Shown here: positions 1-64,000 of the stretch, one piece after another | How the letters are laid out: each line of letters begins with the position of its first letter | Numbering within the stretch: the first letter of the stretch is position 1 | Assembly (NCBI GenBank): GCA_028279705.1 | Contig: JANQNF010000012.1 | Location: 160,163 to 224,162 of the forward strand | Source: an archaeon | GTDB lineage: Archaea > Aenigmatarchaeota > Aenigmatarchaeia > QMZP01 > JAFGSV01 | Direction: 5' to 3' | Length of the DNA: 64,000 nucleotides | Notes under the pieces: generated by a model | What the model saw: only the letters and a program-made list of their open reading frames with translations | The model's database searches: none | What the model was told of the DNA's origin: nothing | Position numbers and translations under genes: made by a program

Positions 1-2
1 AG

Positions 3-725
3 AGGGCAGGGCTGACGGGAAACGAGTCCAAGGTCTACATAGCACTGCTTAAAAGAGGTATGTGCACGGCCGGGACGCTCGTCAAGGAGTCAGGCCTTCA
101 CAGGTCGAGGGTATATGAGAGTCTAGAAATGCTGTCACAGAAAGGACTCGTGGGACACGTCGTCAAGGACTTCAAGAAGCACTTCCAGGCTGCAAAGCCC
201 GAAGTTTTACTGGATTTCCTCGAGGAAAGGAAAAAAGTCCTGGAAGAGACTGGAAGGGAAATAGAGCATGCACTGCCGCAGTTAAGGGACATGCAGAACA
301 CAAAGAAAGAGGAGATAGACGGTGCCGTTTTCAAGGGCAAGGAAGGGCTGAAAGCCATACACTCCGACATGCTCAAGCAGGGAAAAGATGTCTGGGTGTT
401 GGGAGCGAAGGGACTGATATTTACAGAGCTGAAATACTTCATTACAGGCTTTGAACGTGACCGGGTCAAAAAAGGCATGAAATGGAGAAGCCTCTACGAT
501 AATGCAGACAATTTCAACAGGATCAATAAACCCCTTTTCGAAAAGAGAATGATGCCAAAAGGCTATGAAAGCCCAGGTGTCGTGAACATCTACGCTGACC
601 GCGTTGCAATAGTACTATGGAAAGAGAGATACCCTACTGGTTTTCTCATAAAAAACGCCCAGATAGCTGATGCCTTCCGCAAATGGTTCAACATGATCTG
701 GGAAATATCCAAAGACCGGCCGTAA
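3..725 (+). CDS. TrmB-family transcriptional regulator (5' truncated by window edge)
   Basis: Reading frame is open from base 3 (GLTGNESKVYIALLKRGMCTAGTLVKESGLHRSRVYESLEMLSQKGLV), a wHTH typical of TrmB; similar to the protein at 57740..58492. Confidence 0.8.
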   Translation, partial: RAGLTGNESKVYIALLKRGMCTAGTLVKESGLHRSRVYESLEMLSQKGLVGHVVKDFKKHFQAAKPEVLLDFLEERKKVLEETGREIEHALPQLRDMQNTKKEEIDGAVFKGKEGLKAIHSDMLKQGKDVWVLGAKGLIFTELKYFITGFERDRVKKGMKWRSLYDNADNFNRINKPLFEKRMMPKGYESPGVVNIYADRVAIVLWKERYPTGFLIKNAQIADAFRKWFNMIWEISKDRP

Positions 726-760
726 ACGAAGAATTTAAAACGTTTGGCCCAATTTAACGT

Positions 761-1492
761 ATGCTCTACCTCATAGGACTCGGTATAGGAAGCGAGAAAG
801 ACATAACCTTGAGTGGCTTGGAGGCTTGCGAAAAGGCAAAAGAGGTCTACGCCGAGCTATACACTGCCAGATGGCCCGGTGACATGAAGGCGCTTGAGAA
901 GAAGATAGGAAAGCCCATCACGATAATACATCGAAAGAACATGGAGGAGGAAGTCAAGCAGCTTGTAAAACTGGGCAAGAATAACGATGTTGCAATACTC
1001 GTACCGGGAGATCCGCTAAGTGCCACAACCCACCTAAACGTCCTCATGGAAGCCAGGGAACAAAACGTCAAAACCGAGATCATCCATTCCTCTTCAATAC
1101 TAACTGCAGTTGCCGAGACGGGACTTAGTCTCTACAACTTCGGAAAGACCGTCACTATCGTCAGGCAAGCAAAGGACTATTCGCCGACGTCTTTTTATGA
1201 CGCAGCGGTCCAGAACAAGGAGCTTGGAATGCACACGCTTTTCCTCCTGGACATAGACATGGACACAAGCGAGGGTCTCGAAATCCTAATGAAGATCGAA
1301 CAAGAAAAAAAGAAAGGACTTATAGATTCTGACAAGCGCTTCATAGCAGCACATGGTATCGGTTCTTCCGAAAGAACGATAATGTACAACAAGGCACTCG
1401 AACTACTCAAGAGGCCACTTGATCCTCCGTCAGTCCTCGTACTTCCAGGAAAAATGCATTTCACTGAGGAAGAATTTCTCCAGTCTTTGTAG
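761..1492 (+). CDS. dphB: Diphthine synthase
   Basis: MLYLIGLGIGSEKDITLSGLEACEKAKEVYAELYT, LVPGDPLSATTH, HSSSILTAVAETGLSLYNFGKTVTI: SAM-dependent methyltransferase motifs of archaeal Dph5/DphB. Confidence 0.95.
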   Translation: MLYLIGLGIGSEKDITLSGLEACEKAKEVYAELYTARWPGDMKALEKKIGKPITIIHRKNMEEEVKQLVKLGKNNDVAILVPGDPLSATTHLNVLMEAREQNVKTEIIHSSSILTAVAETGLSLYNFGKTVTIVRQAKDYSPTSFYDAAVQNKELGMHTLFLLDIDMDTSEGLEILMKIEQEKKKGLIDSDKRFIAAHGIGSSERTIMYNKALELLKRPLDPPSVLVLPGKMHFTEEEFLQSL

Positions 1493-1544
1493 TTTTCCAC
1501 GTTTTGTAAATAGCGCCTCTTGATACCGATTAATAAATCAGCGA

Positions 1545-1632
1545 AAAACACCAAAAAATGGCCATTTTTGAGGTCAAAATCGATAACAAGCGACTAATGA
1601 TAAGGTTTATAAACCTATAAATTAACTATTAT
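1545..1632 (+). promoter_or_regulatory. Copy A of duplicated intergenic module: palindrome AAAAATGGCCATTTTT plus conserved block and TATA box
   Basis: AGGTCAAAATCGATAACAAGCGACTAATGATAAGGTTTATAAACC..., aligns gap-poor with 2174..2256. Confidence 0.6.
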
Positions 1633-1644
1633 TAAGTGATAATA

Positions 1645-2172
1645 ATGAACTATAGTACTGAAAATCTTGTACAGATCGGTGGAAATAACCAGAAGGTATA
1701 TCGTTCTGGAAATAATTACGATAGTGTTATCAAGGTTCTTAATAATGATTTCCGTGGCGACAGTCCTCACAAACACTGGAAAGTAGACGAGAGAATAGAC
1801 GCTTGTGTCAATGCTTACAGGGAGTTCCCGGAATTCTTCCCGGAGACAGAGAAGATAGCAGACGATGCGATAAGGCAGGATTACTTTAGCGGCGGCATAA
1901 ATTTTGGCAAGGCTTTAGAAAATAATGATTACACATCTTTGATTGAGATTTTCGGTAACCTGAAAAAAGTGCACAGTGAGGGTTACATTCATGCCGATCT
2001 CAAGGGAGACAATCTTAGCACAGGTAAGCTTTCAGTTGACACTGAAACTTTTGGCAAAGGTGATTACATGTATGATCTTTCAAAAGGAAGCAGGATTGCC
2101 GCGAAGAAGGGAAGATCAGGATTGTATAATACTGTGATATCAGACGTTTACGGTGACATAAGCCTGAATTAG
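1645..2172 (+). CDS. Small protein-kinase-fold protein (HADLKGDN catalytic-loop-like motif)
   Basis: KKVHSEGYIHADLKGDNLSTGKLSVDTETFGKGDYMYDLSKG resembles the HxDxxxxN catalytic loop of Bud32/RIO/LPS kinases; ~175 aa. Confidence 0.5.
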   Translation: MNYSTENLVQIGGNNQKVYRSGNNYDSVIKVLNNDFRGDSPHKHWKVDERIDACVNAYREFPEFFPETEKIADDAIRQDYFSGGINFGKALENNDYTSLIEIFGNLKKVHSEGYIHADLKGDNLSTGKLSVDTETFGKGDYMYDLSKGSRIAAKKGRSGLYNTVISDVYGDISLN

Positions 2173-2173
2173 G

Positions 2174-2256
2174 GCAAAAAACACCCGTTTTTCGGGGTGA
2201 AATCGACAACAAGTGACACATAACAACCTTTATAAATACTTAAAATAACTACTATA
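2174..2256 (+). promoter_or_regulatory. Copy B of duplicated intergenic module: hairpin CACCCG-TTTTT-CGGGGTG plus conserved block and TATA box
   Basis: GGGTGAAATCGACAACAAGTGACACATAACAACCTTTATAAATAC..., same spacing as copy A. Confidence 0.6.
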
Positions 2257-2283
2257 CAGGAATGAAAATAGTTAGGTGTAAAA

Positions 2284-3045
2284 ATGACAGGAAAAAACGT
2301 TACTGGGGATGGAAGCTGGGTAAAGGATAGCACAGGCGCTCTTTATGAAGACGGAATTGATCCTACTGTCGTAAAACCAAGGATTGTCAAGGATATTGCC
2401 ACAAGTGCAATAAAGACAGGTAGTAAGATTCTCGGTGAAATTGCAAATCGTGGTGCTGTTGCCAGGGTCGAGAAAAAATATGTCTTCTCGAGACCTGGTA
2501 ACATGGACAGTATATACCCTCTTAACGACAACGAAACGATAGGTAGACCGTCCATTTATTCCGATGATGGCAGATTCAGCGAAAAATACACTCCAAAGCG
2601 TGCTGGACAGACGTGGCTTCAGAAGATGACCGACAACATGGGCAGATACGTCTACGGTGCTGCTGTGAGAGCAGGTGAATACCTTGGAATACACATAGCA
2701 GACGATCTTATGGATGACAAGGAGGAATGTGAGAACAAGTACCACAGTGGATCTTGGAAAGATGCAGCGAAGCTTGCAAAAAGGTACTGGCAATATCTTG
2801 TCACATGGGGACATGAAAGAGCACACATGAACGGTGTTGATGACGAGAATGACGCGGAGAGGGATGGATACATTTTCGCCAATAATGAAACAAAGACGAA
2901 TAAGGTGGCCAATTTCGTCTACAGGGTCCTTAACAAGAGAAACTACTTGAATGACACGGGTAGCGGTGGCAAGACAATAGAGCTCGATCCTGCGATAAGG
3001 GGCCCGAGCATAGGAAGTCACAGGAACTACAGAAACGTTGGGTAG
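2284..3045 (+). CDS. Hypothetical protein with HExxH motif (putative zincin-like metalloprotease)
   Basis: WGHERAHMNGVDDENDAERDGYIFANN: HExxH with downstream acidic residues. Confidence 0.45.
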   Translation: MTGKNVTGDGSWVKDSTGALYEDGIDPTVVKPRIVKDIATSAIKTGSKILGEIANRGAVARVEKKYVFSRPGNMDSIYPLNDNETIGRPSIYSDDGRFSEKYTPKRAGQTWLQKMTDNMGRYVYGAAVRAGEYLGIHIADDLMDDKEECENKYHSGSWKDAAKLAKRYWQYLVTWGHERAHMNGVDDENDAERDGYIFANNETKTNKVANFVYRVLNKRNYLNDTGSGGKTIELDPAIRGPSIGSHRNYRNVG

Positions 3046-3052
3046 GGATGAT

Positions 3053-3232
3053 ATGATGAACGTAAAGATGCAAAAGGTCGCGAAAAAGAAGTACGGAAAA
3101 GATGTAGACCTACTGCTATCTCTCGTCACCCAGAAGGGTCTTGACCCTTTCGCAGAAGAGAGGAAAACCAGCATGCTCTATGCTCTCGAAGCAGAGGAAA
3201 TCAGCTTAAAGCAGTCGGGAGGCCGCGCTTAA
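3053..3232 (+). CDS. Small hypothetical protein
   Basis: 59-aa ORF between co-directional genes. Confidence 0.45.
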   Translation: MMNVKMQKVAKKKYGKDVDLLLSLVTQKGLDPFAEERKTSMLYALEAEEISLKQSGGRA

Positions 3233-3244
3233 GGTGTGATTATT

Positions 3245-4198
3245 ATGAAAGTGCCAAATGAAAAGGACCTGTATTCAGAGGAGAACCTCATCTACGGGAA
3301 TAATAAGGTCTCAGCCAATTCAAAGTCTGGCAATTACAGGCCTACGAGCGTAAGAGGTAACAGTTTTTTTAAGATGCTTGCCTATGGTATGGGCGAGAAG
3401 ATTCTCAGGAAATCTCCGACTGCAGATAAAAGCAGCGTTATCGGCGGAATTTACAATTCTCTTAGGAGCGGTCTTATCCAGTCAATGAACGCAGGAAAGC
3501 ACACGAACGGACAGATTGCGTTCCAGAACAACATACCGGGCCTGAAAAAGGTCATACAGAACCTGTACTCATTCTACCACCTGAAGGACGGTGTCACCAC
3601 GATTGATGAAGTTTACACTCTCAAATGCGGTGCAAATGGCGGAAAGGAATATATGCTGATGATCCATGGAGAGAAGGACCCAAGCGTGCCCACAAACGGA
3701 TTGCATGCGGTCGCCTCGAAAATAGTTGGAGACGAGTTAGCATTAAAAGAGCGTGCCGGAAAAATAAGGAAAGTCGCCATGAGCGATGAGTATGTTTACA
3801 AAGAAGCCGAGAAAGCGGGAGTTTACCACGAACTTACAGACGGTGACATAATGACAAAAAAGATCAGGGACTTTAACAGGATTTCACCTTTGTATCATAA
3901 TGCAGAGCTTTCACTTTTTGGCGCAAAGGGCAAAAAGTCGGTCGTGGCTACCGGCACGGCCAATGGTCAGAATTATACAATATACAAGTATGCAAAGCCT
4001 TCGGCAGCCGAATATTGGAGATTCTACGCGGAACTCGACCTCCTTTACAGCGCAACGGGCATCACGGCGGGTGCGGCAGAGAGGATGCTTAGGGGAATAG
4101 GGGGACAGAGGATATATCTCACAGAGATAAACAATGTAATAAACAGCGTAATAAACAGGTACGGGGGCAGCATGAACCCACTGTCACCTACCTATTAG
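3245..4198 (+). CDS. Hypothetical protein
   Basis: ~317-aa ORF, co-directional, preceded by a purine-rich start context; no family recognised. Confidence 0.6.
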   Translation: MKVPNEKDLYSEENLIYGNNKVSANSKSGNYRPTSVRGNSFFKMLAYGMGEKILRKSPTADKSSVIGGIYNSLRSGLIQSMNAGKHTNGQIAFQNNIPGLKKVIQNLYSFYHLKDGVTTIDEVYTLKCGANGGKEYMLMIHGEKDPSVPTNGLHAVASKIVGDELALKERAGKIRKVAMSDEYVYKEAEKAGVYHELTDGDIMTKKIRDFNRISPLYHNAELSLFGAKGKKSVVATGTANGQNYTIYKYAKPSAAEYWRFYAELDLLYSATGITAGAAERMLRGIGGQRIYLTEINNVINSVINRYGGSMNPLSPTY

Positions 4199-4247
4199 CA
4201 TAGAAGCTGGTCTAAACTTATTAAACTTTCGCAGGCCATTATTTATT

Positions 4248-4967
4248 ATGGCCAGCGTTCTGGATGTGCTGCAGCAGTTACTCTGCTACGGCAACAATGC
4301 CTGCATACAGGAGTTTCAGCAGTACGCCTACAAGCCAATTGAGGGTATATTCTATGCGGTATTCTTCCCGATAGTCTTCATACTCTTGTTCGTGTACATA
4401 GTATCGGGGGCGATCGGTTCGCTGCGAGCAAAGGGGTTTAGGATCCTGATAGCCGTTGCCATATTCGCATTCATAATCATTCAGGGACTGTACCATCTCT
4501 TCCTGGTCCTTGGGCAACTTTGGTTGTATGTACTCATCTTCCTTGGGTTCTTCTGGATGCTCATCCACACTTTCGTTGGAAGACGGGATGATGGCGGAGG
4601 TGCAAAGGGAAGGGTCGCTGGCATGGCTGGTGGCAGTGGAGGAGACTCGAGTGTGTTCGCAAGGGCTGCAAGTAGGGTAAAAAAAGACCTTACCGGTGAG
4701 ACGAAAACACTCGAAAATGAAATAAAGATGGCACTTGAGGAAGTGGCAATAGTCGAGAAAGCTGCAAAGAGAGGCGACGTGCAGGCATGGAGGTTGGCAT
4801 CAGACCTCATATCAAGGCTCCACGAACTCAGAAGGCAGTACCTAGAAATACTCAGGGGACCGATGGGCTTTAGGTTTGGCGGGAAATTCAAGGATGTTGA
4901 AAATGATATGAAAAATGCCATAAAAAAACTCCAGAACGTGCAGGGATCATCCAAGCAGGCGGCATGA
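4248..4967 (+). CDS. Multi-TM membrane protein with C-terminal coiled coil, pilus/secretion cluster
   Basis: Three hydrophobic segments followed by a charged helical tail; first gene of the co-directional membrane-protein series. Confidence 0.65.
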   Translation: MASVLDVLQQLLCYGNNACIQEFQQYAYKPIEGIFYAVFFPIVFILLFVYIVSGAIGSLRAKGFRILIAVAIFAFIIIQGLYHLFLVLGQLWLYVLIFLGFFWMLIHTFVGRRDDGGGAKGRVAGMAGGSGGDSSVFARAASRVKKDLTGETKTLENEIKMALEEVAIVEKAAKRGDVQAWRLASDLISRLHELRRQYLEILRGPMGFRFGGKFKDVENDMKNAIKKLQNVQGSSKQAA

Positions 4968-4975
4968 GGTGACTT

Positions 4976-5404
4976 ATGATACCTTTCAGTTTCATGACAA
5001 TGGAGACGCTTCTACCTTTCCTTCTAGTACTCGCTGTCGCTTACGGTGGGATGGAAAGTGCAAATATATTCAAGAACAAGGCGATAAAGGCAGTTGTCGC
5101 CGTCGTCATAGCATTCTTTGGCGTGAGCAGCTATTCCATGGTCCAGTTCATAAACAGCATACTTCCTTACATTGCCGTGATATTCCTGCTCGTTTTCATC
5201 GTGGGATTCGCCAAGAAGTCGCTTAGTGGGAGTGAGAAGGACAACACCATGATAATAGTCATGATGGTGCTCTTCCTCCTTCTTGTAGGATCATTCGCCA
5301 ACGCTGGAGGCGGGCTCGGGCTGGTGCAGTACACGGAGTTTCTGTGGCTCATAGGCGTCGTCATAGTGCTGGCTATAATATTTGCGGCATACAAGATGAA
5401 GTGA
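4976..5404 (+). CDS. Small multi-TM membrane protein, pilus/secretion cluster
   Basis: Four predicted hydrophobic helices; resembles the 5966..6523 product. Confidence 0.65.
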   Translation: MIPFSFMTMETLLPFLLVLAVAYGGMESANIFKNKAIKAVVAVVIAFFGVSSYSMVQFINSILPYIAVIFLLVFIVGFAKKSLSGSEKDNTMIIVMMVLFLLLVGSFANAGGGLGLVQYTEFLWLIGVVIVLAIIFAAYKMK

Positions 5405-5408
5405 TGGG

Positions 5409-5912
5409 ATGGCTGCGGGACCGTTTTCTGCAATGACAGAATTCTTAAGCAGCGTCGGGTTCTTCACATACCTCGCCTATTTCCTGCTTCTGATACTGCT
5501 CTACTACCTTTTCAGGCACCTGATAGGAAAGTACGCCGAAAGTGGGCTTGAAAGGCTGCAGAAGAAAACGAGTAATGTGAAAAAGAAGCTCATCTACAGG
5601 ATAATAGGCTTGATAGTGGCTTTCATATGCTTCGTTTTCCTCTCATTCCTGGGAACCTTTGTTGCCGCCATAATAGTACTGGTCGTCGGTGCAATCGTCC
5701 TTTTCATACTGTACGTGGCCGATACGAGGATGCTTTCAGTGATACTTTCGGTTGTGGTCACGGTTGCATCGTACTTCATGTTCGCATCATTTGCCGACAC
5801 GGCAGCCGCATTCATCACGACCGTAGTATTCGTCCTGGCCATCATAATAGTCCTGGTTGCAGCTGTCGTGAAACTCGCGGGTGTAGACGTTCTCTCTTTT
5901 TTCCAAAAGTAG
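5409..5912 (+). CDS. Small multi-TM membrane protein, pilus/secretion cluster
   Basis: Several hydrophobic segments; tight spacing with neighbours. Confidence 0.6.
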   Translation: MAAGPFSAMTEFLSSVGFFTYLAYFLLLILLYYLFRHLIGKYAESGLERLQKKTSNVKKKLIYRIIGLIVAFICFVFLSFLGTFVAAIIVLVVGAIVLFILYVADTRMLSVILSVVVTVASYFMFASFADTAAAFITTVVFVLAIIIVLVAAVVKLAGVDVLSFFQK

Positions 5913-5965
5913 CATCATGGGCCTTACAGGAAAGGTTTATAAGTGTTATAGGCCAATAAAATGTT

Positions 5966-6523
5966 ATGGGACTATTCGAAACAATGGTTCAGAACATGCA
6001 GAGAATGGAGTTCTTCCAGTACCTGTTTCCGTTTCTTCTGGCATTTGCACTCCTCTACGGGCTGATGCAGTATGTCTTTGGAAAAGAGAAACTAGGTGGC
6101 AGTAGGGTCCATGCACTGATAGCAATCGTCCTGGCATTCTTCGTAATGCTCTACTCCAGCTACAACACGTGGCTGTACACATTCCTGACCAGCGCATCGG
6201 GCGTCTGGCTTGGATTTGCGACAGTCGTGCTCATGTTGGTGCTGGTACTGGCGCTTGCTGGTGTCAACATCCATGACCTTCTTGGCGACGAGAAGAACAA
6301 GTGGATAAAGTATCTGGTAGTACTGATAATAATCTACTTGGTGCTCATGGCAATCCTAGGCCAGGGAGGCCTGTTCTCTAGCTATCTGCCTTACTGGCTT
6401 ACCGGTAGCGACCTGTGGACTGTGGTCTTTGTGATCATAATCATAGGCGTAGTCTTCTGGTTCGTCGGTGGTGAGGACAAGGGCGGCGCTGCTGCTCCTC
6501 CTGAAAAAGGCGGAGACAAGTAA
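5966..6523 (+). CDS. Small multi-TM membrane protein, pilus/secretion cluster
   Basis: Hydrophobic segments; preceded by TATA-like TTTATAAG. Confidence 0.65.
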   Translation: MGLFETMVQNMQRMEFFQYLFPFLLAFALLYGLMQYVFGKEKLGGSRVHALIAIVLAFFVMLYSSYNTWLYTFLTSASGVWLGFATVVLMLVLVLALAGVNIHDLLGDEKNKWIKYLVVLIIIYLVLMAILGQGGLFSSYLPYWLTGSDLWTVVFVIIIIGVVFWFVGGEDKGGAAAPPEKGGDK

Positions 6524-6561
6524 TTTTTCCTTTTTCTCTTATTTTAGAAACAGACGTAGTT

Positions 6562-7680
6562 CTATTCTTTGGAAGCTTGTGGTGAATACCTCGGGGGCAT
6601 GGCTGACGCAGCTTCCGGCTGCGCTGTCGGTTGTTCAGGAGGTTCGACTTCAGGCGCTTGTGGAAGTGGAGGCTCAGTCTTGGCCTCGTTTTTGGGCGTG
6701 GCAGAAGATTCCTGCGCCTTTGATATCCTGTTGAACTTCTTGACAGAATCCACCATGGGTGCAAGCGAGCTTTTGACAACATCCTCAAGGGAGTCTATCC
6801 TCGCGTTGGTCTCTTCTATACCCTCTTTGAGGTTTGCCATTTCATTCTTGACAGCGCTTAGCTCCTTTGGTGAGCCCCCGCCTTGTGCCTGTATGGCACT
6901 GTTTTTCATGTCACCTGAAAGCTTGTCGATGTTCTCCTCGACCAGCTGCACCCTGCTCATGATGTCCTTCCATTTCTCCTCGGTTATCTCTTCGGTCAGT
7001 TCCTCTATCTCCTTTCTTCTCCTGTCCTTGAGTTCCTTTGCCCTGTCATCCTTTTCCTTTGGAAGCGGCGTCTTTGCAAACGGAAGTGGTTTTGGTTCCG
7101 CTCCGGATGTAGGCGCAGTTGGTATATTGTCATCTATGCTCGACATGAACGAGTCGGGCCCAGCCTTTTTTTCCTTTGGGAACCTGCTCATGTCCATGTC
7201 CAGGTCATCATCGGGAAGATCGTCGTCTGCTCCCCAGTTGGTCGGTGCGAACTTGTTCTGCTCACCAAACTGTGGTCGCGGGGGTCCAAACGCTGGTGCA
7301 GGTGGCTGTGCCTGCTGTTGCGGATGTTGAGGAACATGTGGTTGTGGTACTGCAGGTTGAGGTGTGACGGGAGCGGCCGGTTCTGCATGCGGTATTGGAG
7401 CCTGCTGCGGATGGGCAGAAGCGGGCTGCGGGGCAACTGCAGGCTGTGCCTGCGGGTGGGGTGGCGCTGGCTGCCCCTTTGAGCCTGCACCAGTTCTCAT
7501 GGCATCCTTCATCGCCCTGTCGACTTCGATAGGGCTGTGCCCTTCATCCTTGAGCCTTTTGACAATTTCGGGTTCCGAAAGTCCCTGTGAAGAAAGAGAC
7601 ATCACTTTTTGAGTGGGTATTCCCGTACCGCCAGGAGGTCCGGCGGGCTTGCCGCCGCCTTTCTTTCCGAATCCTAACAT
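6562..7680 (-). CDS. Pro/Gln-rich and coiled-coil protein associated with the pilus cluster
   Basis: MLGFGKKGGGKPAGPPGG N-term, helical N-domain, P/Q/A-rich linker, coiled-coil C-half. Confidence 0.65.
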   Translation of the reverse strand: MLGFGKKGGGKPAGPPGGTGIPTQKVMSLSSQGLSEPEIVKRLKDEGHSPIEVDRAMKDAMRTGAGSKGQPAPPHPQAQPAVAPQPASAHPQQAPIPHAEPAAPVTPQPAVPQPHVPQHPQQQAQPPAPAFGPPRPQFGEQNKFAPTNWGADDDLPDDDLDMDMSRFPKEKKAGPDSFMSSIDDNIPTAPTSGAEPKPLPFAKTPLPKEKDDRAKELKDRRRKEIEELTEEITEEKWKDIMSRVQLVEENIDKLSGDMKNSAIQAQGGGSPKELSAVKNEMANLKEGIEETNARIDSLEDVVKSSLAPMVDSVKKFNRISKAQESSATPKNEAKTEPPLPQAPEVEPPEQPTAQPEAASAMPPRYSPQASKE

Positions 7681-7727
7681 AATCAGCATCGACCACTTTA
7701 TATTTCTCTTTCTCTCTACTTAAATCT

Positions 7728-8120
7728 TTACTGGCCCTTCTGCTCTGACATCTGGTTTCCAAGTTGGGTTAGTATTGGATCGACAAGCTTCAGCTTCTCC
7801 TCGACCCTTTTCATATCACTCTTCTTCACAAGAAACTGCAGCTGCTTTACGACTTCTTTAAGCGTGTTCTGTACAGTCGTCACCTTCTCATCCAGTGTCT
7901 TTATTTTCACATCCAGGTCCTTCCTTGCGTTTTCGAGCACTTCCAGCTTGTTTGCCACAGTCTCGTCCATTGAGCTTATACGGTTAGTGAGAAGCCTTTC
8001 CCTCTGCTCGAGGAGCCGGAGCCGCTTGGTGTTGTCATTTACCCTCCCAACGATCTCGTTTACTACGGGAACCGCGCTTCCTGATCCCTTCTTTTTCTGC
8101 TCTTCACTGAAAACTGGCAT
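7728..8120 (-). CDS. Coiled-coil protein
   Basis: Heptad-like charged sequence over most of its 130 aa. Confidence 0.6.
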   Translation of the reverse strand: MPVFSEEQKKKGSGSAVPVVNEIVGRVNDNTKRLRLLEQRERLLTNRISSMDETVANKLEVLENARKDLDVKIKTLDEKVTTVQNTLKEVVKQLQFLVKKSDMKRVEEKLKLVDPILTQLGNQMSEQKGQ

Positions 8121-8199
8121 ACCAAATCACTCCGGGTATTTTTATTTAGAGTCTAACAATATAAAATATTGCACAGCGCTTTAAATAGCATACAAGGTC

Positions 8200-10452
8200 G
8201 TGACTATGGCCGTAGGTGATTATACTTATGACGAGAATGAGGAAAAGCTCAAGATAAACTATCTTGGTTCCATTTTTGGCGCGAGCATAGAGGATTTTGC
8301 CGAGTGCATGGCAGACGTCTTCGACAAGATACTGGAAGTAAAAAACGTCAACACAATAATTCTCACAAAGGACAGGGAGTACGAGTACGGCCCGGACCAG
8401 ACGAAGATGCTCGTGGAGATAGCAAAAGTAATAGAGGATGTCGTACACGAGAGGCTGATGTCGAGGGTAAAGATCTCCGACAACCTGCAAAGAAAGCTCC
8501 TCCCGGAAATGAACGCGAGGGTGCAGGACATTGTTTTAAACACCCTCAGAAGGGACCCTGTAGGAGCATACGTGGAACTGGTCAGGGAGACAAGGCGCGT
8601 CAGGATAAAGATGAAGAGTACTCGCTACAAGAGCGCCCACGATTTCTATGGAGATTACCTCAAAAACGTTCTTGACGTCATAAAGACAAAACTAGACAAT
8701 ACCCAGCTCATCCAGGTGGCAAAGCCCCACATCGCAGGCTACCACATAGGAGACAGGTCCATATACAGGGAGATATTCGTCCCAAGCGTGAGGCCAAACT
8801 TCATGCTCACAAGGTACATGATAACGCCCCCTGAGAACGGCAAGTCCGTCAAGCGCTACAACGTGGGCGACATAGAAATAGAGATATTCAAGCTCACAGA
8901 CACTGCCGAATACTTCTACTACGTGCTCCCCCCCGAATTCGTGCTAAGCGAGGAAAAGTACGCAGTTCTCGACGCGGCAAGAAGATACATGGCAACCCAC
9001 AAGCCAAAGGAAGCAGAATTCGTCAAGACAGGAAGGATAAGGGAAGTCTTCTTTAACATAGGGCGCGACATGATACGCGAGGTCGCAGACCACCAGAAGG
9101 TCTACCTCACAAACAAGGAGCTTGAGCAGCTTGCAACCATACTCACAAGGTACACTGCAGGTCTTGGCGTGCTGGAGCTTCTCCTTGCAGACGAGCAGAT
9201 ACAGGACATTTACGTCAATTCGCCTGTGGAATCCCAGCCCATACTAATCACGCACGGAGAATTCGAGGAGTGCAGGACGAACCTCATACCAACTCAGGAG
9301 GACGCTGAAGCATGGGCGACCAGGATGAGGATGGATTCAGGAAGGCCCCTTGACGAGGCAAACCCCGTCCTCGACACTGACATGGGCGTTCCCGGAGGGC
9401 AGGCAAGGTTCTGCATAATCACGAAGTCATTGTCACCGCACGGGCTCGGGTTTGCCATAAGGAGGCACAGGGACAAGCCATGGACGTTCCCTCTTTTCAT
9501 CAAGAGTAAAGCCATCACGCCTCTGGCTGCCGGTGTCCTTTCGTTCCTTATCGACGGTACTGCGAGCATGCTCGTCGCCGGCGGCAGAGGTGCAGGGAAG
9601 AGCAGCATGCTTGCAGCAATGATGCTTGAACTACTTCCAAAGACCCGCGTGGTGACTATAGAGGACACTCTCGAGCTCCCAACCGAGCAGCTGCGTGCCA
9701 TAGGCTATAACATAGAGCGACTGAAGTCCAGATCCGTGCTTACAATGGTCGAAACCGAGGTCGCATCGGACGAGGCGCTGAGGACCGCGCTGAGGCTCGG
9801 CGACTCTGCACTGGTTCTCGGTGAGGTGAGGTCCACCGAAGCCAAGGCGCTCTACGAGGCCATGAGAATCGGCGCACTGTCAAACGTCGTTATGGGAACC
9901 ATACACGGCGAATCCGCCTACGGTGTATTCGACAGGGTCGTAAACGATCTTGAAGTGCCAATGACTTCCTTCAAGGCAACGGACATAATCCCGATATGCA
10001 AGACCCTTCGTTCTGCTGACGGACTCCACAGGTTCAGGAGGATGACAGAGATCACCGAGATCAGAAAGAAGTGGGAGAAGAATCCCGAAAAGGAAGGTGG
10101 GTTCGTAAACCTTTTCGAATACTCGTCAAAGGAAGATGCCCTGAAGCCGACAGACACCCTGGTAAACGGTGAGTCCGAGACCCTAAACAGGATAGCAAGC
10201 TATGTGAGGGAATGGCACGGTGACTGGCAGTCGGTCTGGGATAACATAAACCTGAGGGCGAACATAAAGAAGGCCATGGTCGACATGAGCGAGAAGCTGA
10301 AGAACCCGGCTCTCATGGAGGCAGAATGGGTGACAAAGTCCAATTCACAGTTCCACCTGCTTTCAGAGATGGTGAGAAAGGAAACTGGGACAGTTGATTC
10401 AAAGCGCGTCTACGAAGACTGGCTCCACTGGTTCAAGAGCAAAGTAAGGTAA
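8200..10452 (+). CDS. Type II/IV secretion system ATPase (GspE/PilB/FlaI family)
   Basis: Walker A VAGGRGAGKSSMLAAM, VVTIEDTLELP, LVLGEVRSTEA, MGTIHGESAYGVFDRV. Confidence 0.9.
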   Translation: MTMAVGDYTYDENEEKLKINYLGSIFGASIEDFAECMADVFDKILEVKNVNTIILTKDREYEYGPDQTKMLVEIAKVIEDVVHERLMSRVKISDNLQRKLLPEMNARVQDIVLNTLRRDPVGAYVELVRETRRVRIKMKSTRYKSAHDFYGDYLKNVLDVIKTKLDNTQLIQVAKPHIAGYHIGDRSIYREIFVPSVRPNFMLTRYMITPPENGKSVKRYNVGDIEIEIFKLTDTAEYFYYVLPPEFVLSEEKYAVLDAARRYMATHKPKEAEFVKTGRIREVFFNIGRDMIREVADHQKVYLTNKELEQLATILTRYTAGLGVLELLLADEQIQDIYVNSPVESQPILITHGEFEECRTNLIPTQEDAEAWATRMRMDSGRPLDEANPVLDTDMGVPGGQARFCIITKSLSPHGLGFAIRRHRDKPWTFPLFIKSKAITPLAAGVLSFLIDGTASMLVAGGRGAGKSSMLAAMMLELLPKTRVVTIEDTLELPTEQLRAIGYNIERLKSRSVLTMVETEVASDEALRTALRLGDSALVLGEVRSTEAKALYEAMRIGALSNVVMGTIHGESAYGVFDRVVNDLEVPMTSFKATDIIPICKTLRSADGLHRFRRMTEITEIRKKWEKNPEKEGGFVNLFEYSSKEDALKPTDTLVNGESETLNRIASYVREWHGDWQSVWDNINLRANIKKAMVDMSEKLKNPALMEAEWVTKSNSQFHLLSEMVRKETGTVDSKRVYEDWLHWFKSKVR

Positions 10453-10472
10453 TTATCCAACATTAAAGAACT

Positions 10473-12599
10473 TTGCTACAATTATTTAACATGTCCTTGT
10501 TTGGCGGAAAAAAGAAAGATGATGTACCGCAGGCTCCCCGTAACATAGCAGGCGGTCCGGGCATGGGAAGGAGGATAGACATAACCTCCAGGGAGTACAG
10601 GCTCTTTCGAAAGACAGAAAAGCAGAGTTTTTCTTGGTATGAGATCATCGCCCGTTTTGCAGGAAGCATAATGGACATAAGCTTTGACAAAAAGACCACA
10701 GACGACATGAAGGCCGCAATAGATTTCACAGGACTTAGGATAAAGCCAAACTCCCCTGTATCGCTTCTCATACTGAGTACGATAATCTTCTCTTTCGGCG
10801 CGGGATTTCTTTTTGCAATAAGGATGATAACAAGTCCCTTTGGCATAGTCATAGCAGCTGTGCTTGGGCTCGCCTTCGGATTCTACCTTTTCAGGTACCC
10901 GATAAGTCTAATGAAATCAATGCGAATAAAGGCAAGCTCCCAGGTGGTCCTTGCAATACTCTACATGGTCGTCAGCATGAGGATAACGCCCAACATAGAA
11001 AAGGCGCTAAAGTTCACGTCGTCAAACATATCGGGAGTGCTTGCATGGGACATGCGAAAGCTCCTCTGGGACATAGAGATGGGAAAATACTACTCTGCAA
11101 ATGAAGCCCTCGTAGACTACATAGCCAAGTGGAAGCCCGAAAACGAGGAGTTCTCAGAGTCCCTTCGCCTCATAATGGAATCGCAGAGGCAGATCCCGGA
11201 AAAGGGAGAGAAGACTCTTGACGAGGCACTGCGCGTGGTGCTTGAAGGTACAAAGGTCAGGATGAAGCATTACGCGCAGGACCTTCAGATGCCAGTCACT
11301 GTGATACACATGATGGGAATAGTGCTTCCGATACTCGGATCCGTCATGGCCCCGATGGCTGCAGTCTTCATGTCAGACGTCGTCACGCCCTGGCATTTCC
11401 TAATAGGATATGACGTCGCACTTCCGCTGATACTCATCTGGTTCATCAACAATACGTTAAGCAAGCGTCCAGTGACCTTTTCCAAGGTCGACGTTTCCAA
11501 GCACCCAAGCCTTCCACCGAAGGGAAGTCTCCTTGTCAAGACAGGAAAGAGTAAGGTGGCAATACCTGTGCTGCCGATCGCCCTTCTTGTGGGACTTCTC
11601 ATAATGCTTCCTTCCATCATGTACTTTGCAGAGCATCCGGACTACCTGTTCGTGATGCAGGAGGTTAGCGAGGACGGCGTCCTGGGAGAGCCTGAGCTGA
11701 GCGATCCCGATCCGCAGCTTTCCCTTATCATGTCCTTGCTACTCATAATAGGCGCAGGCACAGGATTTTCCATATTCTTCATACTGTCCAATGTGCAAAC
11801 GACGAGGATAGAGGACTCGGTATACAAGATGGAGTCGGAATTCGAGCTTGCGCTCTTCCAGCTTGGAAACCGCATATCAGGCGGCACACCGCTTGAGATA
11901 GCAATAGAGAGGGCAAACGATGACGTAAAGGACCTTGAGATCTCGCGCATGTTCAACATAATAATGCGAAACATGCGTAACTTCGGCATGACATTCGAGC
12001 AGGCGCTCATGAACCCCCAGAGCGGCGCTCTCAGGTTCTACCCAAGCAAGCTCATACAAAACGTCATGAGGACGATAACCGACACTGCAAGAAAGGGAGT
12101 GCAGTTCGCATCAGAGTCCATGCTTACCGTGTCTAAGTACCTAAAGAACGTAAGGGAGACGCAGGAATACATGCGAACGCTGCTTTCGGAAACCACAAGC
12201 AGTATGCAGTTCCAGGCATACGCCATGGCACCGCTTGTAAGCGGCCTCATAGTCGCGATGTCGCAGGTAATAATACAGGTACTCGTCTTCCTTGGAGGAA
12301 GGCTAAACGAGATGGGATTCGACGAGACGTTTGGGATAGACGCAAGCCAGATACTGGGCACCACGACGTCCATAACATCCACCATGTTCCAGTTGATAGT
12401 GGGAGTCTACCTGATAGAAGTCATAATCATCCTTGCGATGTTTGTCACAAAGATCAACAGGGGAGACGACAGCGCCATGCAGTGGGCGCTTGCAGGCAAG
12501 ATGATAATAGTCGCGATAATAATCTACGCTCTCGTGACGGTCGGAAGCACCATGATGTTCGGCAGTATGATAGAAGGTGCCATGCGGACGCTCACGTGA
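10473..12599 (+). CDS. Type II secretion/pilus inner-membrane platform protein (TadC/FlaJ/GspF-like)
   Basis: Follows the ATPase; 708 aa with two GspF-like halves and several TM segments. Confidence 0.85.
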   Translation: MLQLFNMSLFGGKKKDDVPQAPRNIAGGPGMGRRIDITSREYRLFRKTEKQSFSWYEIIARFAGSIMDISFDKKTTDDMKAAIDFTGLRIKPNSPVSLLILSTIIFSFGAGFLFAIRMITSPFGIVIAAVLGLAFGFYLFRYPISLMKSMRIKASSQVVLAILYMVVSMRITPNIEKALKFTSSNISGVLAWDMRKLLWDIEMGKYYSANEALVDYIAKWKPENEEFSESLRLIMESQRQIPEKGEKTLDEALRVVLEGTKVRMKHYAQDLQMPVTVIHMMGIVLPILGSVMAPMAAVFMSDVVTPWHFLIGYDVALPLILIWFINNTLSKRPVTFSKVDVSKHPSLPPKGSLLVKTGKSKVAIPVLPIALLVGLLIMLPSIMYFAEHPDYLFVMQEVSEDGVLGEPELSDPDPQLSLIMSLLLIIGAGTGFSIFFILSNVQTTRIEDSVYKMESEFELALFQLGNRISGGTPLEIAIERANDDVKDLEISRMFNIIMRNMRNFGMTFEQALMNPQSGALRFYPSKLIQNVMRTITDTARKGVQFASESMLTVSKYLKNVRETQEYMRTLLSETTSSMQFQAYAMAPLVSGLIVAMSQVIIQVLVFLGGRLNEMGFDETFGIDASQILGTTTSITSTMFQLIVGVYLIEVIIILAMFVTKINRGDDSAMQWALAGKMIIVAIIIYALVTVGSTMMFGSMIEGAMRTLT

Positions 12600-12635
12600 T
12601 CGCCTTTTTATTCGAAACTGTCATAATATATTAAT

Positions 12636-15215
12636 ATGACAATAATGGGCTTGGGTTCTACAGGCCAGCTCATAATAGTTATAGCTATGGTGTCACTTGC
12701 TTTGGGTGGGATGACCCTGATGAGGGGCAACATCATGGAGATTATCTATGGAGCTTGTGAGAAGAACCCCACGCTGCCGCACTGTGATTATGAAGATATA
12801 AAGGTCAAAAGCTTCCAGAACGCTGAGTATTCAGTGGAGGCACTGGTGTGCGCGGTGAATACCGTCCTCACTGGTTCTGAATGGGCAGGATTCAGCAGTG
12901 ACGGAAAGGATGTGAAGTGTTCCGATTATTACGTTGAGACTGCGGATGCAGCTGGGGAAATTCCACCCGACGGTTCCGGCTGGAACAAGGTGACCCAGTA
13001 CATAAAGAAACATGATGACTGCAATTCCAAGTGCATTGCCGATCAGGAAGAACTTTGCGAGGAATTCAAGACAGCCTGCAGGGTCACGGGCGGGAGGTAT
13101 GTCGAAAGGGACACGCGTATCATTGACCTTAAGTCGGACAAGTGCGAATGTGACATCTACATACCGGACAGGCCTCTTGTTAATTGCCAGCCAGGCGAAG
13201 ACGACGATGGCATGGAATGCCAAGTTTACAATTTCCAGCTTCCACAGGAAATAGATTCGCTAGAAAAGTGGATAAACTATTACGGGGATCCCCAGTATCT
13301 CGTGTACTGGCAGAAGTTCCCCCTGACTGAAGATACGTGGACGCTCGACGAGGACGCCCGTCTGGGATACACGATAGCCATTATAGGCTTTTCCGTACTT
13401 CCTTTCGGGAAGATGGCGAGGTTATTTGGCAAGGCGGGCTACAGCGCTGCATCGAAAGCAGCCGTTAACGGTGCAAGTAGATTAAAGTCATTCTTTACAA
13501 AAACCAAGGCGTCAGGTTTCGTTTCCACAAGTACGGCCAAGGCTGAAATAAGATATATAACAAAGGAAGCGGCAGAGGAGGTGCAAAAAGCTGTGGCAAA
13601 GGACATGGTAGAGAAGTTCACCGTAAATGGAATATTCAAGGAGGGTGGAAAGAGGCTCCTCAAGCCTTCGACTTATATCAAGGGCGGAATAGGTATAGGT
13701 ACCCTGACGGTCGTGGACATAGTTGACAGCTGGCTTGGCAAGCTGAGCGGCGAATATCCTAACAGGATGCTTCTCAAGTACGCTGGAGAAAAATACCCCG
13801 AACCTTACCCGCTTGAAGAAGAATTGTCTTCTCCGGTGTTCCTCAAATACCGTGGTGGTGCCCTGTCAAGTGATACGGTAACGCTCATGCTAGCTTCACC
13901 ATGCTACATAAACGAGATGACCGTAAGGGCCGCCGACGGGGCGCTCTGTGAGCAGTTCATCTGGGAATCTACAGACAAGGGCGACGTCATCAACTGCATT
14001 GGCGCCTCAGAAGGAGGGGAGAAGTATCCCTCCTGTTATGAACCTGATAAATATCTCAAGAAGGGGGGTGGCAACAAGCTAAAAGAGGACGCCGAAGATC
14101 CTGTGATAGGATACGTCTACAGTTTCAGGGAGGAGATACCTAAATATGTTGAAATAGGCAACGGCAGCGCCACCGTCGTAATTTCAGGTATAGGTACTGA
14201 TGGCGCTGAAGGTGAGTTTACAGGCGGCGTCGCTTTCAAGTTCAACGCAAGAGACGGCAGACATTTCGATGACGCTTATCTCATATTCGACACCGAGAAA
14301 GGCATAGAAAAGATACCCGTAAGGCCCATAACAGCTGAGGAGGCAAAATCGGACAATTATCATTCAAGAGGGGAAGATCACAAAGGCCAGTTAGGTGCGG
14401 CAGATTACAAATCTGCCAGGATAGAATTCTTTTTATATGACTCTGGAGATGAGAGGAATGCACCGGGATGTGGCGTGACTGATGAAGGTATTGAGAACTT
14501 GGCCAAGTTCAATCCTTCCTTCTTTAGCCAAGACAAAAAACCGAGTTTTAGTGAACTTGATGGTGTCGGATGTCTGGGTTCTTTTGCTGTCGTGGAAAAA
14601 TGCGATAAGAACGAATCCGACGATATGTGTGATCTCATTAAAGACCTTAAGTTCAGAAGGGAAGCTGACCTCAACCCGGGTACCTTTTACAGAAACGGCC
14701 TTTTCAGATACGGCGACAACTGGACTATTAGTTGTGTGCTATCTGAGCCGGATGAAACCATTTTTCTTGACGTTGAATACTGGGTAGAATTGAGCGATAT
14801 GAATGGTGATAGTTTCATAGACAAGATAGGAATAAACAGTGGTGGCGGATTAACTGGTGGAAGAAGGCAATTTATAGAGTTCTATGACCAAAACGATAAC
14901 TTCAGAACATTCAACATGAAGAATTGCCACCTTCCAAAAGCGGTGATCGTGGAAGACGTCGTGAAGAGGGATGACATCGTGGGTGAGGAAAACTACTGCT
15001 ATGCAAGCCTCACGTCCGGTAAGAGAACACTGAGGATAGTTGGAATGACTCTGTCAGCAGTTGCGATCACCGTAACCGGGATAGTTAGTTTTGGCGGCTC
15101 GTTTGCAGTACTTGGAGTTTCAGCAGGTACCATAGCTACTGGCGCAACTGTTGCGGGAGCAGCGGTGGATGCTATAGCTGTACCAGACACCAAATGGCCA
15201 AGGTCAGGAAAATGA
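12636..15215 (+). CDS. Large membrane-anchored extracytoplasmic protein of the pilus cluster
   Basis: N-terminal hydrophobic helix, Cys-rich ectodomain, C-terminal hydrophobic segment. Confidence 0.7.
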   Translation: MTIMGLGSTGQLIIVIAMVSLALGGMTLMRGNIMEIIYGACEKNPTLPHCDYEDIKVKSFQNAEYSVEALVCAVNTVLTGSEWAGFSSDGKDVKCSDYYVETADAAGEIPPDGSGWNKVTQYIKKHDDCNSKCIADQEELCEEFKTACRVTGGRYVERDTRIIDLKSDKCECDIYIPDRPLVNCQPGEDDDGMECQVYNFQLPQEIDSLEKWINYYGDPQYLVYWQKFPLTEDTWTLDEDARLGYTIAIIGFSVLPFGKMARLFGKAGYSAASKAAVNGASRLKSFFTKTKASGFVSTSTAKAEIRYITKEAAEEVQKAVAKDMVEKFTVNGIFKEGGKRLLKPSTYIKGGIGIGTLTVVDIVDSWLGKLSGEYPNRMLLKYAGEKYPEPYPLEEELSSPVFLKYRGGALSSDTVTLMLASPCYINEMTVRAADGALCEQFIWESTDKGDVINCIGASEGGEKYPSCYEPDKYLKKGGGNKLKEDAEDPVIGYVYSFREEIPKYVEIGNGSATVVISGIGTDGAEGEFTGGVAFKFNARDGRHFDDAYLIFDTEKGIEKIPVRPITAEEAKSDNYHSRGEDHKGQLGAADYKSARIEFFLYDSGDERNAPGCGVTDEGIENLAKFNPSFFSQDKKPSFSELDGVGCLGSFAVVEKCDKNESDDMCDLIKDLKFRREADLNPGTFYRNGLFRYGDNWTISCVLSEPDETIFLDVEYWVELSDMNGDSFIDKIGINSGGGLTGGRRQFIEFYDQNDNFRTFNMKNCHLPKAVIVEDVVKRDDIVGEENYCYASLTSGKRTLRIVGMTLSAVAITVTGIVSFGGSFAVLGVSAGTIATGATVAGAAVDAIAVPDTKWPRSGK

Positions 15216-15219
15216 TATT

Positions 15220-15369
15220 ATGGAATTCACGCTAAAGACAATGGTCGCAATCATAATCCTTATCGTCACATTGCTTGTTATATCGACCGTTATCCTCGAC
15301 TGGCACGAAATGCTGATGAACTGGCTGAATATGGCATTCGCCATGTTTAATGAATTCCTGGGACTTTAG
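15220..15369 (+). CDS. 49-aa single-TM peptide
   Basis: MEFTLKTMVAIIIILIVTLLVISTVILDWHEMLMNWLNMAFAMFNEFLGL*; not in the supplied ORF track (below length cutoff). Confidence 0.6.
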   Translation: MEFTLKTMVAIIILIVTLLVISTVILDWHEMLMNWLNMAFAMFNEFLGL

Positions 15370-15428
15370 CAGGCCTTAAACGTAAAAACACGTTATATTT
15401 TTAAGGTCGCAGGGTCAATATTATATTC

Positions 15429-15770
15429 ATGAAGGGGTTATCGCTGACGCTTACGATTGTCATAATAGCCATAGTTTTGCTTGTGACCGCACTGGTGATA
15501 ATGACGATATTCGGAAGCCAGATGGCCCAGGTCATCGGAGTTCTCAATCCATGGTCATCATCGATGCTTGAAAGTAGCCTATGTCAGCAGAAGTGTGCCA
15601 CATGGTGCCAGCTGAATCCTGACAAGTCAGGACCTACTGGAGGATGGGGTGCATTTGAGGTAGAAACCAGTGATGGAAAACCAGAAAATTGCGATACTGT
15701 TATGGCGAGGGCAGCAGGCGATGATGTGGGAAATTGCAAATGTCTAGGGTTTAAGCCCAAAGACGATTAG
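15429..15770 (+). CDS. Pilin-like protein with class III-type N-terminus
   Basis: MKGLSLTLTIVIIAIVLLVTALVIMTIFG N-term then small Cys-containing ectodomain. Confidence 0.65.
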   Translation: MKGLSLTLTIVIIAIVLLVTALVIMTIFGSQMAQVIGVLNPWSSSMLESSLCQQKCATWCQLNPDKSGPTGGWGAFEVETSDGKPENCDTVMARAAGDDVGNCKCLGFKPKDD

Positions 15771-15826
15771 AATACCACCACTGCACGAATCATGATTTTT
15801 ATTCCATCCTGTTCTAATTATTTATC

Positions 15827-16567
15827 ATGAGAGGAATCTCCGAGACCGCCATGATATTCCTGATAGGTACGCTTGTCATGCTTATGATAACTACTTACAC
15901 CTTTGCAAACAGGGGAATTGATACAAATTCTACGGCACTCGATGGTAGGTGGAATCAAAACTCCTTCATTGACCCGCAGTATGACACTGTCATATATTCA
16001 CAGTCCGAGCCGCAGGTAACAGAAGAGCAGGTGGTGGCTTACGTGCGCGATATAGGGGGAGACCGTCTGAAGACCAGGGGAAAGGTTTTCCATGAAATGG
16101 GTGTCAGGTACGACATCGACCCTGCTTTCGGAGTTGCAGTCTCGCAGAAGGAGACAACACTCGGTACTAACACGTGCCAGAACATGAGCCAGTCATGCAA
16201 CAACTTCTTTTGCATGACTTATAACGCTACGAAATCCGCTGGCATTGTAGCAGAAAAACGGTGGGGCCTGGACAGGTACTGGGCGTGCTTTGAAAATATG
16301 GATGCAGGCATTGAAGCATTCTACGTCTACATTAAAGAGAAATACGTCCTTTACATACATCCGCAGATAAATGAACCCCAGGACACTATATCCAAGATAG
16401 GATGTGCACCAGGGACAGGACTCACGGAGCACTGTTATTGCGTTGGTGAGGAGGAAGGAGTCCCCTACTGCCACAAATGGCTGTACGGCCAGGGAAGCGT
16501 CCCAGACATTGTAGAGAAGATAAGAAACTACGAATTGGAGCAGGAACCTGTCAGCATCTCAGCTTAA
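15827..16567 (+). CDS. Membrane-anchored lysozyme/glucosaminidase-like protein
   Basis: YDIDPAFGVAVSQKETTLGTNTCQNMSQSCNNFFCMTYN...CFENMDAGIEAFYVYI resembles lysozyme-like glucosaminidase/transglycosylase domains with a candidate catalytic Glu; N-terminal TM. Confidence 0.7.
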   Translation: MRGISETAMIFLIGTLVMLMITTYTFANRGIDTNSTALDGRWNQNSFIDPQYDTVIYSQSEPQVTEEQVVAYVRDIGGDRLKTRGKVFHEMGVRYDIDPAFGVAVSQKETTLGTNTCQNMSQSCNNFFCMTYNATKSAGIVAEKRWGLDRYWACFENMDAGIEAFYVYIKEKYVLYIHPQINEPQDTISKIGCAPGTGLTEHCYCVGEEEGVPYCHKWLYGQGSVPDIVEKIRNYELEQEPVSISA

Positions 16568-16591
16568 TAAATGATTTTGTCAAATATAGTT

Positions 16592-16741
16592 ATGGGTCGT
16601 ATGAAAGGGGTGCTGCTGGGACTTAACGTTTTCAAGATATTGGGCTTTGCAATCGCGTTCGTTGCCATTATCGTGGGAATAAACATAATTATGACGCTCA
16701 TCTCCGGAGCCGGAAATACAAATGTAAATCTATTCACATGA
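16592..16741 (+). CDS. 49-aa single-TM peptide
   Basis: MGRMKGVLLGLNVFKILGFAIAFVAIIVGINIIMTLISGAGNTNVNLFT*; not in the supplied ORF track. Confidence 0.55.
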   Translation: MGRMKGVLLGLNVFKILGFAIAFVAIIVGINIIMTLISGAGNTNVNLFT

Positions 16742-16783
16742 GACCGATTCCCACTTTTAAGATTGTATAACTAATAGATATAG

Positions 16784-17383
16784 ATGAAGAAAGCCGTTTT
16801 CGGGGACCTCAAAATGTTCTTTTACGCATTCGCGTTGATCATTGTCATTTTCCTTTTCAGCTCATTCACGCTTAACGCATCTACGTTACTGGAGGACCCA
16901 TGTTGGAGGAAAGTTGGTCTTTCCCTTGGAAAGGTCGAGAACCCGCAGTCCGGTGTTCCGGAGATCGTCATTGATGGTGAATGCCTGAAAAAGATGGTCT
17001 TCACAACAGATAACCGCACATGCGAGGCAACCTGCAGGGAGCACGGCAATGAGGATGATACCGTTGACTGCATACAAAAGTGCAGGGGTGTAAAGGAAGG
17101 GCACAGCATGGTTATTGCGCTCCCAAAAGAAGGTAGTTTTGAAAAGGCCAGTGAAGAGAGGGATCCGAGATGGATGGGCTGGGGGAGTCCGTACGTTTTC
17201 ATCATAAACTGCCAGATCACATCCATCACAGAGACCATAGAAGAATGCACTGCTGTCGGCGGAGATTGGATATGCTTGCCCGAATCAGACGTCTATGAGA
17301 GAATTTACAAGATAGCGATCAATAAAAAAACAAAGGAAAGCAGAGCCTGTGAAATTGTGGATTGGGCCACAGAAGATACATGA
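16784..17383 (+). CDS. Membrane-anchored Cys-rich extracytoplasmic protein
   Basis: N-terminal TM and multiple Cys. Confidence 0.6.
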   Translation: MKKAVFGDLKMFFYAFALIIVIFLFSSFTLNASTLLEDPCWRKVGLSLGKVENPQSGVPEIVIDGECLKKMVFTTDNRTCEATCREHGNEDDTVDCIQKCRGVKEGHSMVIALPKEGSFEKASEERDPRWMGWGSPYVFIINCQITSITETIEECTAVGGDWICLPESDVYERIYKIAINKKTKESRACEIVDWATEDT

Positions 17384-17402
17384 ATTTGATGGTGTTGTTC
17401 CT

Positions 17403-17840
17403 ATGGAAGCCAACAGGAAGATCATGGCACTCGCCTTCGCCCTCATTATGACAACGTTCTGGTTCATAATGGTCGCGAATTTCACAAACCCCTTTCTTCA
17501 CCACAGCTTGGCAAAAACCGATGACAAGATAGCCCTTTACGTAGATGCCTTTTCCGTCGTCGAGGAGGGCGAGATAAAGATACCTCTGGGCGAGGGTACG
17601 GTTCTTGATATCAGGATAAACTACGAGAAGAAAGAGGACGATGAAAGAGATTACGATATAACAACAGAAGGCTGGTACGCGGTAGTCAATTACGACATGG
17701 GTGCTGGGGGTATAAAGAGTGCAAGCAGGATAAACACATATCCTCTTGACATGAATTTCGAAAAGATGTTCTTCGCGCCAAACGACATATGCGTGACAAA
17801 GTCTAAAGACACGGTCCTAGCGGAGGTCAGGGAATGTTGA
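17403..17840 (+). CDS. Membrane-anchored pseudopilin-like protein
   Basis: MEANRKIMALAFALIMTTFWFIMVANF N-terminal helix; overlaps the next gene. Confidence 0.55.
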   Translation: MEANRKIMALAFALIMTTFWFIMVANFTNPFLHHSLAKTDDKIALYVDAFSVVEEGEIKIPLGEGTVLDIRINYEKKEDDERDYDITTEGWYAVVNYDMGAGGIKSASRINTYPLDMNFEKMFFAPNDICVTKSKDTVLAEVREC

Positions 17841-18691
17841 AGGGTCAGTTCGAGCTTGACATGGAATTTCCAATGGCAACCATGTTAGCCATGCTGACAA
17901 TAATACTGCTTATAGGAGTAGTAGTGTTACCGTCTTTCAATCTCGTTCAGAACGTTTATGGTTCAGAGGGTGACATAAAGTCGGTCGAGTTCTCAAATTT
18001 CGTCAAATTCAAACTTGAGAATAACCTTGGTGATGGCGACGGGCTCAAGTACGATAAGATCACTTCCTTCACCGAGGGAGAGCTTTCCAGTTTTGGCCTG
18101 GCTGACAACTACGTGACCATAAAAAATCTCGCTTCAGGTGAGCTGTGGGAATACGGTAAAGAGGAAAGAAGAAACCAGCACACGGTCTATACGACGATAG
18201 AAAAGAAGTATAATATCATTGATGATGAGAAAGAAGTCGTCATGAAAGGAGACTCTGAATACTTAGTCCACGTTTATGCTATCGACAAGAGCACGGTCAT
18301 TGACGTGTACTCTGATTACATCTGTGATCAGAAAGGAAGAAAAGAAGGGTTCCCCGGAAGGTACGTAATGATTGGTTGCAGTGAAATGGAAGAAAGCGCC
18401 GGTGAGAACATGGGCACGCATCATCTTCTAGGCAGTGTCATTTCTCCAGTGGTTAATCAGGCAAAGCCGTATCTGATCCAGCGCCTGGTCCCTGGAAGTG
18501 ACATGACTGCCGGCGACATTGTTCCCCGCGGTTCTTCGCTCGGCGACATTGAAGATTGTGAAAATCATCGAAGAGGAAAGGTATGCATCAGGGTCATAGG
18601 AAATCATGTTGATCCCGCAAGCATATTCGTGGCACTGAAAAACAACGCGGAATTCACAAGTTATGCAAGGATGGTTGACAGTAATGTGTAA
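17834..18691 (+). CDS. Membrane-anchored pseudopilin-like protein
   Basis: N-terminal TM TMLAMLTIILLIGVVVLPSF with hydrophilic ectodomain. Confidence 0.55.
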   Translation: MLKGQFELDMEFPMATMLAMLTIILLIGVVVLPSFNLVQNVYGSEGDIKSVEFSNFVKFKLENNLGDGDGLKYDKITSFTEGELSSFGLADNYVTIKNLASGELWEYGKEERRNQHTVYTTIEKKYNIIDDEKEVVMKGDSEYLVHVYAIDKSTVIDVYSDYICDQKGRKEGFPGRYVMIGCSEMEESAGENMGTHHLLGSVISPVVNQAKPYLIQRLVPGSDMTAGDIVPRGSSLGDIEDCENHRRGKVCIRVIGNHVDPASIFVALKNNAEFTSYARMVDSNV

Positions 18692-19727
18692 AATGAAAGG
18701 CGGGATAGAGATGGCAGGAATGATCATAATATCCCTTGGTCTGCTTGTGATAGTGATGGCTTTCCACTCGTTTCCCATACTAAACAAGACGTTCGATATA
18801 AAGTCAGAAGCTGACGTTTTTTTGGATTTCAATGACGACACTGGAAGGATACTGCCGATACTAAAGTCCACTGAGGATGGTGTTTCACACACCGACGTTT
18901 TTGCGTGCATGCTGTCCGGTTCATCTGATTGCGGCATGACAGAAGACCAGCTTTCCAGCCTCGCCGAAGACTTCGATACAGAACTACTGCTTTTCATGGA
19001 AGACGGTGAAGTGAAAAACTACGGTGACAAGAACTTCGGCGATGTCTTCAGATCCGAGATACCACTTCCAAACGGAAAGACCGGGACGATAGGCGTAGTT
19101 GTCAGGATAAGGTCTTCGACAAGCAGGAGCCCGGTTGGTGCTGACTGGTTATGGCCGATTGATACAGGAAGTGGCATAACCGTTCGGCACTGTTACGGTG
19201 AAAAGAGGACGAGCAAGATAAGCGGAAGACCGTATGAACATTCGGGAGTCGATCTTGGGGGAAAGCTCATGGACCCGATTTACGCTGTCGATGACGGTGC
19301 AGTGCTGTACACATGTGACGGGGCAGAGGACGGTGCGGTAAGCGAAAACGCGACAAGAGTATGCCACGGTTACGGTAACATGATTCTGGCAGAGCACGGA
19401 AACTACTATGTAAGATACAGTCATCTGAAAAAGATGGCCGACGGAATAAAGCCCGGTACCAGATTAAGGAAGGGCGAAGTGATAGGGTACATGGGAAATA
19501 CTGGATATTCGTTTGGCGTCCACCTTGATTTCAAGGTCTACACTTACAATCCGGGTAAGTGGGGATACAACGCAAACATTGATCCCCTGTGCATGTACAC
19601 GAAAGAATACTTAACTGATGTAGTGGACTTAAAGTACGCAGAAGGTGACCCCGACTGTCAGAAATCAAGGCTGTGTGCAAAGACGAGCCCTGGAAGCTAC
19701 ATAGTCCAGATAGAGGAGGAAATGTAA
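18684..19727 (+). CDS. Membrane-anchored M23-family (LytM-like) metallopeptidase
   Basis: RPYEHSGVDLGGKLMDPIYAVDDGAVLYT...YGNMILAEHGNYYVRYSHLKKM...GEVIGYMGNTGYSFGVHLDFKVY: HxxxD and HxDF metal-site motifs. Confidence 0.9.
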   Translation: MCKMKGGIEMAGMIIISLGLLVIVMAFHSFPILNKTFDIKSEADVFLDFNDDTGRILPILKSTEDGVSHTDVFACMLSGSSDCGMTEDQLSSLAEDFDTELLLFMEDGEVKNYGDKNFGDVFRSEIPLPNGKTGTIGVVVRIRSSTSRSPVGADWLWPIDTGSGITVRHCYGEKRTSKISGRPYEHSGVDLGGKLMDPIYAVDDGAVLYTCDGAEDGAVSENATRVCHGYGNMILAEHGNYYVRYSHLKKMADGIKPGTRLRKGEVIGYMGNTGYSFGVHLDFKVYTYNPGKWGYNANIDPLCMYTKEYLTDVVDLKYAEGDPDCQKSRLCAKTSPGSYIVQIEEEM

Positions 19728-19728
19728 A

Positions 19729-22700
19729 ATGAGAAAGATGAAAGCAATGGCGATTTCCGTATACACTGCCGGGCTTATACTTACATTGGTAATGATGGTC
19801 GCTCTCATAATTTCCTCTACCGTAGAAAGGAACGTGGAATCCGTTGAGGTGAGGGTGGGAAACAGCGTTTACCTGATGAGGGATGCGCTCGACCTGACAA
19901 AGTCATACATAGACACGGCTGTCAGGTATTCCGTCTACCAGGCTGCTTTCGATAACGGCATGAGAGGAGGATTCTCCGGTACTGATAGCATGAAATATGT
20001 CGATCATGACGGAAACGATCTTGCACTTTGGTACGACGACGGGGACATCTCACCAAGTGAGGATTCGTTCATGGAATCGCTCAGTGAAGAGTCGTTTAGT
20101 AACTTTGGCGTCTATGTCTCCCAGGGTTCCGTAATCGAGATATATCCTGTGAAAATACCCCCATATGGCCAAATGTCCATACAAAGCATAAACGGTTACG
20201 AGATGCGCGCAGTCATGGATTCCTCATCAGAACTCGCCATAAGTAAGAAAACAGAAGAAACAGATGAGATAGAGATAACCACTCCGGCTGAAGTTGACAC
20301 GACTTTCCATTTACCGTACATGATGCTTTTCAGCGAGGCCAAGAAATATTTCAGTGAACTGCGTGGAAAGCTTTCCTCATGCAGCAGGCTTGATATAAAA
20401 AAGGAAGTTGACACGTTCTGCTGCAGTGTTAAATCTGAAGTAATCGAAAGTGAGAAAGGATCATGTATCGTCAAGGTGGAGGCTTCCACCAAGAAGAAGT
20501 ACCTGTTATGGAACGGCAATGACGCATCGTTTGAGCACGTAAAGCTGGTTTTCGCAGTCAAGAAGGGAGGCGGGGGAACGGTGACAGTCAAGGTCACGCT
20601 GAGTGACGCAGGCTCTCCTGTCAGAGCGAAAGTCAAAGTATGTAATGGCGATACCGGGGTGTGCAGGGACGCTGTCCAAACTGATGCCAGCGGGACAGCT
20701 GAGATAGAAGTTGGAGAGGAGGACGATGTCATAAAAGTTACGGATGATGACGAAAGCAAGGATTCAACCAGCGTGACGATCTGCCCTGAAGAATCATCAG
20801 AGGAAGAAACCTGTACAGTTCCAGAAAAGACCGCGCAGACAGGGAATACGGTAGAATTCGACATACCAGACGAGGTAACAGACTCAGTTTCCAAAGAGCA
20901 GGAGCCCGTTACATATGAAGTGACGGTCGAAAATGACGGCAAGCAGGCTGAAGGTACGGTCGAAGTGTGTGACAGTACGGGAGATGTCTGCACGACGCCC
21001 GTTGAAATCGAGGACGGAAAGGCAGAGGTTTCTGTTTCTTCTGCACACGAGAAGATAAGGGTGACTGAGAAGTTGGTCCCGCTTAAGAGTATAGAAGTGA
21101 ACCTGTGCACAGATGTGGACGAACAGGAGTTGGCACCGATGTGCGTGATGCCCCAGCTGACGGACACTGAAGGCAAGGTCGACATTCCAGAAGAACTAAA
21201 GCCCAAGATACCCTTTGAGGCTGCTATGTCAGCTCCTGCACTTGGACGTGTCGGAGAGCAGGCGAGTTTCGCAGCATCTTCAAACAAGGATAATGTCGAA
21301 AGCTATGAATGGGATTTCGGCGACGGGACGGCAACGTCAATAACGAGTTCTGCGTCCATAGAGCACACCTATGAAAGCGAGGGAACGTACACCGTGGAAC
21401 TGACTGTTGTCCTTGATACATGGGAGACCGTGACCGTCTCAGAGGAGTTCATTGTCAGGCCCGGTCCTCTGGAGACGGTGAGAAGAATAGAGTTTTCCTT
21501 TGAGCCCGAAGAAATATCAATAGTCGAGAATGTCATGGTTTGCGACACGTCAGGCATTGTTTGTGATGACCCCGTGGATCTGGACGACGAAGGTAAGGTC
21601 ACACTTGAAGTTGACCAGACCGATGTGGTGAAGGTCAGGGCAGCCGAACCGCTTGCACTTCTGGAACCCAAATATTGTCTGATCGAGACGAAAGCTCCAT
21701 CCTGCGGCCTGGCCACGGTAAAGAAAACCACCATCATAAAGACGGAGATACCAAAAAACCTTGTAGACGAAAGCAACAAGATTGAAGTGGGGTCCCTCGT
21801 GCCATCCGAAGGTTCGGTGCAGTCTTGCAGCGAGACGGAATGCAGCGAACCCGTCAATGCAAACGAAGAGGGTGAGGTTTCGATACAGACGAGTCCCGGT
21901 GACAGCTACGTGAAAATAAACGGCGTCAGGGACTCGATCGAAAATATAGCCCCTCACATCTGCACGGATGATACCATAAAGCCGCTTTGCATAGTCGAGG
22001 ACATTGAAATAGATCAGGAAATGCAGATAGAAATCGACAAAATTTTAAGCGAGATGGAGGCTGTTATCGGGAGGATATCATTGGAGACGGAAATTGGTAG
22101 GATCGACTACCTCATGCGTGATAGATTCATAATAGATGATAGTGAACCTGTGATGATAGTCCACGGCTCGGCACAGAAGATGTACATACTTTCAAGGAGC
22201 GGCGAATCGGTAAGTATAGACAAGGAATACGACATATCCACCGGCATTGCGGGTTTTGGTAATGTGTACGGGTCAGGGAAGACACCGATAGGTGTTCACA
22301 AAATAAAAGAAAAGATTGGTGCTGGCAGTCCTCTTGGCACGATTTTCAAGGCCAGGGCGGATACCGGAAGGATTGCAACGATATACACGGATTCCACGAA
22401 TGTGCCAGAGGACCTGGTCACCAGCAGAATCATGTGGCTGGATGGCGCTGAAGGGAGGAGCGCCACGACGGGTCCAAGGCAAATATACATACACGGTACG
22501 CAGGAAGAGGGACTCATCGGTGAGCCTGTTTCACACGGATGTATAAGAATGAAGAATGAAGATGCCATGGAGCTCTTTGATATCGTAGAAGATGGAACCT
22601 ACGTCAACATCTTCGAAAACCTTCCCATAGGGTCTGGTTCACAGCTTGTAGTGATAGATCCGGGTCATGGCGGCATTGACCCAGGTGCAATCAGTTCGTC

Positions 22701-23340
22701 GGGGATAAAAGAAGAGGACGTCAACCTCGCCATTGCCAAAAGCTTAAGAGACGACCTCATGCTGTCAGGAATTGATGTGATTCTCACAAGGGATACCGAC
22801 ACGATGGTAAACACAATGAGTCACGACATCAACCGCGACGGAGATTATACAGTAAGCGACAGGCAACTGGCAAGGACATACGTGGCAAACGAAAATGACG
22901 CAGACATATTCATAAGCATACATTCAAACTCCAATCCGGATTCAAAAGAGACGGGAACCGAAGTCTACATTTTCTGCTACGCGAATGAGAAAGCTTATGG
23001 TAACAAGATGCTTGACTATTCATACCCGATCTCAGACTACTGCCGTGAGCACGCAGGACCTGCGGGCTTCTCGTCAAACTATGCACTAGCAGAATCTGTC
23101 CTGCCGAGAGTCACGTCAGTAGGGATAGCTGACAGGGGCATAAGGGGAGCTGACATGACAGTTCTTGAAAACGCCCAGATGCCTGCTATATTGATAGAGG
23201 TCGGTTATCTGTCAGATCCAGAAGAAGCAATTTTCATAAACAATCCAGCCAATCAGGAGCTTATAGCAAGTGCCATCTCAGACGGCGTTAATTTATTTTC
23301 TATTGGCGTGGAACAGGATATATACGCCGATGCGCAGTAG
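19729..23340 (+). CDS. Multidomain cell-wall enzyme: pseudopilin-like anchor, Cys-containing repeats, PKD domain, YkuD-type L,D-transpeptidase, Amidase_3 N-acetylmuramoyl-L-alanine amidase
   Basis: PKD: YEWDFGDGTATS; YkuD: HGTQEEGLIGEPVSHGCIRM; Amidase_3: VVIDPGHGGIDPGAISSSGIKEEDVNLAIAKSL...FISIHSNSNPDSKETGTEVY. Confidence 0.9.
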   Translation: MRKMKAMAISVYTAGLILTLVMMVALIISSTVERNVESVEVRVGNSVYLMRDALDLTKSYIDTAVRYSVYQAAFDNGMRGGFSGTDSMKYVDHDGNDLALWYDDGDISPSEDSFMESLSEESFSNFGVYVSQGSVIEIYPVKIPPYGQMSIQSINGYEMRAVMDSSSELAISKKTEETDEIEITTPAEVDTTFHLPYMMLFSEAKKYFSELRGKLSSCSRLDIKKEVDTFCCSVKSEVIESEKGSCIVKVEASTKKKYLLWNGNDASFEHVKLVFAVKKGGGGTVTVKVTLSDAGSPVRAKVKVCNGDTGVCRDAVQTDASGTAEIEVGEEDDVIKVTDDDESKDSTSVTICPEESSEEETCTVPEKTAQTGNTVEFDIPDEVTDSVSKEQEPVTYEVTVENDGKQAEGTVEVCDSTGDVCTTPVEIEDGKAEVSVSSAHEKIRVTEKLVPLKSIEVNLCTDVDEQELAPMCVMPQLTDTEGKVDIPEELKPKIPFEAAMSAPALGRVGEQASFAASSNKDNVESYEWDFGDGTATSITSSASIEHTYESEGTYTVELTVVLDTWETVTVSEEFIVRPGPLETVRRIEFSFEPEEISIVENVMVCDTSGIVCDDPVDLDDEGKVTLEVDQTDVVKVRAAEPLALLEPKYCLIETKAPSCGLATVKKTTIIKTEIPKNLVDESNKIEVGSLVPSEGSVQSCSETECSEPVNANEEGEVSIQTSPGDSYVKINGVRDSIENIAPHICTDDTIKPLCIVEDIEIDQEMQIEIDKILSEMEAVIGRISLETEIGRIDYLMRDRFIIDDSEPVMIVHGSAQKMYILSRSGESVSIDKEYDISTGIAGFGNVYGSGKTPIGVHKIKEKIGAGSPLGTIFKARADTGRIATIYTDSTNVPEDLVTSRIMWLDGAEGRSATTGPRQIYIHGTQEEGLIGEPVSHGCIRMKNEDAMELFDIVEDGTYVNIFENLPIGSGSQLVVIDPGHGGIDPGAISSSGIKEEDVNLAIAKSLRDDLMLSGIDVILTRDTDTMVNTMSHDINRDGDYTVSDRQLARTYVANENDADIFISIHSNSNPDSKETGTEVYIFCYANEKAYGNKMLDYSYPISDYCREHAGPAGFSSNYALAESVLPRVTSVGIADRGIRGADMTVLENAQMPAILIEVGYLSDPEEAIFINNPANQELIASAISDGVNLFSIGVEQDIYADAQ

Positions 23341-23378
23341 CATATAACATTTAAAAAACAACTTTCCCAAGATAATAT

Positions 23379-23402
23379 CACTGCCGCCGCAACGGCGCAG
23401 TG
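23379..23402 (+). promoter_or_regulatory. GC-rich hairpin in the probable 5' leader of the Alba gene
   Basis: CACTG-c-CGCCG-CAA-CGGCG-CAGTG, not followed by a T-run, followed by GGAGGTG and ATG. Confidence 0.5.
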
Positions 23403-23426
23403 TTACAGTAAAACGCAAAAACGGAG

Positions 23427-23969
23427 GTGTTAGTAATGTCAGAAGAGCAGAATGCACTAAACGATGTGCTTAACGAGAATGCGCAGGAAGAAAAGCCTGC
23501 AGAAGAAACTCAGGAAAAGCAGTCCGAAGCACCGGAGCCTGAACCTGAGAAAACAGAAGAACAGAAGCCAGCAGAAGAGAAACCCGCTGAAGAAAAAGCG
23601 ACAGAGGAAAAGCCCGTAGAAAAGAAAGAAGAGCCAAAGAAAGAACAGAAAAGTGAAGAACCCAAAAAAGAGTCACCATCAAAGCCGGTGAAGAAAAAAA
23701 GTATGGACAAAAACGTCGTCTTTGTCGGAAAGAAGCCGACCATGAGCTACGTGCTCGCGGCAGTGACCCAATTCTCAGACGGCCTGGACGAGATACACAT
23801 AAAGGCTAGGGGAAGGAGCATAAGCAGGGCAGTTGATGTCGCAGAGGTCGTCAGAAACAGGTTCATTCAGAACCTCAACACGGACGTGAACATAGGCACA
23901 AACGAGGTCACTGACGACAACAATAACAAGATAAACGTTTCCACGATAGACATAGTGCTTAAGAAGTAG
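23427..23969 (+). CDS. albA: Alba-family nucleic-acid-binding protein with long Glu/Lys/Pro-rich N-terminal extension
   Basis: C-terminal KNVVFVGKKPTMSYVLAAVTQFSDGLDEIHIKARGRSISRAVDVAEVVRNRF is Alba; ~85-residue low-complexity N-term. Confidence 0.9.
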   Translation: MLVMSEEQNALNDVLNENAQEEKPAEETQEKQSEAPEPEPEKTEEQKPAEEKPAEEKATEEKPVEKKEEPKKEQKSEEPKKESPSKPVKKKSMDKNVVFVGKKPTMSYVLAAVTQFSDGLDEIHIKARGRSISRAVDVAEVVRNRFIQNLNTDVNIGTNEVTDDNNNKINVSTIDIVLKK

Positions 23970-24077
23970 TTTTCTGGGAACGGTCTTTATTTATTTTTCA
24001 ATCACGTAGTCCAGGCTCCCGGAAATTTAATAAACAGCGAGATAATATATACTATTTCATTAATTTGGGGTGATTTC

Positions 24078-25322
24078 ATGGACAAATTCAAGATCGAAAA
24101 AATAAAGGCAAGGGAGATTCTCGATTCCAGGGGAAATCCCACTGTTGAGGTTGATGTTTACACCTGGGCAGGCATGGCAAGGGCTGCAGTCCCAAGTGGG
24201 GCCAGCACAGGAAAGCACGAAGCTGTCGAGCTCAGGGACGGCGGCAAGCGCTATGGTGGTAAGGGTGTGCTCAATGCAGTCGAGAATGTGAATGGCCTGA
24301 TAGCAGGAAGTCTTAAAGGAAAGGACGTACGTGAGCAAGCCAAGATAGACGAGCACCTGATAGAACTGGACGGGACGGAGAACAAGTCAAAACTCGGAGC
24401 AAACGCGCTCCTTGGCGTCAGCATGGCCGTCTGCAAGGCCGCTGCCATGGGAAAAGGTATGTCACTCTTCAAATACATTGCGTCTCTTGCGCAGACAAAG
24501 GACATGAAACTTCCAGTACCTTCGATGAACGTCATAAACGGAGGTGCTCATGCGGGTAACAAGCTTGACATCCAGGAGTTTATGATACAGCCGTTTGGTG
24601 ATACGTTTGCCGAATCCATGCGGATGGGTGCAGAAACATATCACGTTCTCAAGAAGATAATAAAGGAAAAGCACGGCCAGGACGCCATCAACGTTGGAGA
24701 CGAGGGAGGTTTCGCAGCGCCGATCAACAGTACCACTGAGGCACTCGACATGATAACAAAGGCGATAGATGAGGCAGGCTATCATGGAAAGATAATGATA
24801 GCGCTTGATTCTGCAGCTTCGGGATTTTACAAGGATGGCAACTACCATCTTGACGGTAAAAAGCTCACAGTGGAAGAACTCGTTGATTTCTATGCAGACC
24901 TTTCAAAGAAGTACCCAATACTTTCAATGGAAGATCCATTCGACGAGGAGGACTGGCACGGATTCGCAGCGCTCACCGAGAAGATCGGAAAGAAGGTGAC
25001 GGTCATAGGAGACGACCTGCTTGTAACGAACGTTAAGAGGATAAAAAAGGCAGTCGAGATGGATGCGTGCAACGGGCTTCTTCTGAAGGTCAACCAGATA
25101 GGCACAGTCACAGAAGCCATGCACGCCGCAAAGTACGCGATGGAAAACGGATGGAGGGTCATGGTCTCGCACAGGTCAGGAGAAACCTCTGACAGCTTCA
25201 TCGCAGACCTCGTCGTGGGACTCAACACTGGCATAATCAAGACCGGAGCTCCGTGCAGATCGGAAAGGAACTCAAAGTACAACCAACTCATCAGGATAGA
25301 AGAAGAAATGTTGGGAAAATAG
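24078..25322 (+). CDS. eno: Enolase
   Basis: [43 protein letters not shown]. Confidence 0.97.
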
Positions 25323-25333
25323 GTGCATAAATA

Positions 25334-26869
25334 ATGCAACCCAGAAAGAAGGTAATGGTAATAATACGCGATGGTTGGGGTTACAGCAAGGAAGAGAAAG
25401 GAAACGCTGTTCTGGCTGCAAAAACGCCAACAGACGACACTTATTATGAGAGTTGTCCTACATCAATAATACAGTGTACAGGAAACGATGTAGGCAATCC
25501 GAAAGGTGTCCAGGGGGGCTCCGAGGTGGGTCATCTCACACTTGGTGCAGGCAGGATAGTCTGGCAGCCTTATGAGCTGATAAACAGGAAAATAAGTGAC
25601 GGCTCTTTCTTTGAAAACAAGGAAATTATGGGTGCAATTGATAATTGTAAAAAACACAATTCGGATCTTCACCTGTCGGGACTTTTTTCAGACCAGGGTG
25701 TGCATGCAGACATCAATCACATGTTCTCCTTGCTAGAGCTTGCAAAGAATAAATCTGTAAGAAACGTCTACATACATCTCTGTCTGGACGGAAGGGACGT
25801 CCCGGAGAAATCCGCACTTTCATTTCTCAAAAAACTCAATGATAAAATCATGCAATTAGGTATAGGAAAGATAGTGAGCGTTGCTGGAAGATATTACGGA
25901 ATGGATAGAGACAGGAACTGGGACAGGACAGCCAAATTCTACGAAATGCTTACAGAAGGAAAAGGTTTCGAGGCATCTAGTGCAGAGGAAGCAATAAGAA
26001 ATGCCTATGAACGCGGGGACAAGACGGACTACTATGTCAGGCCGACTGTCGTCATGGAAAACGGGAAACCTGCCGGTACGTTGAAGGATAACGATTCATT
26101 CATATGGTTTAACTTCAGGAGCGACAGGTCAAGGCAGATAACGGCCATGATAAACAGCCTCGACTATTGCACCGAGAAGCCATCAAAACCTGTCAATGTA
26201 CATTACGTCTGCTTCTGCTCATATGACGACAACTGGAAGCTTCCAGTGGCTTTCCCGCAGGAAAAGGTTACAAATAACCTTGGAAACATCATAGCTTCCA
26301 GTGGCATGAAGCAGCTGAGGATCGCAGAGACTGAGAAATACGCTCATGTGACATTCTTCTTCAACAGTCAGGTTGATACTCCAAACAAGAATGAAAACAG
26401 GATACTCGTCGATTCACCGAAGGTACCTTCTTACGACGAGAAGCCCGAGATGAGTGCTTACGAAGTCACGGAAAAGATTCTTCCTCAGATAGGAGAATAC
26501 GATTTCATAGCACTCAATTACGCGAACCCTGATTTGGTCGGACATTCCGGTGTGTTCAGTGCAGCCGTAAAGGCTTGTGAGGTCGTTGACGAGTGCTGTG
26601 GAAAAGTGATAAAGCAGGCACTCGAAGAAGACTACGTCATTTTCCTGATGGCAGATCACGGTAACGCCGATCACATGCTCTACGATAATGGCGAGTCTGA
26701 TCCGTCGCACGGTTTCAGCCCGGTGAGGCTCACGTTGATATCAAACGATGAGAAGCTGAAAAACGCAAAGCTCCGTGACGGTGGCATGAAGGACATAGCA
26801 CCGACGATACTTGACATAATGGGTATTGAAAAACCCAAAGAAATGACAGGTAAAAGTCTGATCAGCTGA
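25334..26869 (+). CDS. gpmI: 2,3-bisphosphoglycerate-independent phosphoglycerate mutase
   Basis: VIIRDGWGYSKEEKGNAV, GSEVGHLTLGAGRIV, MADHGNADHM. Confidence 0.95.
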   Translation: MQPRKKVMVIIRDGWGYSKEEKGNAVLAAKTPTDDTYYESCPTSIIQCTGNDVGNPKGVQGGSEVGHLTLGAGRIVWQPYELINRKISDGSFFENKEIMGAIDNCKKHNSDLHLSGLFSDQGVHADINHMFSLLELAKNKSVRNVYIHLCLDGRDVPEKSALSFLKKLNDKIMQLGIGKIVSVAGRYYGMDRDRNWDRTAKFYEMLTEGKGFEASSAEEAIRNAYERGDKTDYYVRPTVVMENGKPAGTLKDNDSFIWFNFRSDRSRQITAMINSLDYCTEKPSKPVNVHYVCFCSYDDNWKLPVAFPQEKVTNNLGNIIASSGMKQLRIAETEKYAHVTFFFNSQVDTPNKNENRILVDSPKVPSYDEKPEMSAYEVTEKILPQIGEYDFIALNYANPDLVGHSGVFSAAVKACEVVDECCGKVIKQALEEDYVIFLMADHGNADHMLYDNGESDPSHGFSPVRLTLISNDEKLKNAKLRDGGMKDIAPTILDIMGIEKPKEMTGKSLIS

Positions 26870-27257
26870 TTTCATCTATTTCCTTTATCAGTACTATGTT
26901 GGGCGGAGTGGACTTTTCCCTGTTGCATGGCTCCCCGCTGAGCATCTTGTTTGTCTTACGTATGAACTTGTTGAGCACACTTGAGGCGAACTTCGCTTCA
27001 GGCGACCTGTGAACTATCTGCTTGACAACATTTATCTTGGTAGTGTAATTCACAGTGACGTTCGGTGACAAATCGTTACCTTCCATTAATATTTCAAGAT
27101 CATCTCCATTGAATTTTGCATCGAACCTGACACCGTCTATTTCCACACCGTCAATTACTTCTGCGAGGTATTCTGTGTCAGCGTCATTGACTTCTCTTGC
27201 AAGAAGATTTCCCTGCGGGTCTATTGACCCGAAGCGGGATTTCAGCAGTAGTTTCAT
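26862..27257 (-). CDS. Hypothetical protein
   Basis: ORF on the opposite strand between convergent/divergent genes; family not recognised. Confidence 0.55.
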   Translation of the reverse strand: MKLLLKSRFGSIDPQGNLLAREVNDADTEYLAEVIDGVEIDGVRFDAKFNGDDLEILMEGNDLSPNVTVNYTTKINVVKQIVHRSPEAKFASSVLNKFIRKTNKMLSGEPCNREKSTPPNIVLIKEIDEIS

Positions 27258-27286
27258 ATATAACTCCTGCAAATCAAGCAATAAAA

Positions 27287-27622
27287 ATGTCACTTTCAAA
27301 GCTTGTCGTGGACTTTTTCATCGCCGGCGGACTCATCGCAGTTGTCCTGGAAATCGCCAATTTGATGGGTCCGTTCATTGCGGGAATAATTGCCGCACTG
27401 CCATTGAGGGTATGGATGACGCTTCTAATAGCAGGTACAACGGAAAGCCCGGAATTCATCATGTCACTTCTCAGGGGGATAATACCCGGGAGTTTCGGTG
27501 CTTGGACATTCATGATCACGCTTTCATTTTCTACAAGGAAATGGGGCATATGGAAGAGTTTCGCACTGGCATGCATAACCTGCACGTGCGTGACGTTGAT
27601 AGGACTCGTGGTATTCGCATGA
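27287..27622 (+). CDS. Small multi-TM protein (paralog of following gene)
   Basis: FFIAGGLIAVVLEIANLMGPFIAGIIAALPLRVWMTLL aligns with the downstream product; ATGA overlap. Confidence 0.65.
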   Translation: MSLSKLVVDFFIAGGLIAVVLEIANLMGPFIAGIIAALPLRVWMTLLIAGTTESPEFIMSLLRGIIPGSFGAWTFMITLSFSTRKWGIWKSFALACITCTCVTLIGLVVFA

Positions 27623-27972
27623 GAAGCAAAAGGAAGATAGTAAGAGAATTCACGGAGAACTTCTTAGCCGGAGGCTTCCTGGTTGCAATCGCCCTGTGGA
27701 TAGCATACACCTCCAGTCCAGTGATAGGTGGATTGATAGCAGGCCTTCCGTTGAGATTTGCGGTCACTTGGATTCTGGGTGCCGTCAGGAAAGGTCCTGA
27801 ATTTGCGCAAATGATGGCAAGGGGAAGCCTGAGAGGGATGACCGCGAATATAATATCTTCACTGACGCTTTTCTATTCACTGTTCGTACTGGGATTTGCA
27901 GCAGCGTTCGCTCTGACACTGGTTGTTTGCTTTGTAATAATACTCGTACTGAGGTTTACCTTTCCAGAATGA
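27619..27972 (+). CDS. Small multi-TM protein (paralog of preceding gene)
   Basis: NFLAGGFLVAIALWIAYTSSPVIGGLIAGLPLRFAVTWIL. Confidence 0.65.
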   Translation: MRSKRKIVREFTENFLAGGFLVAIALWIAYTSSPVIGGLIAGLPLRFAVTWILGAVRKGPEFAQMMARGSLRGMTANIISSLTLFYSLFVLGFAAAFALTLVVCFVIILVLRFTFPE

Positions 27973-29497
27973 AGTATTTCGGATGGTGGGTCTTCCTTGG
28001 TATCTTCTCAAGAAGCATGTCATGCTTTTCACCAACGCCCACAGCCCTTGATTCCCTGGCTATCCTCAGTGCCCTTTCCAGTTTGTAGTTCTTTTCAGCG
28101 TATATCTCAAATAGAGTGTCACCCTTTTTGACACCTTCGCCTATCTTTTTCTTAAGAATTATACCAGATCCCTTGTCTTTTGGCGTCCCGGCAGCTCTTG
28201 ATATTTCGACTATCGCGTGGTTGTCCACCCAGCTGACGACACCCCCGACATTTGATTTGACTTCAGCCTTTTCAGTGCCTACAGGGATGTCATCGGGCTT
28301 TATGTTGGGGTCCCCGCCCTGCGCTTCTATTATCTCCTTCAGCTTTTCATAGGCCTTACCAGTCCTTACGAGCCTCATTGCCTCCTTGTATCCACCCCTT
28401 CCCATCTTGAAGTCCAGGAGCATCCCGGCTATGTCGCATACTTTGTCAATGGTATCTTCAGGACCCTTGCCGGTCTTTAGTATTGAGAGTGCCTCCCGTG
28501 CCTCCAGTGCCGGGCCTATGCCGCAGCCTATTGGCTGTTCGCCATACGTTGATGCACCGACGGTCTGTATGCCTAGTTTCTTTCCAAGATCTATGAACTG
28601 TCCTGCAAGTCCTTCAGCTTCCTTTGTAGTCTTGACCTTTGTATCTTCTCCTGTTGGAATGTCTATGACAAGATATTTGGCACCCACTGCTTTCTTCTTT
28701 GACATTACCGATGGTAGCAGCAGTGGGTCTATCGAGAGCGGATATTCTATCTTTATGAAAAGGTCGTCTGCCGGTGCCAGGTCGACTGCGCCGCCCCATA
28801 CAAGGCAGCAGTTTATCTTATTGACGACTTTTTTGATTTCATCGAAATCGAGTTCCACAGGCGCAAGACATTCGAACCTGTCCGCGGTCCCTGCAGGAGA
28901 CGTTATTGCACGGCTGGATGTCTTTGGTATTGTGAGTCCGGCAGCCCCTATTATCGGGACGAGTATCATCGAAGTCTTGTCACCCGGCACTCCTCCGATG
29001 CTGTGCTTATCGTATATCTGCTTCTTTCCAAGGTCAAGCATTTTGCCTGTGTACGCCATGGACTTTGACAGCGCCGCGACTTCTCCTGTGGTCATGCCGT
29101 GGTTGTAGAGCGCCGTCACGAATGCAGTCATCTCTATTTCCGACAGTTTCCTGTGTACAGTATCCTCAACTATGTGGTTTATCTGCTCTCCTGTCAGAGT
29201 CTTCCCGGAAAGCTTTTCCCTTATGTGTATGAGCGATGACGGGGGCTCCGAAGGCATCACGGCTATCATGTCACCGGCCTTTGCTCTCATGTGTTCCATT
29301 ATTTCCCCGTAAAGCCCTATTTCACCCTCTTTTATGAAACGGGTAGCGATGTTTACTATAGCGGTTCCTTTCTGCTTTCCGAGTACAAGATCTACCCTGT
29401 CAAGCGTCCTGACGTCGATTTCTTCAGCATCTTCCTTGTTTAATATGACGATGGGCTTTTCAGCTTCAAGACCGAGAATCTTTGATTTCAGTTTCAT
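27956..29497 (-). CDS. deoA: AMP phosphorylase
   Basis: KHSIGGVPGDKTSMILVPIIGAAGLTIPKTSSRAITSPAGTADRFE, archaeal AMP phosphorylase/thymidine phosphorylase family. Confidence 0.92.
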   Translation of the reverse strand: MKLKSKILGLEAEKPIVILNKEDAEEIDVRTLDRVDLVLGKQKGTAIVNIATRFIKEGEIGLYGEIMEHMRAKAGDMIAVMPSEPPSSLIHIREKLSGKTLTGEQINHIVEDTVHRKLSEIEMTAFVTALYNHGMTTGEVAALSKSMAYTGKMLDLGKKQIYDKHSIGGVPGDKTSMILVPIIGAAGLTIPKTSSRAITSPAGTADRFECLAPVELDFDEIKKVVNKINCCLVWGGAVDLAPADDLFIKIEYPLSIDPLLLPSVMSKKKAVGAKYLVIDIPTGEDTKVKTTKEAEGLAGQFIDLGKKLGIQTVGASTYGEQPIGCGIGPALEAREALSILKTGKGPEDTIDKVCDIAGMLLDFKMGRGGYKEAMRLVRTGKAYEKLKEIIEAQGGDPNIKPDDIPVGTEKAEVKSNVGGVVSWVDNHAIVEISRAAGTPKDKGSGIILKKKIGEGVKKGDTLFEIYAEKNYKLERALRIARESRAVGVGEKHDMLLEKIPRKTHHPKYFILER

Positions 29498-30771
29498 TAA
29501 GACCACTTCTTTAGTGCCTCCGCAAGCTCATTATTAGTTTTGGCATGGTCCTTTAAATCAATTCCATTCATGACCGCGTCCACTGCCTGTCTTATCGCTT
29601 TCCCGCCGGCTCTCGTACCTTTTGGGTGGCCATGACAGCCGCCACCAAATTGCATCACTATGTTCTTTCCAAGTATCTCCATAAGATCGTCAATGTGTCC
29701 TGGGTGAAGACCACCCGAACAAACCGCAAACACTGGTTTTATGTCACCCCAGTTATCACCGAGCACGTGATCATGCTCCTTTATCATCGTGTCTTCCATT
29801 TCATGTTCTATGTCGATCACTTCAGCCTTCTTGCCCTGCATCTTCCCGACAACGGTTCCTATGTGTATCTGGTCGACTCCTATCAGTCTTGAAGTTTCTG
29901 CAAGCACCATCATGGACACGCCGTGCTTTGGATTTCTCGTAAGAGCTGCATGTCCCGCCCTGTGTGCATGCATCACAAGCTTTAAGTCTCGGTTTTCATT
30001 TCTCAGTGACTGAAGGCCTGCCCATCCTGTTGCGAGTATGTCTACCATCAGGTACTCGTTTCCGCTGTCCTTGACAAACCTAGCCCTCCTAAGCATTTCC
30101 ATGGTCTCGGCTGTAACGTTTGGCATGTACATCTTCTTTTCTCCAGTCTCCTTCTCAGCCTTTTCTTTCATCCTGACAGTTTCCGTGACCCTCTTTTCGA
30201 ATTTGTTGAACTTCATGTGGGAAAGGTTCTCGTCATCCTTTACGATGTCGAGTCCGCCAACCCACGCTTCATAAGCAACCTTTGCATGCTCCTTTTCATT
30301 CAGTCCGAGCTTGGGCTTGACTATCGTTCCTGTAAGTGGCCTGTCCTTGACTTTTGTTATTCTTCTGACACCATTTATTCCAAACATCGGTCCCCTGAAG
30401 GATTTCATGATGCTTTTTGGCCAGTGTATGGATTCAAGCCTGAGCCCGTCTATCATCTTCATCCCAAAGATGTTTCCGGCAATTGAGCTGTGTATCTGCG
30501 ACATGTTGCCTTCTTCGAAAAGTTCAGAAGGGTATGCAATCTTTGCCCAGTTGCCCTTTATTGAGAAAACCTTGGCACCGATCTTTTGTATCTCCGGGCT
30601 CATTGTGCATACGTCAGTCCATGTCCCGATGCTTGATTCGGCAGCCACGTGTTCAGCCGCCTTCCTAACACTCAGCCCCTTTCCCGGGTCTATGTAGAAT
30701 TGACAGACGAGATCATTTGCTGTCGGCTTGTAGCCGAGTTGTACATAGCCAGAAGGTTTGATATGTTTCAT
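29497..30771 (-). CDS. rbcL: Ribulose-bisphosphate carboxylase, form III-like
   Basis: GTIVKPKLGL, GGLDIVKDDENL, MHAHRAGHAA, adjacent to AMP phosphorylase and R15P isomerase. Confidence 0.95.
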   Translation of the reverse strand: MKHIKPSGYVQLGYKPTANDLVCQFYIDPGKGLSVRKAAEHVAAESSIGTWTDVCTMSPEIQKIGAKVFSIKGNWAKIAYPSELFEEGNMSQIHSSIAGNIFGMKMIDGLRLESIHWPKSIMKSFRGPMFGINGVRRITKVKDRPLTGTIVKPKLGLNEKEHAKVAYEAWVGGLDIVKDDENLSHMKFNKFEKRVTETVRMKEKAEKETGEKKMYMPNVTAETMEMLRRARFVKDSGNEYLMVDILATGWAGLQSLRNENRDLKLVMHAHRAGHAALTRNPKHGVSMMVLAETSRLIGVDQIHIGTVVGKMQGKKAEVIDIEHEMEDTMIKEHDHVLGDNWGDIKPVFAVCSGGLHPGHIDDLMEILGKNIVMQFGGGCHGHPKGTRAGGKAIRQAVDAVMNGIDLKDHAKTNNELAEALKKWS

Positions 30772-30827
30772 CAAGACACCAATATACATATATCGCAAAT
30801 CTGAAATAAAAGTTAATCCGGAGTGGA

Positions 30828-31652
30828 CTAACCAAGCCAGGGATAAGCCTTCCGTACTTCCTGTATGAACACGGATGGCGGGAAATCGCCAAGCTCTGAT
30901 ATTATTGCGGTTATGAGTTTCGGATCCACTCGCTCAAAGGCAAGGTTCATTATGTCGACTCCTTTCGGTGACTTGTCCCATACTTCCTTTGAATCTCGCC
31001 TCTCTATAGGCTCCCTCTTTCCAAAGACCGTCAGTGGATCGTATTTCCACGAGTCGGTGCAGCAGTAAGTGTCGGTGTCGTATTTCTCCGCGATCTCGGC
31101 AAACATCTCGCTTCCAATCTTATTGATGACTTTTCCTTCACTTGTCACAGCGTCGCAACCCATGAAGAATACGTCACTGTCTCGAAGCGCCATCCTTGCA
31201 CCCGAGTCTACCCACATCGTGACAGGAACGCCAATGGATGATATCTCTTTTGCAGTTTTCCTTCCCTGGAAAAGAGGCCTGGTCTCAGTGCAGTATAGCT
31301 GGAATTTCACACCATTTTCCTTTGCCTTCTTCAGGACGCCCATTACAGCTGACGAATGACAGTGCGTGAATACGATCATGTCGTCTTCTACCTTCTTTGC
31401 TCCGTATTCAAAAAGCCTGTCAGAGTCCTTGAAGTGTTGCAGTGCCTGCGGACCCAATGTTGCAGGATCTTTCTTTACAAACTCTACGGCATTCCTAAGG
31501 CACGGTTCTGTTACCCTGAGCGATACCAGCTTTTCGACAGCCTTATTGTCGTTTCTTATCATCAGCGCTTTCACTGCCGCTTCGGCGACCGCTTCCGCAC
31601 CCTGTATCTTGACGGACTTTATATCCCTGCATATCTGCTCGAACTTGTCCAT
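30828..31652 (-). CDS. Ribose-1,5-bisphosphate isomerase (eIF2B-related)
   Basis: DDMIVFTHCHSSAVMGVLKKAKENG, CTETRPLFQGRKTAKE, GCDAVTSEGKVINKIGS. Confidence 0.92.
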   Translation of the reverse strand: MDKFEQICRDIKSVKIQGAEAVAEAAVKALMIRNDNKAVEKLVSLRVTEPCLRNAVEFVKKDPATLGPQALQHFKDSDRLFEYGAKKVEDDMIVFTHCHSSAVMGVLKKAKENGVKFQLYCTETRPLFQGRKTAKEISSIGVPVTMWVDSGARMALRDSDVFFMGCDAVTSEGKVINKIGSEMFAEIAEKYDTDTYCCTDSWKYDPLTVFGKREPIERRDSKEVWDKSPKGVDIMNLAFERVDPKLITAIISELGDFPPSVFIQEVRKAYPWLG

Positions 31653-31690
31653 ATAATTAATTTAAAACTCTTTCTATAAATTAGAACCAC

Positions 31691-31800
31691 GCGGAGATGG
31701 CCGAGTGGCTCAGGCGATCGGCTGCAGGCGGTATGGAAAGGCACTTTTGCCGATGACCGAGAGATACCGATTCAGAGGGGTTCGATTCCCCTTCTCCGCT
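31691..31800 (+). tRNA. tRNA-Cys(GCA), intron-containing (candidate 38-nt intron 31728..31765)
   Basis: Acceptor GCGGAGA/TCTCCGC, U73, T-arm AGGGG-TTCGATT-CCCCT; removing 31728..31765 gives ATCGG-CTGCAGA-CCGAT anticodon arm. Confidence 0.75.
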
Positions 31801-31818
31801 TTCTGATCCCACGCTTAA

Positions 31819-31932
31819 TCAGAGTACAAGCTCGCCTTTGTCCTTTATGTGATACTTTATCTCTTTCAGTTCGGCTTTTATACCTTCCATCTCCTTTAGA
31901 AGTCTTTTCATGAGAAGCGTGTCGTGATTCAT
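31819..31932 (-). CDS. 37-aa micro-ORF (helical)
   Basis: MNHDTLLMKRLLKEMEGIKAELKEIKYHIKDKGELVL*, divergent from the wHTH gene. Confidence 0.3.
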   Translation of the reverse strand: MNHDTLLMKRLLKEMEGIKAELKEIKYHIKDKGELVL

Positions 31933-32036
31933 GTATAATGCTTGTAAACGCTCCTTTAAATACTTTACATGGGAGTAAGTTAGTTACTTTTATTGTATGG
32001 AAAATGATTTGTTTAAAGTTACGAATGCTATTATAT

Positions 32037-32315
32037 ATGAAAAAGAAAGACGACGTTCTCAACGTGCTTTCCAAGAAATATTCTTACGAGATGCTTAAGA
32101 ACCTCAGGGAAAGTCCCAAGAGGTTCAAGGACCTTTCTTCCGTATGCTACATCGAAAAGATGCGTGCACAGCGCCTCAAGGAGTTCGAAGACTTAAAGCT
32201 TCTTGACGTGAAAGTCAAGCGCGTCGGCAGGCGTGCAGTGTCGATATACAAGCTTTCAGATGTAGGTAAAGAGACACTCAAGCTTGCAGAAGACATAAAA
32301 AAGCTGCAGAAATGA
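32037..32315 (+). CDS. Winged-helix transcriptional regulator
   Basis: KKKDDVLNVLSKKYSYEMLKNLRESPKRFKDLSSV...RVGRRAVSIYKLSDVGKETL. Confidence 0.65.
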   Translation: MKKKDDVLNVLSKKYSYEMLKNLRESPKRFKDLSSVCYIEKMRAQRLKEFEDLKLLDVKVKRVGRRAVSIYKLSDVGKETLKLAEDIKKLQK

Positions 32316-32316
32316 G

Positions 32317-33021
32317 TCAGATGATGCCCATTTCCCTGAAGCTGACGTAGCCGTTTCTTCCTATTATTACATGGTCCACTATTTCTATTCCGAGAAGTTT
32401 TCCCGACTTGATGAGCTTTTTTGTAAACTTCACGTCATCATCACTTGGGGAAGGATCTCCTGACGGGTGGTTATGAACGAGTATCATGCCTGCGGCAGAA
32501 TCCCTCACAGCTGTTGAGAAAACTTCCCTTGGATGTACGCTGTTTGTGTTGAGACACCCTATGCTTATTATGTCGTTTCCTATCATCCTTTTCTTAGCAT
32601 CCAGGTATATGCCCCTTAGGAACTCTTTTTTCAGGTTCCTCATCCTTGGGATCATGAGCTTTGCTATGTGGTCCGGGCTTTCTACAGTATTTCCTTCAAC
32701 GTTCATCTCGCATGCGGCCCTTCTTCCAAGCTCGATTGCCGACAGTATGCTGCATGCCTTTGCATTGCTTAGGCCCGGTATCTTGTTTAGTTCCCTCACA
32801 CTCGCGTTGGACAGTCTTGGAAGGCTGTATTCGGATAGTATCTTTCCCGCGAGCTGGAAGACACCACCGTTCCTGCCGCCTGAGCCTACTATCGCGCAGA
32901 TGAGTTCTGCGTTGCTGAGTGATTCTGCGCCGTGGCTGAGAAGTCTTTCCCTTGGTCTCTGGTGCAGCGGGACATCCTTCATCTCTAGTCTATACCCTGG
33001 AGTATCGTCTGTCATAATCAA
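32317..33021 (-). CDS. radC: RadC/JAB-domain protein
   Basis: RPRERLLSHGAESLSNAELICAIVGSG, LVHNHPSGDPSPSDDDVKFTKKL. Confidence 0.92.
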   Translation of the reverse strand: MIMTDDTPGYRLEMKDVPLHQRPRERLLSHGAESLSNAELICAIVGSGGRNGGVFQLAGKILSEYSLPRLSNASVRELNKIPGLSNAKACSILSAIELGRRAACEMNVEGNTVESPDHIAKLMIPRMRNLKKEFLRGIYLDAKKRMIGNDIISIGCLNTNSVHPREVFSTAVRDSAAGMILVHNHPSGDPSPSDDDVKFTKKLIKSGKLLGIEIVDHVIIGRNGYVSFREMGII

Positions 33022-33031
33022 TCGAGAAATC

Positions 33032-33979
33032 TCAGTCCCTTACGCCTTCCCCAAGTACCCTGAAGACGGCCTCGCCTTCCGGCAGTGACGGCGAGTCTAT
33101 GAGCCTTCCTATCCTCTTCTCGCCTTTGGACTTCCTAAGGTAGACCCTGAATGTTGCCTGGTGGCCGAGTATGTGACCACCTATCGGTGCCGTCGGGTCA
33201 CCGAAAAGTATGTCAGGCCTGGACATCACCTGGTTCGTTATGTATATTGCTGCGTTATAGACGTCTGCCAGTTTCTGAAGCTGGTGCAGGTGCCTGTTTA
33301 GTTTCTGCTGCCTGTCTGCAAGCGTTCCGCGGCCTGTGTAATCGGACCTGAACGCTGATGAAATGGAGTCTACTATTATGATCTTGACGCCGCCGGTCTT
33401 TAGAAGCTCTTCAGACTTCTCAGCAAGTATCACCTGGTGGTCGCTGTTGTAAGCCTTTGCAACGTAAATGTTCTTCAGTGCGGTATCGGGGTTTATTCCC
33501 GCGGCCTTTGCCATCTGCTGGATCCTTTCCGGCCTGAATGTTCCTTCAGTATCTATGAAAACGGCCTTTCCGCCGAGTCCGCCCTTGTCTTTTGGGAGCT
33601 GTACATTGACTGCAAGCTGCAGACCTATCTGAGATTTACCTGAACCGAATGCACCATGCATCTCTGTTATGGCCTGCGTTTCTATACCGCCGCCAAGCAT
33701 CTCGTCCAGTGCCTTTGACCCAGTCGTTATTCTTCCCATCTGCTGCCTTTTCTTAAGAGATTCAGTCGCAGGTTCAAAACCCATCTTGAGTTTCGTCCTC
33801 GCATCAGCAATGAGTTTTTCTGCAGTGTCGGCACCAATGCCTGCAGCTGCGGAAAGGACACCCGCTGATGAAGCAGCTATGCTCATCAGATCAGTGAAGC
33901 CAGCTTCCTTGAGCTTTTCACTGGTCTTTTCTCCTATGCCATTCACGTCTTCTATCGAACCTTCTGTCATGTCAACCAA
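33032..33979 (-). CDS. radA: DNA repair and recombination protein RadA
   Basis: HhH N-term, MHGAFGSGKSQIGLQLAV Walker A, FIDTEGTFRPERI, DSISSAFRSDYTGRGTLADRQQKLNRHLHQL. Confidence 0.97.
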   Translation of the reverse strand: MVDMTEGSIEDVNGIGEKTSEKLKEAGFTDLMSIAASSAGVLSAAAGIGADTAEKLIADARTKLKMGFEPATESLKKRQQMGRITTGSKALDEMLGGGIETQAITEMHGAFGSGKSQIGLQLAVNVQLPKDKGGLGGKAVFIDTEGTFRPERIQQMAKAAGINPDTALKNIYVAKAYNSDHQVILAEKSEELLKTGGVKIIIVDSISSAFRSDYTGRGTLADRQQKLNRHLHQLQKLADVYNAAIYITNQVMSRPDILFGDPTAPIGGHILGHQATFRVYLRKSKGEKRIGRLIDSPSLPEGEAVFRVLGEGVRD

Positions 33980-34225
33980 CTATCTAATTAAATGAAGCTG
34001 AGATTTATAAACTCCGCGAGTACGCGCTGCCCCCTCTTCATCCGGAACCTTTTGTATTCCATGATATTCTTGAATTTTCAAACCCATTTAAAGGTAACGG
34101 AAGGGTAGCATTCCGCTATTCCGCTAGAATAAAAGCGATATGAAGCTAACACGCACGAGCTTTCCGGTAAAATCCAAATCAAGAATGAACGTTCTTTTGT
34201 GCGCTAATTTTTGACCCTGTCAATA

Positions 34226-35275
34226 TCAGCTGCCAACCTTTGCGAGAAGTGCATGGCATTCGCCTTTGACGTCGACGTCAGAAACGCTGTTTGCAACGAT
34301 CTCGGGTTCCTTGCTGAGGTCATTTGTTTTTACCCTGCCTTCTATCATGATCTCCTTTCCTGTTGCAGGGAACTTGTCCCAGAAATCATCATGACCTATC
34401 TCGTTGAATTCTTTCCTGACCTCTTCTGCGCCTTTGCCAAAGAGTTTCTCCGCCTGCTCCCTGAAGAACACGACCCTTATGTTCGCGGTGCCGTCATCAA
34501 CTACTCCTGTAAGAAGCAGGTTTGACATTGGTTTCACTATTCCGTGTTCCTTGCACCCAAGCCCGCCTTCCTTCTCTTCAAGCTTGCCGTTGCATTGAGG
34601 GCATGTCTCAAAGTAAGGCCTCTTCCTGTATACTTGCACTATGCATCCCCTGACTATCACACTCATTCCGGGCTGCGCTGCCTTTATCTCAACTCTCTGC
34701 GCCGCCTGCTGGGGCTGCCCTTCTGTTGAGTTGTGTACCACTTCATCCTCGTCGGGCCCGGGATCGTCACCCTGCTCGACTACCTTTATCTTCCCCCTCT
34801 TTCCGAGACGAAGTTCTACCCCGTCCCTGTAATTATCCTTCTTGGCCCACGCGCCGGTAACCTCAATCTTGTCTCCCCTCTTGAGCCCAGTCGATGCTAT
34901 TAGACCCACTTCGTCGTTCCAGAGCGGAAACCTTATCGTCCCGCTGTCGTCAGAAAGTATGATGCTTGATACCCTCCCGGTCTTTCCGTTCTTGTTGAAC
35001 TCCCTTACATCGAACACGCTTGCAACCCTTGCAACAACATCGACGTTTCTCATGTCTGGCACGATGTTTACTATCTTCAGGTCGCGCTTAGTCTCCTTTA
35101 TCAGTTCCACTCCGAGCTCCCTTCCGACTATGTATGCAGCACCTTCCTCGGAAACAAGATCGGAAAGCTCCGTCTGCTTGTCCTTTATCAGTTTCCTTAT
35201 CTCTTCTTCGGCCTTGCCGGTTTTGCCTGAAATTTCACTTATCAGCTCGTCAACAGAAAGCATGACTATTTTCAT
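34226..35275 (-). CDS. RPA/OB-fold single-stranded DNA-binding protein
   Basis: OB-fold segments with FETCPQCNGKLEEKEGGLGCKEHG zinc ribbon typical of archaeal RPA. Confidence 0.85.
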   Translation of the reverse strand: MKIVMLSVDELISEISGKTGKAEEEIRKLIKDKQTELSDLVSEEGAAYIVGRELGVELIKETKRDLKIVNIVPDMRNVDVVARVASVFDVREFNKNGKTGRVSSIILSDDSGTIRFPLWNDEVGLIASTGLKRGDKIEVTGAWAKKDNYRDGVELRLGKRGKIKVVEQGDDPGPDEDEVVHNSTEGQPQQAAQRVEIKAAQPGMSVIVRGCIVQVYRKRPYFETCPQCNGKLEEKEGGLGCKEHGIVKPMSNLLLTGVVDDGTANIRVVFFREQAEKLFGKGAEEVRKEFNEIGHDDFWDKFPATGKEIMIEGRVKTNDLSKEPEIVANSVSDVDVKGECHALLAKVGS

Positions 35276-35358
35276 GTCATTCAGATTTAAATGGTTTGCG
35301 GAAAAAGGTGGAATTTTGAAATTTAATAAGACAACGGGTCAATAATCAATAGAAGAGC

Positions 35359-36234
35359 ATGCATCCTATATACGAGAGGATATCCAAGGCAACTTTCGGC
35401 TGGCTCGTTGAAAAGTACATAATCAACTTCGAGCCGCTGAAGCAGCACCTGAGGGGTGCCAGGATAAACGTCCTCTTAAAGACGTGGGTATCTGTCATAT
35501 TTTTCACAACGCTTGTGACTTACATAGCTTCACTTGCAGCGATCATTGCAATCGGTTTTTTCATCGAAATATACATACTCCTCTACATAATAATGCTGGT
35601 ATTCATCCCAATACTTGCGGCATCCTTTGCCTTCCTCGTATTCTACATCTATCCCATGCAGATGGCAAAATCCCGGGCCAACTCGATAGAGAACAACCTT
35701 CCTTTTGCAATAACCCACATGGCAGCTACTGCATCTTCGGGCATACCTCCCGAGTTCATGTTCAACCTCATAGCAGGGTTCGAGGAATATGGTGAAATAT
35801 CAAGGGAAGCGCAGATGGTTGTGAAAAACATAAGGACGTTTGGGTCTTCCAGCGTTGCTGCGATGAAAAGCGTCGCCTCCCAGACCCCTTCAAAGGAACT
35901 AAGAGAGGTTCTCCTTGGCATAAGCTCGACGATAGAGACTGGTGGGAACCTCACATCATATCTCAAGGAGATGTCGGACAAGGCGCTTTTCGATTACAGG
36001 ATAAAGCGTGAGAAGTACCTGAAAACACTTTCGACGTACGCTGACATATACACCGCACTCCTCGTTGCAGCACCACTTTTCCTCCTCTCAACTCTTGCGA
36101 CCATGAGCATCATCGGCGGCGACATAATGGGATTCAGTACGTCAGAAATAGTGACACTGATGACATGGGCGGTGCTACCTCTCATGAACATAGGATTCCT
36201 CACGTTCATACACGTCACATATCCGGGTGTCTAG
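35359..36234 (+). CDS. Type II/IV pilus platform protein (TadC/FlaJ/GspF-like)
   Basis: Multi-TM GspF-like protein, co-directional with second platform gene and pilins. Confidence 0.8.
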   Translation: MHPIYERISKATFGWLVEKYIINFEPLKQHLRGARINVLLKTWVSVIFFTTLVTYIASLAAIIAIGFFIEIYILLYIIMLVFIPILAASFAFLVFYIYPMQMAKSRANSIENNLPFAITHMAATASSGIPPEFMFNLIAGFEEYGEISREAQMVVKNIRTFGSSSVAAMKSVASQTPSKELREVLLGISSTIETGGNLTSYLKEMSDKALFDYRIKREKYLKTLSTYADIYTALLVAAPLFLLSTLATMSIIGGDIMGFSTSEIVTLMTWAVLPLMNIGFLTFIHVTYPGV

Positions 36235-37095
36235 ATGGAACTGAAAAAATATATCATAGAGATAGTAAGCGTGATAATAGGTTCAGTCATAATACTGCTG
36301 AACATATTCGTTTTTCCAGCTGCGATGCCAGAGTTCATATTCGATATCATCCAGCCACTTATGAACATGGTGGGTGCCATGATAGCAATCATACCACCAG
36401 TCCTTGTATTCTACAGCAGGTACAAGGAAAACAAGGAAGTTGAAAAGGAGTTTACCATCTTCATGTCGGATTTCACAGAAGCCATAGACTCCGGGATGAC
36501 ACTGCCGATGGCACTGAAGTACTGCAGCGGCAAGGATTATGGGATATTGACAAAACATGTACAGGCGGTGGCGTCTCAGGTCAACTGGGGCGTGCCTTTC
36601 AGGGAGGCCCTGAAGATATTCTCAAACAAGATAGAATCGCTGCCCGTCAGGAGGGCCATTACAACTATAATAGAAACGTATAAGGTTGGCGGGAAGATAT
36701 CAGATACGTTGAAGGCAGTCGGTGAGAGCCTCATGGAAATAAACAAGATAAAGGCCGAGCGGTCCGTGTCCGTCCAATCGCAGATACTGACGTCATACCT
36801 GATATTCTTCGTTTTCATATTCATCCTTGTCATACTTCAAAGCTTCCTGATACCAGCGCTGACGCCGCAGGGCGGTATGGGAGTGCCTACGATGAGCGGC
36901 GGCGCTACACCGGAGATGTTTCCTCCAGAACTGTTCGTCAATTTCATTCTCATCCAGGGATTCTTCGCAGGACTTGCCACAGGGAAGATGGCTGAAGGTT
37001 CAGTCGTGGCCGGCGTGAAACACTCCATAGTGCTGACGGTAATAGGGTACAGCATATTCTCTGTTGCATCACACGTCCAGTTCAGCCTGTTCTGA
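36235..37095 (+). CDS. Type II/IV pilus platform protein (TadC/FlaJ/GspF-like), second subunit
   Basis: Starts directly after the preceding stop; GspF-like. Confidence 0.8.
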   Translation: MELKKYIIEIVSVIIGSVIILLNIFVFPAAMPEFIFDIIQPLMNMVGAMIAIIPPVLVFYSRYKENKEVEKEFTIFMSDFTEAIDSGMTLPMALKYCSGKDYGILTKHVQAVASQVNWGVPFREALKIFSNKIESLPVRRAITTIIETYKVGGKISDTLKAVGESLMEINKIKAERSVSVQSQILTSYLIFFVFIFILVILQSFLIPALTPQGGMGVPTMSGGATPEMFPPELFVNFILIQGFFAGLATGKMAEGSVVAGVKHSIVLTVIGYSIFSVASHVQFSLF

Positions 37096-37130
37096 GGGAA
37101 TATTTAAGTTGACGCGGGATAATCTATAAT

Positions 37131-37583
37131 ATGACAAAAAAGGGCATATCGCCTGTGGTCGCGGTAGTCGTTCTCATAGGAGTCGCGGTTATGCTCGGCG
37201 GCCTCGTTTCTTCATGGATGAACTCTTTTGTCACCAAGAGTACGCAGCATAACACGTGCGCGATTACTACCATGTACACAATATCCAGCGCAACCGTAAA
37301 CGAAACCAGCGGAAGACTCCTGATAACGGTGAAGAACATTGGAAAGAGCACGGTCTATAATTTCACCTTCGAGGCTGATAACGGGACCGTAATTGACGTG
37401 ATGCAGGCAACTTCGCCAGCGGAAACGTACACACTTGAGCCTGGAAGGACACAGTACGTGGAAACCAACATATCCAATTACAACGTATCGAGGCAAAACA
37501 TAACCAACATAGACACAGTGACTGTTCTTACGGAGTCATGTCCCGAATATGCACCAGAACCGATAAAAGTCACAAATATTTAA
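37131..37583 (+). CDS. Archaeal type IV pilin
   Basis: MTKKGISPVVAVVVLIGVAVMLGGLVSSW class III signal peptide. Confidence 0.85.
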   Translation: MTKKGISPVVAVVVLIGVAVMLGGLVSSWMNSFVTKSTQHNTCAITTMYTISSATVNETSGRLLITVKNIGKSTVYNFTFEADNGTVIDVMQATSPAETYTLEPGRTQYVETNISNYNVSRQNITNIDTVTVLTESCPEYAPEPIKVTNI

Positions 37584-37617
37584 AAGGAGCCAGAATCAAT
37601 AATAAAAAGGGGAATAA

Positions 37618-38055
37618 ATGAGAAGAAAAGACAAAGGTATATCACCTCTCGTCGCGGTTATAATGCTTATAGCATTCACGATGATCGTTGCCGGCATTCT
37701 CGCAGGGTGGGCAACAAGGTTTGCCACCGAGCAAAGGAGCATGCTGGAAAAGTGTGTGAGGGCAAATCTTGTCATAAAGAAAGCTGTTTATGATTCTGCT
37801 GACGGCAACCTGAGCCTGATGCTTTACAATGCAGGCACGGTCCCCCTGACGGACTTCCAGGCGCAGATCACCTATAACGACAACGGGCCGCCTTTGCCGG
37901 ATACGTGGAATATACAGTCCACATTGGCAGCCAATTCCCTCGAGACGTTCGTGCAAAACATCACTGACACCAACATAGACTATATCGAGATAAGATCGGC
38001 AGAGTGTCAGGGAGCATACGACCTCATCAGGGGTTACGACGTCGTCTTCTCCTAG
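37618..38055 (+). CDS. Archaeal type IV pilin
   Basis: MRRKDKGISPLVAVIMLIAFTMIVAGILAGW class III signal peptide. Confidence 0.85.
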   Translation: MRRKDKGISPLVAVIMLIAFTMIVAGILAGWATRFATEQRSMLEKCVRANLVIKKAVYDSADGNLSLMLYNAGTVPLTDFQAQITYNDNGPPLPDTWNIQSTLAANSLETFVQNITDTNIDYIEIRSAECQGAYDLIRGYDVVFS

Positions 38056-38066
38056 CTTTTTAGAAA

Positions 38067-41000
38067 TCACTTGATTGATTTTATTCCAGTCACGAAACCG
38101 GAAAGCTTCTTGGTCTTGTCTTTGGCCTCGTATGGATGCACGTTCTTGTCCACAAGTTTCATGAGAGTCTTTGGATCCCTGTAATAGAGCGATACGAACT
38201 CCGCCACGTTTTCATACCTGGTAACGTCATGTCTCTGCATCCACTCCAGCACTTTCTTGCGGTTTTCAAGCTCCTCTGTTATCTTCTGGTAGTTGAGGCC
38301 TTTTTCAAATGATATCTTTCTCAGGAGCTCTGATTCTGCGATCTTGCTGTCGAAACTATCGGTTGCGGGATTCCAGGTAAAGCTTTTGAGTGTCTTTGCC
38401 CTCCCGCTGTCGCTGTCGACAGACTGTATTTCAACGACTTCCTTGACCCTCCTGGCAGACTCTCCCCTTTCCCTTGATTTGATCATCACTATGAGAAGGT
38501 CCAGTGACTCCACGAGACTTGGCGATATCTCTATTGGTGGCGTCTCAAGCCTCTTTATGACGTCATCCACGGAACCGGCGTGTATGGTGCCTATGCTCGG
38601 GTGGCCGGAAGCCATCCCCTGGAACATGACGTAGGCTTCCTTGCCCCTGACTTCTCCCACTATCACGTAGTTTGGATTCTGCCTGAAAGACTCCTTGAGC
38701 AGCTCAAAGAGCGTGACCTCACCGTACCTTTTCCCAGAAGCGTCCGGAACGCCAAAGCCCGCCCTTGAAACGGCAGGTATCCAGTTGTCGTGTGGTAAAT
38801 TTAATTCCCTAGTATTGTGCAGGATTACGTTTGAGCATATAAATTTTTCCGTTCCCGGGACGGATATGTCATAAACTGTCCTTCTCTTTCTGGGCAGCTT
38901 GCTGACACTTTTCACCTTGTCCCATAGTATGTCGGAATGTGAAATGTCATTGAAGACGGATCCCTCCTTTGCTATTTCCTGCAGGTATTCCCTTCCAATG
39001 TTCTGCTTGCCCTGAAGATATGGCCAGCATATCTTATGGTGGTCGTTGACTTCAGACATCTGGTTTTTGGTAAGGGGAATAACATCCGAGCATGTATGGT
39101 GCGGTTTCTTGAGGCATATCTCAGCAAGTTTGGAATTCTTCCTTTCCTGTAGGAATCCCACATCTTTTTTGAATTTCATGACATTGTCGTGTGATGACAC
39201 CGACAAGTTTATGCAGCCGTCCTTTCTTTTGAAATCTGAAATCCTTGAAATTATACCCATCCTCAGGAGTACAGTCTGGATGTCGTGAAGCATCTTTAAG
39301 CTTTGCGAACTGCACGACACTTCGTTTTTCTTCACCCCACCGTCTGCACTGAAATAACCCTTCAACACTTCCCTCAGCTGCCCGTTGCTGAGCCTGAATA
39401 GCAAGTCGGGTATCCTCTTCGTGGCTGAATACCCGTCAATTCCGAGTACATTCTTCATAAGTTTGTACAGCACTGTGCTGTTTATGCCCATCGAAACCCC
39501 GTCATTCATCAAGGACATGTTCAGCCCCAGTTTTTCTGAAAATTCCGATACTATGTTCCTGCATTCCTTGTCACTGTTCGATATTATTACCCTGTTTGCG
39601 TTGTGGTTGTCATAGCTCCCATCACCGAGCCACAGCCCTGCGAGATTCAGAAACGTCCTGTCCAGTGGGAAAATCACGGGAACTGATCCCGTATTCTTGC
39701 TTTTGATACTCAACTGCACGAGTTCGCTTTTCTTAAACGATATCCCAGCTTCCTTGAGCAGTGGCACCTTTATTATCCCTCTTCTCTTGTACCACGCGTG
39801 GGTAGACTTGTTGATATTGAGGTCTTCGTGGCTCTTCTTCTGCAGCAGTTTCCTCACAGGTTCTCCTGTCAGGAAATCGTCGCTGAATGTACCGGCGAAG
39901 TCGAGCAAGTTTACGGAGGCCCTCCTTTCCCCGTCTATTGGCAGCATCCTCGGGACCGCGATGAACCTGTCCTTGAGACCTTCAGGTTTCGTCTCTTCAA
40001 TACCTTTCTCACCCCACGTGAACAGCGAATGGTCGGATGTGACCTTCACTATCCTGCCTGTCGAAGTGACTATTTTATAGATGTCCTTTTCCACGGAATG
40101 CTTGATGAGTTTTGAAGGCTTGACGAATCTTATCTTGTGATCTTTGCCCAGCGTCAGTATGGGGAGTCTGATATCGGAATCCACATATTCTTTTATAGTA
40201 GTCCTTCTTATCCCACCATCCTTTACTAGTATTTCCGAATCTTCGGTCACGCTATCCTCAATCGATACGATTTTAGCCTCAGGTGGTATGAAAAGCGTTA
40301 TTGCATTGAGCAGGCTGGTCTTTCCGGTACTGACACCCCCGCACGATAGTATGGATACCCCGGACTGCATGACAAGCCACAAGTACGACATCACGTCGGA
40401 AGATGCGGTCCCGAGGTTCATCAGCTCTATCGGCGACAGCGGGAACTTCCTAAACCTTCTTATGGAGAATGTCGGGCCCCTTGTCGTGACGTCCTTTGCA
40501 AGCGATGCCTGTATCCTGGACCCGTCCGGAAGCGACCCGTCCAAAAGCGGTCTCGCATAGGATATGTACCTGCCGCAGCGTTCCGCGAGCTTGACGACGA
40601 AATTGTTCAACTGGTCTATGTCCTTGTAAATGACGCTGGTTTCAAGCGAACCGAACCTCTTGTGAACGACGTATATTGGTGTCCCGATGCCGTCGCATCC
40701 TATGTCCTCTATGTACGGGTCGTGCATCAGGGGCTCTATCTCATTCACGCCAATGAAGTCCCTGAATATGTAATACATTATCTTTATGTACTCCTTTGTG
40801 GGAATCTGTATGTTCTCCTCCTCGAGTACCTTTTTGACCTTTCCTTCGAGATATGACATCGTGGCTCCCTCTTCGTCCAGCTTGGTAAGTTCCACGTCTA
40901 TGAGCTCCACGAGATCCTTCTTTATGTTGTCAAGCTTTTCCTGTTCGCTTTTTGTCAACACGGGTTCAATTATGTGATATTTCAAAGACTTCTTCTCAGG

Positions 41001-41258
41001 CATCCATTTGATGTTTGCCGATGCCAGAGGTTCCAGAAGCGGATAGTTAATGTCAAGATTCTTCACGTCATCCGTCTTTGGGAGCTCTATGAGATACCCA
41101 GGCTCCTTTATGACGAATTTGGGGTATTTCGTGGCTTCATGTTTCTTGAAAATGTTATGGACGGACTTGAGTTCTTTGAGAGAACCAAGCGCTTTTGTTG
41201 ATTTCAATTTCTCTAAATAATTCAGCTTCGACGACTTCAGGTTTTTCGGGGATTTCAT
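38067..41258 (-). CDS. Type II/IV secretion system ATPase interrupted by an in-frame intein
   Basis: Walker A SCGGVSTGKTSLLNAI; extein EAKIVSIED | TRELNLPHDNW; YVIVGEVRGKEAYVMFQGMASGHPSIGTIHAGS. Confidence 0.92.
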   Translation of the reverse strand: MKSPKNLKSSKLNYLEKLKSTKALGSLKELKSVHNIFKKHEATKYPKFVIKEPGYLIELPKTDDVKNLDINYPLLEPLASANIKWMPEKKSLKYHIIEPVLTKSEQEKLDNIKKDLVELIDVELTKLDEEGATMSYLEGKVKKVLEEENIQIPTKEYIKIMYYIFRDFIGVNEIEPLMHDPYIEDIGCDGIGTPIYVVHKRFGSLETSVIYKDIDQLNNFVVKLAERCGRYISYARPLLDGSLPDGSRIQASLAKDVTTRGPTFSIRRFRKFPLSPIELMNLGTASSDVMSYLWLVMQSGVSILSCGGVSTGKTSLLNAITLFIPPEAKIVSIEDSVTEDSEILVKDGGIRRTTIKEYVDSDIRLPILTLGKDHKIRFVKPSKLIKHSVEKDIYKIVTSTGRIVKVTSDHSLFTWGEKGIEETKPEGLKDRFIAVPRMLPIDGERRASVNLLDFAGTFSDDFLTGEPVRKLLQKKSHEDLNINKSTHAWYKRRGIIKVPLLKEAGISFKKSELVQLSIKSKNTGSVPVIFPLDRTFLNLAGLWLGDGSYDNHNANRVIISNSDKECRNIVSEFSEKLGLNMSLMNDGVSMGINSTVLYKLMKNVLGIDGYSATKRIPDLLFRLSNGQLREVLKGYFSADGGVKKNEVSCSSQSLKMLHDIQTVLLRMGIISRISDFKRKDGCINLSVSSHDNVMKFKKDVGFLQERKNSKLAEICLKKPHHTCSDVIPLTKNQMSEVNDHHKICWPYLQGKQNIGREYLQEIAKEGSVFNDISHSDILWDKVKSVSKLPRKRRTVYDISVPGTEKFICSNVILHNTRELNLPHDNWIPAVSRAGFGVPDASGKRYGEVTLFELLKESFRQNPNYVIVGEVRGKEAYVMFQGMASGHPSIGTIHAGSVDDVIKRLETPPIEISPSLVESLDLLIVMIKSRERGESARRVKEVVEIQSVDSDSGRAKTLKSFTWNPATDSFDSKIAESELLRKISFEKGLNYQKITEELENRKKVLEWMQRHDVTRYENVAEFVSLYYRDPKTLMKLVDKNVHPYEAKDKTKKLSGFVTGIKSIK
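38814..40253 (-). other. Intein (480 aa) with LAGLIDADG homing endonuclease domain
   Basis: Begins SVTEDSEILVKDGG, ends KFICSNVILHN followed by Thr; DOD motifs NLAGLWLGDGS and LKGYFSADGGV. Confidence 0.9.
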
Positions 41259-41262
41259 GAAC

Positions 41263-41526
41263 CTACCTTTTCTTTCTTCTGACAATGTGCCTGTGCCTGG
41301 CGCAGCCAGGGCATGCATACTGCTTGCTGTTCATCAGCGATACACCCCTGCCCTTTGTTCCGAGTTCTTCCTTCAGCAGAGGGTCTGTTATCCTGAAACC
41401 GCGAACAACCGAGAATGTCTTGTACTTCGGGACCTTCCTTCCGCAGAACGTGCACGTGACGAGCGTCTCTTTTCCTCTCCCCTGCCCGTGCTTCCATCCT
41501 CTCGAATATCCCTTATTGACTGGCAT
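41263..41526 (-). CDS. Zinc-binding small protein, probable ribosomal protein eS26
   Basis: GYSRGWKHGQGRGKETLVTCTFCGRKVPKYK...YACPGCARHRHIVRRKKR; two CxxC pairs and basic N-term. Confidence 0.5.
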   Translation of the reverse strand: MPVNKGYSRGWKHGQGRGKETLVTCTFCGRKVPKYKTFSVVRGFRITDPLLKEELGTKGRGVSLMNSKQYACPGCARHRHIVRRKKR

Positions 41527-41583
41527 ATTTTCACCTATCCTATTAATGTTGTTTCTGAATATTAAAAGTGTATATTATTATAT

Positions 41584-43051
41584 TTAACCCTTGATCACGC
41601 CTACAGGTTCCATACGGCACACTTTCTTGCTCACATCAGCCCCATGTACGGAGTCGACAACCGCTTCCACGTCCTTGTATGCAAGTGGCGCTTCTTCTGC
41701 GAGGCTCTTTGGGTGTGGGCTCTTCGATTCTATGCCTTTTCCTGCAAGTTCCTGCTTCACTTTGTCGCCCCAGAATTTCTTTATTGCAGCGTGCCTGCTC
41801 ATAGCCCTTCCTGCACCATGTGCTGATGAACCGAATGTCTTGGAGAGTGCAGTTTCCGTTCCCCTGAGCAGGTAAGAACTCGTTCCCATTGTTCCTGCAA
41901 TTATGACAGGCTTGTCCGGGTATGATCTTGTTGCGCCCTTCCTGTGTACGTATAACTTTCTCTTCTTTCCATCTATATCGAATTCCTCAAGCTTTACGAT
42001 GTTGTGTGCTATTGCATAGACGGTCTTCATGTCCATATCTTCCCAGGTCCTTCCAAAAACCTTCTCAAACACCTCGCGTATCCATTTTGTCATGACAGCC
42101 CTGTTTGTGAAAGAATAATTCACTGCAGCCTTCATTGCAGAAAAGAAGTCCTGGCCTTCCTGTGACTGCGCCGGTGCACATGCAAGCTGCTTGTCCGGAA
42201 TCCATATATTATGCTTCTTCACTGCCTGTTCCTGTATCTTGAGATAGTCAGATGCTACCTGATGACCAAGTCCCCTGGACCCGCAATGTAGCATTATCAT
42301 AGACTGCCCGGGCTCCTTTATGCCCCACTTCCCTGCAGTATCATTATCGATAACATCCGTTACATTCTGTATCTCTAGGAAATGGTTGCCCGCACCGAGC
42401 GTGCCAAGCTGTGGCGCACCTCTCTTCTTCGCAAGGTCCGACACCTTCGAAGGATCAGCTCCTTCCATCCTTCCACCCTCTTCTGTTGCGGCTTTGTCAT
42501 CCTTTGTAACATAACCATTGTCGATCGCCCAGTCGACGCCCTTCACGAGCACCTCGTCCAGCTGTTCGCCTGAAAGCTTCAGCTTCCCCTTGCCGCCCAC
42601 ACCGACCGGTATCTTGTTGAACAGTTCGGATACAAGTTCCTTCTGGCGCTTCCTGACCTCTTCGGTGCTAAGATTCGTCCTTATCAGGTTTATTCCACAG
42701 TTTATGTCTTGGTCGACAGGAACATTATTCCCACCTAAAACCACATAAACCTGCGGAAATTATACCTTCCTTGTCATCGAAAGCCGAGACGGCCCCCATC
42801 GGCAAGCCATTTGGAGGTAAGACAGTATTTCTACTATCAAACAAACCCCAGTGCATGTCGGGGAGACCAACTACAGGTTCGACGACCCCAGGTAAGCAAG
42901 CAACATTTGTTAGCTGCTGTACCGCGTCTTCTTCTATGGCATCGAGAATTTTTTGGTTTGCAATTATTCTCGCATTCACTTTCATCTCTTTGCGTACAGT
43001 TTTCGGCAGCTTCCATTCAAAGTCGCTCACTTTTTCAAGTTTTTCCTTCAT
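41584..43051 (-). CDS. rtcB: RNA-splicing ligase RtcB, interrupted by two candidate BHB introns; 468 codons plus stop after removal of 61 nt
   Basis: N-part GLPDMHWG / [20 protein letters not shown] and C-part [13 protein letters not shown]...GGRMEGADP...GNHFLEIQ...HCGSRGLGHQVASDYL...SSAHGAGRAMSRHAA; (1468-61)/3 = 469. Confidence 0.9.
42709..42736 (-). other. Candidate BHB intron 2 in rtcB (28 nt)
   Basis: Outer helix TTTATGT/ACATAAA, central 4-bp helix GGTT/GACC, bulges TT|A and AA|G, inner helix GGTGGGAA/TTCCTGTC; removal joins ...GLCGF to DINCG. Confidence 0.85.
42811..42843 (-). other. Candidate relaxed BHB intron 1 in rtcB (33 nt)
   Basis: Central helix GGGG/CTCC, bulges TT|T and AA|A, inner hairpin GATAGTA-GAAA-TACTGTC; removal restores HWGYGLPMG. 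Confidence 0.75.
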
Positions 43052-43092
43052 AATTCCTCCATCGTTAATCTATTACTCACTGTTTATAAATT

Positions 43093-43509
43093 TCATATGT
43101 CAAGGCTCACCCTTGCAACGTACCCGTCAGCGGTCTTTTCGAAATTGTATTTGTAATAAGTAACGGCCTTGACTACGGTCTCGCCCTTCTCTGGAACCAT
43201 CTCCTCCCCGTATATCTTGGCCTTGATATGGTTCTCGTCGATTTCGGTTATCTCGAATTTCGAGAAGAACATGCTTTCTATGTCCACGAGGCCAATGAGT
43301 TCCTGGAGCCAGTTTATCATAAGTTCTTCTGCGCTTTCAGCCTCGACCGAAACTTCTATCGTCTTCTCCTGTGAGACCTTTTCCATCTGGCATATGACGC
43401 TGAACATGGCTTCCGCTGCATTTGTGAATACCTCCTTCAGATCCTTTCCGAAAGCCTCGAACATCACGTCCGATGTCAGGTCGTCTATGAACTTGTACTT
43501 CATGTTCAC
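43093..43509 (-). CDS. Archease (RtcB activator)
   Basis: KYKFIDDLTSDVMFEAFGKDLKEVFTNAAEAMFSV...ELMINWLQELIGLVDIESMFFSKFEI; directly upstream of rtcB. Confidence 0.9.
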   Translation of the reverse strand: MNMKYKFIDDLTSDVMFEAFGKDLKEVFTNAAEAMFSVICQMEKVSQEKTIEVSVEAESAEELMINWLQELIGLVDIESMFFSKFEITEIDENHIKAKIYGEEMVPEKGETVVKAVTYYKYNFEKTADGYVARVSLDI

Positions 43510-43561
43510 ACCTTCACGTAATCATGATTTGTATATCCATTATTTAAACATTTATCAGAGT

Positions 43562-43942
43562 TTACTGCATTGCTAGTTTTGGGTAGAAGAAGTGGTAACC
43601 TCCATTTGAACGGTATTTATATGCGACATCATTTACACAATCGGCTTTGAGATTTTCATTTATATTATTACTATTTTCATCCATCTTTACGGTCAATCCT
43701 TTTGGTACTCTTACACTTGTCCCAGCTTTTAATGCGTAATATATCGTTCTTACGATGCACCCGTCTTCCCAAGCACCTATGACCTCTATATATGAATTTC
43801 TTGGCAAGTCATCTTTTACACTTTCTGCATTTCTATATAAGGATGATTCTTCGATGATTCTATCCGTGATACGATCTTTTATTTTACTGTAACGTGAATC
43901 GGACAAGTCTTGCAAACCTATAACAAATTGCCAATCTATCAT
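43562..43942 (-). CDS. Hypothetical protein
   Basis: 126-aa ORF with an upstream TATA-like TTTATAAA; family not recognised. Confidence 0.5.
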   Translation of the reverse strand: MIDWQFVIGLQDLSDSRYSKIKDRITDRIIEESSLYRNAESVKDDLPRNSYIEVIGAWEDGCIVRTIYYALKAGTSVRVPKGLTVKMDENSNNINENLKADCVNDVAYKYRSNGGYHFFYPKLAMQ

Positions 43943-44090
43943 AAGTTTGAGTCTGTATAGAATTTTTATAAATAGTACGCTTTATGCCTTTCTCATATTG
44001 TCTTCCGTACACTTTTCTTGAAAAATACCACTCTTAGTTAATACGAATCCGTTAAGTCACCACTTATTTAAGCAGTAATCCAATTAATTA

Positions 44091-44816
44091 TTGATTTCAA
44101 TGGTGGTTGACAGACTCAAAACTGGCATACCGGGACTCGATGAGATAATGAACGGCGGCATACCGCGCGGCCAGACCGTCCTGATTTCCGGCACATCGGG
44201 GACAGGCAAGACCATACTTTCTTCCCAGTACCTTTACGAGGGAGTCAAGAACTTCAATGAACCGTCTGTGTATCTTTCTTTCGAGGAGAGGCCGGAATCT
44301 ATAAAGAAGAACATGCTGAACTTCGGAATGGATTTTGGGCCGCTTGAAAAGAGCGGGAAGTTCGCGTTCGTCAAGTACGACCCCTACCATGTGGATGACA
44401 TAGCCACGAACCTTGAGGGAAAGATAAGGGATATTGGTGCAAAGAGGGTTGTTATCGATTCCGTCTCGGCGCTCAGCTTCTACTTAAGGGAGGACGACAA
44501 CTTCAGGAGGCTGCTGTTTGCCATTTCCAATATTCTGCAGAACCTTGAATGCACGACATTCATGATATCTGAAGTCCAGCCGGAGACTCTGGGACTTTCC
44601 AGAAGCGGCGTTGCAGAATTCGTTGCAGACGCTGCCGTAGTCCTTTACTACAGGAGGGTGGATTCCACGTTCTCCCGTGCGATACAGGTTTGGAAGATGA
44701 GGGGAAGCAGCCACTCTGAAAGGCTGCATCCATACAAGATAACAGAAAAGGGCGTAACGGTCTTCCCAAAAGAGGAAGCATTCATTGACGTAAAGCAGGG
44801 ATCGACCAAGCTCTAA
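44091..44816 (+). CDS. KaiC/Rad55-like RecA-superfamily ATPase
   Basis: RLKTGIPGLDEIMNGGIPRGQTVLISGTSGTGKTILSSQYLYEG; VVIDSVSAL. Confidence 0.9.
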   Translation: MISMVVDRLKTGIPGLDEIMNGGIPRGQTVLISGTSGTGKTILSSQYLYEGVKNFNEPSVYLSFEERPESIKKNMLNFGMDFGPLEKSGKFAFVKYDPYHVDDIATNLEGKIRDIGAKRVVIDSVSALSFYLREDDNFRRLLFAISNILQNLECTTFMISEVQPETLGLSRSGVAEFVADAAVVLYYRRVDSTFSRAIQVWKMRGSSHSERLHPYKITEKGVTVFPKEEAFIDVKQGSTKL

Positions 44817-44842
44817 AGCTTTTGCTTAGGAGAAATGGAATC

Positions 44843-45106
44843 TTAGAGTATGTCAGTCTCGCTGACTATTATGAAATCCCCGACGGATTTCACTGCAGAG
44901 AACGGGACAAGTATCCTGCTCTTCTCGTCCTGCCTTAGGTTCAGGTCCGAGATGTGCTGGGTGGGTTCCACGAGAACTAGGTTTATCAGCTCACCGGATT
45001 CTATGATGTAGTCGAGGTCGCCAACGACGCCGAACTTCTTGCCGGATTCTTCAGAAATGAGAATCTTTCCGACAAGGTCCTTGCTTTTTACTCGCTCTTC
45101 CATCAA
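44843..45106 (-). CDS. PRC-barrel domain protein
   Basis: KDLVGKILISEESGKKFGVVGDLDYIIESGELINLVLVEP. Confidence 0.75.
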   Translation of the reverse strand: MMEERVKSKDLVGKILISEESGKKFGVVGDLDYIIESGELINLVLVEPTQHISDLNLRQDEKSRILVPFSAVKSVGDFIIVSETDIL

Positions 45107-45153
45107 AACACCTGAAACTTTATGCTTAATATAGAGATATGCTATTTAAAAAT

Positions 45154-46236
45154 TTATGCGTTCACGAACATGGTTTGGAGCTTCGGATCGATTTTATACT
45201 TGTACGCTTTGCCCTTCCTTTCCCTTATGACCATCTTGTCAGTCATGAGTCTTCTCAGTATGTTGTTCACAGATCTCACTGCATTTCCCTTGCTGTTGTA
45301 ATCGTCAGGTCCCATCTGCTTGACTATCTGTGAAGGAGTCATGTCTCCGCCTGTTGAAAGAATCTCAAGTATGTGCTTTTGCCTGTACGGAAGCTCGTCG
45401 ACGCTTTCCATCGAAGCCCTCTTCTCGGTGCACTTCACGTCCTTTAGGAAGTCCGTGTCGATTGAGCTGATGTTCTTTTCAAGCGCGTTCTGTACAAGGT
45501 CGTTACATATCCTGAGTACTTCCCTTGGGAAGCCGCTTGTCTTGTCGTAGACGAACTGGACACTGTTTGATGTGAACGGTTTCACGTCTTCACCGCCCAT
45601 CCATTCCACCCTCTTTTTGATCAGTTCCCTAGTCTCAGCAGAAGTAAGATTCGTAAGCTCTATCCTGTTCTCTATCCTTCTCCTGAATGTCTCCAGTTCT
45701 TCCATGAGCTTCTTCTCAAAGACGGGAAGACCGCCGACGACCAGTGAAAGATTGTCCACCTGATCTGTCAGTGTTCTCAGCCATTCCAGTGATTCACGCG
45801 TTGATTCATGGCATTCATCGACGAGCAGGAGAAGCCTCTTGTTCTTGGATCTCTTGTTTATCCACTCGCCAACTTCGTATATGGTAACGTCCTTCATCTT
45901 CGTCCGGAGAAACACCCTCCTGAAGAATCCGGGCTTTACTATCTCCGTGAATATCTTTTTCCACCCTTCGGGATCGTTTGGTGGTTTGGGTACGTAGAAC
46001 ACCCTTCCGTAGCCCTGTATCTTGTTTATCACGTTCTTCATCATCGTTGTCTTTCCGGAACCAGTCGGGCCCAGTATGAGCGTGAACTTGCAGCCGTTTG
46101 AAAGGTTTTCTATTAGAGAATTCACTTCCTTTTCATAACCTACGAAGAGGTCTGGAAGTATCTTGAACACGAACGGGTTTCCTTCCCATCCGAACAACTT
46201 CATGTATCTTTCACGCGACCGTAATTCTTCATTCAT
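45154..46236 (-). CDS. AAA-family ATPase with C-terminal winged helix (Orc1/Cdc6- or ExeA-like)
   Basis: LILGPTGSGKTTMMKNVI Walker A, LLLLVDECHE Walker B, C-terminal wHTH. Confidence 0.75.
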   Translation of the reverse strand: MNEELRSRERYMKLFGWEGNPFVFKILPDLFVGYEKEVNSLIENLSNGCKFTLILGPTGSGKTTMMKNVINKIQGYGRVFYVPKPPNDPEGWKKIFTEIVKPGFFRRVFLRTKMKDVTIYEVGEWINKRSKNKRLLLLVDECHESTRESLEWLRTLTDQVDNLSLVVGGLPVFEKKLMEELETFRRRIENRIELTNLTSAETRELIKKRVEWMGGEDVKPFTSNSVQFVYDKTSGFPREVLRICNDLVQNALEKNISSIDTDFLKDVKCTEKRASMESVDELPYRQKHILEILSTGGDMTPSQIVKQMGPDDYNSKGNAVRSVNNILRRLMTDKMVIRERKGKAYKYKIDPKLQTMFVNA

Positions 46237-46291
46237 AGTTTCACATAATTATCGGTAGGTTTTATAAGTCTTTTTAGGAGTAACCTAGACT

Positions 46292-46678
46292 ATGGACGAG
46301 GGTCAGCTGAGGAAGCTTTCAGTTATAGGGTCCGTAGCCAGCCTTTTCGTGCTGTACGTTATCGTTCTTTACGTGGTTCCGGAGAGCGTGAACATATGCG
46401 ACATAACGTTCGAACATGCTGGCAGGATAATCAACGTCACGGGGACTGCCAAGGACGTGATTCACAGGGATGGTAACGTCTTCTTCACGCTGTCGGGTGA
46501 TGGATGTGAAATAAGGGTAGTGTTGTGGAAGAACGTTGTATCAGGCATTGAACTGAGAGGAACCAATGCTTCACTCATTCAGGAAAACGTCACCGTAAAC
46601 CTAGCGGGTGAAGTTGACGTTCACGGTGGATACCTGCAGATAGTCCCGACGAGACCTGAAGTAAAACTGATATCATGA
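46292..46678 (+). CDS. Membrane-anchored OB-fold protein
   Basis: N-terminal TM then INVTGTAKDVIHRDGNVFFTLSGDGCEIRVVLWKN. Confidence 0.65.
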   Translation: MDEGQLRKLSVIGSVASLFVLYVIVLYVVPESVNICDITFEHAGRIINVTGTAKDVIHRDGNVFFTLSGDGCEIRVVLWKNVVSGIELRGTNASLIQENVTVNLAGEVDVHGGYLQIVPTRPEVKLIS

Positions 46679-46730
46679 GAGCATACTTCACGTTTGTTTC
46701 ACATAATGTGAACATTCAGATATTCAGTTC

Positions 46731-47762
46731 TCAGAAATATTTGTTCGCGCTTCCGACCAAGTTCACGCAAAGCTTCACGCAGTTCTCGATGTCCTTCATG
46801 TCCGCAACTTCCACTGGTGTGTGAACGTACCTGGACGGTACGGTGAGCGCTCCAGAAGGCACGCCTTCCCTCACGGTCGGCGTTATGGAAGCGTCAGTTG
46901 CGCTTCCTTCCATGACTATGTACTGCAGCTTCACTTTCGCCTTTTTTGCAGTCTCCTTCACCCATTTCTTCACGGCCGGATCGATGACGCTTATCGCATC
47001 CTTTATGTCGAGTGTGGGCCCTGACGAGAGCTTTACCGGAGAATCCTCAGGCTTCATCCCAGGCATGTCACCTGCAATGTTAGTATCAAGCGCGAGGACG
47101 ACATCGGGGTTGACGCTGAACGTGGAACTCCTTATGCCTATGAGTCCCATCTCCTCTTTCACGGTCCCCACAAAGTACACAGTTCCCTTGAAATTCTTAA
47201 GTCTTTTTGCGGTCTCGATAAGCGTTAGGCAGCCGATCCTGTCGTCGAAGCCCTGCCCCGTCACGCGGGTGCCCATAAGCTTTTGGACTTCTCCCTGCAT
47301 GGTTATGAAGTCGCCGATGCTTATGCCAGCCTTCTTCACGTCAGCTTCACTTTTAGCTCCGATGTCTATGAACATCTCTTTTGCCTTGAGACTCTTCTTT
47401 GATTCTTCCCTGTCCTGCATATGTATGGGCTTCATGCCGATGACACCAAGGACAGGACCCTTGGATCCGTGTATCATGACCTTGGCCGTTGCCAGTATCC
47501 GGTCGTCCCAGCCGCCTATCTTGTCGAACATGACGAACCCTTCCTTGTTCACGTACTTTACGATGAGCCCTATCTTGTCCATGTGTGCTGCAAGCATTAT
47601 CTTCGGTGAACCCTTTCCCTTCCTGGCGATCACGTTTCCAACCTTGTCGACCTTCACCTCATTTGTGTATTTCTTCAGCTCTTTTACCATGATCTTCCGG
47701 ACACTTTCCTCGTAACCGCTTATGGCGTCCGCTTCAACGAGATTCTTTAGCATATCGTACAT
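46731..47762 (-). CDS. M42-family aminopeptidase
   Basis: LAAHMDKIGLIV, GQGFDDRIGCLTLIE, TVKEEMGLIGIRSS, YVHTPVEVADMKDIE. Confidence 0.93.
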   Translation of the reverse strand: MYDMLKNLVEADAISGYEESVRKIMVKELKKYTNEVKVDKVGNVIARKGKGSPKIMLAAHMDKIGLIVKYVNKEGFVMFDKIGGWDDRILATAKVMIHGSKGPVLGVIGMKPIHMQDREESKKSLKAKEMFIDIGAKSEADVKKAGISIGDFITMQGEVQKLMGTRVTGQGFDDRIGCLTLIETAKRLKNFKGTVYFVGTVKEEMGLIGIRSSTFSVNPDVVLALDTNIAGDMPGMKPEDSPVKLSSGPTLDIKDAISVIDPAVKKWVKETAKKAKVKLQYIVMEGSATDASITPTVREGVPSGALTVPSRYVHTPVEVADMKDIENCVKLCVNLVGSANKYF

Positions 47763-47787
47763 GAATCCACCTATATTCAGATTGGTT

Positions 47788-48864
47788 TTACATCCTTATT
47801 AACTTTGATTTCGTGAGGAGTTCGCACCCGTTCTTCTTCACGAGTATGGTATTCTCAAGCCTGCAGCCACCAACGTTCCTTTCATAAACACCTGGCTCTA
47901 CTGCGAGTATCATCCCGGCCTTCAGTTCTATCTCAGTGCCGCTGAGCGATGGATACTCGTGTACGTCCATCCCGACGGAGTGGCCGAGCGAATGTTTGAT
48001 CTTGAACCCCGCAGACTCCACGGCTTTCTGGTAAATGCCATGGAGGCTACTTGTTTTCACGCCTGATTTTATCTTCTTTCTTACATCTTCCCATGCAGCC
48101 ATGACAGTGTCTACTATCTGCTGTTGTCTCTCGTGAAGCTTACCGTTTGTGAAAGGTACTGTTATGTCAGTAGAATACCCGTTGTGCACTGCACCGAAAT
48201 CGACGATACCAAGGCCGTTTTCGATCGCCTCTGTAGATGCAGGCGGGCTGGGATGAACGAAGTGTGACCTGATACCGCTAGTCACTATGGTCTCAAAAGG
48301 AGGGTACTCCGAACCGGTGATCTTCAGCACCCTCTCGAGTTCGGCCGCAAGTTCACACTCTTTCATACCATCCTGAATGAAGCCTTCCATAAACTTCACA
48401 CCCTTGTTGCATATGGCTGCGCATTGACGGGCGGCATCGATTTCCTTTTGTTCTTTAACCATCCTGCACCTCTCCATCACCGTGCTTATGTCATCCAGGC
48501 TGGAAAGCTTCATCCCGGTCCTTTCCGCCATCTCGACAGTGAAAAGGTTTTTCATCACGCCTATTTTTCTGTATTTTTTGCAGTGGTCCTTGATGGACTG
48601 GTATAGCTCCAGGCCGCTTTTGCATTTGAATATGTCATCAACGTGCGCGTGCTCTTGTGCCCTATCGTAGTCGAGTTCCGTTGTTATGAGCTCCAGCTTT
48701 TCCGGGCTTACAAGCAGCGCTCCGCTGAGCATCCCTCCAAAGCCGCTGATGTATGCAATGTTAGAATCCAGCACCGGCTCGTTGTTCACAAAAAGCGCAG
48801 CATGAAGTCCCTTCTCTCCGATCTTGTCTCTCAATTCTTCTATCTTCCTGCTGCCTATGAGTCT
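47788..48864 (-). CDS. M24-family Xaa-Pro peptidase
   Basis: IVDFGAVHNGYSTDITVPF, HSLGHSVGMDVHEYPSL, ILAVEPGVYERNVGGCRLENT. Confidence 0.93.
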   Translation of the reverse strand, partial: RLIGSRKIEELRDKIGEKGLHAALFVNNEPVLDSNIAYISGFGGMLSGALLVSPEKLELITTELDYDRAQEHAHVDDIFKCKSGLELYQSIKDHCKKYRKIGVMKNLFTVEMAERTGMKLSSLDDISTVMERCRMVKEQKEIDAARQCAAICNKGVKFMEGFIQDGMKECELAAELERVLKITGSEYPPFETIVTSGIRSHFVHPSPPASTEAIENGLGIVDFGAVHNGYSTDITVPFTNGKLHERQQQIVDTVMAAWEDVRKKIKSGVKTSSLHGIYQKAVESAGFKIKHSLGHSVGMDVHEYPSLSGTEIELKAGMILAVEPGVYERNVGGCRLENTILVKKNGCELLTKSKLIRM

Positions 48865-48878
48865 CATGTTATCCCAGT

Positions 48879-50090
48879 CTACTGGAGATCTTTTTTGCAC
48901 AGTATGGCTACCGGGGAATGGATATCTTCCTTCTCCATGCCCACGAGGAATTTCGTGCCTTTGTCCATTGCCACGCCGTTTAGTTTCTGGTCAACCGTGC
49001 CATCGAATATTATCGTGTGTGGACTGTCTATTGTGCGAAGCGTGTTGACAAGCTCGCTTACCGGAACCTTGCCTAGCAGCTGGTTCTTCGAATCGAAGAT
49101 GCACGCGGCTCTCGTTCCGACAAGGTCAGAAAGCACCTTCTTGAAGTTGTCCTTCTGGGTCTTGCTTATCCTTGGAGCCCTCTTTGCCATCTTGACTTCC
49201 TTTGTCCTGCTGCTCCTGGGTGAAGACTTTTTCGAATCGAACTTGGAACTCTTTGGATAGGGTTTTGTGTCCTTCTTCTTGTAATCCGCTGTCTTCATTT
49301 TTTCCCTGAGTGCCTTGAATATCTCCTTCTTGCTCAGTTCCTCTACTTCCTTACCATCGGGCGCAAACGCCACGAAGTCTATGTCAGCGGTCTCCATCAG
49401 TCCCTTGAGATTGAGCTGTCCTCCCCTGTCGCCGTCCATGAAAGCTGTCGTTTCCTTCTCCTTGGACGCTTCCTTGACGGGATCGGGAACGCTAGCCCCT
49501 TCTATTGCTATTGTGTTCCTTATTCCATGCTTGAGCAGGTTTATGATGTCTGCCCTTCCCTCGACTATTATCATCTCGGAAGAATCCTCCATGTTGGGTC
49601 CGCACGGCAGTCCATGAAACGAAGTTATCTCATGTGACCTGACAGCTTCCTTTATCTCTTCAGATAGTCCGTCAGCATCCGGAACTCCCTCGTCCATCAT
49701 GCCCTGCAGAATCTCCTTTGCCTTGTCAACCACGTACTTTCTCTTGTCAGAACGCGTGTCCTCGACCGAAGTTACCGTTATGGTCGCATTGCACGGACCG
49801 ACCCTTTCGATCGTCTCAAGCGTTGCCGCTATGAGTGCAGTCTCTGCAGCGTCAAGAGAGCTCGGTATGATTATCTCACCTTCGCTCTCACCGCTCTTTG
49901 ATTTTACAGTGACTTCAACCCTTCCGATCCTGCCGGTTTCCTGTAGCTCCCTTAGGTTGAGATCAGAACCAAGCAGACCTTCCGTCTGACCGAACACCGC
50001 TCCTATGACGTCCGGTTTTTCAATTACTCCTTTTGCCTTTATCGTGGCCTTTACCACGTACTTTATTGACGTTGGCGCCAATTTTGCCAT
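48879..50090 (-). CDS. dnaG: Archaeal DnaG-like primase
   Basis: IKYVVKATIKAKGVIEKPDVIGAVFGQTEGLLG, MIIVEGRADIINLLKHGI, FMDGDRGG. Confidence 0.95.
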   Translation of the reverse strand: MAKLAPTSIKYVVKATIKAKGVIEKPDVIGAVFGQTEGLLGSDLNLRELQETGRIGRVEVTVKSKSGESEGEIIIPSSLDAAETALIAATLETIERVGPCNATITVTSVEDTRSDKRKYVVDKAKEILQGMMDEGVPDADGLSEEIKEAVRSHEITSFHGLPCGPNMEDSSEMIIVEGRADIINLLKHGIRNTIAIEGASVPDPVKEASKEKETTAFMDGDRGGQLNLKGLMETADIDFVAFAPDGKEVEELSKKEIFKALREKMKTADYKKKDTKPYPKSSKFDSKKSSPRSSRTKEVKMAKRAPRISKTQKDNFKKVLSDLVGTRAACIFDSKNQLLGKVPVSELVNTLRTIDSPHTIIFDGTVDQKLNGVAMDKGTKFLVGMEKEDIHSPVAILCKKDLQ

Positions 50091-50457
50091 AAATATCCCC
50101 TTCCTTAAACCCTTCAATGCAACTCTTGCCGAATTGTGCGAACCTTTTCCTCATCCTCGTATTCACTGCAATTTTATGCTTCTTCAGCAGCAGTTCCAGC
50201 TTTGCCGCAATCCGTTTACCTTCAGAATCAAAATCCGTGAGTATCACTACTTCTCTTACTTCCGGATCATTCAGTGTCGTTATAGACCTTGAAACATGAA
50301 AGGTAAATTCAGCAAGTGGCATACCGCCAAGTTGCATAATATTCTTTACACCGAGGCTTTTTAAAGACCTACTGTCTTTTGCTCCTTCGACAATGACGAG
50401 CTTGTCATCTAATTCGCTGACGCATCTTTTGAGCTTTTCACCGTCTATTCCCTTCAA
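50020..50457 (-). CDS. Toprim-domain protein
   Basis: KLVIVEGAKDSRSLKSLGV...VVILTDFDSEGKRIAAKLELLL. Confidence 0.8.
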   Translation of the reverse strand: MKGIDGEKLKRCVSELDDKLVIVEGAKDSRSLKSLGVKNIMQLGGMPLAEFTFHVSRSITTLNDPEVREVVILTDFDSEGKRIAAKLELLLKKHKIAVNTRMRKRFAQFGKSCIEGFKEGDIYGKIGANVNKVRGKGHDKGKRSN

Positions 50458-51290
50458 AACTCGACCACGTCCACTATGTCCCTTTCGGTGATTATCCCAA
50501 TAAGCTGGTGGTCCTCGACGACCGGAAGCCCGCCGACTTCCTTTGAGACCATTGTCTGTGCTGCAGCATGGATGTCAGCGTCGGGCCTTACCGTCATGAC
50601 ATCCTTTTTCATGATTTCTGTGACAGGCTGTTTCTGCTGGTCTATCTTGCCAAGCAGGCCCTTCCCGTTAAGGAATGTCAGCAGATCGCGGGACGTTACA
50701 ATACCTACGAGTATGCCATTTTTCACAACCGGAAGTCTCCGAAAGCCGCCAACAGAAAGCATTCCGGCCACGTCGGCCACTGAGTGATGGTCCTGTGCCA
50801 CCATGGGCCTTCTCACCATGACATCCGACACCTTCACGCCGGTCTTTCCCCGTATCTGCCTCACGATATCCCATTCGGAAACCACGCCCACGAGACCTTT
50901 CCTGTAAGTAACCGGGTATGCTCCCTTCCGGTGCTTTTTGAAAAAATCCATGACATCACTAAGCTTCATGTTCTTGTCTATGTGCATGACATGGGAAGAC
51001 ATGACGCTTTTCACCTTCACGTCTTCATGTTTCTTTGCCCGGTGCTTCTTCTTGCCCTTGCCTGAAAGCATGCGCAGCACGTCAGTTGAAGAGATCACGC
51101 CCCTCACGTGACCTTCCTTGTTCAGTACCGGAAGCCTCCGGTGCTGTTTGGAAAGTATGGAGATCACTTCACCAAGTTTCTGGTCCATCCTGCAGCTTAC
51201 AGGGGCCTTGGATGATATGTAAGTTACAGTTGCATCTTTCTTCACCCATTTTGATATCTTCAGAGTCTTCCCGACACCGAGTTTTAGCAT
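50454..51290 (-). CDS. CBS-domain protein (four CBS motifs)
   Basis: Repeated LPVxxxxxxxGVISSTDVLRML-type motifs. Confidence 0.9.
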   Translation of the reverse strand: MLKLGVGKTLKISKWVKKDATVTYISSKAPVSCRMDQKLGEVISILSKQHRRLPVLNKEGHVRGVISSTDVLRMLSGKGKKKHRAKKHEDVKVKSVMSSHVMHIDKNMKLSDVMDFFKKHRKGAYPVTYRKGLVGVVSEWDIVRQIRGKTGVKVSDVMVRRPMVAQDHHSVADVAGMLSVGGFRRLPVVKNGILVGIVTSRDLLTFLNGKGLLGKIDQQKQPVTEIMKKDVMTVRPDADIHAAAQTMVSKEVGGLPVVEDHQLIGIITERDIVDVVEF

Positions 51291-51358
51291 GATATATTCT
51301 TGTTTGCGGAAAATAAAAATCCGGTGCACATATTAACCAATTTCTCCAAACAATAAGC

Positions 51359-52762
51359 ATGGGCAATGCCGAAACCGTTCTCAAAAAAGTTCTGGAGAAG
51401 ATAACGCCTGATGATACCGAACGAAAGAAAACCGATGCAGCCCTCACCTCTATAAAGAAAGCCACCGAAGAGGTCATAAAACCGCTCAAGCTCGACTACA
51501 CGCTTGCCGGGTCTTTTCTCAGGGACACATGGCTTCCAGACAAGAAGGAGTTTGACATATTCATAATGTTTCCTGAGACTGTCAGCAGGGAAAAACTGGA
51601 AAAGACAGGAATTGACGTTGGGAAGAAGATAGTCAAGGCACTGAAAGGTTCCTACGAGATAGCATACGCCGAACACCCATACATACGCGCAGTCGTCGGT
51701 GAGTATGCAGTGGATTTTGTTCCCTGCTACGACATAAAGGATGCGGGAAAGATAAAATCCGCAGTTGACAGGACGCCCCACCACAACAGGTACATATTGA
51801 AGAACATCACGCCTGCGCTTTCGTCAGAAGTCAGGCTTCTCAAGCAGTTCTGTAAAAGCGTTGGTGTGTACGGATCCGACCTTCGGGTCGAAGGATTCTC
51901 AGGCTATCTTTCCGAGCTGCTCGTTGTCAGGTACAGGAGCTTTTTAAACATCGTAAGAGAGGCAAGCAATTGGGATGCGGGTAAAGTGTTCATAGATCTG
52001 AGTGGTCATCACAAGGACGAGAAACCCGACGTTCATAAGAAGTATCCCGGACAGCCCATGATAGTCATAGATCCCGTTGACAGGAACAGAAACGTCGCAG
52101 CAGCCCTTTCGCCGGGAAACTTCGAGAAGTTCAAGGAGAGCTGCAGGCTGTTTCTGAAGGCGCCTTCAGAAAAGTACTTCAGGCTTGAAAGGAAGGTAAA
52201 CGTCAAGGGACTTTCCAAAATATTCAAGGAAAGGAAGACCAAGATGATATCAGTCGTTTTCAAAAGGCCTGGCGTCGTAGACGACATCATCTTCCCTCAG
52301 ATGAGAAGGAGTACAAGGCGCATAAAGGGCATGCTTGAGGACGGCGATTTCCGCGTCATCGGAAGTGATGTTTGGTGTGACAGTGAAGAGTGCGTGATGT
52401 TCCTGGAACTTGAGGTGTGGAAGCTTCCGAAGATAAAGAAACTCACAGGCCCACCGACGTTTTCCAAAAAGCACAGCGAAGAGTTCACAAAGAAGTACAA
52501 GGGACATGGACGCATATGGGTCGAAGGCAAGAACCTTGTCACGGAAATTGACAGGAAGTTTACGGAAGCTGACGAACTCGTTGGAAAAAGCCTTAAGGTC
52601 GGCAAGAAGGCCCTGCTCGACATGGGCATCGCCTCACACGTTGCTTCTGGCATGTCCAGTGGATTCACACTGCTTTCCGACAGCAGGATCGTGAAGAAGG
52701 CTGAAGGAAGTAACGAACTTGCCTTCTCCCTGAGCAATTACTTTAAAAACAAGATACTCTAA
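51359..52762 (+). CDS. cca: Archaeal CCA-adding enzyme
   Basis: AGSFLRDTWLPDKKEFDIFIMFP and archaeal class I organisation. Confidence 0.95.
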   Translation: MGNAETVLKKVLEKITPDDTERKKTDAALTSIKKATEEVIKPLKLDYTLAGSFLRDTWLPDKKEFDIFIMFPETVSREKLEKTGIDVGKKIVKALKGSYEIAYAEHPYIRAVVGEYAVDFVPCYDIKDAGKIKSAVDRTPHHNRYILKNITPALSSEVRLLKQFCKSVGVYGSDLRVEGFSGYLSELLVVRYRSFLNIVREASNWDAGKVFIDLSGHHKDEKPDVHKKYPGQPMIVIDPVDRNRNVAAALSPGNFEKFKESCRLFLKAPSEKYFRLERKVNVKGLSKIFKERKTKMISVVFKRPGVVDDIIFPQMRRSTRRIKGMLEDGDFRVIGSDVWCDSEECVMFLELEVWKLPKIKKLTGPPTFSKKHSEEFTKKYKGHGRIWVEGKNLVTEIDRKFTEADELVGKSLKVGKKALLDMGIASHVASGMSSGFTLLSDSRIVKKAEGSNELAFSLSNYFKNKIL

Positions 52763-52790
52763 ATAAATCATTCAGATTAGAGGTGTTGAC

Positions 52791-53087
52791 ATGAAAGCTG
52801 TGTTTTTCATAGAGAAGGATAAGTACGGTGGCGCAAAGAACAAGCTTTACGCTGACGATGTTGTCTCAAAGCAGTCAATAACAGTCAGGGACAACACTGC
52901 TGTCGGCAAGGACAAAGACGGATACTACGTGCTGATAGATGGCGACGATGAAGCAGTCAAGAAGGCCGAAGAGATACTAAAAGACGTGTCAAAGAAGCTT
53001 TCGGACAAGGAAGCCGGCGAAATAGAAAAGGCAATCGAGAGCCAGGAATCGAGCGCTGCTGACGGATTCGGCGCGATTTTCGGCTGA
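52791..53087 (+). CDS. Small hypothetical protein
   Basis: 98-aa ORF with start context and own intergenic spacer. Confidence 0.6.
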   Translation: MKAVFFIEKDKYGGAKNKLYADDVVSKQSITVRDNTAVGKDKDGYYVLIDGDDEAVKKAEEILKDVSKKLSDKEAGEIEKAIESQESSAADGFGAIFG

Positions 53088-53128
53088 GTTTTCCCCTGAT
53101 TTATTAGCTTTTGCCGGGAATTATTAAC

Positions 53129-54523
53129 ATGGTCCTCTGCAGAACAGATTTTACTGCGATTCTTGGCAATTTCTTCTGGACCATGAGGTACATGGGGCTC
53201 ATTTTCTTCGCTCCAGTCATAGCCTCCCTTTTGACCCTGGAATTCTCTTTCGCTTCGGGTTTTGCTTCCATAGGACTCATGGTAGTACTGACTTCCCATT
53301 TCATGAGGAGCAGGATGAAGACGACTACCGGGGGGACACTCAGGCATGCGATGATGACCGTTGTGCTCGTCTGGGTAGTGATGAGCATACTTGGCGCTAT
53401 ACCATTCGTTCTCTACATGAACCTTCCATGGATAGATGCTCTATTCGAATCAGTTTCAGCCTGGACGACCACGGGTTTCACTGTCATAGCCGATGTCGAG
53501 AGCGCACCGATGACTATGCTGCTATGGAGGTCCCTGATGCAGTGGCTGGGTGGCATAGGGCTCGTCGTGGCCGTTCTGACCGGAATGCTCAGCATGGGCG
53601 GCTCGCTTTATATAGCCGAGGCAAGGGAAGAGCGCCTCAGGCCCAACATAATGAACACTGCAAAGAGCCTGTGGTGGATATATCTTTCGTACACGGTCCT
53701 CGGTGTGGTGCTCCTGATGATAGCAGGAATGCCATTTTTCGATTCAGTGAACCATTCCATGACATCTCTTGCAACCGGCGGCATGAGCGTGAAGAACGGG
53801 AGTATAGGAGCTTATGATAACGTTTTCATAGAGATCGTGGTAATGTTTCTCATGATGCTTGGGGGCATCAGCTTCCTTTCCCATTATAGGCTGTTGAGAG
53901 GTGAAAGGAGTAAATTCATAAGGGACAGCCAGCTGAAAGGTATGATCATAGTTCTTGTTTTATCATGCCTTCTGGTATCTCCCTGGCTGGATCTGAGGTA
54001 TTCAGCGTTTCATTCAATATCCGCGATAACATCGACGGGATTCGGTACGCAGGAAATTGCAGGCTGGAACGCGCTCCCCGTCTTTGTCATAATGATCATC
54101 ATGCTCATCGGAGGGTCCTCGGGCTCCACCGCAAGCGGCATCAAGATCTTCAGGATAGGTGTCATGCTGAAGTCGTTCTACTGGAACCTGAGGAAGATTT
54201 CGACACCACATATAGTCCTGATCAAGAAGTTCGGGATGCAGAAGTTTAGCGACGATGCTATAAAATCCATATTGATATTCATAATGTTGTACCTGATTTT
54301 CATAGCAGCCGGAATCGGGGTTCTGGTCTCCCAGGGATACCCCCTCGAAGAAAGCATGTTTGACGTGGTTTCAGCACAGGGCAACATGGGATTGAGTGTG
54401 GGGCTTGCCAATATCGACATGACATTTATAGGAAAACTAATGTTAATTATTAACATGCTCGCGGGACGCCTTGAGATATGGTCCGTCCTTGTTTTCGTGA
54501 GCGCGTTGCTGACGAGGAGATAA
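53129..54523 (+). CDS. trkH: TrkH-family potassium transporter
   Basis: SVSAWTTTGFTVI, SLATGGMSV, SAITSTGFGTQEI filter-like repeats; followed by TrkA. Confidence 0.92.
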   Translation: MVLCRTDFTAILGNFFWTMRYMGLIFFAPVIASLLTLEFSFASGFASIGLMVVLTSHFMRSRMKTTTGGTLRHAMMTVVLVWVVMSILGAIPFVLYMNLPWIDALFESVSAWTTTGFTVIADVESAPMTMLLWRSLMQWLGGIGLVVAVLTGMLSMGGSLYIAEAREERLRPNIMNTAKSLWWIYLSYTVLGVVLLMIAGMPFFDSVNHSMTSLATGGMSVKNGSIGAYDNVFIEIVVMFLMMLGGISFLSHYRLLRGERSKFIRDSQLKGMIIVLVLSCLLVSPWLDLRYSAFHSISAITSTGFGTQEIAGWNALPVFVIMIIMLIGGSSGSTASGIKIFRIGVMLKSFYWNLRKISTPHIVLIKKFGMQKFSDDAIKSILIFIMLYLIFIAAGIGVLVSQGYPLEESMFDVVSAQGNMGLSVGLANIDMTFIGKLMLIINMLAGRLEIWSVLVFVSALLTRR

Positions 54524-54524
54524 A

Positions 54525-55175
54525 ATGTATGTTATAGTGTGCGGCGGCGGGAAGATGGTCAACAGCCTCGTTGAGGATCTGGCTGCTGAGAAGCATGACG
54601 TCGTCATCGTAGAGAAAGATCATGATACCGCAGAAAAGCTCGCCGAGGAGCTCAACGCGACTGTCAGAGAAGGCAACGCCACTGATCCTAAGATAATGCA
54701 CGAAGCGGGTCTTGAGAAGGCCGACGTGGTGGTTGCCGTTACCCCAAACGAGAGCGAGAACCTTCTAATATGCCTCACTGCGAAGAAAAGGAAATCCTGC
54801 AAGACCGCAGCAAGGATAGAGAGGGCGGAGTCCGAGGAAGTGTTCAAGAACATGGGTATAGACACGGTAATTTATCCCGAGAAGGCCGCGGCCCACTACC
54901 TTGAGGAGCTAATAACAAAGCCCGAGGTCGTCGACTTGGCCTTCATAGACAGGGGGGAGGCAGCCATACTCGAGTTCAAGATAGATAAGAAGTCAGGTGT
55001 CGTCGGAAAGCAGATAAAGAATCTTGAATACCCAAAAGGTTCCATGATAATAGCAGTCTATGAGAAAGACAGGCTGGTTATACCAACACCCGACTTCCGG
55101 ATAAAGAAGGGTGACAATGTCTTAGTCATCGCAAGAAACGACGTCATAAAAAAGGTCACAGGAATCTTCAACTGA
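54525..55175 (+). CDS. trkA: TrkA potassium uptake regulator
   Basis: MYVIVCGGGKMVNSLVEDLAAEKHDVVIVEKD NAD-binding; C-terminal TrkA-C. Confidence 0.95.
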   Translation: MYVIVCGGGKMVNSLVEDLAAEKHDVVIVEKDHDTAEKLAEELNATVREGNATDPKIMHEAGLEKADVVVAVTPNESENLLICLTAKKRKSCKTAARIERAESEEVFKNMGIDTVIYPEKAAAHYLEELITKPEVVDLAFIDRGEAAILEFKIDKKSGVVGKQIKNLEYPKGSMIIAVYEKDRLVIPTPDFRIKKGDNVLVIARNDVIKKVTGIFN

Positions 55176-55222
55176 CCGGAACTTAACTTTATTAATAATA
55201 TGCAGTTATAATACACTAACGT

Positions 55223-55296
55223 GCGTCGGTAGTTTAGTCTGGCCATGACACGGCGTTGCCAACGCTGTAACCCGGGTTCAAATCCCGGCCGACGCA
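55223..55296 (+). tRNA. tRNA-Gly(GCC)
   Basis: Acceptor GCGTCGG/CCGACGC, anticodon loop TTGCCAA, T-arm CCGGG-TTCAAAT-CCCGG, no intron. Confidence 0.95.
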
Positions 55297-55298
55297 TT
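55278..55298 (+). repeat. attL-like direct repeat (tRNA-Gly 3' end)
   Basis: TCAAATCCCGGCCGACGCATT, identical to 56330..56350. Confidence 0.95.
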
Positions 55299-55319
55299 TA
55301 GTTCTTATTTATGAGAAAC

Positions 55320-55364
55320 GATACATTTATATATAATATGGAACAAAAATGTATCATATGATAC
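55320..55364 (+). promoter_or_regulatory. Cassette promoter/operator: GATACATTT...AAATGTATC inverted repeat around TATA and overlapping palindrome GTATCATATGATAC
   Basis: 9-bp perfect inverted repeat and 14-bp perfect palindrome. Confidence 0.65.
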
Positions 55365-55903
55365 AAAATTATAGTATATGGAAGGTGTTGAGGGTATTCT
55401 TCGACGACCCCCAGTCAGCCGAGGGCTTCACCATAAGATGGATATCAAAGGCAATAGGGCTCGCTGCAACCTCAGTAAAAATACATCTGGATGAACTCTC
55501 AAGGGAGGACAAGGAGGGATTTCCCCTTGTAGTAAGAACCGAGGGGAGGAGTTATCCTGTATACAGGGCGAAAAGGGAGAGTGAACTCTTCAGGTTCTAT
55601 AAGAAAATGGACGTGATTTTCAGGCTCGAGGAGACAGGTTTAATAGAGTTCCTGGAACGTGAGCTTTCGCCTGATGCTATAGTTTTGTTCGGGTCCGCTT
55701 CAAGAGGCGATGACATTTCAGGAAGCGACATAGACCTCTATGTGCAATGCAATGAAAAGAGGATGTATCTCGATAAATATGAAGATGTACTCAAAAGGAA
55801 GATAGAACTTCATTTCAGCGACAGCTTCAAGAAACTCCCAAAGGAACTGGGGAATAACATAATAAACGGTACGGTCTTGAGCGGATACCTCAAGGTGTCA
55901 TGA
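55358..55903 (+). CDS. wHTH plus MNT-type nucleotidyltransferase (putative antitoxin)
   Basis: IVLFGSASRGDDISGSDIDLYVQ nucleotidyltransferase motif; N-terminal winged helix. Confidence 0.85.
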   Translation: MIQNYSIWKVLRVFFDDPQSAEGFTIRWISKAIGLAATSVKIHLDELSREDKEGFPLVVRTEGRSYPVYRAKRESELFRFYKKMDVIFRLEETGLIEFLERELSPDAIVLFGSASRGDDISGSDIDLYVQCNEKRMYLDKYEDVLKRKIELHFSDSFKKLPKELGNNIINGTVLSGYLKVS

Positions 55904-56328
55904 TGGAAAATTTCATTAAAGTTACTCCGGACAGGGAAATGGCAAAGAATCTTCTGGAAACAGTGGACATAAGGCTGGATGCGATAGAACTTCTCACGAA
56001 AACCGATGCAGCGAAGTTCGCTTCAAAGATAACAGAAGAGTATTACGAGGCGATGCTAGAGATAGTGAATGCAATACTGTCAATAGACGGATACCGGACA
56101 AGAACCGACATTGCGGGAGCTCACATTTCAAGCATAAGCTATATGCGAAGATACCCTGAAATAAGCGAGCGTGACATACACCTCCTGGATGACATGAGAA
56201 AAAAGAGGTCAGGCGTCAAATACTACGGCCGTCACGTAAACTACGGTTTCATAAAAAGGAATGAGAATGATCTGAAATCACTGATAAGAAAGCTGAGGTT
56301 AATCGCTGAGAAAAGACTTGATGTATAA
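55900..56328 (+). CDS. HEPN-like domain protein (putative toxin)
   Basis: Helical; MRKKRSGVKYYGRHV resembles the C-terminal HEPN signature; ATGA-type overlap with upstream MNT gene. Confidence 0.7.
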   Translation: MMENFIKVTPDREMAKNLLETVDIRLDAIELLTKTDAAKFASKITEEYYEAMLEIVNAILSIDGYRTRTDIAGAHISSISYMRRYPEISERDIHLLDDMRKKRSGVKYYGRHVNYGFIKRNENDLKSLIRKLRLIAEKRLDV

Positions 56329-56329
56329 A

Positions 56330-56350
56330 TCAAATCCCGGCCGACGCATT
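56330..56350 (+). repeat. attR-like direct repeat (tRNA-Gly 3' end copy)
   Basis: TCAAATCCCGGCCGACGCATT. Confidence 0.95.
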
Positions 56351-56357
56351 CATTTTT

Positions 56358-57656
56358 TCAAACCTGGTCGAATCTCTCTTTGTGTGCATCCACATGGTAT
56401 TTGCCTTTCTTGATGTATGCCGAGCCCATCTGGTAGGTGATCTCTGATTTGTAATCGCTTGTGTTCTCCTCTTCCTCTTTGAATTCAAAGTCGTATTTTT
56501 TCTTTGGAATCTCCTCTACTTCCTCTTCCTCGATCTTAATTTTCACTTCGAACGACTCGTATGCGGGCGGCTTGTAAGAAGGTTCCCCATCGGCCCGGAA
56601 CTTCCAGAGAAGGTTCCCGTCCATGTCCAGGCAGTACATGTGGCAGTCCCACGAGCCGAAGTATATCCTGCCGTCACATATGAACGGACTGAGTACTACC
56701 GACCCGTTAGTCTCGAATTTCCATACCTCCCTGCCGTCCAGGTCAATGCAGTAGAAGAACTTATTCCCCGACCCGAAATAGATGAGGCCTTCGTGTATGA
56801 GCGGTATATGGACGACTTCCCGCGTGGAAAACCTCCACACTATCTTCCCTCCAAGTGAGATGCAGACCACGTCCCCGTCCCTCGTTCCTTGGTAAATGTA
56901 GTCTCCATGCTTGACGGGGCACGCCGACACGCCGTAGTTTCCGACCCTGGTTTTCCAAAGCTCTACTCCGTCTTCTATCCTAAAAGCTCTCAGTATGTTG
57001 TCCGTGGCAGTTACGTACAGTATGCCATCGTCTATCAGGAACCTGTTGATGTTGTGTACCTCTCCCTGCGTGCTGTATTTCCTGATGAGTTCCCCGCTTG
57101 ATGCATTGATTTGGTAGACGTTCCTGTCATACGAGCCGATGAAGACGCTGGAATTCCAGAATGTCGGCATGGATGCTATGTCATCATATGTTGCGAATTT
57201 CCAGATGAGCTTTCCTGTGACAAAATCAATCGCATAAAGGTTTCGGTCCTTTGATCCTGCATACACGATGTTATCGTGAACTTCTACCCGGGCGTATATC
57301 GGACCTTCTGTTCGGAACCTCCATAGTAGGGAACCGTCTTTTGCATCGAGGCAGTATATGTGATGGTCATAGCTGCCGAAAAGTATACACCCTTCATGGT
57401 ACACCGGTCCCGAGCCACCTACTCTGTCACGCGCCTCAAACCTCCAGATTTCCTCGCCGGAGGTCGCATCGTTTGCATAGACGTTGTGATTCATTGACGC
57501 AAAATACAGTATCCCATCGACAACGAGTGGTGCACTTACTATGCTCCCCCCTGTTTCTATCCTCATGAACCTGTCGAACTTCTGCGTCTGTACGACTTCA
57601 TATTCCCCGATCTCCACGTCGAATCCTTCCACGCCCGCAAAATCGGATTCACTCAT
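56358..57656 (-). CDS. PQQ/BamB-like beta-propeller repeat protein, cytoplasmic
   Basis: Repeated G-x-x-x-W-x-F ... Y-x-G-S-x-D-x-x-x-Y-x-x-D motifs; no signal peptide seen. Confidence 0.85.
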   Translation of the reverse strand: MSESDFAGVEGFDVEIGEYEVVQTQKFDRFMRIETGGSIVSAPLVVDGILYFASMNHNVYANDATSGEEIWRFEARDRVGGSGPVYHEGCILFGSYDHHIYCLDAKDGSLLWRFRTEGPIYARVEVHDNIVYAGSKDRNLYAIDFVTGKLIWKFATYDDIASMPTFWNSSVFIGSYDRNVYQINASSGELIRKYSTQGEVHNINRFLIDDGILYVTATDNILRAFRIEDGVELWKTRVGNYGVSACPVKHGDYIYQGTRDGDVVCISLGGKIVWRFSTREVVHIPLIHEGLIYFGSGNKFFYCIDLDGREVWKFETNGSVVLSPFICDGRIYFGSWDCHMYCLDMDGNLLWKFRADGEPSYKPPAYESFEVKIKIEEEEVEEIPKKKYDFEFKEEEENTSDYKSEITYQMGSAYIKKGKYHVDAHKERFDQV

Positions 57657-57713
57657 AGAACCTTCCATCGCTGCACCACCGAAATAGCGTTAAATAGCGT
57701 ATAATATAAATAT

Positions 57714-57738
57714 TTGTTGTAATATTATATAACAACAA
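57714..57738 (+). promoter_or_regulatory. Inverted repeat over the TATA region of the TrmB-like gene
   Basis: TTGTTGT-AATATTATATA-ACAACAA immediately before ATG. Confidence 0.55.
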
Positions 57739-57739
57739 T

Positions 57740-58492
57740 ATGGATATAAAAAGAATACTTAAGGAAGCAGGGCTTGCCGGAAACGAGGTGAAGGTTTATT
57801 TAGCCCTGCTTGAACTCGGTTCCGTTACCGCCGGTAAGATATCAGGAGAATCCGGAGTCAATAGGACCAACGTCTATGACGCTTTGAGATCACTCTCGGA
57901 GAAGGGACTAGTGAGCCACATGAAGAAGGCAGAAAGGCGCTACTTTGAGGCAGCCTCTCCGACCAAGTTCCTCCACCATCTCGAGGAAAAGGAAGACGAA
58001 TTGAGAAGGAAGCGCGCAGCATTCGAGGATGCTGTACCTGAAATGGAAATGAAAAGAAGTCTTTCAAAGGAAGATCACGAGGCAACCATATACACCGGAC
58101 GAAAAGGGCTGAAGACCGTCACAGAAGACATCCTAAGGACTGGAGAAGAGCTCCTCGTCTTCGGTGCGGAAGGCAAGTTCATGGAGGTTTTTAGGACGTA
58201 TTCGAGGAACTGGCAAAGGAGAAGGGCAAAGGCAAAGGTTCATCTAAAGATAATATACAGTAGCAGTCACATGGAGAAGAAAACAGGAAGGGAGATTCCA
58301 TACGCGGACATACGCTTCAACGACAAACTCTACGACACGCCTTCCACGACCTGGGTCTACGGCGGCAAGGTCGCTGTCGTGGTCTGGTCGGACCACCCGG
58401 TTGTAACTCTCATAAGAAGCGCAGACGTTGCAAAATCATACAGGATGTTTTTCAGGGAGCTTTGGAGGTCGTCAAAAGGAAGGCTCCAGTGA
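57740..58492 (+). CDS. TrmB-family transcriptional regulator
   Basis: KEAGLAGNEVKVYLALLELGSVTAGKISGESGVNRTNVYDALRSLSEKGLV. Confidence 0.85.
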   Translation: MDIKRILKEAGLAGNEVKVYLALLELGSVTAGKISGESGVNRTNVYDALRSLSEKGLVSHMKKAERRYFEAASPTKFLHHLEEKEDELRRKRAAFEDAVPEMEMKRSLSKEDHEATIYTGRKGLKTVTEDILRTGEELLVFGAEGKFMEVFRTYSRNWQRRRAKAKVHLKIIYSSSHMEKKTGREIPYADIRFNDKLYDTPSTTWVYGGKVAVVVWSDHPVVTLIRSADVAKSYRMFFRELWRSSKGRLQ

Positions 58493-58530
58493 ACATTTAA
58501 AAGCCAGAAATCGAAAGATAAGGTATAGTT

Positions 58531-58956
58531 TTGGAGTTGTTGAAGATGCCAGCGGATTTCGAGGAAAAGATAAAGAAGGCAATACAGAAGCCTGCGCCCA
58601 GTGCTCCTCCCGGTGGTAAGAGACACTCACCTCCCGTATTCATCAAGATAGAGCGATACAAGGAGCTGCTTGACGACGTGCAGAAGCTAAGGTCTTACAC
58701 GCTCGGTCTCAGGGACGCGCTCGATGCGATGGGAGAGATCGAGAAGGAGCTCAAGACAGCAATGTCGCTGAGCAACAAGGTCCTTGATAAGATCAACATA
58801 ATCATATCATCGCTTGACATGAAGCTTCTTCAGAAGTCCGGGCCAGCTGTTGACACGGAGCACCCGATAAAGCCGCCAGAAGACGTTGAGAACTACGTCA
58901 AGGGGATATACGAGCAGATCGAGAAGCTCAAGACCGAGCTGAAGGCATTGTCCTAA
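58531..58956 (+). CDS. Coiled-coil hypothetical protein
   Basis: 141-aa helical charged protein with clear start context. Confidence 0.6.
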   Translation: MELLKMPADFEEKIKKAIQKPAPSAPPGGKRHSPPVFIKIERYKELLDDVQKLRSYTLGLRDALDAMGEIEKELKTAMSLSNKVLDKINIIISSLDMKLLQKSGPAVDTEHPIKPPEDVENYVKGIYEQIEKLKTELKALS

Positions 58957-59001
58957 GCGCTCCTGTCTTTTTAAATTTCTGACCGAATTTATTACTAGCA
59001 C

Positions 59002-59135
59002 GCGGGGGTAGCGAAGTGGTCAAACGCGGCAGATTCATCTTGAGCTCTGAGGGTTCTGATTCTCAGGCTCGTTGAAGTCGATGCTCAAGACCTGCTCTCT
59101 TAGTGAGTTCGTCGGTTCGAGCCCGGCCCCCCGCA
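59002..59135 (+). tRNA. tRNA-Leu(CAA) with 50-nt intron (59033..59082) at non-canonical position 30/31
   Basis: Acceptor GCGGGGG/CCCCCGC, A73, type II variable arm CTCTTAGTGAG; removal gives GCAGG-CTCAAGA-CCTGC; BHB central helix CGGC/GTCG with bulges AG|A and AT|G. Confidence 0.85.
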
Positions 59136-59256
59136 TTCCTTTCTTTTAACCCGAAAATATCAATATTTTTAAACCTTTCCTGTACAAATAATGAGATACC
59201 GGTTAACCTATGCATATAAAAAGCATGGGTTAAATATTAGGAAGAGAGTGATTGAC

Positions 59257-59616
59257 ATGAAGGTCAGAGGAAAGAACCTGCTCTTAAAAGACCTGATAGT
59301 GAAGCTTGAAGAAAAAGGCAGGCAGGAGAATGTGCCTTTCTGGACGTCACTTGCAAAGAAGCTCAACAGGCCGCGAAGGAAGGCCTATGAAGTAAATCTT
59401 TTCAATCTCGCAAAGAATGCGACAGGAAAGGAGACCGTGGTCGTTCCTGGTTATGTCCTTGGTTCCGGCGAGATAGCAAAGCCGCTTACGATTGCTGCAA
59501 TTAAGTTCACAGGAAAGGCTGAAGAGAAGATAAAGAAGGCTGGCGGAAAGGTCCTTGACATGGAAGATTTCGTCGATAGCAAGCCCAATCTCAAGACAGT
59601 AAGGATCATGGGATGA
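59257..59616 (+). CDS. rpl18e: Ribosomal protein eL18
   Basis: FWTSLAKKLNRPRRKAYEVNLFNLAKNA, VVPGYVLGSGEIAKPLTIAA. Confidence 0.93.
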   Translation: MKVRGKNLLLKDLIVKLEEKGRQENVPFWTSLAKKLNRPRRKAYEVNLFNLAKNATGKETVVVPGYVLGSGEIAKPLTIAAIKFTGKAEEKIKKAGGKVLDMEDFVDSKPNLKTVRIMG

Positions 59617-60023
59617 TTGTTATGCTGAACATCGACGCTGACGGAATGGTTCTTGGGCGCCTGGCGTCGATTGTTGCCAAACATGTTCTTAACGGCGAAA
59701 GCGTAAACGTGGTCAATGCAGAGAAGCTGGTAATAGTTGGAAGACCGGAAGCCACGCTTTCCGAGTACAAGGAAAAAAGAGCCAGGGGAGACCCATATCA
59801 CGGACCATTCTTCCCAAAGAGTCCTGAGATGGTTTTCAAGAGGACGGTAAGAGGCATGATTCCATACAAAACGGCAAGAGGCAGGGAAGCTTTAAAAAGG
59901 CTCAAGGTCTTTATCTCTATACCAACCGAGCTCAAGGGAACGCAGTTCAGTGTAGTTGAAAACGCAAAGAACAAGGGTGAACAGAAATACATGACGCTAA
60001 AGAAGGTTGCTGATCTCGTATGA
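59613..60023 (+). CDS. rpl13: Ribosomal protein uL13
   Basis: DADGMVLGRLASIVAKHVLNGE, GPFFPKSPEMVFKRTVRGMIPYKTARGREALKRLKVF. Confidence 0.95.
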   Translation: MIVMLNIDADGMVLGRLASIVAKHVLNGESVNVVNAEKLVIVGRPEATLSEYKEKRARGDPYHGPFFPKSPEMVFKRTVRGMIPYKTARGREALKRLKVFISIPTELKGTQFSVVENAKNKGEQKYMTLKKVADLV

Positions 60024-60472
60024 CAAAGAAAAACGAGGACGCTGATGTGAAAAAGGAAGAGACAAAGGCAGCTGACGCAGTATTCTCCACGGGAAAGAGG
60101 AGAAAGGCCGTTGCCAGGGCGAGCATAAAGCCCGGTAAGGGAACAGTCACGCTCAATTCCATGCCGGTAGACATGATTGAGAACAAGACCGTCCAGCTAC
60201 TGGTCAAGGAGCCGCTCATGCTTGTAGGTGACGCCTGGAAGAAGTTCAATATCAAGGCCACCGCCAGGGGAGGCGGCACGATCGGCCAGGCTCAGGCAGC
60301 AAGGCAGGCCATCGCAAAGGCACTGGCAGAGACGCTCGGACCTGACGCAAAGAAGATATTCATGGACTATGACAGGAACATGCTTGTTTACGATCCAAGG
60401 AGGACCGAACCCCACAAGTCGCCGAGGTCTTCACAGGGACCGAGAAGGGCAAAACAAAAGAGTAAGCGTTAG
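60020..60472 (+). CDS. rps9: Ribosomal protein uS9
   Basis: TGKRRKAVARASIKPGKGTV, ARGGGTIGQAQAARQAIAKAL, DPRRTEPHKSPRSSQGPRRAKQKSKR. Confidence 0.95.
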   Translation: MTKKNEDADVKKEETKAADAVFSTGKRRKAVARASIKPGKGTVTLNSMPVDMIENKTVQLLVKEPLMLVGDAWKKFNIKATARGGGTIGQAQAARQAIAKALAETLGPDAKKIFMDYDRNMLVYDPRRTEPHKSPRSSQGPRRAKQKSKR

Positions 60473-60504
60473 ACCTTTATTAAGACAGTGGATATAAACG
60501 TAGT

Positions 60505-61407
60505 ATGGATAAGGACCTACAGGATATAATACAAGGAACACTACTTGGGGATGCTTGTATTACGGTGTCTTCTGGAAAATATTTCAATTATAAACACGTC
60601 GCGAAAGATAGAAAATATCTGGAATGGCAATCTAAGTTTTTGGAGAATTGTGGAATAAAATACCATATAGGCGTTGAGAATAAGATCAGCAAGACTCACC
60701 GTTTAAGTTTTTATATAAATTCCAAGAGAAACGAATTTTTAGACTCTTTGCATGAAAAATGGTATAAAGCGGAGCGCGGGAAAAATATAAAGCAACTACC
60801 ATCGGACATCATAATTACGCCGACAGTTTTGTCGCACTGGTATCTTGGTGATGGCAGCCTGATTCGGCAGAGTGGTAATAGGATACCCAGAATAGTCTTA
60901 GCTACGAACAATTTTTCAGCGGATGAAATCCAAATTCTAATAAATAAACTGGATGACATTGAGCTGAACTTTTACCCACTTTTATCATTAAGCGGGTTCG
61001 GCAAAGGCTCAGAGTGTGGTAGAGTCTTAGTTTCTAGAACAAATGAGGGAACACCCTTCAGATTCTTCAAGATGATAGGATTTGATTGTCCGGTGCAGAT
61101 AAAGCGGTGTTCAACTGGCAGAAAAGGAAAGGGGGCCAAGAAACATTATTTCAAAGACAAGTGGCCGACAGAAGAAGACTGGCTGAGAATATTATCGAAC
61201 GTGGAAGAAACGGGCAAAATAGTAAGGAAAAGGCGGGAGGATTTATCTGTAGATAGGAAAACTATAGCACTTCACACTGGTGTCACTAAAAAACACATAG
61301 AACGTATCGAAACAGGAAGACGTTATCCCAGCGTTGAAGTTTTTAGAAAACTTTTAAATATATTAGACATAAATGCATATTACCTTTTAAAGGAGATAGT
61401 GAAGTGA
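60505..61407 (+). CDS. Free-standing LAGLIDADG homing endonuclease fused to C-terminal XRE-like HTH
   Basis: IIQGTLLGDACI and SHWYLGDGSL DOD motifs; C-term RKRREDLSVDRKTIALHTGVTKKHIERIETGRRYPSVEVFRKLLNILDI. Confidence 0.85.
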   Translation: MDKDLQDIIQGTLLGDACITVSSGKYFNYKHVAKDRKYLEWQSKFLENCGIKYHIGVENKISKTHRLSFYINSKRNEFLDSLHEKWYKAERGKNIKQLPSDIIITPTVLSHWYLGDGSLIRQSGNRIPRIVLATNNFSADEIQILINKLDDIELNFYPLLSLSGFGKGSECGRVLVSRTNEGTPFRFFKMIGFDCPVQIKRCSTGRKGKGAKKHYFKDKWPTEEDWLRILSNVEETGKIVRKRREDLSVDRKTIALHTGVTKKHIERIETGRRYPSVEVFRKLLNILDINAYYLLKEIVK

Positions 61408-61411
61408 TATC

Positions 61412-61732
61412 ATGGAATTTGCAAGAGTAAAGCTCGCAGGAAGAAACTACAGCGAACTGGAAGAGATATGCGACATGATAAAGGGTATAGCAAAGAAGTA
61501 CGGCGTAGCCGTCAGGGGACCGATGCCGATGCCGACCAAAAAGCTCAAGGTCACCACACTGAAAACTCCTTGCGGTGACGGAACTGGTCATGGCAATGCG
61601 ACGTGGGACAAGTGGGAAATGAGAATCCACAGGAGAATCATTGACATAGGCACAAACGACAGGGCACTCCGGCAGGTCGTCAGGCTTCCAATTCCGGAAG
61701 GCATAAAGATAGACATAGAGTTCAAGGAATGA
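61412..61732 (+). CDS. rps10: Ribosomal protein uS10
   Basis: ARVKLAGRNYSELEEICDMIKGIAKKYGVAVRGPMPMPTKKLKVTTLKTPCGDGT. Confidence 0.95.
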   Translation: MEFARVKLAGRNYSELEEICDMIKGIAKKYGVAVRGPMPMPTKKLKVTTLKTPCGDGTGHGNATWDKWEMRIHRRIIDIGTNDRALRQVVRLPIPEGIKIDIEFKE

Positions 61733-61874
61733 ACTTTTTCTAAACAGAAAAACAGCAAAAAATACTCCTAAACAGTGGTCGTTTATAAAACTTCTTTTAT
61801 AATAACATATACACCGGTCTTAACGGTTAACCAATAATAATAAATTACCTGTATCCAATTAAAACCAATAACGA

Positions 61875-61899
61875 AAATGCAAAAACCGGTTTTGCATTT
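61875..61899 (+). promoter_or_regulatory. Near-perfect inverted repeat upstream of surface protein
   Basis: AAATGCAAAAACCGGTTTTGCATTT. Confidence 0.5.
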
Positions 61900-61926
61900 A
61901 ACCGCTGAAGGAATCGGGGCACCTAA

Positions 61927-64000
61927 ATGGTCAATCTAAAGGGTTTAACGTCAGGCAGGAACATTTTGCTCATTCTAGGCGTAGTTGCTCTCGTTTCCTT
62001 CCTCGCTTTCTACCCGGCTTTCATTTCAGCCGCCGACCCGTACGTGACAGTGAGGGTCGCAAACATAGTCAATAACGACAGCATACAGTATGCTAACGTC
62101 AGCCTGATAAACTGTTCAGACGCACACGAGCTCCTCGGATACGGCCTGACCGCGGCCAATGGTTCGGTCTGGATAAACCTGTCGGAAAACGGCGTAACGG
62201 AAGCGAACATAACCCCAGGCTTCATGATCTACGTGAACACCACGGGCCTTATGACATCCCCGGAATACTATTTCAACGCAAGTGACGACAACAATAGCGT
62301 CTGTTACAATTTCACGACAGATGCTTTCACAGAGGAGATGTATCCGACGGACAAGGGAAGCTTCAATATCACGGTGAAGGATTATGTGAGCGGAAGGCCC
62401 GTTCCGAATGCCCGCGTCATGGTTTATGAATATTACAACGTCGAGCATTCCCAGGCAGACAACTACAGGTGTGACAGCGGTGAATGCACCACCGACGATG
62501 ACGGCAACATAATGCTTTTCGCGACAGCCGCCCATAGCGGGAGTACGGTCAACTACTTCTTCAGCGTTTCCCACAGTTACTACGATAACTGGAACACGAC
62601 CATGCAGACATATTCATACGATGGCGTCGGAAACCCGCAGTTCTCCCCGGGCATGAACAGGGACGAGGAGATACGGGTAAACGGGAGCACGACCGTCAGC
62701 GGATACGTCTTTGATGCCTTCAACAGCCAGCCCGTGGCTGACGCGGACGTGACTTTGGTACAACATAACGACAGCACGCACAGCACTCAGATAGGCTTTG
62801 ACAGCACATATTTCTACAACGTCACGACGGATGCGGACGGTAAGTATGAAATAAAGGCTCCAACAGACCTTCTCAACTGCACCTTGATAGTCCAGCTCGA
62901 CCTTCCAAGATACGACATCAACGTCACCGCAGATGGTTACATAAGCAGCATTGACAGGAACCCGTCAGATGGAAGTAACGGTTATTGTGGTTCCCAGAAC
63001 ATAGGCGACATCCATCTCACAGGTGAAGTAAATGTCTCTGGTACAGTACTGGATGATACCACAAAACAGCCCATAGAATCCGCATCGGTGCTCGTTTATA
63101 ACGAGACCATCAACTACACCGCACTTACTCTGTCGGACGGGTCTTTCCTAGTACCGATCAAAAACGTCAGCAACTACACAATTTCGATCACAATGTCAGG
63201 ATATGAAGACAGTGGTGTCATAGTCTCATATGACGGTTACGATGGCAACTATGATTTGGGCCATTACAATCTCACGGGAGCCGCAAACATAACAGGAAGG
63301 ATACTTGACGTCAACAGGAACAGCGCCAACCAGTACATATTGTTGCCCGCCAACGTAACGTTGTCCGGAGGGACATACCCCTACACCGCGTCCAGCGGTT
63401 CTGATGGTAACTTCCAGGTTTATGTGAGAAGCGGGGTTGCTTACGTTCTGGATGTTTCGCGCCCTGGTTACAACACGAATTCAAGCTCGTTTACGGCATC
63501 TGATGGACTGAACTATCGGGGAGATATAACACTGGAAGGAAAATTCAAGGTCAATGGAACCGTCAGGGACGTCGAGGATTGTACCTCAAACGGCTGCAGG
63601 TATGCAGGCGGCGTCCAAAAACCTGAAATCAACGACGTCGACGTGTACGTTTTCGACCTGAACAACGTGAACACGTACAAGGCTGAGACCGATTCCAACG
63701 GAAAGTACTCCGTGAGCATACCTTCGGAAGACCCGTCTCTGTATACGGTCAAATTCTACGCAGAGTATGTCAAGGACGGCTACCACAACACGACGCTCGA
63801 CAACAACGGGAATGGCTTCAGCGCTTCTGCTTACCCGCTTTACAAGAAGCTTGATGCCTACCTGCTTGGCGATACCACGATTGACGGCAAGGTCAGGGAT
63901 GCATATTCACCTTCCGGTTCAAACATATTCATTGAAAATGCGAAGCTGGAAGTGCTCGACTATAATAGCGGTGTCAAACTCTACGAGATCGAGACAGATC
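61927..64000 (+). CDS. Large secreted/surface protein with repeated carboxypeptidase-regulatory-like beta-sandwich domains (3' truncated by window edge)
   Basis: MVNLKGLTSGRNILLILGVVALVSFLAFYPAFISAADPYVTVRV signal peptide/TM; repeated V-x-G-x-V-x-D...P-V-x-x-A-x-V motifs; many NxS/T sequons; frame open to window end and absent from the ORF track. Confidence 0.8.
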   Translation, partial: MVNLKGLTSGRNILLILGVVALVSFLAFYPAFISAADPYVTVRVANIVNNDSIQYANVSLINCSDAHELLGYGLTAANGSVWINLSENGVTEANITPGFMIYVNTTGLMTSPEYYFNASDDNNSVCYNFTTDAFTEEMYPTDKGSFNITVKDYVSGRPVPNARVMVYEYYNVEHSQADNYRCDSGECTTDDDGNIMLFATAAHSGSTVNYFFSVSHSYYDNWNTTMQTYSYDGVGNPQFSPGMNRDEEIRVNGSTTVSGYVFDAFNSQPVADADVTLVQHNDSTHSTQIGFDSTYFYNVTTDADGKYEIKAPTDLLNCTLIVQLDLPRYDINVTADGYISSIDRNPSDGSNGYCGSQNIGDIHLTGEVNVSGTVLDDTTKQPIESASVLVYNETINYTALTLSDGSFLVPIKNVSNYTISITMSGYEDSGVIVSYDGYDGNYDLGHYNLTGAANITGRILDVNRNSANQYILLPANVTLSGGTYPYTASSGSDGNFQVYVRSGVAYVLDVSRPGYNTNSSSFTASDGLNYRGDITLEGKFKVNGTVRDVEDCTSNGCRYAGGVQKPEINDVDVYVFDLNNVNTYKAETDSNGKYSVSIPSEDPSLYTVKFYAEYVKDGYHNTTLDNNGNGFSASAYPLYKKLDAYLLGDTTIDGKVRDAYSPSGSNIFIENAKLEVLDYNSGVKLYEIETD

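Follow-up and report, generated by a model that had tools for sequence, protein, structure and literature searches.

The tRNA-splicing ligase gene rtcB of an aenigmatarchaeal genome is very probably interrupted by two real introns that depend on EndA and RtcB for their removal. The gene lies in a 64,000-nt stretch of DNA (the window) from a lineage of tiny, mostly uncultured archaea, and inserts at the same two sites recur in rtcB genes of two DPANN phyla. Since the interruptions are of the tRNA-splicing type, the ligase appears to be required for its own synthesis.

The interrupted rtcB gene of the window

A preliminary description of this DNA had split rtcB between two open reading frames, and a renewed check of the frames and of the excision reproduces its coordinates, insert lengths and frames. 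The N-terminal part (42725..43051, 108 aa) ends at a TAA within intron 2, and the C-terminal part (41584..42744) lies in another frame. Excision of both inserts (Table 1) leaves the 1407 nt originally given, although the accompanying figure of 469 codons counts the stop, and 468 aa are encoded. The spliced product matches the Pfam RtcB family (E=1e-154) and P. horikoshii RtcB (1uc2) over its length. It also aligns without gaps, at 72-84% identity, to the products of the intronless genes of G001, G003, G004 and G005 and to the partial RtcB of G002; relatives of the same genus have intronless sites. The nearest named RtcBs are from Ca. Aenigmatarchaeota, a DPANN group. A second intact rtcB, which the preliminary description had named as evidence against introns, was not found elsewhere in the 92%-complete assembly, leaving the window copy as the sole rtcB. 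The window gene combines the hallmarks of a protein-coding BHB intron like that of cbf5, namely a coding interruption, a frame restored by excision, and intronless relatives. Downstream of rtcB, a gene for a secretion/pilus-type ATPase (38067..41318, minus strand) appears to carry an intein, flanked by VSIED and TRELNLPH; its counterparts in L003 and L005 are intein-free and read VSIEDTRELNLPH.

Table 1. Positions in the window of rtcB, its parts and the neighboring archease gene.
Feature	Position	Strand	Description
rtcB	43051..41584	minus	three exons, two inserts
rtcB exon 1	42844..43051	minus	M1 to HWG and the first base of the Tyr codon
Intron 1	42811..42843	minus	33 nt, relaxed BHB; based on fold, BHB score and position (T^AY class)
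rtcB exon 2	42737..42810	minus	between intron 1 and intron 2
Intron 2	42709..42736	minus	28 nt, canonical BHB; based on fold and contig-wide BHB scan
rtcB exon 3	41584..42708	minus	DINCG to stop; from the DINC motif on, all residues that bind metal or GMP
Archease, RtcB cofactor	43093..43509	minus	directly upstream of rtcB; Pfam PF01951, E=1.8e-36

At both junction pairs, two 3-nt bulges surround a 4-bp helix, in canonical form in intron 2 and in relaxed form in intron 1, and the exon borders of both introns coincide with the predicted cuts between the second and third bulge nucleotides. In intron 2, the central helix pairs 42742-42739 (GGUU) with 42714-42711 (GACC), with the bulges UU^A and AA^G, a 9-bp inner helix, and an outer helix in the exons (GUUUAUGU/ACAUAAAC). 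The MFE and centroid folds agree on the outer helix, the bulges, the 4-bp central helix and the inner helix. The standard cut gives GGTTTT^GACATA, which reads GF^DINCG, and this is the same frame-restoring junction that was found independently from the protein. When both strands of the 278,530-nt contig were scanned under strict criteria (a 4-bp central helix, inner and outer helices of at least 6 bp, and an intron of 22-60 nt), the single match was intron 2. Because the predicted cuts in the sole strict BHB of the contig fall exactly at the frame-restoring position, chance is excluded for this intron.

The BHB of intron 1 is the weaker of the two. Its central helix joins 42849-42846 (GGGG) to 42816-42813 (CUCC), the bulges are UU^U and AA^A, the inner helix is interrupted and has a GAAA loop, and the outer helix is weak. 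The RNAfold z-score is -2.8, and the BHB score is 11 vs. 9.5 for the runner-up. The junction GGGGTT^...^ATGGC restores HWGYG, and its position (the T^AY class) is common to introns in many other genomes. A group I/II intron was rejected for either insert, as both are too short and a search of 42400..43200 gave no Rfam match of that type, even with E values up to 5 allowed.

The genome encodes EndA, RtcB and archease, the last directly upstream of rtcB as had been described. Together with the BHB geometry, the cut sites, the intronless relatives and the covariation reported below, this strongly supports the earlier proposal of two archaeal-type introns. EndA is encoded twice, both times away from rtcB. 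One gene product, of 400 aa, is homologous along almost its entire length to 4fz2, the epsilon-type enzyme of ARMAN-2 (E 1e-92), and the other is a 190-aa alpha-type protein (1a79, E 7e-32). The ARMAN-2-type epsilon EndA has a broad substrate range and cuts both BHB and bulge-helix-loop RNAs (PMC12397907). An epsilon-type enzyme as a prerequisite for rtcB introns is unsupported, as the families f13, f16, f20 and f26 bear introns and have only alpha-length EndA matches. The window's assembly, with its two EndA types, measures 1.9 Mb, about twice its genus relatives; three of these (G001-G003) likewise have more than one EndA match each.

Recurrence and history of the inserts

The preliminary description had treated the interrupted rtcB as a single oddity, a view that does not survive comparison with related genomes, which include genes both with and without insertions. 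An RtcB profile scan of 41 genomes of the order, and then of 160 of the phylum, yielded further rtcB genes with a break at the corresponding position. Site-A inserts were sought with a DNA pattern (PDxH - 20 to 50 nt - G[FL]P[IVM]G), which matched 22 of the 160 Aenigmatarchaeota genomes. With G047 and G120, which have an insert at site B only, this makes 24 of 160, spread over 10 of 32 families. In the Woesearchaeota/Nanoarchaeota phylum the pattern matched 30 of 380 genomes, about 27 of them real. No rtcB introns were found in 93 genomes of Diapherotrites (one unrelated pattern match) or in 296 of Thermoplasmatota (15 unrelated matches). False pattern matches were removed from the set (L173, L190, L195, L196, L203, L216 and the Thermoplasmatota loci L256-L270). 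The survey covered these four phyla.

In total, 48 site-A inserts of 16-34 nt were reconstructed, together with 23 site-B inserts, all of 12-33 nt but one, which measures 165 nt; 21 genes have inserts at both sites. Site A (H^WGYGFP) and site B (GGIGF^DINC) are both active-site positions. The predicted cuts occupy four exact positions within the H-W-G-Y codons of site A and about six within GG-I-G-F-D-I-NC of site B, and across all 48 and 23 introns the cut that is best for the BHB yields the conserved protein motif.

The smallest introns in the set, in L179, L182 and L183, are identical 12-nt inserts at site B (TTTAAACCTTAG, with an in-frame TAA). In structural terms, this intron is predicted to form only a bulge-helix-loop, and these inserts are possibly among the shortest introns proposed. 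To our knowledge, introns of 12-18 nt would rank among the smallest proposed anywhere. At the other extreme, the rtcB gene of G120 (L144) has a site-B insert of 165 nt whose ends form a BHB; it is roughly five times the length of any other rtcB intron found. Long in-frame insertions follow DINC, beside the intron hotspot, in rtcB of about 15 Aenigmatarchaeota genomes (e.g., G006, G018, G072, G100 and G126). The open frames measure 830-1018 aa, and the insertions are presumably inteins; in G018 one occurs together with two introns. In G002 (G002:C1, CP070804.1, 317-333 kb), the rtcB halves lie 15 kb apart on opposite strands. A genuinely split gene was rejected here, as the scaffold has a run of N inside and the arrangement is probably a scaffolding error.

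The pairing of the central helix is maintained across these inserts. It is formed in 88% (site A) and 99% (site B) of cells, vs. 32-58% after the partner strand is displaced by 1-3 nt. The pairing values are somewhat inflated as each excision is the best-scoring of the few that restore the protein, although window intron 2 allowed only one. When the 3′ strands were shuffled among all site-A or all site-B sequences, the observed pairing of the central or inner helix was never reached in 5000 shuffles, a result that is not a probability because the sequences are related. Within the T^AY class, exon and intron strands covary (AAGG-CCTT, GGGG-CCCT, CAGG-CCTG, TAGG-CCTG, TTGG-CCAG and AGGG-CCCT).

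In-frame stops are also enriched. A stop in the frame of the upstream exon occurs in 40 of 45 scorable site-A introns, vs. an expectation of 22.2 derived by shuffling the introns and counts of 25 and 16 for the two remaining frames, and in 25 of 26 of the pattern-only set of the second phylum, where 12.4 are expected; the relatedness of the sequences limits these statistics. Window intron 1 is an exception, and the stop comes in intron 2. The enrichment suggests translation of unspliced messages, with an advantage in cutting their products short.

On a tree of 91 RtcB genes, the presence of introns changes at least 12 times, with six changes forced by well-supported branches. The window introns are probably recent within their clade because the gene nests among intronless relatives in a supported clade. 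L182 (G421) and L183 (G492) have the same 12-nt intron at site B, and about 80-90% of the gene is common to both. Their site-A introns are unrelated and positioned 7 nt apart, each with exon flanks resembling those of another relative. This points to intron replacement by recombination with co-conversion of the flanks, and introns appear to have been repeatedly gained, lost and replaced at the two motifs. The phenomenon also seems specific to rtcB, the only split gene among 198 orthologs when 363 G001 genes were compared with about 0.5 Mb of the window's genome, a comparison of one genome pair over about a quarter of the assembly and of non-overlapping genes. Leftover internal stops, in the five of 11 cases looked at, lay in 5′ extensions or apparent antisense ORFs, never in BHB inserts.

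Possible roles of the introns and alternative readings

In the proposed mechanism, the rtcB mRNA would fold into two BHB hairpins, EndA would cut each bulge between its second and third nucleotides, and RtcB with archease would join the three exons, which would make the HWGYG and GFDINCG motifs whole again. An unspliced message would be read into intron 2 and stop at 108 aa; as had been proposed, the TAA in this frame precedes the metal-binding Asp and Cys. Since the unspliced product ends before these residues, no active RtcB would be expected without splicing. RtcB synthesis would thus be conditional on EndA and on RtcB that is already active, a self-licensing loop whose sign would be positive because little active RtcB would mean few finished rtcB messages. 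The in-frame stops may have been selected to silence unspliced messages. The autoregulation proposed earlier would follow from the logic of this arrangement, and the gene specificity and the enrichment of in-frame stops are indirect hints of it. A selected licensing role is the favored regulatory role of the introns, although we would put it somewhat short of an even chance. More tentative still is the broader proposal that two DPANN phyla have repeatedly reinvented a self-licensing circuit, in which introns would be kept or replaced under selection and stops would silence unspliced mRNA.

Persistence without any regulatory function, which also accepts the introns as real, has close to an even chance. 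The inserts would then be short, neutral or selfish derivatives of mobile introns that settle where the sequence of the gene is most conserved, in a gene whose own product ensures that exons are joined, and that spread by recombination with co-conversion of flanks. The patchy distribution, the many presence changes on the tree and the nesting of the window gene among intronless relatives all fit such a history, as do the shared site-B intron and swapped site-A flanks of L182 and L183 and the use of the same DINC motif by inteins. The restriction to one of 198 orthologs and the enrichment of in-frame stops suggest selection instead, although the stops could be selected merely for limiting damage from unspliced mRNA.

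Readings in which one or both inserts are not introns fare far worse. Retention of intron 1, to be translated as an 11-residue insertion containing LFDSRNTVLPPN with only insert 2 removed, is improbable. It draws on the weaker BHB and on the fact that no other site-A insert both has a length divisible by 3 and lacks an in-frame stop, but it would interrupt the invariant HWGYG motif of RtcB, and the position and central helix match those of 22 other introns of the T^AY class. Translational bypassing, in which the ribosome would skip the inserts without RNA splicing, is less probable again. Short hairpin-forming inserts with frequent stops, and with the frame restored when they are skipped, would suit it. 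It fails because take-off and landing triplets match in none of 48 site-A inserts (in window intron 2 they are TTT and CAA) and most phase-1 inserts would give Asp or Asn rather than the invariant Tyr, and it leaves the BHB geometry with its exact 3-nt bulges unexplained. The frames are broken in the raw sequence, as they would be in a pseudogene or through an assembly error, yet these explanations retain next to no probability and are ruled out by the sole-copy status, the intact conserved exons and the independent recurrence. An error of assembly, which had been named as a way for the intron proposal to fail, is untenable because dozens of independent assemblies carry BHB inserts at the same two sites.

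Relation to known splicing systems

No report of rtcB introns was found in the open-licence literature searched. A 2020 study names cbf5 as the only earlier archaeal mRNA BHB intron besides its own 5′-UTR case (PMC7714728), and further protein-coding genes are mentioned as having predicted but unconfirmed introns (PMC2738675). Archaeal coding-sequence introns are known essentially from cbf5. The second such gene would be rtcB, in which two hotspots hold dozens of introns across two phyla. It offers a comparative system for the gain, movement and loss of BHB introns, and a host gene that encodes the very ligase splicing needs makes the self-dependence directly testable. Automated pipelines will annotate many rtcB genes of DPANN archaea as broken or miss them altogether.

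The crenarchaeal cbf5 pre-mRNA introns (Watanabe 2002; Yokobori 2009, PMC2738675) are the closest parallel. Like those of rtcB, they are short (16-44 nt) and lie in coding sequence at a catalytic motif, in their case inside the catalytic Asp codon (PMC2738675). They are likewise cut between bulge nucleotides 2 and 3, often have an unconventional BHB, and are gained and lost among relatives. The rtcB introns differ in gene and phyla, in occupying two hotspots with about ten exact positions, in a host gene that encodes the ligase needed for splicing, in lengths down to 12 nt, and in their enrichment of in-frame stops. Archaeal tRNA introns (canonical BHB, relaxed BHB and BHL) have the same RNA geometry and are presumably processed by the same EndA and RtcB, whereas the rtcB inserts sit in an mRNA reading frame. 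The 5′-UTR case shows an mRNA to be an EndA substrate with an effect on expression, but in a UTR and in another gene (PMC7714728). RtcB inteins occupy the same DINC motif, yet they are spliced at the protein level and are hundreds of residues long, while the window inserts measure 28-33 nt. Finally, HAC1/XBP1 mRNA splicing is also non-spliceosomal, and the exons flanking the 26-nt XBP1 intron are joined by RtcB (PMC10630183). Unlike the rtcB case, it is eukaryotic and stress-induced, the cuts are made by IRE1, and the spliced message is not that of the ligase's own gene.
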